Part shown: positions 1 to 64,000 of the stretch, in pieces
How positions within the stretch are numbered: the first letter of the stretch is position 1
Layout: the number at the start of each line of letters is the position of its first letter
DNA from: Planococcus sp. PAMC 21323
Lineage (GTDB): Bacteria > Bacillota > Bacilli > Bacillales_A > Planococcaceae
Assembly (NCBI RefSeq): GCF_000785555.1
Contig: NZ_CP009129.1
Span: 2,790,001 to 2,854,000, forward strand
DNA length: 64,000 nt
Direction: 5' to 3'
Made by a program: the position numbers and the translations under genes
The notes under the pieces: generated by a model
The model's database searches: none
Told to the model about the DNA's origin: nothing
Seen by the model: the letters and a program-made list of their open reading frames with translations, nothing else

Positions 1-263
1 ATCATATCTTGCTGAGCATCTATTGCCGTTTTCACTTTTTCCACTGCTTTGTTGACTGTCGGTTTTACTTTATCAACCATGCCACCAGATTGTTCGTTTA
101 AACGATCAAGCCCTTTTTTAATACTTGCTTTTACTTCCTCTTTATTAACTTGAGAAGTTCTGCCTGTCATCGTTTTTTGTTGAGTCATTGCCGCGCCAAT
201 TACAGCACCAAGACCGATTAAGACAAGCTTACCAAATAGGCCACCTGATGAATTTCTAGCCAT
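1..263 (-). CDS. YtxH-like protein, 3' part cut by window edge
   Basis: An open frame starts at ATG 263-261 and runs off the left edge without a stop (87 codons visible). A GGAGTG ribosome binding site sits 6-7 bases before the ATG. The product begins with a polar stretch, then one glycine/alanine-rich hydrophobic segment (about residues 9-26, LFGKLVLIGLGAVIGAAMTQ), then a Lys/Glu/Val-rich helical region with recurring K-V-K motifs. This layout is typical of YtxH/gas-vesicle-like membrane-anchored coiled-coil proteins of Bacillales, which are often stress induced. No enzymatic motif is visible. A second YtxH-type protein is at 23138-23998. The family call rests on composition and layout, so the function stays open. 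Confidence 0.6.
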   Translation of the reverse strand, partial: MARNSSGGLFGKLVLIGLGAVIGAAMTQQKTMTGRTSQVNKEEVKASIKKGLDRLNEQSGGMVDKVKPTVNKAVEKVKTAIDAQQDM

Positions 264-366
264 ATAAATCACTCCATTCTTAAAGTAGTTAAACTATTTT
301 TATAAAGTATTGACTAATTTTTTTGTTTCTAAACATTTAAGTAAATAATGATACCTAAAAATAATT

Positions 367-411
367 TTCAAAAAAACTGCGACAACTTCTGATTCAAGGT
401 TGTCGCAGTTT
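367..411 (-). terminator. Intrinsic terminator after gltD
   Basis: A perfect 13-bp stem (374-386 with 399-411, arms AAACTGCGACAAC) with a 12-base loop is followed on the minus strand by a run of seven T. It lies just past the gltD stop codon and closes the gltB-gltD transcript. Confidence 0.9.
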
Positions 412-430
412 AAAAATGATTCTTTTTTAT

Positions 431-1918
431 TTACGGTAATACGGTAGTGCCCATTAAGAAACGATCGCATTCACGCGCTGCTTCACGACCTTCGTTTATC
501 GCCCAAACGATTAAACTTTGACCACGACGCACATCACCTGCTGCAAAAATACCTTCTACACTTGTATTGTATTTGCCATACTCTGCTTTTGCTCTTGAAT
601 TCGTCTCTGTTTCAATTTCCAATTGCTGTAGTAGGTCCTGTTCTGGTCCACTAAAGCCAATGGCGATTAACACTAAGTCAGCTTTCCAGACTTTTTCAGT
701 CCCTGGAATTTCTTCACGAATTCGATTGCCTTGCTCGTCTATTTTCAATTTCACATTGACTGTATGCACTTCTTTTAATTCACCTTGTTCATTGCCGACA
801 AACTTCTTGGTCATAACAGCATATGCACGCGGATCTTCTCCAAAAGTTGCAGCTGCTTCTTTATGACCGTATTCGATACGATGAACTTTTGGATATTGCG
901 GCCACGGATTGCCTTTTTCATCACGAATTGCACCTTTTTTATCGTATACATCAAACTGAACAAGGCTCTTACACTCATGACGCACTGATGTCGCTAAACA
1001 ATCTGTACCTGTATCTCCGCCTCCGATAACGATGACGTTTTTGTCTTTTGCGGAAATATATTCACCATCTTCAAAGTTCGAATCTAGCAAACTTTTTGTA
1101 CTAGCATGTAAAAAGTCCATCGCAAAGTGAACACCCTTTAGTTCGCGACCTTCTATATCAATATTTCGGTGCACAGTTGATCCTGTACACATGATTACCG
1201 CATCAAAATCTGCTTTTAGTTTTGAAGAAGGATAATTTTTCCCTACTTCTACACTTGTAATGAACGTAATGCCTTCTTGCTCAAGAATGTTCACTCGTCT
1301 GGTCACCATATCATATGGCAGTTTCATTTCTGGAATTCCATAGGTCAATAAGCCACCAACACGATCGCTTTTTTCAAAGACCGTTACGAGATGACCTGCT
1401 TTGTTTAACTGCGCTGCAGCAGCGAGACCTGCTGGCCCAGAACCAATAACCGCTACTTTTTTACCAGTTCGTGTTTTAGGTGGTTCTGGCACTACCCAAC
1501 CTTCTGCAAATCCACGCTCAATGATCGAACGCTCTACTGTACGAATCGCTACAGGTGGTTCGTTAATGCCTAAAACACAGGCCCCTTCGCAAGGTGCCGG
1601 ACAAGCTACTCCGGTAAACTCTGGGAAATTATTTTTTAAGTGCTCTCGGTGCAATGCTTCTTTCCATTGGTCACGGTAGACAAGATCGTTCCACTCCGGA
1701 ATTAGGTGGTTTACAGGGCACCCTGTCGTTACATTTTCAAGTTCCATTCCTGTATGACAGGTTGGCACTCCACAATCCATACAACGTGCACCTTGCTTAG
1801 CAACTTCTTCATTTGTTAAAGGGATGGTGTAGTCGTTCCAGTCTTTTGTCCGTTCAGCCGGTAGTCGCTCTTTGACCGTTTGCCTGTCGTATTCCATAAA
1901 TCCTGTTGGTTTCCCCAT
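431..1918 (-). CDS. gltD: Glutamate synthase [NADPH] small subunit
   Basis: This is the small subunit of glutamate synthase, which takes electrons from NADPH through FAD and Fe-S centres and hands them to GltB for making glutamate from glutamine and 2-oxoglutarate. The N-terminal cysteine clusters are visible (C46, C49, C54, C67 and C106, C110, C114), followed by an FAD-binding GSGPAGL near residue 159 and a second dinucleotide site GGGDTGTD near 295. The length of 495 residues is normal. The start at ATG 1918 is chosen because AGGAGGGAA lies directly before it; the frame is open further upstream, but that extension does not look coding. It lies 107 bases downstream of gltB, in the same operon. 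Confidence 0.95.
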   Translation of the reverse strand: MGKPTGFMEYDRQTVKERLPAERTKDWNDYTIPLTNEEVAKQGARCMDCGVPTCHTGMELENVTTGCPVNHLIPEWNDLVYRDQWKEALHREHLKNNFPEFTGVACPAPCEGACVLGINEPPVAIRTVERSIIERGFAEGWVVPEPPKTRTGKKVAVIGSGPAGLAAAAQLNKAGHLVTVFEKSDRVGGLLTYGIPEMKLPYDMVTRRVNILEQEGITFITSVEVGKNYPSSKLKADFDAVIMCTGSTVHRNIDIEGRELKGVHFAMDFLHASTKSLLDSNFEDGEYISAKDKNVIVIGGGDTGTDCLATSVRHECKSLVQFDVYDKKGAIRDEKGNPWPQYPKVHRIEYGHKEAAATFGEDPRAYAVMTKKFVGNEQGELKEVHTVNVKLKIDEQGNRIREEIPGTEKVWKADLVLIAIGFSGPEQDLLQQLEIETETNSRAKAEYGKYNTSVEGIFAAGDVRRGQSLIVWAINEGREAARECDRFLMGTTVLP

Positions 1919-2025
1919 AGTTTCCCTCCTATACACATTACTTGATCTATTCTTCAGCGTTAGAGATAAAATTGAACGTAAATTTTTTAAGTTGCACGCT
2001 TTCTGCAAGAGGCACTAGAGCAAGC

Positions 2026-5000
2026 TTATTTGCCTGCTCCAGCCATTTTACTTTCCTCAAATGCAGCCATTTCAGCTTCGTCTCTTGTCATCCCACCGCT
2101 CTGCAGTTTATCAATTCGTTCATTAATCTGAAGATAAGCTTTTGGAATAACACGGACAAATTTAGCGGAATAGATGTCCCAATTCTTCAATAAGCGTGTT
2201 CCATTACGACTGCTTGTATAATGCACATGCTTTTTAATCATTTCACGTAATTCTTCGATTTCGGCTGGATCCGCAAGTGGTTGTAGATGAACCATCTCTG
2301 CGTTGCAACGCTCGCTAAATGTGCCTTCTTCATCAAGGACATATGCAATGCCTCCTGACATACCTGCCGCAAAGTTCTTGCCGGTTTGCCCAAGAATTGC
2401 GACTCGACCGCCAGTCATATATTCACAACCATGGTCACCAACACCTTCGACAACAATGTTTGCTCCACTGTTTCTGACCGCAAAACGTTCCCCAGCAACA
2501 CCATAAATATAAGCTTCACCGGCTGATGCTCCGTAAAACGAGACATTTCCGATGATAATGTTTTTCTCAGGAATAAATGTTGAATCTAGCGCTGGATAAA
2601 CCAATATTTTACCGCCCGACAATCCTTTTCCAACAAAGTCATTGGCATCTCCGATTAAATTCATCGTCATCCCTTTTGGAATAAACGCTCCGAAACTTTG
2701 TCCGGCTGATCCTTGGAAGTTCAAGTTGACGGTATCTTCTGGCAATCCTTCCGCACCGTAACGTTTGGAAATAGCGCTACCGACAATCGTTCCTGTTGCT
2801 CTATGAATATTACGAATGGCTGTAGCCACTTCTACACGTTCACCTGTTTCAATGGCTTTTTTGCATCGTGGCAATAATTCCTGATAATCCAAAGTTTGTT
2901 CTAATTCATGATTTTGCTTAATGGTTGCATAACGTCCCACTTTTGCAGGTAGATCGGGTTGATACAACAAGGCTGTTAAATCGATGCCGCCTGCTTTCCA
3001 ATGATCGATTGCCTGGTTTGCTTCAATAACGTCAGTTCGACCAATCATTTCATTGATTGTACGGAATCCGAGTTCAGCCATTAGTTCACGCGCTTCACGT
3101 GCGATAAAACGCATAAAGTTAACGACATGTTCTGGATCTCCGCCATATTTTTCGCGTAGCTCTGGATTTTGAGTTGCAATACCAACAGGACATGTATCTA
3201 AATGACATACACGCATCATTACGCAACCAAGCACGACAAGAGGTGCTGTTGAAAATCCGAATTCTTCAGCTCCAAGTAGGGCTGCTGTCACGACGTCGCG
3301 ACCGGTCATCATTTTGCCGTCTGTTTCGACAACAATTCGATCCCGAAGACCGTTTAAAAGAAGTGTTTGATGCGTCTCAGCTAAACCAATTTCCCACGGC
3401 AATCCTGTGTGCTTCAAGCTTGTTTTTGGTGCTGCTCCAGTTCCGCCGTCATAACCACTGATTAATACGACATCCGCACGCCCCTTTGCAACACCCGCTG
3501 CAATCGTTCCAACGCCTACAGCCGATACCAATTTAACGCTTATGCGTGCCGATGGATTGGCATTTTTTAAATTAAAAATCAGTTCCGCTAAATCTTCAAT
3601 AGAATAAATATCATGATGCGGTGGTGGTGAAATTAATTCCACGCCTGGAGTAGAACCACGAACTTCTGCAATCCATGGATATACTTTCTTGCCTGGTAAG
3701 TGTCCGCCTTCTCCTGGCTTAGCTCCTTGCGCTACTTTAATTTGAATCTCATCCGCATTCACTAAATAATGGCTTGTTACACCAAAACGACCTGAAGCGA
3801 CTTGTTTAATCGCACTACGGCGGTTATCTCCATTTTCATCAGGGATAAAACGAGAAGTTTCTTCCCCGCCTTCTCCTGAATTACTTCTTCCACCAATACG
3901 GTTCATGGCAACAGCTAGAGCTTCGTGCGCTTCTTTACTAATAGAACCATATGACATCGCACCTGTTTTAAAGCGCGCACAAATTTCGTCAACCGTTTCT
4001 ACTTCATCAATCGGGACTGGCGTTCGTTTCTTAAAGGACATTAAGCCACGTAATGATTGAAGGTTCGCTTTTTCATCCGTTAGTAAATTCGTATATTTCT
4101 TAAAGACATCGTAGTTATTTGTCCGACATGCATGTTGCAATGTATGAATTGTTTTCGGATTGTATTGATGATTTTCTCCATTTTCACGGTATTGGAATTC
4201 ATCACCTGATTCTAGTGCTTGATTGTCTCCTTGAGCTACAGGATATGCTGTTGCATGTCTCATGAGAACTTCTTGCGCAATGATATCAAGGCCAATTCCG
4301 CCCAGACGCGAAGAAGTACGTGTAAAGTATTTATCGATAACGTTCATATGAATACCGACAGCTTCAAAAATTTGAGCACCGCGGTAACTTTGAATCGTTG
4401 AAATACCCATTTTGGACAATACTTTAATGATGCCATCTGTAACAGCTTTAACATAAGTCGTTTCTGCTTCTTCAAAGCTTACATTTGGAATATCACCGAT
4501 ATCGATTAGGTTTTCAATCGTATCAAAAGCCAAGTAAGGATTGATACCTTCTGCACCATACCCCAGAAGAGCCGCAAAATGATGCACTTCACGAGGTTCT
4601 GCAGATTCGAGCAATATGCTCATTTGAATGCGCGTTTCTTGGCGAATCAAATAATGATGCAAACCTGACACAGCTAAAAGCGCAGGAATTGCCGCGTACT
4701 CTTCATTTACACCTCGATCAGACAAAATTAGTAGTTTGGCTCCATCTTTAATGGCTTGGTCTGCCTCAGCAAAAACTGCGTCCAACCTTTTTTCCATGGC
4801 TGCTGTACCTTCATCTTTTTTGAATAAAATTGATATCGTAGCAGGTTTGAAAACAGGAAGATCTTGCTGACGTAATTTTTCCAGTTCTGCATTTGTTAAA
4901 ATTGGTGTTTCTAATCGAATGTGGCGCGCACTTTCCGGAGTTGGTTGCACCAAATTCGCTTCTGCTCCAATTGTGGTCCGCGCAGCTGTAATAATATGTT

Positions 5001-6612
5001 CACGGATCGCATCGATCGGTGGATTTGTTACTTGTGCAAATAATTGTTTAAAGTAGTTATAGAGAAGTTGTGGCTTTTTCGATAAAACAGCTAAAGGTGA
5101 ATCATAGCCCATAGAACCAACAGGATCTTTTCCTTCAGTCGCTAACGGTTTTATGATTTTTTGAACTTCTTCCATTGTATAACCAAATGCTAACTGCCTT
5201 TTGATCAACGGTTCTGCATTAGTTGATTTAGATGGCATTACCGGCTCTGGAAAATCATCCATATCAAACATATTTTTATCGATAAAATCTTTATAAGGCA
5301 ATTCTCCTGCTATTTGAAGTTTAATTTCTTCATCTGGAATAATCTTTCCTTCTTCTAAATCGACTAATAGCATCTTACCTGGACGTAAGCGATCTTTGTA
5401 AATAATGTCATCCGCAAAAATATCCAATGCGCCGACTTCTGAACCCATGACAATCATGCCGCTTTTCGTCACATAATAACGAGCAGGTCGAAGGCCGTTT
5501 CGATCAAGGCAAGCTGCAATTTGTTTCCCATCTGTAAAGACGAGTGCAGCGGGACCATCCCATGGCTCCATTAAAGTACTGTGGTACTCATAAAAGTCCC
5601 TTTTTTCTTTTTTTATCGTGTGATCGTTAACCCATGGTTCTGGTACCATCATCATTGCTGTATGCGCAAGAGATCTTCCAGATAAATGCAAAAATTCAAA
5701 ACAGTTATCAAACATTGAAGAGTCACTGCCTGTTTCATCAATTACAGGTAAAACCTTTTTAAGGTCATCTTTATTAAATGCCGGTGATTCACACAGTACT
5801 TGACGGGCACGCATCCAGTTGACGTTTCCTCTCAATGTGTTGAATTCACCATTGTGGATGGAGTAACGATTAGGGTGCGAACGCTGCCAACTTGGGAAGG
5901 TGTTCGTACTAAAACGAGAGTGGACGAGAGCTAACGCTGATTTGAATTCAGGGTGGTTGAGGTCTATATAAAATGAATCTAGTTGTTCTGGGATAAGCAT
6001 ACCTTTATAAACAATCGTTCCTGCCGAAAGACTGCTGAAATATACATCTTTAAAATCTTCTTTGCCAAGCATAGCCTGCTCGATTCGTTTACGAATAATA
6101 TAAAGTCGACGCTCGAGGTCAATTCGGTTTTCCAAGCCATGCGCGGCTCCGATAAACACTTGTCGAATAACCGGCTTCGTTTTTGATGCCACTTTTCCAA
6201 CAAACGAATCATTGACGGGTACTGGTCGCCATCCGAGACAAATTTGTCCTTCTTCTTGAATAATTTGATGAATCATTTCTTTTGTTTTCATACGTAAATC
6301 ATAGTCTTGCGGCATAAAGAGCATACCAATGCCGTACTTACCTTCTTCTGGCAATGTAATTCCTTCTTTTTCACATTGCTTTAAGAAAAAGCGATGTGGA
6401 ATTTGAGTTAAAATTCCAGCGCCATCTCCAGTGCTCGTATCTGAGGATTGTCCGCCGCGATGCTCAAGATTACACAATATATTAATCGCATTTTGTACGA
6501 TTGCATGTGATTTTTCTCCATTTATGTTGGCGATCATCCCGATTCCGCATGCCTCATGCTCTTGATCTGGATGATAAAGCCCTTGTGGAATTGGGTATTC
6601 TTTTTTACTCAT
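2026..6612 (-). CDS. gltB: Glutamate synthase large subunit
   Basis: This is the large subunit of glutamate synthase (named gltA in B. subtilis), 1528 residues. It carries a class II glutaminase domain whose nucleophile should be Cys22 (EACGIG) after propeptide cleavage, a central domain, an FMN domain with GAKPGEGGHLPGKKV, the 3Fe-4S cysteines in CVMMRVCHLDTCPVG, and the C-terminal beta-helix domain. It channels ammonia from glutamine onto 2-oxoglutarate. The start at ATG 6612 follows GAAGGAGGCGG; an in-frame extension to 6666 overlaps the promoter and is rejected. No gltC is next to it, unlike B. subtilis. Confidence 0.96.
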   Translation of the reverse strand: MSKKEYPIPQGLYHPDQEHEACGIGMIANINGEKSHAIVQNAINILCNLEHRGGQSSDTSTGDGAGILTQIPHRFFLKQCEKEGITLPEEGKYGIGMLFMPQDYDLRMKTKEMIHQIIQEEGQICLGWRPVPVNDSFVGKVASKTKPVIRQVFIGAAHGLENRIDLERRLYIIRKRIEQAMLGKEDFKDVYFSSLSAGTIVYKGMLIPEQLDSFYIDLNHPEFKSALALVHSRFSTNTFPSWQRSHPNRYSIHNGEFNTLRGNVNWMRARQVLCESPAFNKDDLKKVLPVIDETGSDSSMFDNCFEFLHLSGRSLAHTAMMMVPEPWVNDHTIKKEKRDFYEYHSTLMEPWDGPAALVFTDGKQIAACLDRNGLRPARYYVTKSGMIVMGSEVGALDIFADDIIYKDRLRPGKMLLVDLEEGKIIPDEEIKLQIAGELPYKDFIDKNMFDMDDFPEPVMPSKSTNAEPLIKRQLAFGYTMEEVQKIIKPLATEGKDPVGSMGYDSPLAVLSKKPQLLYNYFKQLFAQVTNPPIDAIREHIITAARTTIGAEANLVQPTPESARHIRLETPILTNAELEKLRQQDLPVFKPATISILFKKDEGTAAMEKRLDAVFAEADQAIKDGAKLLILSDRGVNEEYAAIPALLAVSGLHHYLIRQETRIQMSILLESAEPREVHHFAALLGYGAEGINPYLAFDTIENLIDIGDIPNVSFEEAETTYVKAVTDGIIKVLSKMGISTIQSYRGAQIFEAVGIHMNVIDKYFTRTSSRLGGIGLDIIAQEVLMRHATAYPVAQGDNQALESGDEFQYRENGENHQYNPKTIHTLQHACRTNNYDVFKKYTNLLTDEKANLQSLRGLMSFKKRTPVPIDEVETVDEICARFKTGAMSYGSISKEAHEALAVAMNRIGGRSNSGEGGEETSRFIPDENGDNRRSAIKQVASGRFGVTSHYLVNADEIQIKVAQGAKPGEGGHLPGKKVYPWIAEVRGSTPGVELISPPPHHDIYSIEDLAELIFNLKNANPSARISVKLVSAVGVGTIAAGVAKGRADVVLISGYDGGTGAAPKTSLKHTGLPWEIGLAETHQTLLLNGLRDRIVVETDGKMMTGRDVVTAALLGAEEFGFSTAPLVVLGCVMMRVCHLDTCPVGIATQNPELREKYGGDPEHVVNFMRFIAREARELMAELGFRTINEMIGRTDVIEANQAIDHWKAGGIDLTALLYQPDLPAKVGRYATIKQNHELEQTLDYQELLPRCKKAIETGERVEVATAIRNIHRATGTIVGSAISKRYGAEGLPEDTVNLNFQGSAGQSFGAFIPKGMTMNLIGDANDFVGKGLSGGKILVYPALDSTFIPEKNIIIGNVSFYGASAGEAYIYGVAGERFAVRNSGANIVVEGVGDHGCEYMTGGRVAILGQTGKNFAAGMSGGIAYVLDEEGTFSERCNAEMVHLQPLADPAEIEELREMIKKHVHYTSSRNGTRLLKNWDIYSAKFVRVIPKAYLQINERIDKLQSGGMTRDEAEMAAFEESKMAGAGK

Positions 6613-6656
6613 CAAACCGCCTCCTTCATAACACTCATGTGTCATAATATTTTGAT

Positions 6657-6686
6657 AGTATATCATAAGTCTGAATATATATACAA
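6657..6686 (-). promoter_or_regulatory. Sigma-A-type promoter of gltB
   Basis: On the minus strand, TTGTAT (6686-6681) and TATACT (6662-6657) are separated by 18 bases, and the gltB start codon is about 45 bases downstream. The elements were read by eye. Confidence 0.6.
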
Positions 6687-6738
6687 TTCCCTAAAGTAAA
6701 AAAATACTAATAATAGTGCCGAATCCTTAACATATCAA

Positions 6739-6752
6739 TGAAAACGTTTCCA
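6739..6752. promoter_or_regulatory. Candidate CcpA binding site (cre)
   Basis: TGAAAACGTTTCCA on the plus strand (TGGAAACGTTTTCA on the minus strand) fits the published cre consensus WTGNAANCGNWNNCW with its flanking base. It lies about 53 bp upstream of the gltB -35 element and beyond the recQ terminator, so it should act on gltB-gltD. A site upstream of the promoter would suit activation by CcpA. Confidence 0.55.
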
Positions 6753-6826
6753 TTTCATGAATCTTAAACAGAATACTCCTATAATGAAAAAATGCATATT
6801 TATACAAGTCAGACAATTTAAAAATT

Positions 6827-6855
6827 AAAAAACCCCATTTTGTATGGGGTTTTTT
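6827..6855 (-). terminator. Intrinsic terminator after recQ
   Basis: Arms AAAAAACCCCAT (6827-6838) and ATGGGGTTTTTT (6844-6855) form a 12-bp stem with a 5-base loop and a T tract on either strand. recQ is the only gene ending here. Confidence 0.9.
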
Positions 6856-6863
6856 GCTTATAT

Positions 6864-8639
6864 TTATTCATTTTTTATAGCATCAAAAGAATGAATTGCC
6901 TGTAAAAATGCTTCTCCGTATTTTTCAAGCTTATTTGCACCTACGCCGTTTACTTTTAAAAATTCAGCTTCGTTCTTCGGTTTTCTCGCTACCATGTCTT
7001 GCAATGTTTTATCAGAAAAAATAACAAAAGGTGGAACTCCAGCACTCTCTGCTAATTTCTTGCGAATAACGCGCAATTCTTCAAATAAAGGATCGTTAGT
7101 AGCGATCTGTTTTGTTACGACAGCCCCTTTTCTTAGAACCTGTCGTTTACCTAACAATACATCTCTTCCACCATCAGGAACATAAATCGTTGGAAATGAC
7201 CCTTGTTCTACAGCTAACAATTCTTGAGAAATCATAAACTCAATTAGATTTGAAACTTCCTTCGAATTTTGGTGTTTTAAAATTCCATAAGTCGAAAGTT
7301 TATCAAAACCAAAATCCAGTATTTTTTTATTGCGCGAACCTGTCAACACTTGAGCTGTCATCACTTTGCCAAATTTCTGTCCCATGCGAATAACACATGA
7401 CAGCACCATTTGAACATCTTTCGTGACATCCAGACTTTCACGATCATCTAAGCAATTCCCGCAATGTCCACAAGGTTCCGCCGCCGTGTCTCCAAAATAA
7501 TGGATGATAAACTGTTGTAAGCAATTTTCGGTATGACAATAGTCCACCATCCCTTGCAATTTCACTAGTTCTCCTGGAATTCGACTAGGGTCTTGCGCTT
7601 GGTCGATTAAAAATCGTTGTGTTTGGACATCTTGCGACGCGTACAACACAATACATTCACTCGGCAAACCGTCTCGCCCAGCACGACCTGCTTCTTGATA
7701 ATAGCTTTCCATGTTTTTGGGGACTTGGTAGTGAATTACGAACCTTATATTGCTTTTGTCTATCCCCATTCCAAATGCATTTGTTGCTACCATAACTGTT
7801 ACTTCGTCATTTAGAAAACGTTCTTGACCACTTTTTCTTTCATGGTCCGGCATTCCTGCATGGTACTTGGCCGCCTTGATGCCTTTTTTTAGTAGCATCT
7901 CGTAAACTGAGTCTACTGTTTTGCGCGTAGCAGCGTAAATAATACCTGCTTCTTTATCGTTTTTCGCCACATATTCTTTTACGAACCGCTCGCGGTCTTG
8001 TCCACGCACAACTGAAAAGGTTAAGTTTGCCCGTTCAAAACCAGTCATCACCGTATGTTGTTCTTCGATATTCAATATTCGACAAATATCCTCTCGAACT
8101 TGGGGAGTCGCAGTAGCGGTCAAGGCCAAAACTGTTGGATTATTTGGAAACAACTCTGTCATGCGACTGATCAAGCGATAACTTGGACGGAAGTCGTGAC
8201 CCCATTGCGAAATACAATGAGCTTCATCAACTGCAATCAGCGGGACGTGTACTCCTTGTAATTCATTAAGAAACATTTCTGAATCCAATCTTTCTGGAGC
8301 AATGTAAAGCAGTTTAATGGCTCCGCGCTGAACATCGATCAAGGTCTCTCGAACTTCATCAAAACCGAGAGAACTATTTATATAAGCAGCTGGAATACCC
8401 GCTGCTAAAAGTGCATCTACTTGATCTTTCATTAATGAAATCAAAGGAGATACAACTATTGTGGTTCCTTCCATGACTAACGCCGGAATTTGGTAGCACA
8501 TCGACTTACCTCCGCCTGTCGGCATGACGCAAATCGAATTATGTCCTTCAAAAACTTGCGTAATGGCTTGCTCTTGGCCGATTCGGAATGACTCATAGCC
8601 AAAATGGGACTGTAGTAATTGCTTTGCGCTTTCCAACAA
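6864..8639 (-). CDS. recQ: ATP-dependent DNA helicase RecQ
   Basis: This is a 3'-to-5' superfamily 2 DNA helicase of 591 residues. Walker A is TGGGKS near residues 41-46, the DEAH box is near 138-141, and the RecQ zinc site is formed by cysteines in CHTENC and CGHCGNC around 370-400. A winged-helix region follows, and an HRDC domain ends the protein (about 510-591). It is expected to act in recombination and stalled-fork repair. The start is TTG 8639, placed 7 bases after AGGAGTG. The gene appears to stand alone, with its own terminator. Confidence 0.95.
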   Translation of the reverse strand: MLESAKQLLQSHFGYESFRIGQEQAITQVFEGHNSICVMPTGGGKSMCYQIPALVMEGTTIVVSPLISLMKDQVDALLAAGIPAAYINSSLGFDEVRETLIDVQRGAIKLLYIAPERLDSEMFLNELQGVHVPLIAVDEAHCISQWGHDFRPSYRLISRMTELFPNNPTVLALTATATPQVREDICRILNIEEQHTVMTGFERANLTFSVVRGQDRERFVKEYVAKNDKEAGIIYAATRKTVDSVYEMLLKKGIKAAKYHAGMPDHERKSGQERFLNDEVTVMVATNAFGMGIDKSNIRFVIHYQVPKNMESYYQEAGRAGRDGLPSECIVLYASQDVQTQRFLIDQAQDPSRIPGELVKLQGMVDYCHTENCLQQFIIHYFGDTAAEPCGHCGNCLDDRESLDVTKDVQMVLSCVIRMGQKFGKVMTAQVLTGSRNKKILDFGFDKLSTYGILKHQNSKEVSNLIEFMISQELLAVEQGSFPTIYVPDGGRDVLLGKRQVLRKGAVVTKQIATNDPLFEELRVIRKKLAESAGVPPFVIFSDKTLQDMVARKPKNEAEFLKVNGVGANKLEKYGEAFLQAIHSFDAIKNE

Positions 8640-8729
8640 AATCGAACACTCCTAATACTCGTATCGTTAAGTTAGCTTACCACATTTTTGTAACTTTTTC
8701 TGTGGCAGAATCTTGAGAAGCGCATACAA

Positions 8730-8766
8730 AAAAATGTTCACTCCTTGAAAAGGAGTGAACATTTTT
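8730..8766 (-). terminator. Intrinsic terminator after XRE regulator
   Basis: A perfect 17-bp stem (8730-8746 with 8750-8766, AAAAATGTTCACTCCTT) with a GAA loop, flanked by a run of T on the minus strand. Confidence 0.92.
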
Positions 8767-8783
8767 AGTGGTTCTATCTACTA

Positions 8784-9140
8784 TTAAGAAGTCGCTGTGC
8801 CATAGCTACCCATACGGCGTTTAACCTGAATGAATGATGCGGCCTCAGCAATCTCAGTTTGATTTAGTGGTTGATCATCTAGCATTAAATTGTAGTCATT
8901 TAAGAAACTAGTATTTTGAAGATCTACATTGATAGTCCGTTCGTCACGATCCAGCAAACTGTCGACCGAAATCTCAAAATAATCAGCAAGTCTTTCAAGA
9001 TGAACTACAGAAACTTGTTTTTTCCCACTTTCATAAGCCCAAACCGTACTTTTTGCAAAGCCGATTGCTTCTGCTAATTCTTCAGTAGATAGTCCTTTAG
9101 CTTCTCTTAAATCCTTGATTCGTTTGCTTAACTGTTTCAT
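8784..9140 (-). CDS. XRE-family transcriptional regulator
   Basis: A 118-residue DNA-binding protein. Residues about 6-62 form a classic Cro/C1 helix-turn-helix (RIKDLREAKGLSTEELAEAI and the following KSTVWAYESGKK recognition helix, then LADYFEISVDSLL). The C-terminal 55 residues are acidic and polar and could serve for oligomerisation; no known sensor domain is visible. AGGAATGTAA precedes ATG 9140. It is divergent from the peptide transporter at 9681, with a 10-bp inverted repeat between them (9241-9268), so control of itself or the transporter is possible. The target is not known. Confidence 0.88.
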   Translation of the reverse strand: MKQLSKRIKDLREAKGLSTEELAEAIGFAKSTVWAYESGKKQVSVVHLERLADYFEISVDSLLDRDERTINVDLQNTSFLNDYNLMLDDQPLNQTEIAEAASFIQVKRRMGSYGTATS

Positions 9141-9179
9141 TTACATTCCTGCTCCCTAAAAAATATTCTAACTATTTTA

Positions 9180-9208
9180 AATATACTGCACTTTGAGTTT
9201 TTTTGCAA
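9180..9208 (-). promoter_or_regulatory. Sigma-A promoter of XRE regulator
   Basis: TTGCAA (9208-9203), a 17-base spacer and TATATT (9185-9180) on the minus strand, about 40 bases before the ATG. Confidence 0.65.
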
Positions 9209-9621
9209 TAAATACATGGATATTATTTAAAAAAATTGTGAATAATTAGTGAACAACAACTAATTATTACTAAATATGGTATTTAAATAGGTTATATTAT
9301 TTACTTTTTTTAACACTATAAATAATTTTTCAAATAACAGGTAAATAGACACTTTAAAATCAGAACCTTTTTTCGGCACGAACCTAATTTTTATTTTTCT
9401 TTTACTTTTTCTGATCAATAAATAACAATGCCTTAATTTCTTCTATATAAAGGAGCAAGAAAGCCAGTTACAATTTAACAGCTAGTTTAATTAAGATTAA
9501 AGTTTACTATAAAACTTTTGTGTTCAGAATTTAATAACTATTTTGAAAAAATAATATCTTACCATTTTTAAGTCGTATTACACCTTTAAAGAAGGCTTTA
9601 GTATTGATTTTAAAATTTATT
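9209..9621. other. AT-rich intergenic region with one inverted repeat
   Basis: About 410 bp between the divergent promoters, very AT rich with no ORF that looks coding. Apart from the inverted repeat at 9241-9268 nothing recognisable was seen. Confidence 0.6.
9241..9268. promoter_or_regulatory. 10-bp inverted repeat, operator candidate
   Basis: AATAATTAGT (9241-9250), eight bases, ACTAATTATT (9259-9268): perfect arms with no T tract. It lies 33 bp upstream of the regulator's -35 element, the usual setting of an autoregulatory or divergent operator. AT richness raises the chance that it is coincidental. Confidence 0.4.
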
Positions 9622-9650
9622 TTGATTTTTTCAATTAAAAAAAGTATTAT
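9622..9650 (+). promoter_or_regulatory. Sigma-A promoter of peptide transporter
   Basis: TTGATT (9622-9627), a 17-base spacer and TATTAT (9645-9650), about 30 bases before the start codon. Confidence 0.6.
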
Positions 9651-9680
9651 GTTAGAATAAACAAAATGGAGGTTAGTATG

Positions 9681-11177
9681 ATGTCTGAAAAATATTCTCG
9701 ACAAGAGATTGTTAAAAGTGTTCCTCAAAAAGGCTTTTTTGGTCATCCAAAAGGGTTGTTCACATTGTTCTTCACTGAGTTCTGGGAACGGTTCTCTTAT
9801 TATGGAATGAGAGCGATTCTAGTTTTCTATATGTATTACGAAATGTCCGAAGGTGGACTTGGTCTTGATCAGACGACGGCTTTATCTATTATGTCTATTT
9901 ATGGATCGCTCGTTTACATGTCCGGAATTATCGGTGGTTGGTTAGCCGACAGGATATTTGGTACTTCTAAAGCTGTATTTTACGGTGGAATACTTATTAT
10001 GCTTGGGCATATTGCTCTAGCAATACCTGGAAATTTAGCTTTATTCTTTGTTTCAATGGTCTTAATTGTACTGGGTACCGGTTTATTGAAACCAAACGTA
10101 TCGAGTGTAGTCGGTGAAATTTATGCAGAAAATGATGATCGCCGCGATGCAGGATTCAGTATTTTCTATATGGGTATCAATATGGGTGGTTTCTTAGCAC
10201 CGTTAATCGTTGGTACAGTTGGGATGAAAATCAGCTTTCACTTAGGTTTCAGTATTGCAGCTGTCGGGATGTTCCTTGGTTTGGTTATTTTCGTACTGAC
10301 GAAGAAAAAGAATCTTGGTTTGGCAGGAACGGTTGTACCAAACCCGTTATTACCTTCTGAACGTAAAGCAACAATTAAAGCGTTTACTATTGGTGCATTG
10401 GTAATTGCAGCGGCAATTGCTATTGGAATTCCAACAGGATTATTGACCTTTAACAGCTTTGTCGGGATTGTCGGGGTTTTTGGTATTTTAATTCCGGTTG
10501 TCTATTTCACTGTTATGTACCGTAGTAAAAAAACAACAGAAGTGGAACGCTCGCATCTGTTAGCCTATATTCCTTTATTTATCGCATCCGTTATGTTCTG
10601 GGCAATTCAGGAGCAGGGTTCTACTATTCTTGCTGCATATGCAGATAAACGCACAGATCTTGAATTTGCAGGATTCACGATTTCTCCTGCTTGGTTCCAA
10701 TCATTAAATCCATTATTCATCATTATGTTAGCTCCGGTTTTTGCCTGGTTATGGGTTAAACTTGGAAGCAAACAGCCATCGATTCCGCAAAAATTTTCTC
10801 TTGGATTACTATTTGCCGGTTTATCTTTCTTAGTTATTTTATTACCAGTTTATTTCGGCGGACCAACAGCATTGGTTAACCCACTTTGGCTTGTTCTTAG
10901 TTATTTTATTGTTGTATTAGGTGAGCTTTGCCTATCTCCAGTTGGATTATCAGCAACAACTAAATTGGCTCCTGCCGCTTTCTCAGCTCAAACAATGAGC
11001 TTGTGGTTCCTTTCTAACGCTGCTGCTCAAGCAATTAACGCACAGTTGGTTAAGTTCTACACAGTTGAAAACGAAATGATGTACTTCGGAATTATTGGTG
11101 GTGTGTCTATCGTTCTAAGTATCGCGTTGTTCGTCTTTGCTCCACGTATTCAAAGCTTTATGAAAGGCGTTCGCTAA
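9681..11177 (+). CDS. dtpT: POT-family proton-dependent di/tripeptide transporter
   Basis: A proton:oligopeptide symporter of the PTR2/POT family, about 498 residues with 12-14 membrane segments. The diagnostic ExxERFxYY motif appears as FFTEFWERFSYYGMRAIL near residues 27-44, and the PTR2 signature GGWLADRIFG follows near 85. A later LCLSPVGLS stretch matches the second family motif. Possible starts are 9666, 9678 and 9681; the GGAGG at 9668-9672 overlaps the first and is 8 bases before 9681, so 9681 is preferred. It should import small peptides for nutrition. It is transcribed alone and ends at a strong terminator. Confidence 0.93.
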   Translation: MSEKYSRQEIVKSVPQKGFFGHPKGLFTLFFTEFWERFSYYGMRAILVFYMYYEMSEGGLGLDQTTALSIMSIYGSLVYMSGIIGGWLADRIFGTSKAVFYGGILIMLGHIALAIPGNLALFFVSMVLIVLGTGLLKPNVSSVVGEIYAENDDRRDAGFSIFYMGINMGGFLAPLIVGTVGMKISFHLGFSIAAVGMFLGLVIFVLTKKKNLGLAGTVVPNPLLPSERKATIKAFTIGALVIAAAIAIGIPTGLLTFNSFVGIVGVFGILIPVVYFTVMYRSKKTTEVERSHLLAYIPLFIASVMFWAIQEQGSTILAAYADKRTDLEFAGFTISPAWFQSLNPLFIIMLAPVFAWLWVKLGSKQPSIPQKFSLGLLFAGLSFLVILLPVYFGGPTALVNPLWLVLSYFIVVLGELCLSPVGLSATTKLAPAAFSAQTMSLWFLSNAAAQAINAQLVKFYTVENEMMYFGIIGGVSIVLSIALFVFAPRIQSFMKGVR

Positions 11178-11197
11178 TTACCATAAAAGCAATCATA

Positions 11198-11230
11198 AAA
11201 ACCCCGACAGTTTTTTACTGTCGGGGTTTT
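11198..11230 (+). terminator. Intrinsic terminator of peptide transporter (copy 1)
   Basis: AAAACCCCGACAG and CTGTCGGGGTTTT form a 13-bp stem. The 32 bases at 11199-11230 recur unchanged at 11601-11632. Confidence 0.92.
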
Positions 11231-11234
11231 AGAC

Positions 11235-11595
11235 TGTAGACAAAGTCTTAATAAGATGAATAGTGGTGTATAACCTCCAATCGATCTGGCCACTTCGCTT
11301 TCCTGTGGGCTCAGCTTCAGCCTCCTCGTCACTGACGTTCCTGCGGGGTCTTCAGCTTTCGCTATCCCACGGGAGTCTTCGTAGCCAGACCGATTGGAAG
11401 CATTTAGCTTTAATCAAAAAGGAGACTCCTCATTTGGTTCTTACTAAGAGCGTATTAATACGCTTCATAAGCCCAACACTTCAGGATTCGGAGCGCAAGC
11501 CCGCGGAAAGCGTCCGCCTGGAGCGCAGAATTCGATAGAAACAAGATGAAAAAACTATACATTCTTTACCGGTTATAACTATTCTTTTGTCTACA
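11235..11595. repeat. Foldback (MITE-like) element between duplicated terminators
   Basis: The 361-bp segment has matching inverted ends: TGTAGACAAA at 11235-11244 and TTTGTCTACA at 11586-11595, then GAATAGT and TATAACC inside each end in the same order. Inside lies a nested imperfect palindrome (11276-11398) whose outer arms TCCAATCGATCTGG and CCAGACCGATTGGA differ by one base, a perfect palindrome AGCGTATTAATACGCT (11449-11464), and a GC-rich stretch resembling repeats common in Bacillaceae (11490-11535). There is no transposase. The ORF 11263-11538 is considered non-coding. It could be a non-autonomous element or a structured RNA. Confidence 0.6.
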
Positions 11596-11600
11596 AGCCG

Positions 11601-11632
11601 AAACCCCGACAGTTTTTTACTGTCGGGGTTTT
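11601..11632. terminator. Second copy of the peptide-transporter terminator
   Basis: Identical over 32 bases to 11199-11230. No gene ends directly before it, so it is either a duplicated target sequence or the end of transcripts reading through the foldback. Confidence 0.8.
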
Positions 11633-11686
11633 GTACTTACTTGAAAAAATCTTCTTATTTTATTCGCTTCAGGTGGACGTGTCCGG

Positions 11687-11729
11687 ACTCACAGGATGTG
11701 AGTCATGTAGCTTTGCGACAGGACGTCGC
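11687..11729. other. Two small hairpins with AGGAY loops
   Basis: ACTCAC-AGGAT-GTGAGT (11687-11703) and GCGAC-AGGAC-GTCGC (11715-11729) are perfect short stems that, on the plus strand, both present AGGA in a five-base loop. On the minus strand, downstream of the pentapeptide gene, the loops read ATCCT and GTCCT. GGA in a hairpin loop is the known CsrA-binding form; a role here is a guess. Confidence 0.45.
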
Positions 11730-11759
11730 TATGAATTTTTAAACGTTTCTTCTATAATA

Positions 11760-12401
11760 TTAGTCGTTTGCTATAATCATGCCCATTTGACGTGCAAAGG
11801 CAATTGCTTGATCAGTAGAAACAGTGCAACCCTGAAGTTTGTCTATTGATACTTGAATGCTTTCAAAAGTGTTGGTGCTAAGATCGATTCCGTTAAGACT
11901 TGTTTGCGTAAAGTTGATGTCATTTAGATCACATAACCGGAATTCACTGTTCTTTAGTTCCATTTCATAAAAGTCGGCAAACCTCATGGTAGAAGAAACA
12001 AAGCTAACTGTGTTACATAAGGTAAAACCAAAAGTAGCATAATTTAGCATGCATTCTTCAAAGAGCGTATGACGAATTCCTGCTTCAGCAAAATTGGTCC
12101 CCATCAGTTTGGAGTTTCGAAATTCAGTTCGGTGAAAAACTGCACGGCTCATGTCCATGTTTGATAAATCACAATTCAAGAATATTACATCGACAAACTC
12201 CGAACGGGGCCAGCTCGCTTCAAGAAATGTAACATTTTCAAATACCACTCTATCGATATGGAGTGCTTCCTCTGTATTAAAGTCAATGGTTTCCTGTGAA
12301 ATTCGGCAATTGCTTATGTAATGATCATCCAATGCCTCTGTAAAAGAACGTGTTTCTAATTCTTTTGGGAGCAAAGGTGTTAATCTTTTTGTTTTTTTCA
12401 T
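11760..12401 (-). CDS. Pentapeptide repeat protein
   Basis: A 213-residue protein made largely of pentapeptide-type repeats A(D/N)LXX, seen as FENVTFLEASWPRSEFVDVI and many F/L-centred pentads between about residues 40 and 180. Such sequences fold as a right-handed quadrilateral beta-helix; known members include Qnr/MfpA-type gyrase protectors, but many have no known role. ATG 12401 follows AAGGAGAG by ten bases; an upstream in-frame extension to 12425 is less likely. It lies directly downstream of the UspA-like gene on the same strand with a weak hairpin between. Function is not assignable from sequence alone. Confidence 0.8.
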   Translation of the reverse strand: MKKTKRLTPLLPKELETRSFTEALDDHYISNCRISQETIDFNTEEALHIDRVVFENVTFLEASWPRSEFVDVIFLNCDLSNMDMSRAVFHRTEFRNSKLMGTNFAEAGIRHTLFEECMLNYATFGFTLCNTVSFVSSTMRFADFYEMELKNSEFRLCDLNDINFTQTSLNGIDLSTNTFESIQVSIDKLQGCTVSTDQAIAFARQMGMIIAND

Positions 12402-12426
12402 GTCGCAGTCTCTCCTTTTGAACATA

Positions 12427-12460
12427 CAAAAGACCGCCTCAATGACGAAGCAGTCTTTTG
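12427..12460 (-). terminator. Weak hairpin after UspA-like gene
   Basis: CAAAAGACCGC (12427-12437) and GCAGTCTTTTG (12450-12460) pair with one G-U on the minus strand. The T tract is short, so partial read-through into the pentapeptide gene is plausible. Confidence 0.5.
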
Positions 12461-12471
12461 TTGTGTTTTAT

Positions 12472-13161
12472 TTATTTTTTTACTAGTTCTTTCCCTAAAC
12501 ATTCATCAATAATTTCAGGTAATTCGATTCGATCTTCCGTTACTTCAACTTGATATATTTTATTGTCGTGCATGAATTTAAAGATTCCGTTATCAAAATC
12601 GGTACCAATTTCTTTAAAGAAAATCCCTTCAAGCTGACAATTTTTCGATTGTGTAAAATGGACTTTATAGCTGTCGTCGTCTTTCATCAAGTAACAGCGT
12701 ACACCTTTTTCAAACTCGTCACCTTCGACGCCCTTAACTGTTCGCGCGACTGAAACCACATGCAAGTCTACAAAAGGAATTTCGCGAAGCAGCATGTTCA
12801 AGAATGAGCCTTTCGTGATTTCTTCCCATCTACTTCTTGCTGTCTGCCCCATGACAATTTGGGTAATATTGCAATCATGCGCCACTTCCCCAATCACTTT
12901 TGCAGTCGGCCGTTTTTCATTATCACGAACTATAAATTCTTCAGCATCATACTCTTCAGCAAGTTCTCTCCATCGTTCAATATAAGAGGCTTTTTCAGCA
13001 TCAAATTCATTAACAGACATTGGATCTACCGTTAAAATATACAACGGACAATCTAGCATGGTAGCAAGCTTGTTACCCCGATTGATCAAACGTTCACCAT
13101 TCGGTCCGTAAAAAACACACACCAAAATACTTTCATCCATTCGTCCTCTGATTTTTTTCAT
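12472..13161 (-). CDS. Universal-stress (UspA/KdpD-type) domain protein
   Basis: 229 residues. Residues about 9-140 form a nucleotide-binding USP fold like that in the sensor kinase KdpD: ESILVCVFYGPNGERLINRG, then LYILTVDP, IVMGQTARSRWEEI and a closing FVDLHVVSV. The C-terminal 90 residues form a separate region (GVRCYLMKDDDSYKVHF onward) that is not recognised. There is no kinase domain. ATG 13161 follows GAGGTG. It is divergent from mrpA, and the two promoters share a 14-bp sequence in opposite orientation, so a link to ion stress is a reasonable inference. Confidence 0.75.
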   Translation of the reverse strand: MKKIRGRMDESILVCVFYGPNGERLINRGNKLATMLDCPLYILTVDPMSVNEFDAEKASYIERWRELAEEYDAEEFIVRDNEKRPTAKVIGEVAHDCNITQIVMGQTARSRWEEITKGSFLNMLLREIPFVDLHVVSVARTVKGVEGDEFEKGVRCYLMKDDDSYKVHFTQSKNCQLEGIFFKEIGTDFDNGIFKFMHDNKIYQVEVTEDRIELPEIIDECLGKELVKK

Positions 13162-13215
13162 TTATGTTCACCTCACTGAAAATATAATCTGTATATCATT
13201 CTTCAAAACTATGAA

Positions 13216-13244
13216 ATTATACTTCTTCCTATACAGGAAATCAA
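13216..13244 (-). promoter_or_regulatory. Sigma-A promoter of UspA-like gene
   Basis: TTGATT (13244-13239), a 17-base spacer and TATAAT (13221-13216) on the minus strand. The spacer contains TTCCTGTATAGGAA, a palindrome that could be an operator. Confidence 0.7.
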
Positions 13245-13342
13245 GTGTTCTAGATAATTTCTGGATTTTTCACCTAATCACATTTTCTAGATTCTTCATC
13301 AATACTGGCTGACAAATGAAAAGCATACTGATTTCCTGTATA
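13230..13342. repeat. 14-bp inverted repeat in the usp/mrpA divergent region
   Basis: TATACAGGAAATCA at 13230-13243 recurs as TGATTTCCTGTATA at 13329-13342. One copy is inside the usp promoter; the other carries TATAAT (13339-13344), a likely -10 for mrpA with no convincing -35. The rest of the 13162-13479 gap shows no other element. Confidence 0.55.
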
Positions 13343-13479
13343 ATTTAGATTGATTGCCTTGCGAACCCTTACTATAGTACAAGACGGGACAAGCGTAAAC
13401 CTTTTGCCCTCATTATATACCTGCTCTATTACTTTTACATTTAAAACTACTTATTTAGTCTATTCCAGGAGGTTTTGCT

Positions 13480-15882
13480 GTGTATCTATTGATCTTGGCC
13501 ATTTTAATTCCTTTCGTTTTTACTGCCCTTATTCCACTTATACATAATCGAGTTGGCTCGATTCATCTTGGTTGGCTCGTATTAATTGTGCCAATCGCAT
13601 TGTTCAGTATGTTTGTTATCCAAATCCCCGCTATTGCTAATGGTGATACTCTGATTCAAACAGTCCATTGGATTCCTTCAATAGGTATTAATTTTACTGT
13701 TTATCTTGATGGTCTTAGTTTAATTATGGCTTTGCTAATCACAGGTATGGGCGCACTTGTCGTTCTCTACTCTATCTACTATTTATCACCATCTGATTCT
13801 TTTCCACATTTTTACGCCTATTTGCTGCTCTTCATGGGCGCTATGCTCGGAATTGTCTTATCTGATAACCTCCTTGTGCTGTATGTCTTCTGGGAACTAA
13901 CGAGTATTTCTTCTTTCTTATTAATTGCATTTTGGTATCATCGTAAAAATTCACGTTATGGTGCACAAAAATCATTATTGATCACAGTATTCGGTGGATT
14001 AGGTATGCTTGCTGGCTTTTTAATGTTGCACTCTATGACTGGAACTTTCAGTATTCGGGAAATTATCATTACTATTAGCCAATATACGGATCACACCTTG
14101 TTTTATCCTGCGATGTTCTTAGTCTTGCTCGGGGCATTTACCAAATCCGCACAATTCCCTTTTCATATTTGGTTACCTGATGCGATGGAAGCACCGACAC
14201 CCGTTAGTGCTTACTTGCACTCGGCAACTATGGTCAAAGCTGGTATTTATCTAGTTGCTCGCTTTACACCAGTTTTTGGTGGCAATGCGGCTTGGTTTTG
14301 GACAGTTACACTTGTTGGACTGATCACCTTATTCTGGGGAGCGTATTGCGCGGTTCGTCAAACCGATTTAAAAGCTTTACTTGCCTACTCGACAATTAGT
14401 CAATTGGGCTTAATTATGAGCTTATTCGGCCTTGGTTCAGCAGCTATACACTTTGGCGATGGCGAGCAAGGGGCCTTTTATGGGTTAGCTATTTTTGCCG
14501 CCCTTTTCCACATGGTCAACCATTCCACATTTAAAGGTGCGCTATTCATGGTAGTTGGGATTGTCGATCACCAAGTAGGAACACGTGACATTCGGCGCTT
14601 GGGTGGACTAATGGCAGCTTTGCCAATTACCTTCACATTTGCTGTAATCGGTAGCTTTTCAATGGCTGGACTGCCATTTTTAAATGGCTTCTTAAGTAAA
14701 GAAATGTTTTTTACAGCTTCCGTTAATGCGGCTGGACTGCCTATATTTGGTGCTTCAACATGGGGATTAGTCATTCCAATTATTGCTTGGGTTGCTTCGG
14801 TATTCACTTTTGTTTACTGTATGATTTTCGTATTCCGCACTTTTTTTGGAACACCTCAACTAAAAAGGGGTGTTAGAAAACCAGTTGAGCCTACCTTAGG
14901 AATGCTCGTTTCTCCAGCTATACTTTGCGTATTTATTATTGGGTTATTTTTTGCTCCAAACTTGCTAGGTGATTATTTATTAAAACCTGCATTGAATGGC
15001 GTTATTCCAGGAATTTCAGGAGCTGCTCCTCATATTTCCGCATGGCACGGCTTGAATACAGAATTATTTATGACAATCGGTATCGTAATTGTTGGGACGA
15101 TTCTTTTCCTTACTTTCCGCAGCTGGTTTAAAATCTTCCGGATTCAACCAGCAGGTTGGACGTTTACCGCTGTTTACAACTCATTTTTGAAAAATTTAAA
15201 AAGAGCGGCTAACTGGATTACGACGCATTATATGACAGGCCACTTACCCTCTTATTTTGCTTATATCTTTATGTTCTTTATGTTAATAGCTGGAGGTACA
15301 CTCTTATTTACAGGAGCACTATCGATTGATTTGACTGCTGACTCGCCTATCAGTGTTTATGAAGGCTTACTCACCGCAGTAATGGCAATTGCAGCGATCA
15401 GCATCTTGTTTGCTAAGTCCCACCTTTCAGCAATTTTATTAAATGGCGTATTAGGTTTTTCTATTGCGATTTTCTTTGTGCTCTTCCGTGCACCTGATTT
15501 AGCATTAACACAGCTTGTTATCGAAACCGTCACAACTGTCTTATTTCTATTATGTTTTCTCTTTTTACCAGCATGGACTGCTGAAGATTCTTCCAAACGA
15601 ATAAAACTTCGAAACGCATTAATTGCGATTGGTGGTGGACTTACGGTTACATTAATTGGTTTAACCGTTAATAGCGGCAAATTATTCGATAGCATCTCTG
15701 GTTATTTTGAAAATTCCTATGAACTCACAGGTGGAGAAAATATTGTGAATGCCATTTTAGGTGACTTCCGGGCCTTCGATACAATGCTTGAATCCCTCGT
15801 TTTGTTTATTGCAGGACTTGGTGTCTATACATTGATTCGCCTAAAGCTTGGAAAGGGGTCGGGGAAAGATGAACATCAATGA
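13480..15882 (+). CDS. mrpA: Mrp Na+/H+ antiporter subunit A
   Basis: The largest subunit of the Mrp (Mnh/Sha) multisubunit cation/proton antiporter, 800 residues, close to the 801 of B. subtilis MrpA. It is related to NuoL of complex I: proton-channel signatures WELTSISSFLLIAFW and HSATMVKAGIYLVAR are visible, with about 20 membrane segments, and the C-terminal part holds the MrpB-like region typical of MrpA. It exports Na+ in exchange for H+, giving alkali and salt tolerance. The start is GTG 13480, seven bases after AGGAGG. First gene of mrpABCDEFG; it overlaps mrpB by 14 bases. Confidence 0.96.
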   Translation: MYLLILAILIPFVFTALIPLIHNRVGSIHLGWLVLIVPIALFSMFVIQIPAIANGDTLIQTVHWIPSIGINFTVYLDGLSLIMALLITGMGALVVLYSIYYLSPSDSFPHFYAYLLLFMGAMLGIVLSDNLLVLYVFWELTSISSFLLIAFWYHRKNSRYGAQKSLLITVFGGLGMLAGFLMLHSMTGTFSIREIIITISQYTDHTLFYPAMFLVLLGAFTKSAQFPFHIWLPDAMEAPTPVSAYLHSATMVKAGIYLVARFTPVFGGNAAWFWTVTLVGLITLFWGAYCAVRQTDLKALLAYSTISQLGLIMSLFGLGSAAIHFGDGEQGAFYGLAIFAALFHMVNHSTFKGALFMVVGIVDHQVGTRDIRRLGGLMAALPITFTFAVIGSFSMAGLPFLNGFLSKEMFFTASVNAAGLPIFGASTWGLVIPIIAWVASVFTFVYCMIFVFRTFFGTPQLKRGVRKPVEPTLGMLVSPAILCVFIIGLFFAPNLLGDYLLKPALNGVIPGISGAAPHISAWHGLNTELFMTIGIVIVGTILFLTFRSWFKIFRIQPAGWTFTAVYNSFLKNLKRAANWITTHYMTGHLPSYFAYIFMFFMLIAGGTLLFTGALSIDLTADSPISVYEGLLTAVMAIAAISILFAKSHLSAILLNGVLGFSIAIFFVLFRAPDLALTQLVIETVTTVLFLLCFLFLPAWTAEDSSKRIKLRNALIAIGGGLTVTLIGLTVNSGKLFDSISGYFENSYELTGGENIVNAILGDFRAFDTMLESLVLFIAGLGVYTLIRLKLGKGSGKDEHQ

Positions 15883-16291
15883 TGTGATATTAAAAACGGT
15901 ATCAAAAGCTGTTGTGTTGATCATTTTAACATTTGGTATTTATTTATTTTTCTCAGGACACAATCAACCAGGTGGCGGGTTTATTGGAGGTTTAGTTATT
16001 GCATCTGCTTTTGTACTGATGTTTTTATCCTACGATTCAGAAACTGTCAGTGAGGCATTACCTATCGATTTCAAGAAACTTTCTGGTCTCGGTGTACTAC
16101 TCGCTATGACGAGCGGAATCGCACCCATGTTTTTAGGTGGTGCTTTTCTAAGTCAAAGTTTCGGCTATTTTGATTTGCCGATTTTCGGTAAAACTGAATT
16201 GGCCACTGTTACCATATTCGAAGCCGGCATCGCATTAACGGTCATTGGTGTTGTCGTGAATATAATTCTAAGCATAAGTGAGGATGAGTAG
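15869..16291 (+). CDS. mrpB: Mrp Na+/H+ antiporter subunit B
   Basis: A 140-residue membrane protein with four predicted segments, carrying the family stretch FFSGHNQPGGGFIGGL. It is a required part of the MrpA-D subcomplex. The start at ATG 15869 (MNINDVILK) follows GGGGAAAG and overlaps the end of mrpA; a TTG start at 15848 would add seven residues and is less likely. Confidence 0.95.
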   Translation: MNINDVILKTVSKAVVLIILTFGIYLFFSGHNQPGGGFIGGLVIASAFVLMFLSYDSETVSEALPIDFKKLSGLGVLLAMTSGIAPMFLGGAFLSQSFGYFDLPIFGKTELATVTIFEAGIALTVIGVVVNIILSISEDE

Positions 16292-16294
16292 CCT

Positions 16295-16633
16295 GTGGAA
16301 TCATTGATCATTGTTTTGGTCGGCGTCCTTACCACGGTCGCCATCTATCTCGTTTTATCTAAAAATGTAGTTCGCATCATATTAGGGACAGCCATTTTAT
16401 CTCACGCAGTCCATCTTCTCATCTTATCGATGGGCGGTTTGAAACTTGGGACTGTTCCACTACTCGGAGAAGAAGCAGGCAAGTATGTGGATGCTTTGCC
16501 TCAAGCATTAATTTTAACGGCAATTGTTATTAGCTTCGCCGTTACAGCGTTTATCCTCGTACTTGCTTACCGCGCCTATCAGGAATTAGGGACCGATAAT
16601 TTAGGGGCTATGCGAGGTTCTGATGATGAATAA
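16295..16633 (+). CDS. mrpC: Mrp Na+/H+ antiporter subunit C
   Basis: A 112-residue NuoK-like subunit with three membrane segments. The NuoK-type glutamate is not obvious, but the motif PQALILTAIVISFAVTAFIL is the family hallmark. GTG 16295 follows GAGGATG three bases after the mrpB stop region, and the 3' end overlaps mrpD by 11 bases, implying translational coupling. Confidence 0.95.
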   Translation: MESLIIVLVGVLTTVAIYLVLSKNVVRIILGTAILSHAVHLLILSMGGLKLGTVPLLGEEAGKYVDALPQALILTAIVISFAVTAFILVLAYRAYQELGTDNLGAMRGSDDE

Positions 16634-18107
16634 TATTTTAGTTTTGCCGATGTTGCTCCCAATTATCGTAGGTGTATTACTGATTTTTCTTCGGACTTAT
16701 GGTCGGATTCAAGCATGGATCAGCTTAGCTGCCATGGCATTAACTACTGGCATTTCAGCCTATCTTCTACATAAAGTTCAAACAGACGGCATTATGCGGC
16801 TGGACTTTGGAGGATGGGAACCGCCTTTTGGTATTTTGTTTGTTGCCGATTCATTTGCTGTTTTGCTGGTACTGACATCGAGTATTGTCACTGCAATTTG
16901 TTTGAGTTACGCGCTTATTTCTACTAGCAAAGAGTTGCAAACTATGTATTTTTACCCTACCGTGCTATTTTTAGTAGCCGGTGTTAATGGATCTTTTTTA
17001 ACTGGGGATTTATTTAATCTTTTTGTTTGTTTTGAAGTCATGTTGCTGTCTTCTTATGTATTACTGACTTTAGGTAATTCCAAGCGTCAGTTACGTGAAG
17101 CTATTAAGTATGTATCCATCAATATCGTTTCTTCATGGTTCTTCCTAGTCGCTCTGGCTTTTCTTTACGGAGCCCTTGGCACATTAAATATGGCTCATTT
17201 GGCTGACCGTGTTTCAGAAGTGGGACAAACCCCTTTACTCACCACAATTAGTATTGTCTTTCTAATTGTTTTCAGCTTAAAAGCTGGATTGCTTCTGTAT
17301 TTTTGGTTGCCAGGATCTTATAGCTCGCCACCTATTGTCACCTCTGCCCTATTTGGTGCTTTGCTGACAAAGGTCGGCATTTATGCACTGTTCCGTATGT
17401 TTTCACTGATTTTTCACCACCAGCCAGAAATCACACATACCATTATCGGAATTATGGCAGCACTCACTTTAATCGGCGGAAGTCTCGGAGCGATTTCATT
17501 TAATGATCTTCGTAGCATCGCAGCTTATAATGTCGTCATTGCGGTTGGGTTTATACTCGTTGGATTAGCCATTGCGACGCCTTCAGCGATTGAAGGCTCT
17601 ATTTACTACATTATCCACGATATGGTTGCTAAGGCGCTGCTGTTCCTACTTATCGGGACGATGATTACGTTAAGCGGTACGTCAAAAATGGCAGGCATGA
17701 GTGGTCTCATGAAAAACTATCCTTTACTTGGCTGGTCTTTCTTTATTGCCATGCTATCACTTGCTGGTATTCCTCCGCTCAGCGGCTTTATCGGTAAAGT
17801 CTTAATTTCGAGTGCTGCTATCGACAACGGTTCGTATGTGTTGTTGGCATTGTCCTTACTTTCAAGCATCTTTGTCCTTTACTCTTTGCTTCGCGTCTTT
17901 AAAAATTGCTTTTGGGGTGAAACCATTGTTAGTAAAGAAGAGCAGTTGCCATTACGTAGAGGTGTCGTAATCCCCTGCCTAGTACTTGTAGGTTTAACGA
18001 TCCTTATCGGTTTAGGCACAGAAATGATGTCTCCCTATGTTACCAATGCCGCGGAAACACTATTGAACCCTAGCATCTATATTGATGCGATCTTAGACAA
18101 AATCTAG
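16623..18107 (+). CDS. mrpD: Mrp Na+/H+ antiporter subunit D
   Basis: A 494-residue NuoN/NuoM-like proton-translocating subunit with about 14 membrane segments. LFVCFEVMLLSSYVLL contains the conserved membrane glutamate, and LLLYFWLPGSYSSPP and IHDMVAKALLFLLIG the membrane lysines. Two ATG codons stand in tandem (16623 and 16626); GAGG at 16614 is nearer the ideal distance for the second. It overlaps mrpC. Confidence 0.95.
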   Translation: MMNNILVLPMLLPIIVGVLLIFLRTYGRIQAWISLAAMALTTGISAYLLHKVQTDGIMRLDFGGWEPPFGILFVADSFAVLLVLTSSIVTAICLSYALISTSKELQTMYFYPTVLFLVAGVNGSFLTGDLFNLFVCFEVMLLSSYVLLTLGNSKRQLREAIKYVSINIVSSWFFLVALAFLYGALGTLNMAHLADRVSEVGQTPLLTTISIVFLIVFSLKAGLLLYFWLPGSYSSPPIVTSALFGALLTKVGIYALFRMFSLIFHHQPEITHTIIGIMAALTLIGGSLGAISFNDLRSIAAYNVVIAVGFILVGLAIATPSAIEGSIYYIIHDMVAKALLFLLIGTMITLSGTSKMAGMSGLMKNYPLLGWSFFIAMLSLAGIPPLSGFIGKVLISSAAIDNGSYVLLALSLLSSIFVLYSLLRVFKNCFWGETIVSKEEQLPLRRGVVIPCLVLVGLTILIGLGTEMMSPYVTNAAETLLNPSIYIDAILDKI

Positions 18108-18139
18108 TCGTCCAGTTCTACTGAAAGGAGTGAAATAGA

Positions 18140-18625
18140 GTGCCAGCTCAGTTTCTTTTAAATTTAACGATTGCGTTCTTATGGACTTTATTAATGGATG
18201 AAGATGCTTTTTATGTCAGAACTTTTCTGACTGGTTATTTGATTGGAGTTGGAATTCTTTTCCTGATGCATCGTTTCTTTGGAACAAAGTTCTACTTATT
18301 ACGCGTCTATTCCACGATTAAGTTACTGTTAATTTTTATATCGGAACTTTCTCAATCCAGTCTGCTAATTATGAAACAAATTTTAAGTCCAAGATTAAAT
18401 ATAAAACCCGGTATTTTCACCTATGAACATAGTATGGAAGGTGATTACGAATTAACGACATTGGCACTCTTGCTCACTTTGACTCCGGGCTCTGTGGTTA
18501 TGGAAGTATCGCCTGATGGAAAAACGTTCTACATCCATGCAATGGATGTAGAATCTTCTCGAGAATCTGTATTAAAGTCTATCAAGGTGTTTGAAAAAGC
18601 AATTATGGAGGTGACGAGAAATTGA
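18140..18625 (+). CDS. mrpE: Mrp Na+/H+ antiporter subunit E
   Basis: A 161-residue subunit with two or three N-terminal membrane segments and a cytosolic end. ALLLTLTPGSVVMEVSPDG is the MrpE signature. GTG 18140 follows AAAGGAG by nine bases. The stop overlaps the mrpF start by four bases (TTGA). Confidence 0.94.
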   Translation: MPAQFLLNLTIAFLWTLLMDEDAFYVRTFLTGYLIGVGILFLMHRFFGTKFYLLRVYSTIKLLLIFISELSQSSLLIMKQILSPRLNIKPGIFTYEHSMEGDYELTTLALLLTLTPGSVVMEVSPDGKTFYIHAMDVESSRESVLKSIKVFEKAIMEVTRN

Positions 18626-18906
18626 TCGATACAATATTGACGATCTCCCTATCTCTTTTTATTCTAGCCATCATTTTGGCATTGTACCGCATTATTCGCG
18701 GCCCTTCTATGCCAGACCGTGTAGTGGCCCTCGACATGATTGGGGTTAACTTGATTTCTGGTGTAGCGGTATTTTCAGTCGTTCTTAGTACGCACGCATT
18801 TCTCGAAGTTATTCTGATTGTTGGGATTTTGGCATTTATCAGTACCCTTGCGTTAGCACGCTATGTTGAAAGGGGCGATATCGTTGAGCATAAACACAAT
18901 CGGTGA
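18622..18906 (+). CDS. mrpF: Mrp Na+/H+ antiporter subunit F
   Basis: A 94-residue protein with three membrane segments and the family motif RIIRGPSMPDRVVALD near residues 24-39. The start is TTG 18622, downstream of GGAGGTG. It overlaps both mrpE and mrpG. Confidence 0.95.
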   Translation: MIDTILTISLSLFILAIILALYRIIRGPSMPDRVVALDMIGVNLISGVAVFSVVLSTHAFLEVILIVGILAFISTLALARYVERGDIVEHKHNR

Positions 18907-19234
18907 ATATTTCGGTGTTTTCTTAATTTTAATCGGAAGCATTATGGCAGTCATCAGCGCGATTGGAATTCTTCGATTGCCGGATGTTTACACTCGTTCA
19001 CATGCCGCTACTAAAAGTTCGACTCTGGCTGTTTTACTGTCCTTGTCCGGCACCTTTATTTATTTTTGGGCATCGGAAAATTTCATCAGCGTTCGACTAC
19101 TGCTCGGGATAACGTTTGTCTTTTTAACTGCTCCTGTATCAGGTCACCTGATCACACGAGCCGCTTATCGGTCTAACGTTAAACTAGCCAACGCTTCTAC
19201 AGAAGACGCCTTAGAAAAGTTGTTTAAAAAATAA
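18884..19234 (+). CDS. mrpG: Mrp Na+/H+ antiporter subunit G
   Basis: A 116-residue subunit with three membrane segments and the conserved GILRLPDVYTRSHAATKS. The start is taken as TTG 18884, eight bases after AAAGGGG; an ATG at 18863 without a good ribosome binding site would add seven residues. Last gene of the operon, followed by a terminator. Five of seven mrp genes use GTG or TTG starts. Confidence 0.93.
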   Translation: MSINTIGEYFGVFLILIGSIMAVISAIGILRLPDVYTRSHAATKSSTLAVLLSLSGTFIYFWASENFISVRLLLGITFVFLTAPVSGHLITRAAYRSNVKLANASTEDALEKLFKK

Positions 19235-19252
19235 ACAGGCGCACTTTGCATG

Positions 19253-19298
19253 GGCTATAGTTACACTCGATTTATTCGAGTTATCTATAGTCTTTTTT
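19253..19298 (+). terminator. Intrinsic terminator of the mrp operon
   Basis: GGCTATAG and CTATAGTC close a long stem with inner arms ACTCGA/TCGAGT, followed by six T. Confidence 0.85.
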
Positions 19299-19578
19299 AT
19301 TGGAACTAAACTTATATGGGTAAATTGAAGATAGATAAGCACTCTTCTTTGTTGATCGTAATAGTTACGGGATATAGAATGATAATTTTTTCAACAAATC
19401 AAAATTTCACTATAAATATAGTTCGAGAATAGTAGTAGAAAAAGAAGTTAAGAAGGGATAATCGATTTAACTTGAATGAAATTTGGGTATATGTAAACTA
19501 AGACGGGGTCAATATAGACAAAGAATGGATTATATGAAAAACTTAAGAAATGATAACTAGCAGAAAGCAGGGTTTGGA
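19299..19578. other. Intergenic region, no clear element
   Basis: AT-rich 280 bp upstream of the glycerophosphotransferase gene. No convincing sigma-A promoter, palindrome or ORF was found beyond trivial peptides. Confidence 0.5.
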
Positions 19579-20769
19579 ATGAGTGTAGAATTAAAGGAAA
19601 AAGGTCGTTTAGATGCCTTAACTGTATTTTTTAAAGTAACAGCTGCCTATACCCTGTCTTTATTCATGAAAAAGAAGGACGGCAAGAAAATTGTTTTAGT
19701 CGGAGGAAACCTTGGAGAGAAATACGAAGATAATGCTGCAGTTTACCACAAATATTTACTAAAAAATCATAAAGAACAAGTGACTGCTTATTGGATGTTC
19801 GATCCTAAAACCACATACGCTAACGATCAAAAAATTGAAAATGCGATTCCGCTTGGAAGTTTCAAAAATTACGTACTGTTTTTCCAAGCTGACTATACGT
19901 TCCATGGGCATTCTCTTCTTTATGATATTGTCCCGGCAGCAGATAAATTTCTTTTTCTTAACCGGAAAACAATCATTACTCACATTAGTCACGGTATTGA
20001 AGGATTTAAGAAAATACTCATTCAAAAAGAAGATATTCCTTTATTAAAAAGAACTGATTATTTTAATTGTGCATCGCAATATGAATACAATTTAAAGTTA
20101 CATGAGTGGAAAATGCCTGAGCATAAATTGATTATTACAGGTTTTCCTCGCTTCGACCGATACCCACCACAACAGCCTGCTAAAGAAGTTAAAAATATTT
20201 TGATGATGATGACTTGGCGGGAATGGCTTTTTGACTTATCTAAAGAAGAATTTACCAATAGCGCTTATTTTAAAAGTACCACCGGCTTATTAAAGCATGA
20301 GGGCATTCAAAAACTATTGATTGATTACGACATTCACCTGAACATTGCGTTGCATCCTTTTATGAAAAAATTTGAAAGCTACTTTACCAATCTATCAAAC
20401 GATGAAAACCGCGTTACATTCCTTGATTTTAATAAACAAACAATCGAGCAATCTATTGATCAAAACGATATGTTATTGACCGATATCACGAGTGTATCTT
20501 GGGATTTTCTCTATCTCAATAAACCCATTATTTTCTATATGTTTGATCAACAAGAATATTTAGAAAAGCGTGGTGCCTATTTAAACATGGATACAGATCT
20601 TTCAGGCTATAAAGCAAACTCTATCGAACATGTTTATGAGTATTTGAAAAAAATTATAGAAGAGAAAATTACTTGGAACGACTGGTATCCGAAAGCAACA
20701 GATTATATCGATTATTTCGACCAAGACAATTGCAAACGGTTAACCCACCGTGTCATGAATTTACAATAG
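19579..20769 (+). CDS. CDP-glycerol:glycerophosphate glycerophosphotransferase-type protein
   Basis: 396 residues of the TagB/TagF (Glyphos_transf) family, which transfers polyol-phosphate from CDP-glycerol-like donors in teichoic acid synthesis at the inner face of the membrane. Family landmarks are HISHGIEGFKK near 138, ITGFPRFDRYPP near 190, ALHPFMKKFESY near 255 and LLTDITSVSWDFLYLNKPI near 300. It lacks the long N-terminal region and repeats of TagF, so it resembles the shorter TagB/TarB or capsule-type enzymes. The ribosome binding site (CAGGG) is modest. It stands alone, away from other wall genes, so the substrate is not certain. Confidence 0.8.
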   Translation: MSVELKEKGRLDALTVFFKVTAAYTLSLFMKKKDGKKIVLVGGNLGEKYEDNAAVYHKYLLKNHKEQVTAYWMFDPKTTYANDQKIENAIPLGSFKNYVLFFQADYTFHGHSLLYDIVPAADKFLFLNRKTIITHISHGIEGFKKILIQKEDIPLLKRTDYFNCASQYEYNLKLHEWKMPEHKLIITGFPRFDRYPPQQPAKEVKNILMMMTWREWLFDLSKEEFTNSAYFKSTTGLLKHEGIQKLLIDYDIHLNIALHPFMKKFESYFTNLSNDENRVTFLDFNKQTIEQSIDQNDMLLTDITSVSWDFLYLNKPIIFYMFDQQEYLEKRGAYLNMDTDLSGYKANSIEHVYEYLKKIIEEKITWNDWYPKATDYIDYFDQDNCKRLTHRVMNLQ

Positions 20770-20798
20770 TTCCACGTGAAACTATTAAAAATTGTAAT

Positions 20799-20839
20799 AA
20801 AAGGACTTAGAAAAGTATGCTATTTTTCTAAGTCCTTTT
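20799..20839. terminator. Bidirectional terminator
   Basis: AAAAGGACTTAGAAAA (20799-20814) pairs with TTTTCTAAGTCCTTTT (20824-20839), 16 perfect bp, between the convergent glycerophosphotransferase gene and exoA. Confidence 0.93.
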
Positions 20840-21594
20840 TAAAATTCTAGTTGTAATTCGACGGGACAATGATCAGAACCCCATACATCCTTGTGTATTT
20901 TCGCGCTTTGTAGATGCGACTCAAGTCTATGGGAAGCTAGGAAATAATCGATTCGCCATCCGACATTTTTCTTGCGACAATTAGAGCGGTAAGACCACCA
21001 AGAATAATGCCCTTCTTCTTCTGGATAGAAATGACGGAACGTATCAACAAATCCACATTCTAAAAACTGTGTCATTTTCCCTCGTTCTTCAGGTGTAAAT
21101 CCAGAATTCTTTTTATTAGCTTTTGGATTTTTTAAATCGATTTCATTATGTGCTACGTTCAAATCTCCGCATAATAGTACGGGTTTATGAATATCTAAGG
21201 TCTTTATAAATGTCAAAATAGCATCTTCCCACATTAACCGATAGTCTAAACGCAACAAGCCATGTTGAGAGTTTGGTGTGTACACGGTTACTACATAATG
21301 GCTATCAAATTCTAATGTAATCATTCGCCCTTCAGTATCGAGTTCTTCTATTCCTAAGCCGTATTGAATAGATAATGGCTGTTGTTTCGTAAAAATCGCT
21401 GTTCCTGAATAGCCTTTTTTATGGGCATAATTCCAATACGTGTAATAGCCAGGAAGGTTCATGTCGATTTGTCCTTCTTGCAATTTAATTTCTTGTAAGC
21501 AAAATACATCGGCGTTAGCTTCAGTAAAAAATTCCATAAAGCCTTTTTTCATAACAGCACGAAGGCCATTAACATTCCACGAAATTAACTTCAA
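20839..21594 (-). CDS. exoA: Exodeoxyribonuclease III / AP endonuclease
   Basis: 251 residues of the ExoIII (Xth) family, which incises DNA at abasic sites and removes 3'-blocking groups in base excision repair. Visible active-site motifs: MKLISWNVNGLR at the N-terminus, LQEIKLQ (metal Glu), TVYTPNSQ, CGDLNVAHNEIDL (Asp/Asn), WRIDYFLAS, and GSDHCPVELQL with the catalytic Asp-His. The start is TTG 21594 preceded by AAGGGGTAA. It is monocistronic. Confidence 0.96.
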   Translation of the reverse strand: MKLISWNVNGLRAVMKKGFMEFFTEANADVFCLQEIKLQEGQIDMNLPGYYTYWNYAHKKGYSGTAIFTKQQPLSIQYGLGIEELDTEGRMITLEFDSHYVVTVYTPNSQHGLLRLDYRLMWEDAILTFIKTLDIHKPVLLCGDLNVAHNEIDLKNPKANKKNSGFTPEERGKMTQFLECGFVDTFRHFYPEEEGHYSWWSYRSNCRKKNVGWRIDYFLASHRLESHLQSAKIHKDVWGSDHCPVELQLEF

Positions 21595-21812
21595 AAATTA
21601 CCCCTTCTTTCTCTTCAATAATTCTATATGAAGCCTCAAGAAGACTCAAGAAATGTAAATTTTCTGTATTTTTTTAAATATTCCGCATCATTTACAAGTA
21701 ACTTCTTGTACAATGAAACTATCTGATAAAGCACAGCGTCAATCATCGCAAATACAGTCTCTGAAATTTAGTCATTCGCCCGATTAGGATAAGAGACAAA
21801 GGAGATTAAACC

Positions 21813-23090
21813 ATGAAAAAGTATTCAAAAGAAGAAAAAAGTTGGGCGCTATACGATTGGGGAAGTTCTGCTTATTCAATTATTATTACAACAGCCGTAT
21901 TTCCGATTTACTATAAAGCTTCTGCTACTGACGCAGGCGTCAGTTTATCAGACTCAACGGCTTACTTAGGGTATACGATTGCGATCTTCACGTTCATATT
22001 GGCGATGATTGGACCTATATTAGGCACGATCGCCGATTATGAAGGCATGAAAAAACGATTTTTTACTGGATTCTTTTTATTAGGAACCATTTCAACAGCT
22101 CTACTAGCATTTATACCAAGTGAAAATTGGTTATTGATGTTAATTTGTTATGTGTTTGCCGCTCTCGGTGCGACCGGTGCCAATTTATTTTATGACGCAT
22201 TTATTGTAGACGTAACGACGGAAAAGCGCATGAATAGCGTATCTTCTTTTGGTTACGGATTGGGTTATATCGGCTCTACAATTCCGTTTATCCTTTCAAT
22301 TGCCCTTATATTACTCGCTCAAAATGGGGTACTTCCCATTTCTGTTACTGTTGCTAGTCGCATTGCCTTTTTAATCACTGCGATTTGGTGGATTGTTTTC
22401 TCAATTCCAATGTTCCGCCATGTTAAGCAAGTCCATTATATTAAGCGGGAATCACATCTTGTTCAACAAAGCTTTAAACGTTTAGGCAAAACAATCCGAG
22501 AAATCCGTCAATACCGTGCATTGGTCTTGTTCTTAATTGCTTATTTCTTTTATATCGACGGAGTCGGAACCATTATTGCCTTATCAACCGCTTATGGAAC
22601 CGATTTAGGTTTAGATTCATCAAGCTTACTGATTATATTATTTGTAACGCAAGTAGTCGCGGCTCCATTCGCGATTCTTTACGGTCGTTTGGCTAATCGA
22701 TTTACGGGCAAAAAAATGCTTTATGTGGGGATATGCGTTTATATTGTGATTTGTATCTACGCCTTTTTCCTCGAAACCATTACAGATTTCTGGATTTTAG
22801 CTATGCTCGTAGCAACGAGCCAAGGCGGTATTCAAGCACTCAGCCGCTCTTATTTCGGTAAACTTGTTCCTAAAGAAAACTCTAATGAATTTTTCGGATT
22901 TTACAACATTTTCGGCAAGTTCGCGGCAATTCTTGGACCTTTGCTTGTAGCCGTCACTTCTCAACTAACCGGCAAATCCAATATGGGTGTATTCAGTCTT
23001 GTGATATTATTTGTTATCGGCCTTATCGTCTTGTCTCGTGTACCTGAACCAAAACCTCATGAATCTGTAGATGAAGTATCAAATGTTTAA
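21813..23090 (+). CDS. MFS transporter, UMF1/Atg22-like
   Basis: 425 residues with about 12 membrane segments. The N-terminus KSWALYDWGSSAYSIIITTA is the hallmark of the Atg22/UMF1 family of the major facilitator superfamily, similar to YxiO of B. subtilis. Yeast Atg22 releases amino acids from the vacuole; the bacterial substrate is not known. AAGGAGATT precedes ATG 21813. Confidence 0.85.
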   Translation: MKKYSKEEKSWALYDWGSSAYSIIITTAVFPIYYKASATDAGVSLSDSTAYLGYTIAIFTFILAMIGPILGTIADYEGMKKRFFTGFFLLGTISTALLAFIPSENWLLMLICYVFAALGATGANLFYDAFIVDVTTEKRMNSVSSFGYGLGYIGSTIPFILSIALILLAQNGVLPISVTVASRIAFLITAIWWIVFSIPMFRHVKQVHYIKRESHLVQQSFKRLGKTIREIRQYRALVLFLIAYFFYIDGVGTIIALSTAYGTDLGLDSSSLLIILFVTQVVAAPFAILYGRLANRFTGKKMLYVGICVYIVICIYAFFLETITDFWILAMLVATSQGGIQALSRSYFGKLVPKENSNEFFGFYNIFGKFAAILGPLLVAVTSQLTGKSNMGVFSLVILFVIGLIVLSRVPEPKPHESVDEVSNV

Positions 23091-23095
23091 ATTCA

Positions 23096-23132
23096 AAAAG
23101 GTGCCTTCCAATTAGATTGGAAGGCACCTTTT
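23096..23132. terminator. Bidirectional terminator
   Basis: A perfect 17-bp stem AAAAGGTGCCTTCCAAT / ATTGGAAGGCACCTTTT with a TAG loop between convergent genes. Confidence 0.95.
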
Positions 23133-23137
23133 ACTGA

Positions 23138-23998
23138 TTATTTTTTATTGTGATCTTCAGCTTTTACTGTTACATTGCCTGCACTATCTTTTGTGATAGT
23201 TGCATCTTTCAAATCAACAACTTCAGTTCCGCCTTTTTCTTTATCGGCTTCTTTATTTGCTTTTTTAATTTCTTTTTCTACTGCTTTTTCAGCTTTTTCA
23301 TGCTCTTTTTCAGCTTTTTCTTCTTGTTTTTCTTCTTTTTTCATTGCCTTTTCTTGCTCTTTTACTTCTTTTTCAATTGCTTTTTCTTGTTTTTTCACTT
23401 CTTTTTCTTCTTGCTTTTCTTCACGTTTTGCTTTTAGTTCATCCGCTTTTTCTTTAACGGTTTCAGTATAGTCATTCGCTTTTACTTTAGCTGTTTCTGT
23501 ATAGTCAGTTGCTTTTTCTTTTAACTGATTTACTTTATCCTTTACTTGGTCAACAGCTCCGCCTGAACCTTCAGCGTTTTCTTCTTTTAAGGCAACTGCT
23601 TTTTCTTTAACAATTCCTTGAAGTTCTTTACCACTCTTCGGTGCTAATAAAAGCCCCGCCGCTGCTCCAATAATTGCACCAGTTGCAGCACCAGCTAAGA
23701 AACCTCCACCTCCGCCACTTTCTTTGCGGTCAGTTTCAGTAGATTGTGTATTTTGGATTTTACCACCGCGCACTAGACGCTCTTCTACTTCTTCTACGAT
23801 TTCATATAATGTACGACCTTTAGCTTCAACAAGCGATACGCTCATGTGGTAGTCAGCTAAATCTGCCTGATCTCTGACAACGATCACGTCATAATCAGTC
23901 GAATCTGATTTTTCTTCAAGCATATCTGCCTGATACCCTTTTTTCTCTAATGCTTCGCGTACTGATGTAAATGGATGCTCAACTGCAATTTTTACCAT
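23138..23998 (-). CDS. YkuS-like / YtxH-like fusion with Lys-Glu coiled coil
   Basis: 286 residues in four parts. Residues 1-75 (MVKIAVEHPFTSVREALEKK onward) resemble the small UPF0180/YkuS proteins. Residues about 98-122 are a glycine/alanine-rich hydrophobic segment (FLAGAATGAIIGAAAGLLL) followed by APKSGKELQ, the YtxH signature. Residues 125-260 are low-complexity Lys/Glu/Ala sequence with repeats such as DYTETAKVKAN and KKEEKQEEK, predicted coiled coil. The last 28 residues form a small non-repetitive end. A membrane-anchored stress protein is the likely class. ATG 23998 follows AAAGGGAGATGG, and a sigma-B-like promoter lies upstream. Joining of a YkuS-like part to YtxH is unusual. Confidence 0.72.
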   Translation of the reverse strand: MVKIAVEHPFTSVREALEKKGYQADMLEEKSDSTDYDVIVVRDQADLADYHMSVSLVEAKGRTLYEIVEEVEERLVRGGKIQNTQSTETDRKESGGGGGFLAGAATGAIIGAAAGLLLAPKSGKELQGIVKEKAVALKEENAEGSGGAVDQVKDKVNQLKEKATDYTETAKVKANDYTETVKEKADELKAKREEKQEEKEVKKQEKAIEKEVKEQEKAMKKEEKQEEKAEKEHEKAEKAVEKEIKKANKEADKEKGGTEVVDLKDATITKDSAGNVTVKAEDHNKK

Positions 23999-24038
23999 AC
24001 TCTTCCATCTCCCTTTATCAATGTCTATATCAATTATT

Positions 24039-24063
24039 GTTCCCTATTTGGGGAATAATAAAC
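24039..24063 (-). promoter_or_regulatory. Sigma-B-like promoter
   Basis: GTTTAT (24063-24058), a 13-base spacer and GGGAAC (24044-24039) on the minus strand, about 40 bases before ATG 23998; fits the general-stress consensus GTTTNN-N12-15-GGGWAW except for the last base. Confidence 0.6.
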
Positions 24064-24082
24064 ATTTACGGAATCTTCAATT

Positions 24083-24571
24083 TCATTGCCAGACTTGAAT
24101 CGTATTTACTTTCTTCAGTCGTGCGACCACTAGTGCTCCTAAAACAGCACCGGTAAGACTAGAGATGAAAAAAGGTGGGATAAAAAAGAAGGCTCCAAAT
24201 TCGGTTCCTAATAACAGACGAGCATAAGGTACTGCAATGAGAGATGCTATTAAACCTGTTCCTATTACTTCTCCTATTGCAGCGAACCAAATTTTTCCGA
24301 ACTTAGCGTACATAATACCAGCCAAAAGGGCCCCAATCATGCCTCCTGGAAAAGCTAATAGCGAACCTGTACCAGTCAATACACGCACAACTCCGGTAAC
24401 AAATGCGATGATTACTGCTGGACCTGGACCAAAAAAGACTGCTGCAATGACATTAACTGCATGTTGAATGGGATAAGCGCGTGCAATGCCCGCGGGAAAA
24501 TACACAAAAGCAGAACCGGCAACTCCTATTGCAACGAACATAGCCATTAAGATTAGTTTTCTCGTATTCAT
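24083..24571 (-). CDS. thiW: Thiamine-precursor ECF transporter S component ThiW
   Basis: A 162-residue membrane protein with five or six segments. The N-terminal RKLILMAMFVAIGVAGSAF and the PAGIARAYPIQHAVNVIAAV stretch are characteristic of ThiW, the substrate-binding subunit of an energy-coupling-factor transporter thought to import the thiazole part of thiamine. ATPase and T subunits are not nearby, as usual for group II ECF systems. It overlaps thiE by four bases and is last in the thiamine operon. Confidence 0.93.
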   Translation of the reverse strand: MNTRKLILMAMFVAIGVAGSAFVYFPAGIARAYPIQHAVNVIAAVFFGPGPAVIIAFVTGVVRVLTGTGSLLAFPGGMIGALLAGIMYAKFGKIWFAAIGEVIGTGLIASLIAVPYARLLLGTEFGAFFFIPPFFISSLTGAVLGALVVARLKKVNTIQVWQ

Positions 24572-25221
24572 CTGCCAATACCTTCTTTACTAGAATGTTG
24601 GAAAGCTCCTACTCGTTCAGCAATATCTTTAGCACTCGCTATTGCTGAAATAACCGCAACACCTGATACGCCAGCCTTCCATACTTGGTCAGCGTTTTCT
24701 GGTGTAATTCCACCGATACCCACAATTGGCAATTGAGGAAATTCACGTTTGACTGCCATGATTTCTTTAACACCCGCAGGCTTTTTGGCATCCGCTTTTG
24801 AAGTCGTCCCAAAAACCGGGCCCATGCCAACATAATCTGCACCAGCTTGGATAGCCGCTCTTGCTTCATCTACAGAATGAACAGAAACACCTAATAGTTT
24901 ATTTTCCCCAATCAGTCGGCGCACTTGAAGAGCTGTTTCATCATCTTGACCAACATGAACACCGTCAGCACCGATGCTACATGCTAATTCGATATCATCA
25001 TTAACGATGAAAGGGACTTTATAGCTTTGACATAGTTTTTGACAATGCAACGCAAAGTCGTTTAAGGCTGATCCCGTTAAAGATCCCTCTCCCTTTTCAC
25101 GCAGTTGAAAGTGGGTAATGCCTCCTTCGAGCGCTCTCTCTAATACGACCAAAGGGTCTCTTGCTCCTGAATTTTGAGAACCCATTACAAAGTAAATTGC
25201 TGGTTTATTGGAAAACCTCAA
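24568..25221 (-). CDS. thiE: Thiamine-phosphate synthase
   Basis: 217 residues, a TIM-barrel enzyme joining HMP-diphosphate and thiazole phosphate to give thiamine phosphate. Conserved pieces: ITHFQLREKG near 34, VNDDIELA and GVHVGQDD around 80-96, LGVSVHS, VGMGPVFGTTSK near 134 and VGIGGITPEN near 168. The start is TTG 25221 after GGAGG; the gene overlaps thiD by 17 bases. Confidence 0.96.
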   Translation of the reverse strand: MRFSNKPAIYFVMGSQNSGARDPLVVLERALEGGITHFQLREKGEGSLTGSALNDFALHCQKLCQSYKVPFIVNDDIELACSIGADGVHVGQDDETALQVRRLIGENKLLGVSVHSVDEARAAIQAGADYVGMGPVFGTTSKADAKKPAGVKEIMAVKREFPQLPIVGIGGITPENADQVWKAGVSGVAVISAIASAKDIAERVGAFQHSSKEGIGR

Positions 25222-26050
25222 TTTTATTTACCTCCGTTTTTTCGTGTCTTCTCAGTTGATAAGCCCCGTGATTTGTAGGACCATGACCGTTACCAATATT
25301 CAATGGATCGCTGAGCGCTGCTTGGATAAACTCCTTCGCCGTCAAAATGGCCGCTGTTAGCTCTTGTCCTTTTGCGAGCTGTGCCGTTACAGCCGCTGCA
25401 AATGTGCATCCAGTGCCGTGCGTTTGGTTAGTCTCTATACGAGCAGATCGGTATACCGCTGTTTCCCTATTGATATGCAAAAAATAATCTTCTGCATAGT
25501 CTGGATCTGTACTATGGCCACCTTTAATGACAACCGATTGTGCTCCTAACGACAAAATATGTTCTGCTGCACGTCGTCGGCTAAAGACATCCGTAATAGA
25601 AATGCTCGTTAAAGCTTCTGCTTCCGGAATATTAGGTGTGACTAATAAAGCTAGCGGTAATAGATGGGTTTTTAATGCTTCTACCGCAGCAGGCTGCAAT
25701 AAGTTCGCACCACCTTTCGCAATCATGACAGGATCTACAACTAAATTTCCCCAGCCAAACTGTTGAATCATTCTCGCTGTTTCTTGAATAATTTCTGGGT
25801 TAAACAACATACCTGTTTTCACTGCAGTTACGTCAAAATCACTGCCTATTGCCTCTAATTGAGTTTGAACAGCTTGCTTTGACATGGGATAAATCGCGCT
25901 AACACCCAGTGTATTTTGAGCAGTGACTGCGGTAATTGCTGAAGTCCCGTAAACGCCCAGCTCTTGAAAAGTTTTCAAATCCGCTTGGATGCCCGCTCCT
26001 CCTCCAGAATCTGAACCCGCTATAGTTAAGGTTTGTGGTGTTTTCTTCAT
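25205..26050 (-). CDS. thiD: Hydroxymethylpyrimidine (phosphate) kinase
   Basis: 281 residues of the ribokinase-like ThiD family, phosphorylating HMP and HMP-P. TIAGSDSGGGAGIQADLKTF begins at residue 8, and the ATP/anion-hole GTGCTFAAAV lies near 220. ATG 26050 follows AGGAGGAAACGGT and overlaps the thiM stop by four bases. Confidence 0.96.
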   Translation of the reverse strand: MKKTPQTLTIAGSDSGGGAGIQADLKTFQELGVYGTSAITAVTAQNTLGVSAIYPMSKQAVQTQLEAIGSDFDVTAVKTGMLFNPEIIQETARMIQQFGWGNLVVDPVMIAKGGANLLQPAAVEALKTHLLPLALLVTPNIPEAEALTSISITDVFSRRRAAEHILSLGAQSVVIKGGHSTDPDYAEDYFLHINRETAVYRSARIETNQTHGTGCTFAAAVTAQLAKGQELTAAILTAKEFIQAALSDPLNIGNGHGPTNHGAYQLRRHEKTEVNKIEVFQ

Positions 26051-26832
26051 ACCGTTTCCTCCTGTAAAGAAATTCGTTTTTGTACTTCTTCATCTGTCAG
26101 GCTCGCTAATTGATTTAGAAAAGCTAGTTGAAATTCTCCAGGTAAATGTGCTTTTTGACTTGCTTGTTCACCCGCAATTGCGTAATCGCGTAAAACATCA
26201 CAGGCGATTTCCACCGTTTTTTTAGTAGACACAGCAAGTCCAGCCGCAACGGCACTACTTAATAAACACCCTGTTCCTGTAACAGATGTCATCACCGGAT
26301 TTCCAAAAGGAATTTCACGGACAACTTCCCCATCCGTCACGATATCTACAGGCCCTGTGACCGCTATGACTAATTTAAGTTTTTTTGCAGTGGTCATAGC
26401 CAGATTTTTAACGTCTAGAGAGCCTTCTCCGGCATCAACACCTTTTGACTGCCATTGTTCACCAGCTATCGCTGCGAGCTCTCCTGCATTGCACCGAAGC
26501 ACATTTACGTGTACAGACTCTAAAATTTCACGGACAGCTTTTATTCGAAAGTCACTGGCCCCTGCTCCAACAGGATCTAACACTACTGGAATGCCTAATT
26601 GGTTGGCTTTTTTGCCAGCAATCAACATACTTTTAAGCGATTCCGTATGGAGAGTTCCGATATTTAAAGACAAAGCTTGTGATAAAGCAGCTAGTTCCGC
26701 CACTTCTTCAGGTGCTTCTCCCATAATCGGAGAAGCACCTATTGCTAATAGGCCATTTGCTTGAAAATTCGACACTACATGATTGGTGATGCAATGAACA
26801 ATCGGTGCTTTTGCTTTTATTTGATGGAACAC
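26047..26832 (-). CDS. thiM: Hydroxyethylthiazole kinase
   Basis: 261 residues. ThiM phosphorylates the thiazole alcohol for salvage. ITNHVVSNFQANGLLAIGAS near residue 16 and the catalytic GTGCLLSSA near 195 are visible. Two GTG codons are possible; 26832 is chosen because AGGTG lies six bases before it, while 26841 overlaps that site. It lies one base apart from or overlaps the tenA stop depending on the start. Confidence 0.94.
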   Translation of the reverse strand: MFHQIKAKAPIVHCITNHVVSNFQANGLLAIGASPIMGEAPEEVAELAALSQALSLNIGTLHTESLKSMLIAGKKANQLGIPVVLDPVGAGASDFRIKAVREILESVHVNVLRCNAGELAAIAGEQWQSKGVDAGEGSLDVKNLAMTTAKKLKLVIAVTGPVDIVTDGEVVREIPFGNPVMTSVTGTGCLLSSAVAAGLAVSTKKTVEIACDVLRDYAIAGEQASQKAHLPGEFQLAFLNQLASLTDEEVQKRISLQEETV

Positions 26833-26833
26833 G

Positions 26834-27517
26834 CTACACACCTACTTTATCTACAGCGTCAATCGCCCAGGTTTCTTTTCTCCACGCTTGGTCCCAAAAG
26901 TTTAATTCGTAATAACTGCTCTTTTGGAAATGGTCTTTTAGTTCTTTGCGTCGTGCTTCTGGTAATTCTTCCGCTAACCGATTCATCCGGTCAATTTGTT
27001 CGTTAACGAGTTCTCCAAATTCTTCGGACCCGTAAGTCTCAATCCAACGGTCATAAATCGGATGATCAGGTTTTGCATGTTTCAATCGCTCACCAATTTC
27101 GTAATACAACCAGTAACAAGGCAATATGGCTGCTAATACATCTGCTAGTTCCCCTGCAGATGCCCGGTACATGTGTGATACGTATGCGTAAGCAGTAGGA
27201 GAAGGTTCGAATTGGGACCAATCTTTTTCGGTCACGTCTAAAATTTTCATAAAGGATTGATGTAAAGACAGCTCAGCTGTGCTGGTATGTGAGGCGTGAA
27301 TCGCAAAACGTTGTGTGGTTTCTAAATCTTTTGCTTTAGATGCACCCAGCGCCTGGATTTTCGCAAAATGCGATAAATAATAAGCGTCTTGCATGACATA
27401 AAAACGGAATATGTCGACCGGTAATGTCCCGTCTTCAATTCCCTTAACAAACGGATGATCAAAACTTGCCTGCCATAAGTGGTCACATTCTTTTCTTACT
27501 TCTTTACAAAAAGTCAT
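26834..27517 (-). CDS. tenA: Aminopyrimidine aminohydrolase TenA
   Basis: 227 residues of the TenA/THI-4 family, hydrolysing aminomethyl-HMP from degraded thiamine to HMP. LPVDIFRFYVMQDAYYLSHF near 30, the catalytic cysteine in AAILPCYWLYYEIG near 135 and the late glutamate in SSYYELNFWDQAW are visible. ATG 27517 follows AAAGGAGATGG; the frame runs on upstream through the riboswitch, which is not translated. It is the first gene of tenA-thiM-thiD-thiE-thiW, a salvage set without thiC or thiG in this window. Confidence 0.95.
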   Translation of the reverse strand: MTFCKEVRKECDHLWQASFDHPFVKGIEDGTLPVDIFRFYVMQDAYYLSHFAKIQALGASKAKDLETTQRFAIHASHTSTAELSLHQSFMKILDVTEKDWSQFEPSPTAYAYVSHMYRASAGELADVLAAILPCYWLYYEIGERLKHAKPDHPIYDRWIETYGSEEFGELVNEQIDRMNRLAEELPEARRKELKDHFQKSSYYELNFWDQAWRKETWAIDAVDKVGV

Positions 27518-27550
27518 TTCTCCATCTCCTTTTTTGTGCTTGTACACAAA

Positions 27551-27588
27551 ATAAAAACACCGCTCCCCAGTGAAGGGAAGCGGCGTGT
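27551..27588 (-). terminator. Riboswitch-controlled terminator before tenA
   Basis: On the minus strand CGCCGCTTCCC pairs with GGGGAGCGGTG and is followed by TTTTTATTTT. It lies between the TPP aptamer and tenA and is the expression platform. Confidence 0.85.
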
Positions 27589-27615
27589 GCAGTCGATAAG
27601 AAAATAGCAGACGGT

Positions 27616-27709
27616 CCGCCACTTCCCTCCGCTGGTATGATCCAGATCAGGTTCAAAGGGTCCGAGCTTATGCTCGTCTCAGCCGATATCCGGCTCCCCT
27701 AGTGGTGTT
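27616..27709 (-). ncRNA. TPP riboswitch (THI box)
   Basis: The minus strand reads ACTAGGGGAGCC, GGCTGAGA, ACCCTTTGAACCTGATCTGG and ATACCAGCGGAGGGAAGT in the order of the THI-box aptamer, with the variable P3 hairpin GAGCATAAGCTC between. Thiamine diphosphate binding should favour the downstream terminator and switch off tenA-thiMDEW. Confidence 0.98.
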
Positions 27710-27830
27710 TTTATTTATGTTTTCGACATCACTATATCATAGATTCTGATAATTCTATAGTCTTTACAAAGTTCTTTTTGGTATTTTTGGATAGAATTGC
27801 GTATACACATGACTAGCATGCTCTAAAATG

Positions 27831-28388
27831 TTACTTCATAAATACGGTAATATCATTTTCATTTTTCTCCACCAACTTTTCTACCAAGTTCATATAATCT
27901 TCCCCAAATTCCTCCATCCATTCGAGGTCACTAATATCTCCACTCCCTAATTTCTCCTCAAGATACGCATTGATGTAAGCATTTTGTTCGTTAATTTTTT
28001 TAGCGTATTGTGTTTGGAACTCCTCAGGTGACATATCTAGTTTTTTAGCTTGAGCTATAGCATATGCACGTACTTGCTTACTGCCGTCATCTTTTGTATT
28101 TTCAGGAGGAAGTTTTTCAAAATCATCATGGTTTTTTTCTCCCGTCAACTGAGCAGAAATATCAAGGTCCATTTCCTTTACCTCTTGTTTGATCAACTCT
28201 ACTTGTATTGCTGAATCTAAATAATTTAATGCCGCATCATCAGGATATAGAAATCGTAAATCCCCTATTGTAATTTCGTGGTTGTTTACGATAGCGGCCA
28301 CTTCATCGTCCTCGTATGTTGAAATTCCGCTACAACTAGCTAACATAGTCGATCCAAGTAAAACCGCTATGCACAGAATCTTTTTCAA
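27831..28388 (-). CDS. Lipoprotein with SurA/PrsA-like N-terminal domain
   Basis: 185 residues. A lipoprotein signal peptide (MKKILCIAVLLGS) ends in the lipobox LASC, with the modified cysteine at residue 19. The mature part starts EVAAIVNNHEITIGDLRFLY, resembling the N-terminal substrate-holding domain of SurA/PrsA-type chaperones, followed by charged helices; there is no parvulin isomerase domain. It should sit on the outer face of the membrane. The start is TTG 28388, seven bases after AGGAAG. Chaperone function is inference. Confidence 0.65.
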   Translation of the reverse strand: MKKILCIAVLLGSTMLASCSGISTYEDDEVAAIVNNHEITIGDLRFLYPDDAALNYLDSAIQVELIKQEVKEMDLDISAQLTGEKNHDDFEKLPPENTKDDGSKQVRAYAIAQAKKLDMSPEEFQTQYAKKINEQNAYINAYLEEKLGSGDISDLEWMEEFGEDYMNLVEKLVEKNENDITVFMK

Positions 28389-28501
28389 TCCCCCACTTCC
28401 TTTCCTAACGCATGATCAATAAACTTCTACTTATAGAGTTTATACGTTTTTAAGGTTCAGAAAGTTTCGTTAACTGAAAATAAGATCCTAATTTTTAACA
28501 C

Positions 28502-28531
28502 AAAAAAACGCCCCTGAAAATTCAGGAACGC
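28502..28531 (-). terminator. Intrinsic terminator after rlmN
   Basis: On the minus strand GCGTTCCTGAA pairs with TTCAGGGGCGT (three G-U pairs), followed by seven T. Confidence 0.85.
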
Positions 28532-28540
28532 TTGAGTTTA

Positions 28541-29614
28541 TTAAACTGTTACTTCTTTTTTATCTTTTTTAATTTGTTTGCTTCGTAATTGACCACAAGC
28601 AGCATCAATATCTGCACCTTGCTCGTGACGTACGCCACAGTTAATACCTTTTTTCTTTAATGCATCATAAAATGCACTGATTGCTTCTGGTGTACTTTGT
28701 TGATATTGATCGTGCTCATCAACTGAGTTGTATGGAATCAAGTTAACGTATGACAAGTGACGCTTATCTTCTAGCAATTTTGCTAATTGATGCGCTTCTT
28801 CCACATGGTCATTCACATCACGCAATAAAATATATTCAAACGTAATCCGACGGTTGGATTTCTCCAAGTAGTAATCGATAGAAGCCATTAACTTCTCGAT
28901 TGGATACGCTTTGTTTATTTTCATAATACGTGTGCGTAATTCATTTGTTGGCGCGTGAATCGAAATTGCAAGGTTAACTTGCAAACCTTCGTCTGCGTAA
29001 TCGTAAATTTTTGGTACAATCCCACTCGTTGATACAGTAATGTGGCGAGCTCCAATTGCTAAGCCTTTTTGAGAGTTGACAACGTTTAAGAAGCCCATCA
29101 AATTCGTATAGTTATCGAATGGTTCACCGATACCCATAACAACGATATGACTTACACGCTCGTCTTTTTGTTGTGCATCAAAATGCGCTTGTACTTGCAT
29201 AATTTGCTCAACAATTTCGCCCGCGTTTAAATCGCGGCTCTTTTTCAATAGTCCGCTGGCACAGAAACTACAGCCAATGTTACAACCAACTTGAGTGGTT
29301 ACACATACAGAATTTCCGTATTTAAAACGCATCAATACCGTTTCAATCAAGTTGCCATCTTGCATTTGGAAAAGAAACTTAATCGTTCCGTCTGCAGATT
29401 CTTGTTTAACCGTTTCTTTTAACGTACGAATCAAAAAATTGTCTTCAAGCAGTTGAATGCATTCTTTCGAAAGGTTATTCATTTCCGCAAATTCAGTGAC
29501 ACGTTTAATATACAACCAATCCCATACCTGCTCCGCACGGTATTTTTTCTGGCCATTTTCTAAAAACCATTCTTTTAACTGGTCTATCGTTAATCCATAG
29601 ATGGAATTTTTCAT
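28541..29614 (-). CDS. rlmN: 23S rRNA (adenine-2503-C2) methyltransferase
   Basis: 357 residues, a radical-SAM dual-specificity enzyme methylating A2503 of 23S rRNA (and A37 of some tRNAs). The 4Fe-4S motif CNIGCSFC is near 110-117, [11 protein letters not shown] near 165 and [14 protein letters not shown] near 205; the C-terminal [17 protein letters not shown] contains the second catalytic cysteine. An additional cysteine in [10 protein letters not shown] precedes. Strong promoter upstream. Confidence 0.97.
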
Positions 29615-29648
29615 TTTAGAACCCTCATTTCAAATTTCACAATTGCTT

Positions 29649-29677
29649 ATTATAATACTAAAAATAACGCTTGACAA
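29649..29677 (-). promoter_or_regulatory. Sigma-A promoter of rlmN
   Basis: TTGTCA (29677-29672), a 17-base spacer and TATAAT (29654-29649) on the minus strand, about 35 bases from the start codon. Confidence 0.75.
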
Positions 29678-29806
29678 CAACTATTTTTGTTTAGACAGAA
29701 AAATCTGATTAAAAAACCGAGTTATATCAGGGGTTTAAGAATTGGCTTGGGTAAAAAGAAACGAATCTTCTAAGCTCAATTTCCTATTCAAGGAGGTGGA
29801 AATGAA

Positions 29807-29837
29807 AAAACCAGGCGCTTTTCGCGGACCTGGTTTT
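29807..29837 (-). terminator. Hairpin terminator downstream of CoA-transferase copy 1
   Basis: AAAACCAGG (29807-29815) pairs with CCTGGTTTT (29829-29837), with a GCGC-type inner stem and T tract on the minus strand. It is separated from the stop codon at 30126 by two repeat copies. Confidence 0.7.
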
Positions 29838-29874
29838 AGTGGATTATAAATTTATTGAACTCCACGGGTGCTCC

Positions 29875-30116
29875 CGCTTTTCTTGTCTAGCTCCGACTCT
29901 CAGATTCTAGGGTCATAAGCCACTCTAGCTGTGCGGCTGGAAACACGCCGCTGCGCCAGAGCGTCTTATGCCCGTCGAATCTACACGAGAGTCTCCGCTT
30001 TTCTTGTCTAGCTCCGACTCTCAGATTCTAGGGTCATAAGCCACTCTAGCTGTGCGGCTGGAAATACGCCGCTGCGCCAGAGCGTCTTATGCCCGTCGAA
30101 TCTACACGAGAGTCTC
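29875..30116. repeat. Two tandem 121-bp dispersed repeats
   Basis: 29875-29995 and 29996-30116 are identical but for one base (29944 C, 30065 T). Each contains CTTGTCTAGCTCCGACTCTC, GGTCATAAGCCACTCTAGCT and GCGTCTTATGCCCGTCGAAT. It resembles a repeat family widespread in Bacillaceae (the TCTAGCTCC...GGTCATAAG...CTTATGC type); a diverged pair is at 31963-32162. The repeat abuts the stop codon of the next gene. Confidence 0.9.
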
Positions 30117-30125
30117 CGCTTTTCT

Positions 30126-31640
30126 TTATACTAATTGCTCTTTTTTCTGTAGCATGGTACCGTTTTTCGCTAAGTCTGCATGCCACGAAAATGCTTTTTC
30201 TAATACATGTGGTGTTTGTCCGCCACGTGTTAGCGCTTCTTCATAATACTCGCGAAGTTGAGCGCGGTACATCGGATGTACACAATTAGTCAATATCACT
30301 TCTACACGTTCACGCGGTGCAAGTCCACGAAGATCGGCATAGCCTTGTTCTGTCACAACTACATCGACATCGTGTTCCGTGTGATCTACATGCGAAACAA
30401 AAGGGACAACACTTGAAATGTTGCCATCTTTCGCAATTGATTTCGTCACAAAAATCGCCAATCGAGCATTACGAGCAAAGTCACCTGAGCCGCCAATCCC
30501 ATTCATCATTTTCGTACCCGAAACATGTGTTGAATTAACGTTTCCATACATATCAAATTCCAAAGCCGTGTTAATCGAAATCAACCCGAGTCGACGAATA
30601 ATTTCTGGGTGATTGGATATTTCTTGTGGGCGCATTACGATTTTATTTCGGTAGTTTTCAAATTCGCCGTAGACTTGTTTCATTTTCGGTTCGGATAAGG
30701 TGATCGAGCAACAAGATGCAAAACTTACTTTTCCAGCATCGATTAAATCAAAAACGGAGTCCTGCAATACTTCTGAGTACACTTCTAAGTCCTCGAATTC
30801 AGAATCAATCATGCCATGTAATACGGCATTCGCGACCGATCCAATACCGGATTGCAATGGAGCCAATTTCTTCGTTAGACGACCTGCACGGACTTCCGAA
30901 CGTAAAAATTCAAGTAAATGATCAGCCATGATTTTAGTTTCTTCATCGGGTGGCACGATGTTTGACGGAGAATCCAACTGTTCAGTGAAAACAATTCCAC
31001 GGATTTTTTCCATATCGACTGGAATACCTTTTGTTCCAATACGCTGATCAGCTGCTGTCAATGGAATTGGCAACCGCTCACCTTGTTTGCCCGTATCATA
31101 AATATCATGAATGCCTTCAAACAATTCTGGCTGGGCCGTATTTATTTCAACGATGATGTTTTTTGCGTGCTTGGCAAAAACCGCAGAGTTTCCTACTGAA
31201 GTTGTCGGAATGATCATGCCATCTTCTGTAATCGATAACGCTTCCACTATGGCAAAGTCAATCGCCTCTGTAACTCCTGTGCGAATCCATTCTGCCGTAT
31301 GGGATAAATGATGATCCACAAACAACATTTCGCCTTCATTGATTTTTTTACGCATAGCCGGTTCTGCTTGGAAAGGTAGGCGTTTATTAACGATACCCGC
31401 TTCTGCAAAAAGACGATCAATATCCGACCCTAACGAAGCTCCTGTAAAGACATTTACCTTAAAGCTTTCACTTTCCGAACGCTCGACTAGCGCTAAAGGA
31501 ACCGCTTTCACATCTCCAGCACGCGTAAATCCACTAAGTCCAAGTGTCATGCCATCCTGTATCCATGAAGCAGCTTCTTGTGGAGTCACCACTCGTTCTT
31601 GTAAATGTTTTGCTTTAATACGGTCAAGTTTCTGTTCCAT
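30126..31640 (-). CDS. Acetyl-CoA hydrolase / CoA transferase, copy 1
   Basis: 504 residues of the acetyl-CoA hydrolase/succinyl-CoA:acetate CoA-transferase family (Ach1/AarC/Cat1). It would exchange CoA between succinyl-CoA or acetyl-CoA and acetate-like acids. Landmarks are GLSGFTRAGD near 34, GASLGSDIDRL, LQSGIGSVANAVLHGM near 265, EVYSEVLQDSVFDLIDAGK (expected catalytic Glu region) near 285 and NGIGGSGDFARNA near 385. It is roughly three-quarters identical to 32903-34405. A candidate cre-like half site is at 31687-31701. The exact acceptor cannot be read from sequence. Confidence 0.88.
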   Translation of the reverse strand: MEQKLDRIKAKHLQERVVTPQEAASWIQDGMTLGLSGFTRAGDVKAVPLALVERSESESFKVNVFTGASLGSDIDRLFAEAGIVNKRLPFQAEPAMRKKINEGEMLFVDHHLSHTAEWIRTGVTEAIDFAIVEALSITEDGMIIPTTSVGNSAVFAKHAKNIIVEINTAQPELFEGIHDIYDTGKQGERLPIPLTAADQRIGTKGIPVDMEKIRGIVFTEQLDSPSNIVPPDEETKIMADHLLEFLRSEVRAGRLTKKLAPLQSGIGSVANAVLHGMIDSEFEDLEVYSEVLQDSVFDLIDAGKVSFASCCSITLSEPKMKQVYGEFENYRNKIVMRPQEISNHPEIIRRLGLISINTALEFDMYGNVNSTHVSGTKMMNGIGGSGDFARNARLAIFVTKSIAKDGNISSVVPFVSHVDHTEHDVDVVVTEQGYADLRGLAPRERVEVILTNCVHPMYRAQLREYYEEALTRGGQTPHVLEKAFSWHADLAKNGTMLQKKEQLV

Positions 31641-31686
31641 TCATATCACTCTCTTTCATTATCGTTTGAATCGCTCTTGTCAAAAA

Positions 31687-31701
31687 ATAAAGCGTTTTCA
31701 T
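31687..31701. promoter_or_regulatory. Weak cre-like site upstream of CoA-transferase copy 1
   Basis: The minus strand reads ATGAAAACGCTTTAT, matching cre WTGNAANCGNWNNCW at all but the C. It is 47 bp upstream of the start, which suits carbon control of acetate metabolism. The remaining 31702-31890 shows nothing else. Confidence 0.35.
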
Positions 31702-31890
31702 GAGCGTGCGCTCAGTTCGAAATCGCAAGTCTTGTAAAAAGGGTAGGATTTTTCATTATCTATCAACACTTAATTATTAGATAATTTTAGCTTATTCTGT
31801 TACAGAGCTGATTTTTACCGTGTGGAAAAGCGTTTAATGACACAAAGCAGAATATCAACTGCTTTAAGCAGCATTTCTTCACAGCAAATG

Positions 31891-31927
31891 AAAAATGCCT
31901 GTCCTAAGAAAACTGGACAGGCATTTT
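31891..31927 (-). terminator. Terminator downstream of LytTR gene
   Basis: AAAATGCCTGTCC (31892-31904) and GGACAGGCATTTT (31915-31927) form a perfect 13-bp stem. As at 29807, repeats lie between this terminator and the stop codon of the gene it serves. Confidence 0.75.
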
Positions 31928-31962
31928 CATTATTTTTTCTTTGTGGCAATGTTTTGTCAGAA

Positions 31963-32162
31963 CTATACGGCTGAAAACATGCCGCTTCGCCAGAGCGTCT
32001 TATGCCCATCGAATCTACACGGGCGCTTTCGCTTTTCGTTTTGTCTAGCTACAGCGCCCAGATTCTTGGGTCATAAGCCACTCCAGCTGTACGGCTGAAA
32101 ACATGCCGCTTCGCCAGAGCGTCTTATGCCCGTCGTATCTACACGGGCGCTTTCGCTTTTCG
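31963..32162. repeat. Diverged dispersed repeats, 124-bp period
   Basis: One partial and one complete copy of the family at 29875-30116: ACGGCTGAAAACATGCCGCT occurs at 31967 and again at 32091, followed both times by GCCAGAGCGTCTTATGCCC. The right end touches the LytTR stop codon at 32163. Confidence 0.88.
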
Positions 32163-32807
32163 TTAGAACCCTAGAAGTTTTCTGAAGTAGCTTGAATACG
32201 ACTGGCTGACGGGGATTTTTACGCCGTTGTTCATTGCTAACATGAATGTCGAATGTGTATCTGGGTAAATTTCTTTTATGTGATGCACATTGACGATAAA
32301 CGATCGATGACAGCGGATAAATGATTCTCGTGGTAAAAGGAATTCAAATTCCTGAAGTGAATTTTTATTTGTTCCAGAATACCCTTCTGCATACACATGG
32401 GTTTTGCGATCTTTTACTTCTAAGTATTTTACTTCTGTAAACGGAATCGGCTTCCAACCATCTGGACTTTTCACCGTTACCACCGACTTCCCTTCAGTAA
32501 ATGCCGGGTAGATGGCCATGACACATCCTTGAAGCTCACCTTCATGTTCAAATGGCACCGCCATCCCGTGATAAGGAACGCCAAAAAGTTCTCGATTGAT
32601 AAATTCAGAGGTCTTTTGATTGGCCTGCAATGCTTTATGAGCAATCGTTCCTGGCTTTACCGGATCTCCAGGTTTTATTTTTAAATCTACTCGTTTACTT
32701 GGGCGATAATAGATGTACTCTTTCGTATTTGTTACAGCTATTGAAATTTCATCAGAAAACAATTCTCCCATGACGTCTAACAGCGATCCTAGTGTAAAAC
32801 TTTCCAT
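32163..32807 (-). CDS. LytTR-type DNA-binding regulator
   Basis: 214 residues. The C-terminal LytTR domain (about 108-214) is clear from VKYLEVKDRKTHVYAEG, LPRESFIRCHRSFIVNVHHI and SQSYSSYFRKLLGF. The N-terminal 100 residues (ISIAVTNTKEYIYYRPS...GTIAHKALQANQKTSEFI) look like a small sensory domain rather than a response-regulator receiver; the phosphorylatable Asp pattern is absent. AGGAGGGG precedes ATG 32807. It lies between the two CoA-transferase paralogues on the same strand, so it is the natural candidate for their regulator, possibly sensing a metabolite. Confidence 0.82.
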   Translation of the reverse strand: MESFTLGSLLDVMGELFSDEISIAVTNTKEYIYYRPSKRVDLKIKPGDPVKPGTIAHKALQANQKTSEFINRELFGVPYHGMAVPFEHEGELQGCVMAIYPAFTEGKSVVTVKSPDGWKPIPFTEVKYLEVKDRKTHVYAEGYSGTNKNSLQEFEFLLPRESFIRCHRSFIVNVHHIKEIYPDTHSTFMLAMNNGVKIPVSQSYSSYFRKLLGF

Positions 32808-32867
32808 CGTACCCCTCCTGTTTTGACTCCTTAGTTTGATTATACATGAAAAATATTTTCTTCTATT

Positions 32868-32896
32868 AAAAAAACCAGCCTGTAAAAGGCTGGTTT
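32868..32896 (-). terminator. Intrinsic terminator after CoA-transferase copy 2
   Basis: AAACCAGCCT (32872-32881) and AGGCTGGTTT (32887-32896) with seven T on the minus strand. Confidence 0.88.
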
Positions 32897-32902
32897 CACT
32901 AG

Positions 32903-34405
32903 TTACTCAGATAGCAGCATGCTGCCATTAGTTGCTAAATTGGCATGCCATGAAAATGCTTTTTCTAAAACATGCGGTGTTTGACCACCGCGTAATAATG
33001 CTTCAGCGTAATAAGAACGCATTTGTTCTCGGTACATCGGATGAACGCAATTTTCAATAATGACAGGCACTCGCTCACGTGGAGCCAGTCCTCGTAAATC
33101 TGCATAGCCTTGCTCGGTGACCACGATGTCTACGTCGTGTTCGGTATGATCAACGTGCGTAACAAACGGCACCACACTAGAAATAATGCCCCCTTTAGCA
33201 ATCGACTTTGTTACAAAGATTGACAACCGGGCGTTACGCGCAAAATCTCCTGACCCGCCAATACCGTTCATCATTTTTGTGCCAGATACGTGTGTAGAAT
33301 TTACATTGCCATAAATATCGAATTCTAATGCCGTATTAATTGAAATCAACCCAAGTCGACGAATCAAGCCGGGGTGATTCGTAATTTCTTGCGGACGTAA
33401 AAGAATTTTGTTTCGGTATTTTTCAAAATCACCAAATACTTGTGCCATTTTTTCTTTAGACAAGGTAATCGAAGATGCCGAAGCAAATTTTACTTTTCCT
33501 GCGTCAATCAAATCAAAAACGGCATCTTGGAGCACTTCCGAATAGACTTCCATATCGTGAAACTCTGAATCAACCAAACCGTGGAGAACTGAGTTTGCTA
33601 CTGAACCAATCCCAGATTGCAAAGGCGCAAGTTGATTGGTCAATCGGCCTGACGCTACTTCTGCTCGTAAGAAATCCAGTAAATGTCTAGCCATTATTTC
33701 CGTTTCCTCGTCTGACTCCAAAATCGTTGATGGCGAATCGGCCTGATCAGTAAAAACAATACCTCTTACCTTTTTAAAGTCTACCGGTATTCCGATTGTT
33801 CCAATACGGTCACTAACACCTGCTAATGGAATTGGCGAGCGTTGCCCTTGTTTGCCAGGTTCATAAATATCATGCACCCCTTTAAATAGCTCAGGCTGCG
33901 AAAGATTGATTTCAATAATTACGTTTTTTGCGTGCTTGACGAAAACCGACGAGTTCCCAACTGACGTTGTGGGGATAATCATGCCATCTTCTGTAATTTC
34001 CAACGCTTCTATAACCGCAAAGTCGATTGGCTCTATAACACCAGCACGAATCCATTCAGCAGTCTGCGACAAATGGTGATCGACAAACATGATGTCTCCG
34101 TTATTTATTTTTCTTCGCATGGCAGGTTCAGCTTGAAACGGCAATCGCTTATGAACAATTCCTGCTTCCGCCATTAATTTATCAACATCCGAGCCTAAAG
34201 AAGCTCCGGTAAAAACATTTACTTTAAATTGCTCTGTTTCGGCACGGCGAACCAATGCATAAGGGATTGCTTTAGCATCTCCTGCACGTGTGAACCCGCT
34301 TAATCCGAGTGTCATTCCGTCTTCTATCCAAGACGCTGCCTCGTCAGCAGATACAACTCGGTCTTGTAATTCCGTGGCTTTAATACGATGAAGTTTGTTT
34401 TCCAT
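32903..34405 (-). CDS. Acetyl-CoA hydrolase / CoA transferase, copy 2
   Basis: 500 residues, paralogue of 30126-31640 with the same landmarks (GLSGFTRAGD, EVYSEVLQDAVFDLIDAGK, NGIGGSGDFARNA). ATG 34405 is six bases after AAGGTG; a GTG at 34414 would overlap that site. Differences are spread evenly, so both copies appear intact and under selection. Gene order copy 2, LytTR, copy 1 on one strand suggests duplication around or with insertion of the regulator; each gene has its own downstream terminator. Confidence 0.88.
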   Translation of the reverse strand: MENKLHRIKATELQDRVVSADEAASWIEDGMTLGLSGFTRAGDAKAIPYALVRRAETEQFKVNVFTGASLGSDVDKLMAEAGIVHKRLPFQAEPAMRRKINNGDIMFVDHHLSQTAEWIRAGVIEPIDFAVIEALEITEDGMIIPTTSVGNSSVFVKHAKNVIIEINLSQPELFKGVHDIYEPGKQGQRSPIPLAGVSDRIGTIGIPVDFKKVRGIVFTDQADSPSTILESDEETEIMARHLLDFLRAEVASGRLTNQLAPLQSGIGSVANSVLHGLVDSEFHDMEVYSEVLQDAVFDLIDAGKVKFASASSITLSKEKMAQVFGDFEKYRNKILLRPQEITNHPGLIRRLGLISINTALEFDIYGNVNSTHVSGTKMMNGIGGSGDFARNARLSIFVTKSIAKGGIISSVVPFVTHVDHTEHDVDIVVTEQGYADLRGLAPRERVPVIIENCVHPMYREQMRSYYAEALLRGGQTPHVLEKAFSWHANLATNGSMLLSE

Positions 34406-34636
34406 CCTTATCACCTTTCAGGGGCTTTAGTTTTTGTTAGCCTATACATTAATTATATCTTATCGGTGTTATTCTGAAGAATCGCTAGACTCCAACATCC
34501 ACGTTTTTGTCTGCCTCCCTTCACATTCTCGCAACAATCTAGAGCCTTAGACCCTCAAAACAATTCTTATTTCTTGCAATAAAAACAGAAGCGATAAATT
34601 CTAATTAAGATTGGAAAAAATATCAAGCCAATTTTA
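34406..34636. other. Divergent intergenic region
   Basis: Between CoA-transferase copy 2 and the MFS gene. A minus-strand TATAAT at about 34453-34458 is a probable -10 for the CoA-transferase gene; no clear -35 or operator was seen. Confidence 0.4.
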
Positions 34637-34666
34637 TTGACAATCGTTTTGCAGCTGAAATAATAT
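34637..34666 (+). promoter_or_regulatory. Sigma-A promoter of MFS efflux gene
   Basis: TTGACA (34637-34642), an 18-base spacer and TAATAT (34661-34666), 60 bases before the ATG. Confidence 0.65.
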
Positions 34667-34725
34667 AGAAAAGTTGTAGAAAATAAATTCATTTAATTTA
34701 TATAGAAGAAAAGAGGCTAACTGCC

Positions 34726-35925
34726 ATGTCGCCAGACCAAAAAAAGAAAATTTTTATTTTAATGATCAATATGTTTATTGCTGTCGCAAGTTTTGGAATT
34801 GTTATCCCCATTATGCCTTCCTATCTGGTATCCATTAACCAAGGCGGTATGGCAGCCGGCTTAATGATCGCTATTTTCGCAGCTTCTCAATTTCTTTTTT
34901 CACCGATTGCCGGAAAATGGGCAGATCAATACGGTCGCCGGAAAATGATTATTTATGGGTTGATTGGTTTAACCCTCTCTATGTTTGTATTCTATGCTTC
35001 CGATTCTATTTGGGTCTTGTATTTCTCTCGTGTCATTGGTGGCATAGGTGCAGCCATGCTTATTCCAGCCATTTTCGCTTATATCGCAGACATTACAACT
35101 TTTGACCAGCGCGCTAAAGGTACGAGCCTCGTTTCTGCATCGATGTCTCTCGGTATTGTTGTCGGACCTGGTATTGGTGGATTTTTGGCGGATTACTCTT
35201 TAAAACTGCCCTTTCTCGTCTCAGCACTCGTCTCTTTAGCCGCTGTTATTTTCTCAATCTTATGGTTAAAGGAATATGATGCGACTGATGCCAACCCAGC
35301 ACTTGCGGCTAAATTGACCGATGAAGAATCGATGTTCACTAAAATCGGACGCTCTACAAAGATGCCATATTTCATTCCATTAATTATTACGCTCGTCATG
35401 AGCTTTGGTTTACTGGCTTATGAATCCGTCGTCGGACTGTATTTGGACAATCAATTCAATTCTACTGCGAAAGATATCGCTATTATGATTACCGCAACCG
35501 GAATAGTTAGTGTGATTGTGCAATTGTTTGTGGTTGACCGGATTGTTCGTCGATACGGTGAAGTTGCGATACTCGTTACGTTTCTTGGAGTCGCGGCATT
35601 TGGTTTCTTACTTTCTCTTTTTGCCGGAAGCTACGTGATGTTCTTTGCCGTTTCTTTGGTAATCTTCTTAGCTACTTCTATTTTACGTCCTGTCTTGAAT
35701 ACCTTAATTTCAAAAATGGCTGAAGGTGAAGTTGGTTTTGCAATGGGCATGAACAACGCTTATATGAGTATTGGCAATGTGGCAGGTCCTTTACTTGCAG
35801 GTCTTTTATATGATGTCAACATCATCTTCCCGTTCATTTTAGGTCTTACTATGCTGCTAATAACACTCTCGATTACTGTTGTTTGGCAACGTTCACGAGC
35901 TGTAAAAACATCTACTATTGGTTAG
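34726..35925 (+). CDS. MFS drug-efflux-type transporter (12 TM)
   Basis: 399 residues of the DHA1 branch of the major facilitator superfamily, similar in layout to Bmr/Blt/NorA/TetA proteins. Motif A appears as GKWADQYGRRKM near residues 63-74, and the antiporter motif C as SLGIVVGPGIGGFLADY near 142-158. It would export small lipophilic compounds in exchange for protons; the substrate is unknown. AAGAGGCTAACTGCC precedes ATG 34726. The B12-binding MerR regulator lies directly downstream on the same strand, though with its own promoter. Confidence 0.88.
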   Translation: MSPDQKKKIFILMINMFIAVASFGIVIPIMPSYLVSINQGGMAAGLMIAIFAASQFLFSPIAGKWADQYGRRKMIIYGLIGLTLSMFVFYASDSIWVLYFSRVIGGIGAAMLIPAIFAYIADITTFDQRAKGTSLVSASMSLGIVVGPGIGGFLADYSLKLPFLVSALVSLAAVIFSILWLKEYDATDANPALAAKLTDEESMFTKIGRSTKMPYFIPLIITLVMSFGLLAYESVVGLYLDNQFNSTAKDIAIMITATGIVSVIVQLFVVDRIVRRYGEVAILVTFLGVAAFGFLLSLFAGSYVMFFAVSLVIFLATSILRPVLNTLISKMAEGEVGFAMGMNNAYMSIGNVAGPLLAGLLYDVNIIFPFILGLTMLLITLSITVVWQRSRAVKTSTIG

Positions 35926-35928
35926 TCA

Positions 35929-35956
35929 CGGGTTCTCTTTGGAGAATCCGTTTTTT
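35929..35956 (+). terminator. Intrinsic terminator after MFS gene
   Basis: CGGGTTCTC and GAGAATCCG (one G-U pair) followed by six T. Confidence 0.88.
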
Positions 35957-36039
35957 AATAGATGATCTCTAATCCATTTTCGTGTTTTGGAACTTATTGT
36001 CTGTTATACGACGAATGCCTTGCACTAGCTGTGTCCAGC

Positions 36040-36079
36040 TTTACGCGTCTATTTATAAGTTGTATAATATTTGTACAAC
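36040..36079 (+). promoter_or_regulatory. Promoter with overlapping palindromic operator
   Basis: TTTACG (36040-36045), a 17-base spacer and TATAAT (36063-36068). GTTGTA (36059-36064) and TACAAC (36074-36079) form a perfect inverted repeat over the -10, as expected for autoregulation by the MerR-type protein encoded next. Confidence 0.65.
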
Positions 36080-36113
36080 ATTAACTATAAATCTATAGAA
36101 TGAAGGTAATGCT

Positions 36114-37001
36114 ATGTATAACATTAAAGCAGCTGCCAAAATCTTAGATATGCCGAAAGTGACAATTCGTTCTTGGGAAACGCGTTACAGTGCGATTACT
36201 CCTGCCCGAACAGAATCTGGCCATCGCTTGTATTCGGATCAAAATCTGGAAGATTTGAAATGGCTTAAAATACAAGTACAGGACAACGGCATGAAAATCA
36301 GTGAAGCTGTAAAAAAACTACACGCTTCGCGTCATCAATTTATTGTACCTAAAGAAGAGCTATCTCAGAATCTTAACTCAGAATATAGCGAACAAATCAA
36401 TCAACTTTTTCAAGCGGCTGCCGAAATGGACACGGAACGCTTTAACTACTTGCTCGATTTGCACTTTTCTTTATTCCATCACCAAACTGTCTTTTTTTCA
36501 ATAATTGCACCACTTATGATTCGAATTGGAGAAGCTTGGGAAGATGGCGTTATCAGTGTTGCTCACGAGCATATGATCACTCATATTGTTCAGCAACGCT
36601 TTAATCAGTTTTTCCGCATTTTCCCGACTTCACCAAGTTTGCCAAAAGTTATGGCCCTGAGCCCAAGTGGTGAGCAACATCAGTTAGGTTTGCTGTTATT
36701 TACTTTGTTCTTGCGAGAAAATGGCTTTTCTGTCGTTTATATTGGGCCTGATACACCTCTTGAAGGATTAGAAGAAATGATTGTGAAACACAACTTTCAA
36801 ATCTTGTGTATGTCGATTGCCACACCTAAATTGATGACATCAGCGGATAAATATATGGACGCTTTATCAAGAGCTAAGCCAGAAATGCAATTTATTTTGG
36901 GTGGTCAAGGTGTCGAAGTAAAACAAAACGAAGACAATCGTTGGTATCTTGGAACTGATATAAAAGTTTGGCAACAATGGTTATCGGATCAAAGATTTTA
37001 A
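36114..37001 (+). CDS. MerR regulator with B12-binding domain, CarH/LitR-like
   Basis: 295 residues. Residues 1-70 are a MerR winged helix (YNIKAAAKILDMPKVTIRSW). Residues about 90-165 form the four-helix cobalamin cap with W-EDGVISVAH-EH, the exact W-x9-EH motif of CarH-type adenosylcobalamin photoreceptors. The Rossmann part follows with GEQHQLG (ExHxxG, lower axial histidine) near 185 and GPDTPLEGL. In CarH/LitR, light breaks the Co-C bond and releases the protein from carotenoid or photolyase promoters. No such genes are next to it; its own promoter has a matching operator. Confidence 0.88.
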   Translation: MYNIKAAAKILDMPKVTIRSWETRYSAITPARTESGHRLYSDQNLEDLKWLKIQVQDNGMKISEAVKKLHASRHQFIVPKEELSQNLNSEYSEQINQLFQAAAEMDTERFNYLLDLHFSLFHHQTVFFSIIAPLMIRIGEAWEDGVISVAHEHMITHIVQQRFNQFFRIFPTSPSLPKVMALSPSGEQHQLGLLLFTLFLRENGFSVVYIGPDTPLEGLEEMIVKHNFQILCMSIATPKLMTSADKYMDALSRAKPEMQFILGGQGVEVKQNEDNRWYLGTDIKVWQQWLSDQRF

Positions 37002-37007
37002 GTCTAT

Positions 37008-37046
37008 AAAAAACGCCCTCAATCTTAAAGATTGAGGGCGTTTTTT
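37008..37046. terminator. Bidirectional terminator
   Basis: AAAAAACGCCCTCAATC pairs with GATTGAGGGCGTTTTTT around a short loop, between the MerR gene and the convergent small gene. Confidence 0.95.
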
Positions 37047-37051
37047 TGATT

Positions 37052-37237
37052 TTATTCCCAATCAAGATCTTGGTAATCTTTTTGGTAAGGTCCATTATCT
37101 GTGACTTCTGAGTGATAAAGCGCTTTTAACGCAAAGCCTTTTTCAAGCTCCATTTCTTTCATCAAGACTTTCAACCTTTTTTTCAAATCCGGATGATCGC
37201 TGACCAATTGTTCCATTTTGGATTTGGTGTATTTCAT
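37052..37237 (-). CDS. Small hypothetical protein
   Basis: 61 residues, not recognised. It is highly charged and helical (MEQLVSDHPDLKKRLKVLMK, MELEKGFALKALYH) and ends in an acidic QKDYQDLDWE tail; no membrane segment, no cysteine. The good ribosome binding site AAAGGAGCGG before ATG 37237 and a downstream terminator support a real gene. No function is proposed. Confidence 0.7.
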   Translation of the reverse strand: MKYTKSKMEQLVSDHPDLKKRLKVLMKEMELEKGFALKALYHSEVTDNGPYQKDYQDLDWE

Positions 37238-37286
37238 CTGTATCCGCTCCTTTTAAATCTTCTTGTCTTTATTGTACACTGCTGCA

Positions 37287-37317
37287 GAAAAAAACGCACT
37301 TGCTCAGCAAGTGCGTT
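37287..37317 (-). terminator. Intrinsic terminator after purine permease gene
   Basis: AACGCACTTGC (37293-37303) and GCAAGTGCGTT (37307-37317) with a run of T on the minus strand. Confidence 0.92.
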
Positions 37318-37329
37318 ACTGTGTATTAA

Positions 37330-38628
37330 TTAGCCTAAATAATGAAAAATGAAATTCGCTAGGAATAAACCTGCGATGACGTACAAAGTTGGAGACACTT
37401 CGCGTGCTCTGCCGACGGCAATTTTTAAAATGGGATACATAATAAACCCAATCGCGATGCCATCAGCAATGCTGTACGTAAACGGAATTAACGCCACAAT
37501 CAGCAAAGCCGGAAAGCTCTCCGTCATATCCTTCATATCAAGATTTTTGATATTTTGAAGCATCAAAAATCCGATGATGATTAAGATTGGTGCAATGGCA
37601 CTATCTGGTATCAGTTTGATGACAGGAATGAAAAACGAAGCAACGAGAAATAACAGTCCTGCCGTAATCGACGTTAAACCAGTCCGACCACCGGCTGTCA
37701 TACCCGCAGCGCTTTCAACTGTCGCTACAGTTGGACTTGTACCGAAAATTCCAGACGTCATTGCAGATACAGACGTCGCCTGGAAAGCACGACTGAATTT
37801 CTCAGGGCGTTCGATAAACGCGACTTGTCCATGAACCAGCCCAATGTTTTCAAACACCAGCACCATTGTCAGGGAAAATACGGCGACCCAGAATGTAGTG
37901 GACAAAATGTTGCCGAATGATAGCGCACCAAATACCGCAAACGCTTCTGTCGCGTTAATCGAAGATTCATTCATACTGCCAAAGTCGATTAGGCCGAAAA
38001 GCGCCGCAATGATGGTCCCCACGACAATCGTAATCAGGAAGTTTCCTGGCACATTACGGATAAATAACACCACCGCAATAATGATCGTCAGAACCGTTGC
38101 CAAAACATGCGCATCAGCAAGCGAACCGAGTGCCAAAATCGAACTCGTGCCACGCTCAACAATGCCGCCTTTTTCTAGACCAATCAGCATTAAGAACAAG
38201 CCCAGTCCGACCGTAATCGCTTCTTTCAGCGAATGCGGCACTGCAGCACTCAACATTTTCGCGAAACGCGTAAAAGCAACCGTCACAAAAATCACGCCGG
38301 AAACAAATACGACCGCTAGCGCCTCCTGCCACGACAAGCCCATCGACTGAACCATCGTGTACGAAAATAACGCATTAATGCCCATACCTGGCACTAACAA
38401 AATCGGCGCATTGCCCCAAAAGCCCATGAGCAAACAACCGAAGACGGATGCCACAATCGTCGCAACAATAGCTGCTTCAAGCGGCATACCGGCTTCCGAC
38501 AAAATCAGCGCATTGACGGCAATAATGTAAACCACCGTAAAAAAGCCGATCAAGCCTGCTGTCATTTCACGCCTAACTGTCGTGTCATTTTCCTGAAGAC
38601 CGAAAAACCGATCCATCCAATTAAACAT
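37330..38628 (-). CDS. pbuO: Guanine/hypoxanthine permease (NCS2, PbuG/PbuO type)
   Basis: 432 residues with about 12-14 membrane segments, the AzgA-like branch of the nucleobase:cation symporter 2 family. NAPILLVPGMGINALFSYT near 75 and TSPTVATVESAAGMTAGGRT near 290 are diagnostic. The length equals that of B. subtilis PbuO. The start is placed at ATG 38628 because GAAGG is eight bases before it; ATG 38634 is too near that site. A structured leader lies upstream, but not the classic purine riboswitch sequence. Confidence 0.9.
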   Translation of the reverse strand: MFNWMDRFFGLQENDTTVRREMTAGLIGFFTVVYIIAVNALILSEAGMPLEAAIVATIVASVFGCLLMGFWGNAPILLVPGMGINALFSYTMVQSMGLSWQEALAVVFVSGVIFVTVAFTRFAKMLSAAVPHSLKEAITVGLGLFLMLIGLEKGGIVERGTSSILALGSLADAHVLATVLTIIIAVVLFIRNVPGNFLITIVVGTIIAALFGLIDFGSMNESSINATEAFAVFGALSFGNILSTTFWVAVFSLTMVLVFENIGLVHGQVAFIERPEKFSRAFQATSVSAMTSGIFGTSPTVATVESAAGMTAGGRTGLTSITAGLLFLVASFFIPVIKLIPDSAIAPILIIIGFLMLQNIKNLDMKDMTESFPALLIVALIPFTYSIADGIAIGFIMYPILKIAVGRAREVSPTLYVIAGLFLANFIFHYLG

Positions 38629-38659
38629 AGTCATAACCTTCTATTAAATTAGCCCTCTC

Positions 38660-38700
38660 CCTACCCGCTCTGCCTATCGAAATAGGTAAGCCAAGGTAGG
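38660..38700 (-). ncRNA. Structured leader upstream of purine permease
   Basis: Read on the minus strand: CCTACC, an 8-base bulge TTGGCTTA, CCTAT-TTCG-ATAGG (UUCG tetraloop hairpin), a 7-base bulge CAGAGCG, GGTAGG. Two helices around an internal loop, 26 bases upstream of the ribosome binding site, suggest a ligand-binding or translational control element. No known class was recognised by eye. Confidence 0.4.
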
Positions 38701-38815
38701 AGTGTAATCTAAAATGAAGGCGCTGTCAAGGTAGCTTGTTTTGTGAGGGGATTTTTTGATGGTTCGCGCGAATTTACCGGTGGTCGCGCTTAAGAGTATG
38801 CAGTTTGGTTTTGTC

Positions 38816-38835
38816 GCTTTTCGCTAGCGAAAAGC
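38816..38835. repeat. 20-bp perfect palindrome, left of NERD gene
   Basis: GCTTTTCGCTAGCGAAAAGC. The same nine-base arms, with a different centre, recur at 40067-40086 right of the NERD gene and array. Confidence 0.85.
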
Positions 38836-38863
38836 CGGGTAATTGGGGTCTTCAAAATAAGCT

Positions 38864-38891
38864 TTTGCAGGATCTTCAAGAATGCTATAAT
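38864..38891 (+). promoter_or_regulatory. Extended -10 promoter of NERD gene
   Basis: TGCTATAAT (38883-38891) is an extended -10; TTTGCA (38864-38869) is a passable -35 at 16 bases. Transcription would start near 38898, downstream of the TTG at 38805. Confidence 0.55.
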
Positions 38892-38921
38892 TCTACTAAT
38901 TCACATAAAGGAGGAATTCGT

Positions 38922-39866
38922 ATAGCAATAAAAATTAGTCTACTATCACAAGTAGAAGCCTTATCACTCTTGCTCGCAAGACTGAATCCTCAACACCCAA
39001 AACGCCAGTTTCTTGAACAACAGCTCTCCTGGGCGACTGCTGGAAAACGTGGTGAAGAACGCATACAAAGAAAATTCAACGAGTTTTATATGGAAGAAGA
39101 CTTCCGTGTGTTATGGGATGTTAATTTAACAATTGGAACTTGGTCTGTGCAAATAGATGGGCTGTTGCTGACGAAGCATTGCGCAATAATTATCGAGTCC
39201 AAAAACATTAGTGGTCAACTTCATTTCGATGAAAAAATGGGTGAGTTTTCTCGCGTTAATCTATCAGGCGAACGCACCGTTATGGACAATCCAAAAATTC
39301 AATTGAATAAGCACATTCGATTTCTAACACAATTCTTCAAACTGAAAAAAATCAGTTTGCCGGTAACTGGACTGATTGTCTTTACTTCGAAAGATTGCGA
39401 GTTTACTTCCAAGCCGCATGGCGTTTCTGTATGTAAAACCTATCAAATGATTGAATACTTGCTAAAAATTCTACAGGCTTTCCCCCTTGAAGCCGAAAAT
39501 TGCAACTTGTCGAAAGTCCAGAAATTGATTTTGCTCAATCAAACCCCTTACAGACAACCCCCTTTGTGCACATACTATTTTATAGACCCAAAAGATTTGC
39601 AAACTGGAGTTTATTGCCGAAACTGCAAAGCGCTTACGATGAAGCGAGACAAACGAAGTTGGGTATGTAGTCACTGTGGCGTCAAAGATGTGCTGGCGCA
39701 TCTTTTAGCAATTCAGGAATATTTCACATTTGTAGAATTGACTATAACAAATCGCAAACTTTGTGAATTTTGCAAGTTGGAATCTCCTTCTGTTGCAAAA
39801 CGGTTACTAGCAAAGTTAGATTTAAAAAGTTCAGGCGCTTTAAAAAATCGGACTTATCATTATTAA
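38922..39866 (+). CDS. NERD-domain protein with C-terminal zinc ribbon; possible ATA start
   Basis: About 314 residues. The NERD (nuclease-related) domain covers roughly residues 38-150: GKRGEERIQRKFNEF, then IDGLLLTKHCAIIIESKNIS with the D...E-x-K pattern of PD-(D/E)xK-type nucleases. The C-terminus has a zinc ribbon, CRNCKAL and CSHCGVKD. A perfect AAAGGAGG (38907-38914) is followed after seven bases by ATA GCA ATA AAA, with no ATG, GTG or TTG there; a TTG at 38805 gives a longer frame but lies upstream of the promoter. DNA-processing or defence roles are possible for NERD proteins but unproven. Confidence 0.72.
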   Translation: MAIKISLLSQVEALSLLLARLNPQHPKRQFLEQQLSWATAGKRGEERIQRKFNEFYMEEDFRVLWDVNLTIGTWSVQIDGLLLTKHCAIIIESKNISGQLHFDEKMGEFSRVNLSGERTVMDNPKIQLNKHIRFLTQFFKLKKISLPVTGLIVFTSKDCEFTSKPHGVSVCKTYQMIEYLLKILQAFPLEAENCNLSKVQKLILLNQTPYRQPPLCTYYFIDPKDLQTGVYCRNCKALTMKRDKRSWVCSHCGVKDVLAHLLAIQEYFTFVELTITNRKLCEFCKLESPSVAKRLLAKLDLKSSGALKNRTYHY

Positions 39867-39910
39867 GTAACTCGTGTTGTTCGAGGAGCGAAATTACGAA
39901 AAAGTAGGCG

Positions 39911-40030
39911 AGCGCCTGCAAATTGGGTTGAACGCCTGCATTTTTTTGTGTGCGCCTATAAATCCGCTTGAACGCCCGCAAATCAATTTGAACGCCCGCA
40001 AATTCAGTCAAGCGCCTACAAACTCGACTT
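39911..40030. repeat. Six direct repeats with exact 20-bp period
   Basis: The core ARCGCCYRYAAAT recurs at 39911, 39931, 39951, 39971, 39991 and 40011, for example AACGCCCGCAAATCAATTTG and AACGCCCGCAAATTCAGTCA. The copies are diverged but the 20-bp spacing is exact, close to two helical turns. There are no spacers as in CRISPR, and 20 is not a multiple of three. It resembles an array of protein binding sites (iteron-like). Confidence 0.88.
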
Positions 40031-40066
40031 CCGTTCGAAACACAAAAAACAAACCTCAAATGCCCC

Positions 40067-40086
40067 GCTTTTCGCGCGCGAAAAGC
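40067..40086. repeat. 20-bp perfect palindrome, right of NERD unit
   Basis: GCTTTTCGCGCGCGAAAAGC, sharing both nine-base arms with 38816-38835. It has no T tract and is distinct from the nupC terminator ten bases further on. Confidence 0.85.
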
Positions 40087-40095
40087 ACCAAAACC

Positions 40096-40124
40096 AAAAA
40101 AAGGACCTGCAATAGCTGCAGGCC
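40096..40124 (-). terminator. Intrinsic terminator of nucleoside transporter
   Basis: GGACCTGCA and TGCAGGCCC pair with one mismatch, followed by seven T on the minus strand. Confidence 0.8.
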
Positions 40125-40140
40125 CTCTATATTTTATTTC

Positions 40141-41352
40141 TTAAACGAACATTCCTGCAATAGCCGCACTCAATAATGACGCGAGCATACCTGCTGCGAC
40201 GGCACGAATACCGAGGCGCGCAATGTCAGGACGACGGCTTGGTGCAATCGCGCCAAGTCCACCAAGTAAAATTGCTAATGAGCTTAAGTTTGCAAAGCCA
40301 CAAAGTGCAAAGCTGACTACAATTACTGTTTTAGGAGACAGGTTTGCAATTTCTGGAGTAAACGCTGTGTACGCTACAAATTCGTTAAGTACTAGTTTTT
40401 GTCCGATAAAGCTACCAGCTTGTACAGCTTCAGCCCATGGTACACCAATTGCCCATGCAAGTGGTGCGAAGATCACACCCAAAATACTTTGGATCGTTAA
40501 TCCTTCAAAACCAAGCCATCCACCGAGGCCACCTAACATACCGTTCAACAAAGCGATTAATGCGATAAATGCAAGTAGCATCGCACCAACGTTTAATGCT
40601 AATTGAAGACCGTCAGATGCACCACGTGCTGCTGCATCGACAACGTTTACTGATGCTTGATCTTTTTCCATAGCGAAGTCTTTTTCTACGACTTCCTCTG
40701 TTTCTGGAATCATCATTTTAGCCATGATCAAACCTGCTGGCGCAGCCATGAAGCTGGCTGCTAATAAGTATTCAAGTGGAACACCTAGAAGAGCGTACCC
40801 AGCCAAAGTAGAACCCGCTACAGAAGCAAGTCCACCTGTCATAACTGCGAATAATTCCGACTTTGTCATCCCCGCGATAAATGGACGGATCACAAGCGGT
40901 GCTTCTGTTTGCCCAACGAAAATATTCGCTGCAGCTGAAATCGACTCTGCTTTACTTGTTCCTAGAAGTTTTGATAAAGCTCCTCCAAGAATCTTGATAA
41001 TAAATTGCATAACACCTAAGTAATAAAGCACGGAAATTAAAGAAGAAAAGAAAATAATAACTGTTAGTACTTGGAAAGCAAAGACAAAGCCAAAGCCACC
41101 TACATCAGCCGCTGGACCGAATAAGAAAGCAATACCTTCCCCTGCATAATCAATAACGTTTTGAACTTTGTTTGAAATGAATAATAGTACTTTTTTGCCG
41201 AATTCCCATTCCAAAACCATAAATGCAAACGTAATTTGAATAGCTAATCCGCCGAGAATTGTCCGTGGCTTAATAGACTTCTTGCCGCTTGATAACAGGA
41301 AGGCAATTCCAAGAACAACGAATATACCAAAGATGCCCCACAATAAATTCAC
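40141..41352 (-). CDS. nupC: Concentrative nucleoside transporter (NupC type)
   Basis: 403 residues of the CNT family, a Na+- or H+-coupled nucleoside importer with about eight to ten membrane segments. [20 protein letters not shown] near 150 and [12 protein letters not shown] near 325 are the CNT signatures, and [17 protein letters not shown] marks the end. GTG 41352 follows GAGGTGAAGTT. Together with the purine permease it gives a local nucleobase/nucleoside uptake theme. Confidence 0.94.
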
Positions 41353-41573
41353 AACTTCACCTCATCTATATATATTTTTATCAGAAAATTAAGCAAATAC
41401 ATTGATTAACTCTACTGTCGTCAGACATCTTACCAAATCTAAAAGAAGAAGTAAATGGTTATCGTGTGACGAAATGAGAACGCATTCATAAACACGACTT
41501 TGTACCTTCAAGACTACTCTCTTTGTCTCCTATCCTCTTCCATTACAGGTTTTATTGCCCTGAAAATAAATAT

Positions 41574-41604
41574 AAAAAAGTGCAACCCGGAGGCTGCACT
41601 TTTT
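41574..41604 (-). terminator. Intrinsic terminator after RND gene
   Basis: AAAAAAGTGCA (41574-41584) and TGCACTTTTT (41595-41604) with a 10-base loop. Confidence 0.9.
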
Positions 41605-41605
41605 G

Positions 41606-44600
41606 TTATGCTGTGACTTTATTTCTGCGGTGGTTCACTCGGTAAAATACCAAGTAAAGCGCTGGAATCATCACTAATGTGAACAAACTTGAGAATGCCA
41701 ATCCGGCAATAATCGTAATTGCTAATGGTTCAAATAGAGGATCACCTGACAAAGCGATTGGCACCAGCGCAATAATCGATGTAATGGTAGTCAAAAGGAT
41801 GGGTTTGATACGCGCATAACCAGACGCGATAATGGCTTCTTTAATATCAAGCTCTCCTGATAACCGACGAACTTCTACAAAGTCGATTAATACGACTGCG
41901 TTACGCACGACAATTCCTGTTAGTGAAACAATTCCCATCACACCAAGGAAGCTTAACGGTGTTTGTGTTAAGAACAAGCCAAGAATCGCACCGGAAATCC
42001 CTAAATACACAGCGATCAAGACCAGGAACGGCAAGCTAAATGATTTAAATTGGAACGCGATAACTAAATACACTAGCAAAATAACAACTAGGAACAAGAT
42101 TCCGATTTCAGCAAAGAAAGCTTCTTGGTCTGAGTTTTCTCCACCTGTCGATAGTGAATAACCTGCTGGCAATAAATCACGTTCTGTATCGACAACTGCT
42201 AACATTTTGTTTTCAAAATCATCGACATCGCCAAATGCACGAAGCGTAATTGAGCGATCTGCTTCTTTATGCGGCACTTGCGATAATTTTGTGGTGTCTT
42301 CTGCTGTCAACAACTCATCCATCGGCACAAGCATCGGTGGTCCTTGTTCACTAAGTGCTGGAACTTCAAATTGAGACAAATCAATTGGCTGTCCTTCGTC
42401 AATTCCAGATTGCTTCAAGAAAACCTGATACGGCATTTGACCTTCATAGATGGTGTATAGTGGCACACCTTGTGTTAAAAGCTGCAGCTGATTTGTGACT
42501 GAGCTAAGTGCAATATTATTGTCTTGCAACGCATCTTGGTTCGGCACATACTCAATCGCGGGAACCGGATCGCCTAAATTATCCGTAACAATTGTTGCGC
42601 CACTAGCCAGCATTTGTTCTTTTAATTGATCGCGAAGCGATGCTAATTCTTCAATATCTTCGCCTTTAATGTCAACTGTAACTGGAGCTCCTACAGGTGG
42701 ACCTTGAACAATCGTATCCAAGAAAATTTCGGCTTCCGGGAAACGCTCACGTAACTCAGGCTGCCATTTATCGATAAAGTCAGCAGCCGTTGTTTCATCA
42801 CGGTTAATTCGTAATACCACTTGACCCGTATTGCCGCCCGTATTGTTCATGGATGAAGCAAACAAGTTCGGTAAGCCTTCTCCTGAGAAAATAGAGATTT
42901 CAGCAATATTATCATCTTCAGCCCCGACTTCTTCTGTTAAGTTAGCAAGAAATTTGTCCGTATCTTCAATCGTTGTGCCTTCTGCAAGGCGGACATTCAT
43001 GGTCACTTCTTCACGGTCGGCTGCTGGGAAAAATTCAAACGGTGTAAAGAGTGCAAGTGACAATAATCCTGTCGCTATTAACAATCCGCTTGCTCCAACA
43101 ATGAGTGGGCGTTTTAAGACACCACGTAAAACTTTATTGGAATAAAACAATGCAATTTTTTCGAGTGGTTTTCCTAAAAATCCAGGAGTTTCTGATACTT
43201 TGTTTGCTTTTCGTTTTGTTTTTAAATATTGCATCATCGGTACAAGTGTAATCGACAAAATCGTTGATGCAATGATTGTTGTAATTAAAATACTTGGCAA
43301 GGCTTTGATAAATGCGCCATTGCCACCTGACAAGAGCAGTAATGGTGTAAATGTAACGACGATCGCCAAACTAGAGGCAATAATTGACGGATACACTTCA
43401 CGAACGCCGGTAATCGCGCCAGTAAGCGCAGAATCCCCTAATTTATACCGTCGCTGAATATTATCGTTTACGACAATGCTGTCATCGACTAAAATCCCGA
43501 TTGCGATAATGAGACCGATCACTGAAATCTGGTTTAAATCGACGCCTAACCACGGAATTGGAATCATCCCGATCAAGACAGAAGCCAGTACCGTTAACGC
43601 AACCGCAAACGATCCAAACAATGTCAATCCGGCTGTCGTAACGATTAAAACAGCGAGTACAGCAATTGCCAATGAAACATAAAGACTGTCAAAGATTTTA
43701 TTGACACTTTCTGCTTGAGATACGTATTTTTCAGCTTGAACACCCGCAGGCAATTCGGCTGTAAATTCTTCGATGACGCTAGTTACTTTTTTATCAACTG
43801 CAGGAACATCTTGTGCTGTCTGCAAAAAGACCGTGTATGAAATGGCGTTTTCGCCTTCAAATGTCACAATATCTTTCGTTTGTTGATCGATTATTTCAAT
43901 CGTTGCAACATCTGCAAGTGGAACTGCAGCAGCACCAACTTGTAGTTCTTTTAGTTTCTCAATGCCTTGTCCTTGTTGCACAGTTAAGCTCACTTGCTCG
44001 TTGCCATTGTCATGTGTGCCAAGAGACAGTGGTTGATTTGCTTGTTGAAGCGATTGGAGTACTTCAAATGGCTGAAGCTGATTTGCCGCTAGCTTTTCGC
44101 TATCGAGCTCAATTAACACTTCTTGTGCGTTTAAGCCTTTAATAGTCGTCCCAGCAACGCCAGAAACAACTTCTACCTTTTTAGACAAAGCTGACAAAGT
44201 TTTTTCCATATCAGCTAACTCTTCTGTATCTCCGTAAAACATATACGATACCAAAGGCGAAGTGAAGCTCAATTTTTCAACGCTTGGTTCTTGTGCGTTA
44301 TCAGGGAATTCCGAAGCTGCGCTACTTGCTTGTTGTTGAAGGCTATTAACGAACTCATCTGGATTTTCTCCATCCTCTATTTCTAATGTAATAATAGAAG
44401 CAGAATTAGAAGAAATCGATTGCAACGAGGCAATGCCATCTACTTTTTGAATTTCACGTTCAAGTGGGTTCGTAATAGAAGTTTCGACTTCCTCAGGTCC
44501 CGCACCTGGCAAAATTGTTGATATTAGTACGAGGCTTGACGGTGTTTCTGGAATTTCACGTTGCGGCAATGTAATAAAGACATATGCGCCAACAATCGAC

Positions 44601-44653
44601 AAAATTAAAATTAAAAATATGAATAACTTGCTACGATCTAATATGTATTTCAT
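41606..44653 (-). CDS. RND-family efflux permease (AcrB/SwrC-like)
   Basis: 1015 residues with the duplicated RND layout: one N-terminal membrane segment, a large outer domain, six segments, and again. IIAIGILVDDSIVVNDNI contains the paired aspartates of the proton relay, and GIVVRNAVVLIDFVEVRR the matching TM10 region with Arg where AcrB has Lys. In Gram-positives such proteins (SwrC/YerP) export surfactin-like or antimicrobial compounds, or lipids. No membrane fusion protein or outer partner is adjacent. GGAGGGGGCGG precedes ATG 44653. Confidence 0.92.
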   Translation of the reverse strand: MKYILDRSKLFIFLILILSIVGAYVFITLPQREIPETPSSLVLISTILPGAGPEEVETSITNPLEREIQKVDGIASLQSISSNSASIITLEIEDGENPDEFVNSLQQQASSAASEFPDNAQEPSVEKLSFTSPLVSYMFYGDTEELADMEKTLSALSKKVEVVSGVAGTTIKGLNAQEVLIELDSEKLAANQLQPFEVLQSLQQANQPLSLGTHDNGNEQVSLTVQQGQGIEKLKELQVGAAAVPLADVATIEIIDQQTKDIVTFEGENAISYTVFLQTAQDVPAVDKKVTSVIEEFTAELPAGVQAEKYVSQAESVNKIFDSLYVSLAIAVLAVLIVTTAGLTLFGSFAVALTVLASVLIGMIPIPWLGVDLNQISVIGLIIAIGILVDDSIVVNDNIQRRYKLGDSALTGAITGVREVYPSIIASSLAIVVTFTPLLLLSGGNGAFIKALPSILITTIIASTILSITLVPMMQYLKTKRKANKVSETPGFLGKPLEKIALFYSNKVLRGVLKRPLIVGASGLLIATGLLSLALFTPFEFFPAADREEVTMNVRLAEGTTIEDTDKFLANLTEEVGAEDDNIAEISIFSGEGLPNLFASSMNNTGGNTGQVVLRINRDETTAADFIDKWQPELRERFPEAEIFLDTIVQGPPVGAPVTVDIKGEDIEELASLRDQLKEQMLASGATIVTDNLGDPVPAIEYVPNQDALQDNNIALSSVTNQLQLLTQGVPLYTIYEGQMPYQVFLKQSGIDEGQPIDLSQFEVPALSEQGPPMLVPMDELLTAEDTTKLSQVPHKEADRSITLRAFGDVDDFENKMLAVVDTERDLLPAGYSLSTGGENSDQEAFFAEIGILFLVVILLVYLVIAFQFKSFSLPFLVLIAVYLGISGAILGLFLTQTPLSFLGVMGIVSLTGIVVRNAVVLIDFVEVRRLSGELDIKEAIIASGYARIKPILLTTITSIIALVPIALSGDPLFEPLAITIIAGLAFSSLFTLVMIPALYLVFYRVNHRRNKVTA

Positions 44654-44725
44654 TATTCCGCCCCCTCCACTTTTTTGTATAATAATTGTATAACTACAAA
44701 ATTAAAAACACTAGCAATAAAGCTC

Positions 44726-44754
44726 AAAAACCAGATGGAATATCCATCTGGTTT
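44726..44754 (-). terminator. Intrinsic terminator overlapping the small membrane gene's stop
   Basis: AAACCAGATGGA and TCCATCTGGTTT form a 12-bp stem with a T tract on the minus strand. Confidence 0.92.
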
Positions 44755-44998
44755 ATAAGTTTGGCATTTGCTGCTGCTTTAGCCAATACGCAGCGATAAA
44801 TAATAACAGCGGCAACAAAATAGACATTCGGAACCAAATGCCTTCTCCACCCCAAAAAATCAGCGCCATTGGAGGTAGAAGTGCAATCCCGCTCCAAGCC
44901 AGTGCTTTCCATGATCGTTTCCATAGACCGACAATCGCCAATATAATTGACACAATCACCAGTGACCATAGCAAAATCCCAACCAGGAAAAAGCTCAC
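44753..44998 (-). CDS. Small membrane protein, three segments
   Basis: 81 residues with three hydrophobic helices (LVGILLWSLVIVSIILAIVG, ALAWSGIALLPPMALIFWG, SILLPLLLFIAAYWL) and short charged loops. The family is not recognised. GTG 44998 follows GGAGG by nine bases and a strong terminator overlaps the stop, so the gene is likely real. It is on the same strand as the RND gene but separated from it by this terminator. Confidence 0.7.
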   Translation of the reverse strand: MSFFLVGILLWSLVIVSIILAIVGLWKRSWKALAWSGIALLPPMALIFWGGEGIWFRMSILLPLLLFIAAYWLKQQQMPNL

Positions 44999-45071
44999 GT
45001 TAACGCGCCTCCGTTCATCACCTTACTTAATGAATGTATACCCGATTTGCAAAATAAACATACACTATTAT

Positions 45072-45099
45072 AAAAAAAGACAGCCTTTTCGGCTGCCTT
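45072..45099 (-). terminator. Intrinsic terminator after TraB-family gene
   Basis: AGACAGCC and GGCTGCCT pair (one G-U) around TTTTC with seven T on the minus strand. Confidence 0.8.
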
Positions 45100-45112
45100 C
45101 TCACTTACATTT

Positions 45113-46279
45113 TTATAGGTTTTGGAAAAACAAACGAATGACATCCAAGCCACCAATAACGTTACCTGCAGCAGTACCTAGATTAGTCAACACGACTACC
45201 AACAAGACACGTGTGACTTTATTGTCCCAAAATCCTTTGAGAGTAAAGACGTCTTTCGACAGGGTTTGGAAATCCCCAACGTTCGGGCGACGAACATAAG
45301 CCTGGGCCAGCCCAGAAAACCAGCCAGCAGCCAAAAGAGGATGCAAGGCACCAATCGGTCCTCCAACAAATGCGGTCAAAATCGCCAATGGATGACCAAA
45401 TGCAATGGCTGCTCCAATTGCGCCGAGACAGGCTGTCCAAAGAATCCAACTAATTGTCTGATCGATACCAGCTGCCGGGTTGTTCATGAACGTAATAGCA
45501 ATCATCGCAACAAGCGCCAACGGAATCGCCCAACCGATAATTTTCGGCCATTTTGATTTTGGTGGAACTTGTGATAGTTCTTCTAGGTCGTGATTGTTGT
45601 GAACTTCTTTTATGATTCCTGGAATATGCGCTGCACCAAGTACAGCGACGATTTTTTTACCAGGCGCATCTTTAATCTTCTGTGCCAAGTATTGATCTCG
45701 CTCATCGATAAGCGGTGTTTTTAGCTTAGGGAAAGCTTGTGTAAAGTCATCCATCACAGCGTTTAACGTGTCTTGCGACTTCATCTTTTCCAGATCTTCT
45801 TCTGAAATGGTTTCCTTACTGAAAATACTAAAGAATACAGAAGTCAGCAATTGTGCTTTTCCCATAAAACCGATATTTCCCCAAATGCGCGAAAACGTCA
45901 CCTGAATATTGCGATCAGCTAGTACAAGTTCTGCTCCAACTTCTTTAGCAGAGGCAATTCCTTGAATCATTTCTTGTCCTGGTTTAATGCCAAACTGATC
46001 TGCAAGTCGGTTTTGAAATGAAGAAATGGCTAAGTTCATCAATAGTAAACTTGATTTTTTCTCTTTTATTACTTTGAAAATGTCGGTTTCTTTCCATTTG
46101 CTATCTTGCGTTACCGATTCATAGCGTTGTGCATCTAATTCGATACAAACGGAATCCGGTTGTTCCGCCTCAATAACTTCTTTAACCTGTTCAGCACTGG
46201 CTTTTGAAACATGCGCCGTACCAATTAAGATCAATTCTTTTTCGCCGTATTCTAAGCGTGTAATATTATCCTCGACCAT
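45113..46279 (-). CDS. TraB/PrgY-family membrane protein
   Basis: 388 residues. The N-terminal TraB domain shows LILIGTAHVSKASAEQV near 16, VCIELDAQRY near 45 and AVLGAAHIPGI near 212, a fold related to Tiki-type metalloproteases with GTAH and two further conserved sites. The C-terminal 140 residues carry four membrane segments. In Enterococcus TraB/PrgY blocks self-produced pheromone; chromosomal homologues in other genera have no settled role. GAAGGAAG precedes ATG 46279. Confidence 0.88.
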   Translation of the reverse strand: MVEDNITRLEYGEKELILIGTAHVSKASAEQVKEVIEAEQPDSVCIELDAQRYESVTQDSKWKETDIFKVIKEKKSSLLLMNLAISSFQNRLADQFGIKPGQEMIQGIASAKEVGAELVLADRNIQVTFSRIWGNIGFMGKAQLLTSVFFSIFSKETISEEDLEKMKSQDTLNAVMDDFTQAFPKLKTPLIDERDQYLAQKIKDAPGKKIVAVLGAAHIPGIIKEVHNNHDLEELSQVPPKSKWPKIIGWAIPLALVAMIAITFMNNPAAGIDQTISWILWTACLGAIGAAIAFGHPLAILTAFVGGPIGALHPLLAAGWFSGLAQAYVRRPNVGDFQTLSKDVFTLKGFWDNKVTRVLLVVVLTNLGTAAGNVIGGLDVIRLFFQNL

Positions 46280-46410
46280 ATTGTACTTCCTTCATAGAAC
46301 TATATTTCTTCTCATCTCAGATGAAAAGACTGTCTATTCTTTATAATGAATTAGAATAGCAAAAATATCAATGCTCGACCCTCTCCTTTAGTAGAGAAAA
46401 ACAGGAAAGG

Positions 46411-47256
46411 TCACAAATCAGTTGCGTTAAACGTATCGCCATCTTTTAAATTACCTGATTTGAATCCTTTTTTAAACCAGCGCTGACGTTGTTCTGAGCT
46501 GCCATGTGTAAAGCTTTCCGGTACGACGTAACCACGCGAACGTTGTTGAATGGTATCGTCTCCTACAGCACTCGCTGCCGTTAAAGCTTCTTGCAAGTCA
46601 CCTTCTTCTAAATAACCCATGCCTTGCGCATGATGTGCCCAAACACCTGATAAATAATCTGCTTGAAGTTCTAAGCGAACCTGCACTTTATTGTATTCTT
46701 CTTCACTTAATTGATTGCGTAGTGGCTGCACCTCTTCCATGACACCGAGTAAGTTTTGAACATGATGACCGACTTCATGTGCTACGACATAAGCCATCGC
46801 AAAATCTCCTGGTGCTTGGAATTGCGTCTGGAGTTCATTATAAAAACTTAAATCGATATAAAGTTTGTAATCGCCCGGACAATAAAACGGACCAACCGAT
46901 GCTCCCGCTGTTCCGCAAGCCGATTCAACACTTCCTGTATACAACACAAGTGTCGGCTCTACATACTCCATGCCTTCTTCTGCAAAAACTTCTGTCCATA
47001 CGTCTTCCGTGTCTGCAAGAACGACCGATACAAATTCAGCCAACTCTTCTTCTTCAGCTGTTGCTTCGTAAGGCTGACTGGACGTCGTTCCTGACGAGCC
47101 ACCTAATTGATCCATAATAACACCTGGGTCGCCTCCTAAAAATGCGACTAGCAGTACGATTAAAATACCTCCGATACCACCTCCGGCTACAATCGCTCCA
47201 CCTTTACCTCTTCGATCTTCAACATTTCTGCTGGTCTTTCTACCTTTCCATTCCAT
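46411..47256 (-). CDS. ypfJ: Neutral zinc metallopeptidase, YpfJ family
   Basis: 281 residues. One N-terminal membrane anchor (GAIVAGGGIGGILIVLLVAF) precedes an extracellular domain with the zincin site HEVGHH near 165 and a downstream glutamate in LELQADYLSGVWAHH. YFYCPGD-type stretch GPFYCPGDYKLYIDLSF is characteristic of the family (DUF/PF04228). The start is ATG 47256 after GAGGG; a GTG at 47274 would add six residues. Substrates are unknown. Confidence 0.88.
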   Translation of the reverse strand: MEWKGRKTSRNVEDRRGKGGAIVAGGGIGGILIVLLVAFLGGDPGVIMDQLGGSSGTTSSQPYEATAEEEELAEFVSVVLADTEDVWTEVFAEEGMEYVEPTLVLYTGSVESACGTAGASVGPFYCPGDYKLYIDLSFYNELQTQFQAPGDFAMAYVVAHEVGHHVQNLLGVMEEVQPLRNQLSEEEYNKVQVRLELQADYLSGVWAHHAQGMGYLEEGDLQEALTAASAVGDDTIQQRSRGYVVPESFTHGSSEQRQRWFKKGFKSGNLKDGDTFNATDL

Positions 47257-47313
47257 AGGGGTCCCTCGTTTCACAATGGTTTTATAGTTAGCATACCCTT
47301 AATCACTTTGGTT

Positions 47314-47925
47314 TTAATCCATTTTAGGTAGACGATAAACTAAAAATCGCTCACGCGGATCTTTATGAAAATCGGGTAAAGTAATTTCTTCTATTAATTG
47401 AAACGCCGTACTCGTTTCCAAGTAATCGTTATACTCTTGTGAAGCAAAAAATAAAACCACATCAACCGATCGTGGAGCTTGTTCAGCAGAGCGCAATATT
47501 TGATTGAGAAAAGAGATAAACACTTGGGCTGAAAAAGGATTAAAAAAATAAAACTTATTGTCTTGATCTGCAATTTGATAGTCCTGCGCTAAACAATTAT
47601 AGAAGTCAATGCTCGGCCCCGCGCCTTTATGCTGAGTGAGATAAGATTTTTTATTTTCGAGAGCTTGAGCGTGGAATGCAGGATTCATCTCAATTCCCAC
47701 ACTTTTTGCACCGAAAAAATGATGAACGTAAAAGTTTAAGCGTCCCTTACCAGATCCAACATCCACTAATTGATCTTGCGCAGTTAAACGATAATCCTCG
47801 AACAGGATATCGAGTAAATCATAGGGAGTTGGCTCGTAACGGTTATGGTGTAAAGAATCAGTAAATCCTTTTTGGTGTTCGGCAGTTACTATATTTAGTC
47901 GGTGATCGTATATTTGGTCATTCAC
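47314..47925 (-). CDS. SAM-dependent methyltransferase
   Basis: 203 residues of class I methyltransferase fold. Motif I is LVDVGSGKGRLNFYVHHFF near 53-71, an acidic residue follows in VGIEMNPAFHAQA, and YFFNPFS occupies the motif IV position. The target is unknown. GTG 47925 follows GAGGAGTG. It is divergent from the dapA leader. Confidence 0.8.
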   Translation of the reverse strand: MNDQIYDHRLNIVTAEHQKGFTDSLHHNRYEPTPYDLLDILFEDYRLTAQDQLVDVGSGKGRLNFYVHHFFGAKSVGIEMNPAFHAQALENKKSYLTQHKGAGPSIDFYNCLAQDYQIADQDNKFYFFNPFSAQVFISFLNQILRSAEQAPRSVDVVLFFASQEYNDYLETSTAFQLIEEITLPDFHKDPRERFLVYRLPKMD

Positions 47926-47965
47926 TTTAGCTCACTCCTCTCTTATAAATTTTACGTATTTTATC

Positions 47966-47994
47966 TTGCAATTAACAGATATTTTTGTTATAGT
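47966..47994 (+). promoter_or_regulatory. Sigma-A promoter of dapA leader
   Basis: TTGCAA (47966-47971), a 17-base spacer and TATAGT (47989-47994); the riboswitch starts about 40 bases downstream. Confidence 0.75.
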
Positions 47995-48032
47995 ACAGCT
48001 AATTCAATATTTCTTGCTCCATTTTTATGGAG

Positions 48033-48204
48033 TAGGATAGAGGCGCAAAAACCATCAGTACGCAAAACGAGGACGATGAGGTCCATTGACGTTTGCCGAA
48101 AGGGGGATTTGCCGAAGTGACGGAAAACTCATATTTCCGTGCGCTGGGTCTGTATTTAACAAATACAGGACTGTCATATAGGAAACTATATGGAGGGCTA
48201 TCTG
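48033..48204 (+). ncRNA. Lysine riboswitch (L box)
   Basis: The conserved L-box segments appear in order: GATAGAGGCGC, CATCAGTA, GGGGGATTTGCCGAAGTGAC, GCTGGGTCTGT, ACTGTCATA and TATGGAGGGCTATCTG. GATAG (48034-48038) and CTATC (48198-48202) close P1. Lysine should favour the terminator that follows and lower dapA expression. Confidence 0.97.
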
Positions 48205-48239
48205 ATGCACAGGAACGAATGGTAAACATTGTTTCTACT

Positions 48240-48271
48240 GCAGCAACGGGACCCCCTGTTGCTGCTTTTTT
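48240..48271 (+). terminator. Lysine riboswitch terminator
   Basis: GCAGCAAC and GTTGCTGC form an 8-bp stem followed by seven T, 60 bases before dapA; expression platform of the riboswitch. Confidence 0.92.
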
Positions 48272-48334
48272 GTTTATTCCTGACTGGCCCCTCACCTCTA
48301 AGCTACGAAAAAATTAGAAAAGGGTGTGTTGTTT

Positions 48335-49225
48335 ATGAATTTCGGCCAAATCATCACAGCAATGGTAACACCGTTCGACCTTCAAGGAGAAATCGATTTC
48401 CCAGCAACCAAAAAATTAATCGAGCATTTAATCGCGAACGGATCTGATGGACTTGTCGTCGCAGGTACAACAGGCGAATCACCTACCTTATCAATCGAGG
48501 AAAAAGTAGAGTTATTCCAATTTACTGTAAATACAGTCGCTGGACGAATTCCAGTTATTGCAGGAACGGGATCCAATAATACACGCGCTTCTATTTCATT
48601 GACGCAACAAGCAGAAGAAGTCGGCGTTGATGGTGTCATGCTCGTTACGCCTTATTATAATAAACCTTCACAAGAAGGCATGTTCCAACATTTCCAAGCG
48701 ATTGCCGAGTCTACAAATTTACCAGTCATGCTTTATAACATACCTGGTCGTAGTGTAGTCAATTTGTCTCCAGAGACAATCATTCGCCTATCTCAAATTA
48801 GCAATATTGTTTCGGTTAAAGAAGCGAGTGGCGATTTGGACGCAGCGGCAGAAATTATCGAAAATACAGCAGATTCATTTTCAGTTTATAGCGGTGATGA
48901 CAGTTTAACATTGCCGATGCTATCAATCGGTGGCACTGGAATTGTTTCGGTTTCTGCACATATTATCGGTAACGATATGCAAGACATGATGACGAGCTTT
49001 CTAACAGGTGACGTCAAAACAGCAGCAGCTATTCATAGACGTTTATTGCCAACGATGAAAGCATTGTTTGCTGCCCCAAACCCAACTCCAGTTAAAGCGG
49101 CTCTCAACATCACGGGCGTTCAAGTAGGTGGCGTTCGCTTGCCGATGATTCCATTATCTGAAGAAGAAACTTTAACGTTACGTGCATCTTTACCTGATTT
49201 ACATTCTGAAGCAGTAACAAACTAA
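48335..49225 (+). CDS. dapA: 4-Hydroxy-tetrahydrodipicolinate synthase
   Basis: 296 residues, the first committed enzyme of lysine and diaminopimelate synthesis, condensing aspartate semialdehyde with pyruvate. VVAGTTGESPTLS near 40, YYNKPSQEGMFQHF near 107 with the tyrosine pair, MLYNIPGRSVVNL near 132 and the Schiff-base lysine in VSVKEASGD near 160 are visible. The start is ATG 48335, ten bases after AAAAGGG; GTG 48326 overlaps that site. It is a single-gene unit controlled by the lysine riboswitch. Confidence 0.97.
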   Translation: MNFGQIITAMVTPFDLQGEIDFPATKKLIEHLIANGSDGLVVAGTTGESPTLSIEEKVELFQFTVNTVAGRIPVIAGTGSNNTRASISLTQQAEEVGVDGVMLVTPYYNKPSQEGMFQHFQAIAESTNLPVMLYNIPGRSVVNLSPETIIRLSQISNIVSVKEASGDLDAAAEIIENTADSFSVYSGDDSLTLPMLSIGGTGIVSVSAHIIGNDMQDMMTSFLTGDVKTAAAIHRRLLPTMKALFAAPNPTPVKAALNITGVQVGGVRLPMIPLSEEETLTLRASLPDLHSEAVTN

Positions 49226-49228
49226 TAT

Positions 49229-49264
49229 AAAAAACGCTGAAGTTTGTAAACTTCAGCGTTTTTT
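49229..49264. terminator. Bidirectional terminator
   Basis: AAAAAACGCTGAAGTTT and AAACTTCAGCGTTTTTT, 17-bp stem, between dapA and the convergent rpsN paralogue. Confidence 0.95.
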
Positions 49265-49270
49265 ATTGAT

Positions 49271-49540
49271 TTACCAACTCGCTTTTTTTACACCTGGAAT
49301 TTGTCCTTTATGTGCTAGTTCTCGGAAAATGATGCGGGACATTCCAAATTTACGCATGTATCCTCTTGGTCTTCCGGTCACGCCACAACGATTTTTCAAA
49401 CGTGTTGGCGAAGAATCTTTCGGCAATGCTGCTAGCGCCTGAAAATCTCTATTTTCTTTGAGTTCTTGTCGCCGATCTGCAAATTTTTCTACAAGTAATT
49501 GCTGTTTATCGTGCCTTGCCACTTTCGATTTTTTAGCCAT
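49271..49540 (-). CDS. rpsN: 30S ribosomal protein S14, zinc-free paralogue
   Basis: 89 residues, the longer 'C-minus' form of S14: the C-terminal [20 protein letters not shown] has a single cysteine instead of the CxxC...CxxC zinc site. In B. subtilis the equivalent protein (YhzA) replaces the zinc-containing S14 under zinc limitation and is repressed by Zur. The start at ATG 49540 is read from [10 protein letters not shown]; a few upstream in-frame codons are possible. A Zur box lies just upstream. Confidence 0.94.
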
Positions 49541-49556
49541 TTCATCACTTCTCATT

Positions 49557-49577
49557 ATTCGTAATTATTACGATTTA
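49557..49577 (-). promoter_or_regulatory. Zur box upstream of rpsN
   Basis: The minus strand AAATCGTAATAATTACGGAAT matches 18 of 21 positions of the Bacillus Zur box AAATCGTAATNATTACGATTT; the CGTAAT-T-ATTACG core is perfect. Confidence 0.85.
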
Positions 49578-49740
49578 AATATTAAAAAAATTATTTTGTT
49601 TCACGATGAACAGTAACTTTCTTAAGACGTGGACTGTATTTTTTCAATTCAATACGTTCAGGATTTGTCCGCTTATTTTTAGTTGTACTGTAATTTCGAT
49701 CTCCTGTTTCTGTGCATGCCAGTGTTATATTAACTCTCAT
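49576..49740 (-). pseudogene. rpmG: 50S ribosomal protein L33 paralogue with C-terminal frameshift
   Basis: ATG 49740 opens [20 protein letters not shown] and continues to PRLKK, clearly L33 of the zinc-free form (CTET instead of CxxC). After AAGAAG near 49618-49623 the frame reads [13 protein letters not shown] and stops at 49576-49578, whereas the expected ending VTVHRETK with its TAA (49592-49594) is intact in the next frame. One A missing from AAGAAAG explains this. GGAGGAAATATA precedes the ATG. It could be a sequencing error, a real loss, or frameshifting. Confidence 0.82.
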
Positions 49741-49776
49741 TATATTTCCTCCTATACTTTAAAACTTAGTTTTTAT

Positions 49777-49797
49777 AAATAGTAATAATTACGTTTT
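49777..49797. promoter_or_regulatory. Zur box upstream of rpmG
   Basis: AAATAGTAATAATTACGTTTT matches 19 of 21 positions of AAATCGTAATNATTACGATTT. It is about 40 bp upstream of the rpmG start codon. Confidence 0.85.
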
Positions 49798-49880
49798 ATA
49801 GTGTATAAAAAAAGAAACAAGAAAGCAAGCTTTTATTTTAAACTTTAAGATCCGGTTAAAATCTACTTTCAACAAAAAGG

Positions 49881-49906
49881 GTTTGTTATAAAAAACATCA
49901 GGGTAC
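49881..49906 (+). promoter_or_regulatory. Sigma-B-like promoter
   Basis: GTTTGT (49881-49886), a 14-base spacer and GGGTAC (49901-49906), 55 bases before the first YflT-type gene. Confidence 0.65.
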
Positions 49907-49960
49907 ATAATCATTAACTTACTTTACAAATGATTTATCATAATTTAGGAGGAATTCGAG

Positions 49961-50506
49961 ATGACTAACGAAGGAACAACATTAATCCAAGCATACGATG
50001 TGCAAGCAGAGGTTTTGCACAAAATTAACGAATTAAAAGCACAAGGCTTTAAAGAGGAAGATATGTACGTAATTGCCAAGCACGACGAGCAACTAACTAT
50101 GGTTCAAGGACAAACCAATGTTCATTTAGACGCGCAAGAAGATGAGAATATTATGAGTAAATTCAAAGCGTTTATATCTGGTGAGGATTCTACCCGCCAT
50201 GCATTTACACAAATGGGATTAGGCAGCAGCGAAGCGGACGATTATTACCGACAAGTTGAAAATGGCAAGCTGGTGCTTTATGTGAACAGCGACTATAGCA
50301 CAACTTATCAGCCCGAAACTAATACACCTACAACTGCTCGAATGACGACTGCTGAAGAAGTACATTTGCGCTCTCAACCAGAGTCAATTGATGGTGTTGA
50401 GCGCAATATTCAAGATACAGAACCAGTGAACCCAAATAGTCATCGGGACGAATCAGATATAACGAAGATGGTAGATAACAAAAAAGACCAACAACATTTA
50501 TTTTAA
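49961..50506 (+). CDS. General stress protein, YflT/GSP17M-like
   Basis: 181 residues. Residues 1-105 form the YflT (general stress protein 17M) domain: LIQAYDVQAEVLHKINELKA, then GFKEEDMYVIAKHDEQL and a DDYYRQVENGKLVLYV end. The remaining 75 residues are polar and low complexity (TNTPTTARMTTAEEV, NPNSHRDESD), probably disordered. The domain is linked to sigma-B regulons, in line with the promoter upstream, but has no known activity. TAGGAGGAATTCGAG precedes ATG 49961. Confidence 0.83.
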   Translation: MTNEGTTLIQAYDVQAEVLHKINELKAQGFKEEDMYVIAKHDEQLTMVQGQTNVHLDAQEDENIMSKFKAFISGEDSTRHAFTQMGLGSSEADDYYRQVENGKLVLYVNSDYSTTYQPETNTPTTARMTTAEEVHLRSQPESIDGVERNIQDTEPVNPNSHRDESDITKMVDNKKDQQHLF

Positions 50507-50512
50507 GTAGCC

Positions 50513-50550
50513 AAAAGCGTATCCGAATCATCACTCGGATACGCTTTTTA
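50513..50550 (+). terminator. Intrinsic terminator
   Basis: AAAAGCGTATCCGA and TCGGATACGCTTTT, 14-bp stem, followed by a T tract. Confidence 0.92.
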
Positions 50551-50563
50551 CTATGCTTGTAAG

Positions 50564-50590
50564 GTTTATCTTATATGTATCATAGGGTAA
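50564..50590 (+). promoter_or_regulatory. Sigma-B-like promoter
   Basis: GTTTAT (50564-50569), a 15-base spacer and GGGTAA (50585-50590), 50 bases before the ATG of the YflT/YsnF gene. Confidence 0.65.
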
Positions 50591-50639
50591 ATGAATTTTA
50601 GTAAATGGAATCGGTGCGAACAATATAGGAGGAATTAGC

Positions 50640-51431
50640 ATGGAAAAAAAAGAAGATAAACTCATTGGGCTTTTTGATGCACAAGCGCAAGTATTGATTC
50701 AAGTTGGTCAATTAAAAGCCAAAGGATATGAAGAAGAAGAATTATTTTTAGTATCTAAGCATGACGAACAAATAGACTTGCTGATTGCTCATACCGCAGT
50801 TCATATCGATACACAAGACCGAGATAATTTTAAAGGTAAACTTATTTCATTTTTAGCTGGTGACGATATTACGAAAGATGCGTTTAACCGCATGGGATTG
50901 GACGAAGAACAAACAGATTATTATTTCCAACAAGTAGAACTTGGCAAACTGCTTCTTTACACAAGCAACCGCCCCGTATCGGCACTACACGCAGAGATCA
51001 ACTCGAAAACGGAAGCTTTAATTAATACAGATGAAAAATCTCTTACTTTACACGAAGAACATTTGAGCGTTGAGAAGCAAAAAGTCCAAACTGGTGAAGT
51101 TCAAGTTCATAAACAGATGGTTGAAGAAAACCAAAAATTCCAAGTTCCTGTAGAACGAGAAGAAGTTGTGGTTGAAAGAAAAACTGTTCCAGCAGCAACA
51201 ACTGATTATGACGAGTCAACACTAACTCCGGCACAAGTATATGAAAAAGGCGATGCCATTCATATTCCACTTACTGAAGAACGTCTCGAGATCGGCAAAA
51301 AACAAGTGGTTCGCGAGGAGATCGTCATCGGCAAACGCAAAGTTAAAGATGTTCAAGTCGTCAACGAAACCGTACGTCGTGAAGTCGCAGACATTGAAGA
51401 AAACGGTGTTGTTAATCGCGTAGATAAATAA
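50640..51431 (+). CDS. Stress protein, YflT domain plus YsnF-like (DUF2382) domain
   Basis: 263 residues. The N-terminal 105 residues repeat the YflT domain of the preceding gene (LIGLFDAQAQVLIQVGQLKA, LFLVSKHDEQ). Residues about 145-260 are the YsnF/AvaK-type domain (LTLHEEHLSVEKQKVQTGEV and IPLTEERLEIGKKQVVREEI), an internal duplication rich in alternating charged residues. YsnF-type proteins are sigma-B induced in B. subtilis. It has its own promoter and terminator and probably arose with its neighbour by duplication. Molecular role unknown. Confidence 0.85.
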   Translation: MEKKEDKLIGLFDAQAQVLIQVGQLKAKGYEEEELFLVSKHDEQIDLLIAHTAVHIDTQDRDNFKGKLISFLAGDDITKDAFNRMGLDEEQTDYYFQQVELGKLLLYTSNRPVSALHAEINSKTEALINTDEKSLTLHEEHLSVEKQKVQTGEVQVHKQMVEENQKFQVPVEREEVVVERKTVPAATTDYDESTLTPAQVYEKGDAIHIPLTEERLEIGKKQVVREEIVIGKRKVKDVQVVNETVRREVADIEENGVVNRVDK

Positions 51432-51473
51432 ACGTAACTAAGACTAGCACAATTTCTCTCTTATATAAAAATC

Positions 51474-51504
51474 AAAGGAAGAGACTCTGGTCTCTTCCTT
51501 TTTT
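51474..51504 (+). terminator. Intrinsic terminator
   Basis: AAAGGAAGAGAC and GTCTCTTCCTTT with a TCTG loop and T tract. Confidence 0.93.
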
Positions 51505-51555
51505 GCTTTAGCATCGTTGCCTTTAGCCACTACTATGCAACTATGCTGTAATTTA

Positions 51556-52662
51556 TTAACTCTCTTTTATCTCCGGCATGCTTTTAATATGCAAGTCGCG
51601 CTGCGGAAATGGAATTTCGATGTCGTGTTCCGCAAACAGCCGATTAATACGGAAATTTAAAGCACTTTTTGTCACGATGACTTGATTGGAGTTATCAATC
51701 CATACCATCAATTCAAAATCGAGCGAAGACTCGCCGAATGTCGCAAAATTCACAAACGGTTCCGGGTCTAGCAGAATAACACCATTGATCTGTTGTTCTT
51801 CTCCAACTGCTTGAATCAGCACTCTTTTAACCTTGTCAGCATCTGTTCCGTAGGCAACACCAACCGGTATAACTAGCCGCATGCGCGGATCTCCGTATGA
51901 TCGATTAACTACCTGCTCCTCAAGAAAATAGGAATTCGGAACAATGACATGTTCATTATGAATCGTCTTAATCACAGTCGAACGCATCGAAATTTTTTCG
52001 ACATCGCCGATCAACTCATCAATAATTACTCGGTCACCGACCTTGATTGGCCTTTCGAACAGCAAGATAATGCCCGAGATAAAATTCGAGGCAATATTTT
52101 GTAAGCCAAAACCAATCCCAACCCCAAGCACCCCAGCAAACACTGTCAATGCGCCTAAGTTTAAGCCGACCGTCGTCAAACTAACGATAATAGCAATGGC
52201 CATTACGGTGTAATGAAACATCCGATCGAATGTGTAGCTTACACCGCGGTCTAGATCATAACGCTGATAAACATTTGGCAAAATATAACGGGTGATGATT
52301 TTCGAAGCTCGGTTAGCGAGCGATACAATAAGGACTACCAAAATCAACAGAAACACCGTGATTTCGACGTTGCCCAGTTCAAATAATCGGTCGAACATCC
52401 AGCCCGAATCGGAAAAATAAAAAATCATAAACAGCAAGATCCCGTAGGTCGTCGCCCAGTTTAATAAGCTCCGCAAAATCGAATCGACATGCCGAAACAA
52501 CCGATTTTTGCTCAAGCGTTTGGAAATCCCAAGTACCACGGCCCTTGCCAAAAAGATGCACGCTATATAAAACAAAAACAACAGCACTTCGGTCCATTCG
52601 ATTTGCTCAAAGACTTCGTACCATCGTTTGGTCAACTCTTCCGGTTGTATTGTCAGCAGCAT
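51556..52662 (-). CDS. Small-conductance mechanosensitive channel (MscS family)
   Basis: 368 residues. About four N-terminal membrane segments lead to the pore helix and conserved beta-domain: FAGVLGVGIGFGLQNIASNF near 178, then LLFERPIKVGDRVIID near 203 and VIVPNSYFLEEQVVNRS near 242. It opens under membrane tension and releases solutes on osmotic downshock. AAGGAGGGATAGATA precedes ATG 52662. No terminator was recognised after it. Confidence 0.93.
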   Translation of the reverse strand: MLLTIQPEELTKRWYEVFEQIEWTEVLLFLFYIACIFLARAVVLGISKRLSKNRLFRHVDSILRSLLNWATTYGILLFMIFYFSDSGWMFDRLFELGNVEITVFLLILVVLIVSLANRASKIITRYILPNVYQRYDLDRGVSYTFDRMFHYTVMAIAIIVSLTTVGLNLGALTVFAGVLGVGIGFGLQNIASNFISGIILLFERPIKVGDRVIIDELIGDVEKISMRSTVIKTIHNEHVIVPNSYFLEEQVVNRSYGDPRMRLVIPVGVAYGTDADKVKRVLIQAVGEEQQINGVILLDPEPFVNFATFGESSLDFELMVWIDNSNQVIVTKSALNFRINRLFAEHDIEIPFPQRDLHIKSMPEIKES

Positions 52663-53001
52663 TATCTATCCCTCCTTTTCAGCTTCGTGCACTTTGACCG
52701 TCACCAGTCAGCTTCACCAGTTTTTTATAATTCACATGTTACCGCAAACAGCATATTTACACTTAAGCACATCTCGTCCATTCAATCTGATAACGTTACT
52801 AAAGATTCACAATTCTTTTCTTCATTATACAAGTAAACCTTGTTTTAGATGAAATTATCTGAACACGGAAGTTCCTCCTAATCCTCTTCTACTTTTAAAA
52901 CTTATCACCGCGATCCGCTACACAGATAGATACCTGATCTTTGAATAAATATAAAGAGACCTCTTTTGGGATTTTATAAAATTACAGGCTTTATCAACAT
53001 T
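52663..53001. other. Intergenic region without recognised element
   Basis: About 340 bp upstream of the mechanosensitive channel gene and downstream of the Yip1-type gene. The ORFs here have no ribosome binding site and look like chance. A promoter for the channel must lie here but no convincing match was seen. Confidence 0.5.
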
Positions 53002-53032
53002 AAAAAAAGACAACCTCTAGGCTGCCTTTTTT
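53002..53032 (-). terminator. Intrinsic terminator after Yip1-type gene
   Basis: AAAAAAGACAACCT and AGGCTGCCTTTTTT pair with two G-U pairs on the minus strand, with a T tract. Confidence 0.8.
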
Positions 53033-53039
53033 GTACATA

Positions 53040-53666
53040 CTATAAAATAGCAATCATAATTGCAGCGATAATTGCCACAATGATTCCAATAAATAATATT
53101 GCAGGGATAATAATAACGAAGAAACCTTTCCAAGCAGAAAATCTGTGTGCTTCTCCTACTGCTTTACATTGAACAACGAATGTCCAGATAGAAAACAAGG
53201 ACAGGACAAAAGTTAAAACAATCGATAAAGGACCGGCGTTTTCAAATGGCAGCTCTCCCTCTTGTAAAAAATACGTTACAGGAGACAAGAACATCCAACT
53301 AATCACAATAGGGATTAACCAGATTTGAATGATTTGACTGGTTAGTACCGCTCGAAACATTTCCTTATATGTCGCTTGACCTTTGAACAATCGACCGACC
53401 AGCAAATAGATGCCCGCCGCAACCGAAGTACCCACTAAACCTGCTAATGGACCCACAACCAGCGCCATTAATAGCACACCCCATAACGGGAAACCTTGCT
53501 CAGTTCCTTGATTGCCAATAAGAACGGCTATAAATCCGGATAACACAAGTAATAAAAAACTAAAATTCGACCCTTTTTCTTCAATCACATACCGAACTGT
53601 CTCACGCGGACGCGTCCAAATCGCTGTAAACGGATTTAAATTATCTTGATACTTTGCCTCTTCCAT
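53040..53666 (-). CDS. Yip1-domain membrane protein
   Basis: 208 residues with five predicted membrane segments after a cytosolic N-terminus (NPFTAIWTRPRETVRYVIEE), which is the start typical of bacterial Yip1-domain proteins such as B. subtilis YpjP/YfmK-like annotations. IQIWLIPIVISWMFLS and VVQCKAVGEAHRFSAWKGF are further family-like stretches. Function unknown. No strong ribosome binding site is seen beyond GGTGGGG. Confidence 0.72.
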   Translation of the reverse strand: MEEAKYQDNLNPFTAIWTRPRETVRYVIEEKGSNFSFLLLVLSGFIAVLIGNQGTEQGFPLWGVLLMALVVGPLAGLVGTSVAAGIYLLVGRLFKGQATYKEMFRAVLTSQIIQIWLIPIVISWMFLSPVTYFLQEGELPFENAGPLSIVLTFVLSLFSIWTFVVQCKAVGEAHRFSAWKGFFVIIIPAILFIGIIVAIIAAIMIAIL

Positions 53667-53828
53667 TAAAACCCCACCCTTTTATATACTAGTTCCATTC
53701 AATCACATTGGAATAATAATGTAAATATATGAAATTATATCCACCGATAGGTTTACAAAAGATAGCTTCACGCGTCTTTTGCTGACCGTGCTATACTAAA
53801 ATTATTGATTACCGAAAGGATGATTCTT

Positions 53829-54314
53829 GTGTCAGAACTAACTCACTTTAATGCTCAAGGACGTGCCAAAATGGTCGACGTCTCAGATAAAAAAGACAGT
53901 GTACGAACAGCTCGTGCGACAACTTCTGTTTTAGTAAACAAAGCCATCTATGAACAAATTAAAGAGGGATCCAATAAAAAAGGCGATGTGTTTGCCGTCG
54001 CTCAAGTAGCTGGCATTATGGCAGCTAAAAATACGTCACAAATCATCCCGATGTGTCATCCATTAGCACTTAGTGGCGTGGATATCCAATTCGAATGGAA
54101 TGTTGATGAAGAAAAAAATCATTTCGAAGTGTTATTAACAGTTGAAGTAAAAACAAAAGGACCTACAGGGGTTGAAATGGAAGCACTCACCGCAGCTTCC
54201 GCTACAGCTCTCACCATTTACGATATGTGCAAAGCCTCAGGAAAAGAAATGGTCATTGGGCCAACGATGTTGCTTGAGAAAACTGGTGGAAAATCTGATT
54301 ACGCACGTGACTAA
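53829..54314 (+). CDS. moaC: Cyclic pyranopterin monophosphate synthase
   Basis: 161 residues. MoaC converts 3',8-cyclo-GTP to cyclic pyranopterin monophosphate in molybdenum cofactor synthesis. [16 protein letters not shown], the active-site [10 protein letters not shown] near 74 and [18 protein letters not shown] near 115, KASGKEM and [11 protein letters not shown] at the end are conserved. GTG 53829 lies eight bases after GAAAGGA; upstream TTG and ATG codons overlap that site. It is convergent with moaB. Confidence 0.96.
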
Positions 54315-54333
54315 ACACATAGCATATAATTGA

Positions 54334-54379
54334 AAAACCCTGTAGTACTGTCAGATTATAGACAATGTTACAGGGTTTT
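54334..54379. terminator. Bidirectional terminator
   Basis: AAAACCCTGTA (54334-54344) and TACAGGGTTTT (54369-54379), 11-bp stem with a long loop, between moaC and moaB. Confidence 0.8.
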
Positions 54380-54389
54380 CGTTAAGCAA

Positions 54390-54902
54390 TCATGAAAGAG
54401 ATTGATGCTTCGTCAATTCCGTGTAAACATGCTTGATCTCCGGTAAAATCAATCGTTCCATCGCCAGCTTCACAGCGCCACGAGAACCTGGCAATACGAA
54501 AATAGCTTTATCACTAGCTACACCTGCTGCTGCTCGGCTAAGAAGAGCTTTGCTACCAACATCTTCGGTGAAACTAACGTAACGAAAGAGTTCTCCAAAT
54601 CCTGATATCTCTTTCTCAAAAAGTGGCTGAATAGCCTCTAACGTGACATCGCGTTTAGCTATTCCGGTTCCACCAGTGGTAATAATTGTATCAATGTCAT
54701 CCTGCCCCAACCAGTCAGAAATTTTTAGTCGAATGCTTGCAATATCGTCTGGGACTATCGCGTAATCATTAATTTCGAGCGCATGATCTTTAGCCATCTT
54801 TTGTACAAGCTGACCACCCGTATCAGTTTCTTTCGTTCTAGTGTCACTGACAGTTAAAACGGCAACACGTACTTGGTGATCTGTCTGAAACGTTTCCGAC
54901 AT
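54390..54902 (-). CDS. moaB: Molybdenum cofactor biosynthesis protein MoaB
   Basis: 170 residues of the MoaB/MogA molybdopterin-binding fold, which adenylates molybdopterin. VLTVSDTRTKETDTGGQLV near 14, TIITTGGTGIAKRDVTLEAI near 72 and LPGSRGAVKLAMERLILPE near 130 are the conserved sites. It is 17 bases downstream of moeB in the same direction. Confidence 0.95.
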   Translation of the reverse strand: MSETFQTDHQVRVAVLTVSDTRTKETDTGGQLVQKMAKDHALEINDYAIVPDDIASIRLKISDWLGQDDIDTIITTGGTGIAKRDVTLEAIQPLFEKEISGFGELFRYVSFTEDVGSKALLSRAAAGVASDKAIFVLPGSRGAVKLAMERLILPEIKHVYTELTKHQSLS

Positions 54903-54919
54903 ACAACCGCTCCTCTCTT

Positions 54920-55939
54920 TTAGCCAAATACTTGATGATATAACTTCCGACCTTCTGCTATATTGTGGACGCCATGAATGAGTAATCGACCATTGCCGAA
55001 CAACACCATGCGATGATCAAATACGTTCAACTCAACAAAATAAGGCGTTCTTTTTACCCTTGCCGCTAATCGTTGGCCAGCTTTTTCAGCATCGTCTAAT
55101 GTAATCGGACGGTTCGCATCAGGTAAAATTTGCACAGCATCACGACCACATAAAACGGCGTAAGAACTAGCGGCTGTCTCGTTGAGTGACGGGAATACCG
55201 CATCTTCTCCACAAGTTTTGCAGTTGGGGTCTTTAATACGCGAAATGCCAATATCTAATTGGCTATTGTCCCACAAATTGAAGTGGTGAATTTTTTTACG
55301 CATAGCACCACGGTTGCCACTCAACCACTTTAAGGCTTCTGTGCATTGCAAGGCAGCTGTTACTTGAACAGCTGGCGAGATAATACCGACTGTATCACAT
55401 GTTTCATTGATGGCTGGAAGAACGGGTATTAAACAACGGAAACATGAGCTTTCTTTCGGCACAAAAGGAAACACAACTCCTGAACTGCCGACGCATGCAC
55501 CGTATATCCAAGGCACATCGTATTTTACAGAAGCATCATTGATCAACAACCGCGTTTCAAAATTATCCGTCGCATCCAAAATCAAATCACTAACGGCTGC
55601 TAACTTTTCCATACCTGTCGCATCGAGATGTTCTAAATACGTGAATAACTGCAAATCGCTGCGGATGGCTTTTAGTCTCTGCTCAGCTGCCGCCACTTTT
55701 GGCATCATTTGACGTGCATCTTCTTCTGTGAATAATTGCTGTCGCTGCAAGTTTGAGGCTTCTACATAATCACGATCTACTAAGTGAATCGTTCCAACAC
55801 CTGCTCTCGTCAATGTTTCTGCAATCGCTGACCCTAAAGCTCCGCAACCCACAATGGTAACGGTCGCACGTGATAAGTGTTGTTGGCCCGACTCCCCAAG
55901 CGGTTTGAATAAGACTTGCCTTGAATAACGTTCATCCAC
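54920..55939 (-). CDS. moeB: MoeB/ThiF-type sulfur-carrier adenylyltransferase
   Basis: 339 residues. The E1-like domain has VTIVGCGALGSAIAETLTRA near 27, the ATP-binding VDRDYVEASNLQRQ near 55 and DATDNFETR near 125; zinc cysteines are in CFRC and CKTCG. The C-terminal 80 residues form an extra region (AVLCGRDAVQILPD onward) found in Bacillales MoeB/ThiF proteins. It activates MoaD (or ThiS) at its C-terminal glycine. The start is GTG 55939, eight bases after AAGGTGG. Between modC and moaB, so MoeB is the better name. Confidence 0.9.
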   Translation of the reverse strand: MDERYSRQVLFKPLGESGQQHLSRATVTIVGCGALGSAIAETLTRAGVGTIHLVDRDYVEASNLQRQQLFTEEDARQMMPKVAAAEQRLKAIRSDLQLFTYLEHLDATGMEKLAAVSDLILDATDNFETRLLINDASVKYDVPWIYGACVGSSGVVFPFVPKESSCFRCLIPVLPAINETCDTVGIISPAVQVTAALQCTEALKWLSGNRGAMRKKIHHFNLWDNSQLDIGISRIKDPNCKTCGEDAVFPSLNETAASSYAVLCGRDAVQILPDANRPITLDDAEKAGQRLAARVKRTPYFVELNVFDHRMVLFGNGRLLIHGVHNIAEGRKLYHQVFG

Positions 55940-56007
55940 TGTGATTCCCACCTTCTGGCCGTTTAATCGTTCTAACGGTTTTTATCATTCTAAACTTGTT
56001 CCTATTT

Positions 56008-56646
56008 TCAGCGTACAGTTTCTTCGGTCATCTGTCCTTTTTCAATTCTCATCATGCGATCTGCTAGTTTTTCAGCATCCGCAATTCGGTGAGTCACAAA
56101 AATAATGGGAATTTGCCACTGTTCGTGAATTCGCAGCAATTCACTTTGACAGCGATCGCGATTGGCATCATCCAGTGCTGAAAAAGGCTCATCTAATAAT
56201 AAAATATCGGGCTGAGCGGCTAATGAACGAGTCAAGGCAACACGTTGCTTTTCACCGCCTGAAATTTGGTGTGGATATTTGCCTAACAAACCCTTTATGC
56301 CAAGAATTTTCGTTAATTCAGTTATATGCGCAATATCACTCTTTTTTGGCACCGCGTAAAGAATGTTTTGTTCTACAGTCAAATGCGGAAATAACGCGTA
56401 ATCTTGAAACAAATAACCTACTTTTCGACTTTGTATCTTTAAAGGTTTATGCTCTTCTTTATAAAATGTTCGACCATTCAATGAAATTTCACCAGCATCT
56501 GGATGGACGATACCGGCGATGCAGTTTAATAATGTCGTCTTGCCAGAACCAGAAGAACCCACCAATGCTAAGATTTCTTTATCCAATTCGAATTGCATCG
56601 TTAACCGAAAATGATCTAATTGTTTTTGAAAATCCACTTGAAGCAT
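56008..56646 (-). CDS. modC: Molybdate ABC transporter ATP-binding protein
   Basis: 212 residues. Walker A GSSGSGKTT near 30, signature SGGEKQR near 125, Walker B ILLLDEPFSALD near 145 and the H-loop FVTH near 180. It lacks the C-terminal molybdate-binding (TOBE/Mop) domain of E. coli ModC. ATG 56646 follows GGAAGGG by nine bases; TTG 56664 inside modB is less likely. Confidence 0.92.
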   Translation of the reverse strand: MLQVDFQKQLDHFRLTMQFELDKEILALVGSSGSGKTTLLNCIAGIVHPDAGEISLNGRTFYKEEHKPLKIQSRKVGYLFQDYALFPHLTVEQNILYAVPKKSDIAHITELTKILGIKGLLGKYPHQISGGEKQRVALTRSLAAQPDILLLDEPFSALDDANRDRCQSELLRIHEQWQIPIIFVTHRIADAEKLADRMMRIEKGQMTEETVR

Positions 56647-56650
56647 GTGC

Positions 56651-57334
56651 TCATTCCCTTCCAATCCTCATGACCGTCTTTTTACGCCAATAATTAACCC
56701 ATGTAATGGCAGCTACTCCAAGCGAAGAAACGATCAATACCCAAAACAAAGCTTTTTCCATATCCCCTGCTTCATAAGCAAAGTAAATAGCCAGTGGAAT
56801 CGTTTCCGTCACCCCTGGAATATAGCCAGCAATCATTAAGGTAGCACCAAACTCACCGATGCCACGTGCAAAAGCCAAGATTAATCCTGCCAAGATCCCC
56901 GACCAAGCGAGTGGAAATGTTATTGTCCTAAAAATTCGCCATTCGGATACACCCATAGTTCGTGCTACATTTTCCCAGCGTGGGTCTATTTTTTCAAAAG
57001 CAGCCATTACACTTTGATACATAAGCGGCAACGATACAACAAACGACGCAATCGCCGCACCCATCCATGTAAACACTACGCGAAAGCCAAACCACTGTTC
57101 AAGGACTATACCGAGTGGTCCATTTACGCCAAATAACACAATCAACCCGAAACCAATTACGGTCGGTGGCAATACTAAAGGCAATAGGATCAAAGCTTCA
57201 AGAAAACTTTTGCCAAAAAACTCCCGTCTCTTCATTAAGCGAGCTAGCGCAAGGCTTACGATAAACACAAAAAAAGTTGAAATAACAGCGACTTTGAGCG
57301 ATAGCCATAGCGGTGACAAATCATAAGCCATCAT
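56651..57334 (-). CDS. modB: Molybdate ABC transporter permease
   Basis: 227 residues with five or six membrane segments. LEALILLPLVLPPTVIGFGL near 46 and the EAA-type loop ARTMGVSEWRIFRTITFPLA near 123, followed by ARGIGEFGATLMIAGYIPG, identify ModB. It overlaps the modA stop by four bases. Confidence 0.96.
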   Translation of the reverse strand: MMAYDLSPLWLSLKVAVISTFFVFIVSLALARLMKRREFFGKSFLEALILLPLVLPPTVIGFGLIVLFGVNGPLGIVLEQWFGFRVVFTWMGAAIASFVVSLPLMYQSVMAAFEKIDPRWENVARTMGVSEWRIFRTITFPLAWSGILAGLILAFARGIGEFGATLMIAGYIPGVTETIPLAIYFAYEAGDMEKALFWVLIVSSLGVAAITWVNYWRKKTVMRIGRE

Positions 57335-58101
57335 GGCGTTTCCTCAGCTACTGGCATAAATCCATATTCTTCAAAGATCGCTTGTCCTTTAGAACTAGTG
57401 ACAAACTCTAAAAAAGCAGCTGCTTCAATCTTTTTTTCTGAATCCGCAACCACTGCTCCCGGATAGATAATAGAATCCTTCTGCCCTGGAACTTCTAGTG
57501 TTCCGACAATTTCCCGGGAAATAACAGCATCTGAAGAGTAAATAATACCGAGGTCTACATTCCCGCTTTCCACGTATGTCACGACTTGACGAGCATCTTT
57601 TGCATAAATAAAACGGCCATCAAGCGTTTGCCATAAATTTTCGTTTTCTAATGCTTTCTTTGAATAGGCACCGAGTGGAACACTATCCGGCTCGCCAATC
57701 GCAATCTCTTTTTCTGTATTAGAAACGAGGTCTTTAAACTCAGCAGTTACTGGAAACTCTTGTAATGAAGCTAAAACAAGTTGATTTTCAGCAAACGTCT
57801 TTATACTATCTGTGTTTATTAATTGTTGAGATTCGAGTAATTCCATATCTTTTTCACTCGCTGATAAAAACAAATCTGCCGGCGCACCTTGTTCGATTTG
57901 GCTTCTCAATTTACTAGAAGAGCCATAATTGAACGTTAGCTTAATATCCGGTTCTACTTCTTGAAACTGTTGCTCCATTTCTTTCATCACTTCAGTCAAA
58001 CTAGACGCTGCTGAAACTAACAATTCTTCTTTTTTCGCAGAAGTATTGCTACAACCGCTCATTAATAAAACCAAACTGATCATACCCATCATTTTTTTCA
58101 T
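57331..58101 (-). CDS. modA: Molybdate-binding lipoprotein
   Basis: 256 residues. The signal peptide ends in lipobox LMSGC with the lipid cysteine at residue 17. The mature part begins LLVSAASSLTEVMKEM, with NYGSSSKLRSQIEQGAPADLF near 60 and QVVTYVESGNVDLGIIYSSD near 175, the ModA oxyanion-binding regions. GAGGAG precedes ATG 58101. It is the first gene of modA-modB-modC-moeB-moaB. Confidence 0.96.
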   Translation of the reverse strand: MKKMMGMISLVLLMSGCSNTSAKKEELLVSAASSLTEVMKEMEQQFQEVEPDIKLTFNYGSSSKLRSQIEQGAPADLFLSASEKDMELLESQQLINTDSIKTFAENQLVLASLQEFPVTAEFKDLVSNTEKEIAIGEPDSVPLGAYSKKALENENLWQTLDGRFIYAKDARQVVTYVESGNVDLGIIYSSDAVISREIVGTLEVPGQKDSIIYPGAVVADSEKKIEAAAFLEFVTSSKGQAIFEEYGFMPVAEETP

Positions 58102-58298
58102 TTAAAAGACTCCTCATACTTAAAAGTAGAGCTCAGCTATTTTAGTGAAGCTTCTGTGTACTTACAGTATAACGTCCGTAGAAGAGAAGCTGAATCATTT
58201 TCCGAACAATCTTTAGAAAGGACACAACCCCCGCTCTTTTTGGAGATATTTAGGTTAGAATAGAGGGTGAGAATAGTATATATATTGGAGGAGTTGCA

Positions 58299-59237
58299 AT
58301 GAAGTTTGGCATTATCGGTACAAATTGGATAACTGATCGGTTTATTAAAGCGGCAAACGAACATACAGAATTCTCTATTGGCGCCGTGTACTCCCGGAAA
58401 TTAGAAACTGGTAGAGCCTTTGCAGAAAAGTATAGCGTCAAAAACATTTATACAGATATGAGCGAAATGTTTAGCAGTGGCGAAATTGAAGCTGTTTACA
58501 TTGCTTCACCTAACTCTCTGCATGCCGAGCAAAGCATACTGGCGATGAAGCATGGCATTCATGTTCTTTGCGAAAAGCCTGCGGTGACGTCAATTGAAGA
58601 AATGGACCAAATTATTGAGGCTTCAAAAACGTACAAAACGACTTACATGGAAGCGATGAAATCGACATTAGTTCCTTCTTTTTTAAACTTGAAGAAAAAT
58701 ATCGATAAAATTGCACCAATTCGTCGCTTTGTGTTTCATTACAATCAATATTCTTCGCGTTATGACAAGTACAAAGATGGCATTGTAGAAAATGCCTTTA
58801 AACCTGAACTTGGCAATGGATCTAAAATGGATTTAGGCGTTTATTGCATCGCGCCAATTATTCATTTAGTGGGTGCGCCGGAATCTGCGATTAAAAATCA
58901 ATTTTTATTGTCAACAGGTGCTGATGGGCAAGGCAGCATGATTTTAAGTTACCCAACTATGGAAGCGATTATTATGTATTCGAAGATAAGCGATTCTTTT
59001 ATGCCGAGCGAAATTCAAGGGGAGAATGGCAGAATCGAAATTGACCGCATCAGCGATCCCAAAAACATCACGATTACCTATAGAGACGGTCAAACTGAAG
59101 ATTTATCGGTAGCGCATGACTTTGACTCGATGTATTACGAGTTAGCCGAATTTATCAGCTGCGTGAAAAACAAACAGTTAGAATCAGCGATCAATACACA
59201 TGCTATTTCTCGTGAAGTGACGAAGTTGTTGACGTAG
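58299..59237 (+). CDS. Gfo/Idh/MocA-family oxidoreductase
   Basis: 312 residues. The N-terminal Rossmann fold MKFGIIGTNWITDRFI binds NAD(P); CEKPAVTSIEEMDQII near 90 holds the family's EKP motif with the catalytic lysine, and KMDLGVYCIAPIIHLVG near 178 the second conserved site. It oxidises or reduces a sugar-like substrate that cannot be named. TTGGAGGAGTTGC precedes ATG 58299. The HAD phosphatase follows on the same strand after 120 bases. Confidence 0.9.
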   Translation: MKFGIIGTNWITDRFIKAANEHTEFSIGAVYSRKLETGRAFAEKYSVKNIYTDMSEMFSSGEIEAVYIASPNSLHAEQSILAMKHGIHVLCEKPAVTSIEEMDQIIEASKTYKTTYMEAMKSTLVPSFLNLKKNIDKIAPIRRFVFHYNQYSSRYDKYKDGIVENAFKPELGNGSKMDLGVYCIAPIIHLVGAPESAIKNQFLLSTGADGQGSMILSYPTMEAIIMYSKISDSFMPSEIQGENGRIEIDRISDPKNITITYRDGQTEDLSVAHDFDSMYYELAEFISCVKNKQLESAINTHAISREVTKLLT

Positions 59238-59360
59238 AGTGTAGTTTCCAAAGAAGAAAGCGCTACAGGCGAGCCCATTGTTTTGCTCTATATCTACTAA
59301 AGTGTAAAGTTAGTTTTTAAAAACCGTGGATTTTAGTAAATAATAAAGGATGTGCCCATT

Positions 59361-60035
59361 ATGATAAATGGAATTATTTTCGACTTTGACGGATTGATTT
59401 TTGATACAGAAACGCATCAGTATCAACTTCTTCAAGAAATGTTTGCTGAGTATAATAGCGAATTGCCACTAGGCATGTGGCAAAATGAAGTGGGTACAGA
59501 TGGTTCGTTTTCACCGTTTCATTATATGGAGCAGCAAATTGGCAAGCCCGTGGAACACGAGTTGCTCAATAAACAATACAAAGAACGCTTTCTTTCCGTG
59601 TTGTCTAAAGAAAAACCACGCGAAGGTGTCGTAGAGTATTTGGAAACGGCAAAAGAAATGGATTTGAAAATTGGGTTAGCATCGAGTTCTAGTTATCATT
59701 GGGTTTCAAGTCATTTAAAGCGCCTAGATTTGTATGATTACTTTCAGTGCATCCGAACGTCGGACCATGTTGAAAAAGTAAAGCCCGACCCTGCTTTGTA
59801 TTTACAAGCGGCCGAGCATTTGGATTTAGCACCTAAAACATGCCTTGTTTTTGAAGATTCGGCTCATGGTGCCACAGCGGCAAAACGGGCGGGTATGAGT
59901 TGTGTGGTGGTGCCAAACCAAATCACAAGCACAATGGAATTTGGACACGCCGACCACCGATTGGATTCGATGGCTGATATGCCGTTAAAAGATCTTCTAA
60001 GTGTGGTATCGACTATAAAAGTAAATCAGTACTAA
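59361..60035 (+). CDS. HAD-superfamily hydrolase, beta-phosphoglucomutase-like
   Basis: 224 residues. Motif I DFDGLIFDTE near 8-17 (nucleophile Asp plus the acid/base Asp), the cap, motif II SSS near 110, lysine in KVKPDP near 141 and motif IV EDSAHGATAAKRAGM near 165. The layout is that of small sugar-phosphate phosphatases or mutases such as YhcW. ATG 59361 is ten bases after AAAGGA. Followed by a strong terminator. Confidence 0.9.
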   Translation: MINGIIFDFDGLIFDTETHQYQLLQEMFAEYNSELPLGMWQNEVGTDGSFSPFHYMEQQIGKPVEHELLNKQYKERFLSVLSKEKPREGVVEYLETAKEMDLKIGLASSSSYHWVSSHLKRLDLYDYFQCIRTSDHVEKVKPDPALYLQAAEHLDLAPKTCLVFEDSAHGATAAKRAGMSCVVVPNQITSTMEFGHADHRLDSMADMPLKDLLSVVSTIKVNQY

Positions 60036-60038
60036 TCG

Positions 60039-60076
60039 AAAAGAAGGTTCGAGCACAGTGCTCGAACCTTCTTTTT
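60039..60076 (+). terminator. Intrinsic terminator
   Basis: AAAAGAAGGTTCGAGCAC and GTGCTCGAACCTTCTTTT, nearly continuous palindrome, plus T tract. The 60077-60259 stretch that follows holds no recognised element. Confidence 0.93.
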
Positions 60077-60259
60077 ATTTTCATTAGCGGCTGCCAGTGT
60101 TCATCACACAATCCTTTTGTGCACCGTGCATGAAAGCCACTTGTGGTAAGTTTTTCGCTCTCCTTCATGGCTTATTGCGTTGCTAAAAATCCTACGGGCA
60201 TAATAAATAGTACAAGGGAAACTGATTTCAATATATTTCCACTTGTTCATTTTATCCAT

Positions 60260-60290
60260 AAAAAAAGACTTTCCTTATGATCGGAAAGTC
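60260..60290 (-). terminator. Intrinsic terminator after CynX-type gene
   Basis: GACTTTCC (60267-60274) and GGAAAGTC (60283-60290) with seven T on the minus strand. Confidence 0.88.
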
Positions 60291-60314
60291 GAATGATAAA
60301 AGCTTATTGCATAT

Positions 60315-61532
60315 TTATGCTATTTTTTTGGCTCGTTCTGCTATTGTGCCTTCTTTACCGGATACAATACCGGCAAGTAAGATAATAATCGATATAAACA
60401 TTAAGAATAACAGTGGCAATGTCCAACCACCACCGATATCGTACAAAACGCCCGCAAAAACAGGACCAACCGCCGCTAACATATAACCAAATGATTGAGC
60501 CATTCCTGACAACTCTACTGCTTCTTTTCCATCTTTGGTTCTCAATGTAAAGAACACCATAGAAAGACTAAATCCACTTCCCCCAGCAATTCCAAGCAAA
60601 ACTGCCCATAACGGCACAAGCATCGCATTGCCAAAAAGTAATCCGGAAAAACCAGTCATGAACAGTAAGGCGGTTCCAATAGCGAACCCAACTTGGTTTT
60701 TTAGTTTTTCAGCAATGACCGGTACGACAAACGTAGTCGGAATAATTGCCGCCTGCATTAAAAAGACCATCCAACCAGCAGAACTTGCATCATACCCGAT
60801 TGTGCTCAATATATCTGGCATCCAAGCGATTAGCGTATAAAAAACTAACGACTGTCCGCCCATGAAAAGAGTGACACTCCAAGCAAGTGGTGAGCGCCAC
60901 AACTTGGTTTTTTGTTTTGGTTGTACAGATGCTCTTGGTACCACCTCTTGTTGCTTGCGTAACTGAGGGAGCCAAATGATTAAGGCAACAACGGCAAGCA
61001 ATCCCCAAATCCCAAGCGCTCCTTGCCACCCCATATTGCCGATACCAGAAATGGGGACACTTAAACCAGAACCTAACGCACCAAATATATTCATAAAGAC
61101 TGCGTATATCCCCGTCATGACTCCGATTCGATATGGGAAATTCATTTTAATAATTCCCGGAATCAAAACATTCCCAATAGAAATCGCCAATCCAATTAGA
61201 AGTGTTCCTGTAAATAAGAAACCAATTCCCGTTATAGACCTTATGGCAATCCCGATAATAAGAAATACCATGGAAAGGGCGATGGTCCATTGCATGCCGA
61301 TACGGTTAGCGATTTTCGGTGCAAATGGAGAAAGCACAGCAAAAGCAATCAAAGGCAATGTTGTAACCAACCCAGCGACCGCATTGCTTATGGCAAGATC
61401 TTCACGGATAAACGACATGAGTGTGCCTACTGACGTGATCGGTACGCGCAAATTTGCTCCAATCAACACAATACCAATCAGCAATAACCAGCTAGCTTTT
61501 TCAGTATTGTTTATTTCTTTTTGTCTCTTCAT
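60315..61532 (-). CDS. MFS transporter, CynX/NimT family
   Basis: 405 residues with 12 membrane segments. GIVLIGANLRVPITSVGTLM near 19-38 is the characteristic start of the CynX/NimT (YycB) subfamily of MFS, seen in cyanate and 2-nitroimidazole transporters. GNVLIPGIIKMNFP near 120 and SGMAQSFGYMLAAVGPVFAG near 345 are further conserved stretches. The substrate is unknown. GTTGGAGGATCTGT precedes ATG 61532. Confidence 0.88.
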   Translation of the reverse strand: MKRQKEINNTEKASWLLLIGIVLIGANLRVPITSVGTLMSFIREDLAISNAVAGLVTTLPLIAFAVLSPFAPKIANRIGMQWTIALSMVFLIIGIAIRSITGIGFLFTGTLLIGLAISIGNVLIPGIIKMNFPYRIGVMTGIYAVFMNIFGALGSGLSVPISGIGNMGWQGALGIWGLLAVVALIIWLPQLRKQQEVVPRASVQPKQKTKLWRSPLAWSVTLFMGGQSLVFYTLIAWMPDILSTIGYDASSAGWMVFLMQAAIIPTTFVVPVIAEKLKNQVGFAIGTALLFMTGFSGLLFGNAMLVPLWAVLLGIAGGSGFSLSMVFFTLRTKDGKEAVELSGMAQSFGYMLAAVGPVFAGVLYDIGGGWTLPLLFLMFISIIILLAGIVSGKEGTIAERAKKIA

Positions 61533-61765
61533 ACAGATCCTCCAACAGCTTACTTATCTATTCTTTCAAGCTATTTATATCGTTTTTGACGTGCGATTTT
61601 ATACTTTTTATCTTTTCAAGAAATTGTAGAATGATTTAGCACCTTGGATATTGTAGCGTTAAAAAACAAAATTGTATATCGGTATAATATATTCTAATAA
61701 ATCAAACTAGCATGACATGTCGGTAGATTACATTTTATATGCGGCACTATAATTTTCAAAAACCA

Positions 61766-61797
61766 TAAAAAAATCCCTCCTTTTAATAAGGAGGGAT
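61766..61797 (-). terminator. Intrinsic terminator after RDD gene
   Basis: ATCCCTCCTT and AAGGAGGGAT with seven T on the minus strand. Confidence 0.92.
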
Positions 61798-61802
61798 GGC
61801 TT

Positions 61803-62204
61803 CTAATTTACTTTTTTAACGACTGTATGTGCATAAAAGTCATGTGGATATTTTTCACCTTTGTAACGATCATAGCGTGCTCGATCTTTTGCGTATATGA
61901 TGGCACCAATCGTATCTCGGTACACGATGCGTTTGAAAATTTGTTCAGAACTTAGCTTTCCACCGACTTCGTCTTTTAACGCAATGCCTGTCATTTTCTG
62001 TCCAGCTGTTTGCCCCCTCATTCGTAGCTGCCCAAACTCGAGTCCAAGGAAAAAGAGATGCGGAAAAACCATCCCATAAAAAAATGGGCTTTTTATGTTC
62101 TTTTTCACTAACGGTTCTACCATAAATGACAAAGTTGTAGCAATCACCGAATCAATTAACAATGCTTTGGCGCGTTTTTTCGTCAATTCATACATAGCCT
62201 TCAT
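61803..62204 (-). CDS. RDD-family membrane protein
   Basis: 133 residues with two to three membrane segments. The RDD pattern is visible as KKRAKALLIDSVIATTLSF near 9-27 (R...D) and MRGQTAGQKMTGIALKDE near 62-79. The family has no general function; some members are linked to ion tolerance. It overlaps the upstream DUF4181-type gene by four bases, so the two are co-translated. Confidence 0.82.
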   Translation of the reverse strand: MKAMYELTKKRAKALLIDSVIATTLSFMVEPLVKKNIKSPFFYGMVFPHLFFLGLEFGQLRMRGQTAGQKMTGIALKDEVGGKLSSEQIFKRIVYRDTIGAIIYAKDRARYDRYKGEKYPHDFYAHTVVKKVN

Positions 62205-62590
62205 CCTTTCATTAACAACAGCAAACTAAAAACTAGTCCAACAAAAATCGTCTCAGTCCAGTCATACCAGTATCGTGCTTTGTCTCTGTGGAGCAACCAC
62301 TCTTCAAGTCCAGTTACAAATGTTTGTAAAACGAAGAAACCTGCCAAAGGACTGATTAGAATAGCTACAGAAAGTTCTGTAGCATCTAGTTCTGCAATCA
62401 AATACATACACGCGTAAATAAAACCTACGAAAATAATTCCTTGCACAATCAATACAAACCGATTTTTGTCTTCGTGGAAAATACTTCTCGAATCTCTTTT
62501 TATGCCACGCTTTTTCTTTAAATATCCGTTTGTAAAAAGAAAATAAGAAATGACAAGAACAAACAATCCAATATATATCATAACTTCCAT
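62201..62590 (-). CDS. DUF4181-like membrane protein
   Basis: 129 residues with four predicted membrane segments (IYIGLFVLVISYFLF, IVQGIIFVGFIYACMYLI, VAILISPLAGFFVLQTF, ETIFVGLVFSLLLLM). GLEEWLLHRDKARYWYDWTE is the most conserved-looking part and suggests the DUF4181 group. ATG 62590 is nine bases after AAAGGAG; TTG 62596 is too close to it. Confidence 0.65.
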   Translation of the reverse strand: MEVMIYIGLFVLVISYFLFTNGYLKKKRGIKRDSRSIFHEDKNRFVLIVQGIIFVGFIYACMYLIAELDATELSVAILISPLAGFFVLQTFVTGLEEWLLHRDKARYWYDWTETIFVGLVFSLLLLMKG

Positions 62591-62678
62591 ATGCAAGCAC
62601 TCCTTTGACTGTTAAAATTCTACAAAAGAAGCGCGTTTACCTTTTATTTATTTTCTTACTTGACTGGGGGCATCTACA

Positions 62679-63023
62679 TTGAATACAGATATAGATTCAC
62701 TTGTTATTTTTCTCATTGCTTTTGGCATACCGATTGGCATGATGGCACGGGCCTACTTTAAGATGAATGAGACGGACCAACAGTCGGTAAAATCCGATTT
62801 TACTTCACGCAGTTTCCTATTGAGCATAGGATCTGTTGCTTTAGGGAATTTTCTTATTGAATTTAGTGACACCTTTTCTACCCCTCCCCTACGATTAGTC
62901 GGTTTTGTTTTGGTGGTTATAGGTGTCATTGGCTCGGTTATCGTTACTTGGAAATCCAGTAAAGTCAGAAGTTTACTCATTGTCGTCGCATTTTCAGTTT
63001 TAACTTACTTCCAGCTAAGCTAA
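62679..63023 (+). CDS. Hypothetical membrane protein
   Basis: 114 residues with three to four hydrophobic helices (SLVIFLIAFGIPIGMMARAY, FLLSIGSVALGNFLIEF, LVGFVLVVIGVIGSVIVTW). Not recognised. The start TTG 62679 follows GGGGG by eight bases, a weak site. It lies upstream of another membrane protein on the same strand. Confidence 0.55.
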   Translation: MNTDIDSLVIFLIAFGIPIGMMARAYFKMNETDQQSVKSDFTSRSFLLSIGSVALGNFLIEFSDTFSTPPLRLVGFVLVVIGVIGSVIVTWKSSKVRSLLIVVAFSVLTYFQLS

Positions 63024-63099
63024 CCCACCCACTCGTTTGTGTAAGTCTATTTTAGGGAATGAGAAACTTAATAACTCGGCTTCAAAAGGAGTGATAGCG

Positions 63100-63711
63100 G
63101 TGATTTTCTTAACGATTTGGCTTCTACTCATGGGCTATGCTGTTTTTTTAGCCCCTGGAGGCGAAACAGATCCGATTTTGACAAGCATATTCAGTGGCGA
63201 CCTCGGTGCGATCGATCCACTCGTGCTTGCTGTTTTTAATTCACTGGGTTTGTTTCCAATGATGTTTGTAACGATCTTATTGTTAAACGACCGACTAAAA
63301 TGGCCAGCATGGCCGTTTGCCCTACTTTCTTTTGGCATTGGTGCTTTTGCGCTTCTTCCCTATTTTGCGTTCGGCATTCTACAGGCCGACAGAGGACTAC
63401 GAACACCAGAGTGGCTCTTTCGCTTTCTCAGTTCGAAATTTTGGCTCCTCGTATTAATGCTATTTTGGGTCATCAATACACTGACCTTGTTTCAAGGATT
63501 TTCGCTAGCTGCTTATCAAGAAGCTTTCTTCGCTTCAGGTCTTGTTTCCGTCATGACCGTCGATTGGTTTGTGCTTTGGGGCTTATCGGTTTATACCGTA
63601 TATCATTTTTATCCACAAGCTAAACATAAGTCTCTTGCTTGGATTCCAATTTCAGGACCTATTCTCGTACTCTATCTAAATAAAAAAGCCGTTACGCTAA
63701 AATCAGCGTAA
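63100..63711 (+). CDS. Hypothetical polytopic membrane protein
   Basis: 203 residues with five to six membrane segments (FLTIWLLLMGYAVFLAPGG, FNSLGLFPMMFVTILLLND, PFALLSFGIGAFALLPYFAF). GTG 63100 is eight bases after AAAGGAG; the frame is open upstream to 63037 but without a ribosome binding site. The aligned prolines and the LAPGGETDP loop resemble conserved membrane proteins of cyanobacteria and Bacillales of unknown role. The stop codon lies inside the terminator hairpin. Confidence 0.7.
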   Translation: MIFLTIWLLLMGYAVFLAPGGETDPILTSIFSGDLGAIDPLVLAVFNSLGLFPMMFVTILLLNDRLKWPAWPFALLSFGIGAFALLPYFAFGILQADRGLRTPEWLFRFLSSKFWLLVLMLFWVINTLTLFQGFSLAAYQEAFFASGLVSVMTVDWFVLWGLSVYTVYHFYPQAKHKSLAWIPISGPILVLYLNKKAVTLKSA

Positions 63712-63725
63712 CGGCTTTTTTTTTT
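63682..63725. terminator. Bidirectional terminator
   Basis: AAAAAAGCCGTTACGCT and AGCGTAACGGCTTTTTT, 17-bp stem, with nine or more T on the plus strand, between convergent genes. Confidence 0.95.
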
Positions 63726-63727
63726 GA

Positions 63728-64000
63728 TTACTGAGCTGTTAATCCACCATCGATGATGAATTCTGAACCTGTAGAATAGCTTGCATCATCAGAAGCTAAG
63801 AACAAGACCATGTTCGAAACTTCTTCAGATTCTGCAAGACGTTTCATTGGGATTGATTTAGAGAATGCTTCAACAGCTGCTTTTGTATCTTCTTGAACAA
63901 CCATTGGAGTTGCAATAACGCCTGGGTGTACAGAGTTTACACGGATGCCATAGTTTGCACATTCAAGTGCTGCTGCTTTTGTCATGCCACGAACTGCGAA
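63728..64000 (-). CDS. Short-chain dehydrogenase/reductase, C-terminal part (cut by edge)
   Basis: The frame is open to the right edge, so the N-terminal NAD(P)-binding half and catalytic YxxxK lie outside. The visible 90 residues read FAVRGMTKAAALECANYGIR, NSVHPGVIATPM and LASDDASYSTGSEFIIDGGL, the standard C-terminal landmarks of classical SDR enzymes. The lysine of YxxxK should lie just beyond the window. The substrate is unknown. Confidence 0.93.
   Translation of the reverse strand, partial: FAVRGMTKAAALECANYGIRVNSVHPGVIATPMVVQEDTKAAVEAFSKSIPMKRLAESEEVSNMVLFLASDDASYSTGSEFIIDGGLTAQ

Follow-up and report, generated by a model that had tools for sequence, protein, structure and literature searches.

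Downstream of a peptide transporter gene in the window (the whole 64,000-nucleotide stretch of Planococcus sp. PAMC 21323 DNA that was analyzed), two identical hairpins enclose a small element that is very probably a non-autonomous miniature relative of the IS1182 subgroup whose members end in CAGACTGTAGACAAA...TTTGTCTACAGTCTG, inserted at the terminator of the transporter by a transposase from elsewhere with duplication of the whole hairpin. The duplication coincides with the hairpin, relatives of the host carry a single hairpin at the same place, and autonomous elements with an IS1182-family transposase display the same flanking pattern. Transposition itself is deduced from comparison of sequences rather than from observed movement.

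Results

Two identical hairpins enclose a small element in the window

The 32-mer AAACCCCGACAGTTTTTTACTGTCGGGGTTTT found 3' of the stop codon of the POT-family transporter gene is repeated exactly with a start-to-start spacing of 402 bp, as a preliminary description of this DNA had reported, and the segment separating both copies measures 370 bp instead of the 361 bp given there for the element (Table 1). The inverted ends claimed in the same description could be located at 11235-11275 and 11571-11595, where TGTAGACAAA (11235-11244) pairs with TTTGTCTACA (11586-11595), GAATAGT (11258-11264) with ACTATTC (11578-11584) and TATAACC (11269-11275) with GGTTATA (11571-11577). The nested palindrome, spanning approximately the interval given in Table 1, was likewise recovered in paired form in the folds of both element strands, and these folds were far more stable than those of shuffled sequences (z of -9.0 and -10.6). 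The site lies between convergent genes, the next one encoding a pentapeptide-repeat protein on the opposite strand. A mechanical terminator scan did not flag the two hairpins of the window, probably because their T tail is located inside the stem.

The element carries AGACTGTAGACAAAG at its left end and the same sequence inverted at its right end, corresponding to the terminal inverted repeat of the IS1182 subgroup, CAGACTGTAGACAAA. Because it contains no transposase gene of its own (the longest ORF listed within it has 91 aa), it was filed as a non-autonomous relative, and its small size, inverted ends, target duplication, lack of a gene and presence in multiple copies are those of a MITE. 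Removal of the hairpin and absence of target duplication, the mark of IS1272-type insertion, were not observed at this locus, since the hairpin is duplicated. Group IIC introns insert at terminators; group II intron RNA was absent among Rfam matches to E 1 in the interval 11100-11760, and no match within the element itself attained the gathering score of an Rfam family. A possible resemblance of the left end to a Tn7 transposase site was dropped. Outside the element, a Bacillaceae-1 RNA (RF01690) lies a short way beyond the right hairpin on the - strand (11688-11755, 38.8 bits for a gathering score of 35).

Table 1. Coordinates of the element, its flanking hairpins and the upstream gene in the window.
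Feature	Position	Strand	Basis
POT/PTR2 peptide transporter, upstream gene; its terminator-like hairpin is the probable target	9666..11177	+	PF00854, 277 bits
Duplicated putative terminator hairpin, left copy (original or duplicate)	11199..11230	+	Sequence; single like hairpin at that place in L226, L227, L228 and L234
Non-autonomous element (MITE)	11231..11600	+	ORF list, repeat searches, flank scoring
Terminal inverted repeat, left: AGACTGTAGACAAAG (family form CAGACTGTAGACAAAG)	11231..11245	+	Sequence
Terminal inverted repeat, right: TTTTGTCTACAAGCCG on the + strand (family form CTTTTGTCTACAAGCTG)	11585..11600	-	Sequence
GC-rich internal palindrome (nested foldback)	11277..11397	.	Sequence, strand folds
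GC-rich right arm with GCCCGCGGAAAGCGTCCGCC; similar sequence in the leader of the autonomous IS at L201	11484..11534	.	Sequence
Duplicated putative terminator hairpin, right copy	11601..11632	+	Sequence

Related elements are widespread and mostly flanked by duplicated hairpins

Searching the host genome with the element returned 30 matching stretches, some of which comprise the GC-rich inner repeat only. Ten regions were read with their flanks: L011, L016 and L018 lie between two copies of another hairpin, and L010 and L015 do so in part. Relatives of the element were present in 26 of 46 genomes of the genus, the host of the window included (E <= 1e-10), and the ends CAGMYTGTAGACAAARK were found in 40 of the 151 genomes of a Planococcaceae family search, representing 11 of 19 genera; the reversed control pattern of these ends gave zero matches in the table of the 151 family genomes. 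Small forms also exist outside the genus of the window, since short derivatives (~430-700 bp; L199, L206, L210 and L214) that share the ends and are likewise flanked by hairpins were observed in two genomes of another genus (g14). The GC-rich intergenic repeat of the GCCCGCGGAAAGCGTCCGCC type, present in the right arm of the window element, occurs as well in the leader of an autonomous IS (L201, 3060-3170), and other places in the host genome match it over the inner part only.

In order to score the flanks, 82 unique loci were assembled, consisting of the copy in the window plus 81 of the 90 loci fetched, the small-element copies being a non-random sample drawn from the best matches. The nine loci left out comprise six places fetched twice and three (L018, L121 and L122) missed by BLAST with the left end, L018 having been read by eye. 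One readable end was lacking in 16 of the 82 loci, leaving 66 copies to be scored. The left and right flanks of 54 of these 66 copies matched above a threshold of 15.6, set at the 99.9th percentile of 4,290 mismatched left-right pairs, some of which correspond to orthologous sites. The median flank score was 22 as compared to 6 for mismatched pairs, the highest of which also reached 22. In 44 of the 54 copies the match begins directly at the left end of the element.

The duplications in these 54 copies are near-identical on the two sides, 16-41 bp long, and involve hairpins that differ between sites. Their length tracks the span of the hairpin (r = 0.80), both values lying at most 3 nt apart in 46 of 54 cases, and the first base of the duplication is predominantly A (44/54) and the last one T (42/54). 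Across the same copies, A makes up 63% of the 8 bases 5' of the left copy and T 62.5% of the 8 bases 3' of the right copy, as expected if the terminators work in both directions, and we infer that these hairpins do function as terminators. The terminator flanks and the inverted ends are found together in related genomes, and the duplication in the window is not due to chance, since it recurs with other hairpins in 54 of the 66 scored copies. The suggestion of terminator-targeted insertion made in the preliminary description is thereby supported.

Twelve copies fell below the threshold (L009, L010, L015, L017, L058, L059, L060, L062, L118, L128, L151 and L167); some of them are degraded duplications (L010 and L128), and others show altered ends or a hairpin on a single side. 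The copies are not all separate events, a few pairs being one insertion common to two species: L136/L139, L126/L149 and L127/L058 share their left flank across two genomes. Most scored small elements are ~270-600 bp in length, one reaches 806 bp and two measure 2.1-2.2 kb and contain a nested IS. The ORFs of these two long copies, L108 (1086-3315) and L109 (1177-3275), were considered as a source of the partner transposase and rejected, as by eye they belong to an IS4-like IS that has inserted within the element and possesses separate ends, CATGCGCGTCAACTTAAG. The two loci come from two species and carry the same IS4-like IS at an identical inner point, with differing duplicated hairpins around the elements; the composite may have moved as a unit.

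The insertion site in relatives and the orientation of insertions

The 3' end of the transporter gene could be located in 24 of the 46 genus genomes, including that of the window. Element ends followed the gene in none of the 23 other genomes, over at most 260 bases examined (one contig leaves 36 bases and one 205). Four of these loci, L226, L227, L228 and L234, display one hairpin each, of the type CCCGACAG...CTGTCGGG, with no element at the corresponding site; the transporter gene is 91% identical to that of the window in L226 and 89% in L227. At two orthologous terminators the element points one way in one species and the reverse way in another (L134/L142, with 96% identical flanks, and L135/L152, 93%), indicating that the element can insert either way round.

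Autonomous relatives encode an IS1182-type transposase

Elements of ~1.7 kb with the ends CAGACTGTAGACAAA...TTTGTCTACAGTCTG, a single transposase gene and identical flanking hairpins were found at five loci of one genome of another genus (L198, L201, L203, L204 and L207). The transposase of L201 (P0001) matched the IS1182-family model NF033551 with 473 bits (cut-off 270) and exceeded the cut-offs of PF13751, PF05598 and PF01609, which identifies it as a DDE transposase of the IS1182 type. Long variable duplications are a property of the IS1634 family, and P0001 scored 23 bits against the IS1634-type model NF033559 (cut-off 100), which places it outside that type. The IS1182 content of the window's genome is limited to a fragment, and no relative of P0001 was detected in that genome at E <= 1e-40. 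At this same cut-off, P0001 was matched in 4 of the 46 genus genomes, three at 38-45% identity; G044 yielded a close match (67% over 220 residues, the C-terminal part at a contig end), and this fragment carries the end sequence of the subgroup adjoining a hairpin. With the exception of the G044 fragment, the IS1182 copies of the genus with placeable ends (16 loci listed) were rejected as partners because their ends differ. The shared ends and the common flank pattern suggest that a transposase of this IS1182 subgroup mobilizes the small elements in trans, as far as sequence can tell.

With four transposases of this kind as queries, named genomes yielded 285 relatives, of which the best 80 were taken; 47 of these 80 loci, hand-listed for having flanks on both sides, were analyzed, the other 33 being mostly contig-cut or partial matches. 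Among these 47 IS loci from the best 80 of 285, 34 possess a flanking direct repeat scoring at least 16 and measuring 18-52 bp, a score attained by none of 300 mismatched pairs. A hairpin covers at least 80% of the direct repeat in 33 of the 34 loci. Among the hosts of these 34 loci are Lysinibacillus, Sporosarcina, Metabacillus, Streptococcus, Secundilactobacillus, Lachnospiraceae and Serratia, a single L. fusiformis strain contributing several loci. The duplication produced by a DDE transposase usually has a fixed length that the enzyme determines, and 32 bp had initially been judged too long for an IS duplication, a premise that fails for the IS1182 subgroup given the lengths measured here. 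Among the 13 loci that failed the duplication score, L250, L263 and L315 show by eye two unlike hairpins, an arrangement expected from recombination between copies, L261 is a near-duplication whose left end is cut by the 350-base flank limit, L318 and L321 resemble duplications that are degraded or only half present, and for the remainder inspection by eye recovered one end, or no hairpin that matched.

IS1182 groups of one genus differ in the apparent fate of the hairpin

The genus of the window also harbors IS1182 copies with other ends, which have a transposase of the same family as the autonomous relatives and, by eye, terminator-like sites, but which display a loop-only duplication or none instead of duplication of the whole hairpin. 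Copies ending in GAGGCCACTGAAAAACT (L080, L081, L082 and L083) show 7-9 bp duplicated in the hairpin loop region at all four loci, the stems of two being clean by script and those of the two others by eye. Copies ending in GGGGCTGTCCCAAAAG (L078 and others) show no duplication at 8 of 9 loci and 4 bp at one, and are mostly flanked by A-rich and T-rich tracts; a hairpin may have been lost at these insertions, as read from the filled loci. For a fourth IS1182 group, with ends near GAATCAATTTCATAA, no hairpin was seen by eye. In a transposase tree each group falls on one side of a branch, with weak support for the whole-hairpin group (56/76) and very long branches between groups, for which the program warns of long-branch joins. 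On balance we favor the view that this widespread IS1182 subgroup has a non-fixed duplication length (16-52 bp) dictated by the fold of the target, with joints at the feet of an extruded terminator hairpin, that IS1182-related elements of a single genus represent the three outcomes that have been drawn for structure-dependent transposition (loss of the hairpin, duplication of its loop, duplication of the hairpin as a whole), every outcome belonging to a transposase group of its own, and that insertion by the whole-hairpin route is nearly harmless.

Discussion

In the mechanism that we propose, a transposase supplied from elsewhere would insert the element at the intrinsic terminator that follows the peptide transporter gene by joining the two DNA strands at opposite feet of the hairpin. 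Gap repair would then copy everything between the joints, hence the whole hairpin whatever its length, and each neighboring gene would be left with one hairpin. The enzyme would recognize an extruded hairpin or a cruciform, in which the feet stand side by side, and it would follow from such recognition that the target rather than the enzyme determines the length of the duplication. Conservation of a hairpin for the genes on both sides would also account for the tolerance of many copies of the element.

The form in which the target is recognized could be different. A symmetric transposase dimer might read it as a double-stranded palindrome, in keeping with duplications that are palindromic and with symmetric joints, where A prevails at one foot and T at the opposite one; yet the joints lie 16-52 bp apart, so that one complex would need to span widely varying lengths of duplex, and the feet are brought together only in the folded form. 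We consider this reading unlikely. The target might instead be a hairpin folded by single-stranded DNA, exposed either at a replication fork or in the course of transcription, and not a cruciform in duplex DNA. The terminator-like nature of the targets and the A-rich and T-rich tracts bordering them agree with this reading, which is conceivable but doubtful, since duplication of the whole hairpin would need both strands to be joined and a cruciform would account for this more simply.

The identity of the two hairpins in the window could result from a tandem duplication of the terminator region, or from recombination between two terminators, having trapped an unrelated repeat, and both capture by tandem duplication and insertion by homology had been put forward in the preliminary description. 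These proposals are contradicted by the different hairpins present at different copies, placed at the exact left end of the element in 44 of 54 cases, by the one like hairpin at the same site in four relatives and by the same flanks around autonomous relatives. Recurrence of the pattern in small elements and IS loci refutes the trapped repeat as a general account, and we give it practically no credence. Retention of the element for the function of a regulatory RNA or of a terminator module, instead of as mobile DNA, would agree with the strong folds of both strands, but the lack of any Rfam family at gathering score within the element and the absence of its ends behind the gene at all 23 orthologous loci, within the bases examined, make this very improbable. 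We thus retain insertion by an IS1182-subgroup transposase at a terminator hairpin as the best explanation.

If this explanation is true, duplication of the whole hairpin makes insertion nearly harmless, both neighbors retaining a terminator, and landing after genes with a hairpin left on each side suggests how such repeats are tolerated. The finding accounts for one class of intergenic repeats in these bacteria. A duplication length that follows the fold of the target across many genera constitutes a natural data set for structure-guided DNA integration, and the existence of IS1182 groups in which the hairpin seems to be lost, copied at its loop or copied entirely renders the choice of the joints testable by protein comparison.

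ISfinder lists duplications of 0-60 bp for IS1182, and curators of this family may therefore know of whole-hairpin duplication. As an observed outcome it was not found in the literature searched, which included the accessible parts of PMC10969869 and PMC9208149, specialist IS databases lying outside this search. The bacterial MITEs treated in the accessible part of PMC10969869 resemble the window element in being short, gene-less and present in many copies, with inverted ends and presumed mobilization in trans; they differ from it in that terminator-like sequences are located inside the elements instead of being terminators duplicated as targets. ISCbo5, another member of the IS1182 family, also uses hairpins at gene ends: its insertion sites, with one exception, are hairpin-forming inverted repeats at the ends of genes that were taken as transcription stop signals, and the portion of that report at hand does not mention hairpin duplication (PMC3098183). 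The closest parallel described in the available sections of PMC5678879 and PMC4923244 is that of IS1272/TnSha1, IS1182-family elements of staphylococci. Like the window family, they target hairpins without common sequence, several of which are confirmed terminators (by RNA-seq for targets of TnSha1, where the hairpin is partly deleted; PMC4923244), and one target received insertions of either orientation. Duplication of the whole hairpin is drawn in the available part of PMC5678879 as a possible pathway (b) only. According to these same sections, IS1272/TnSha1 removes the hairpin wholly or in part and generates no duplication, whereas the family of the window element duplicates the hairpin in its entirety.
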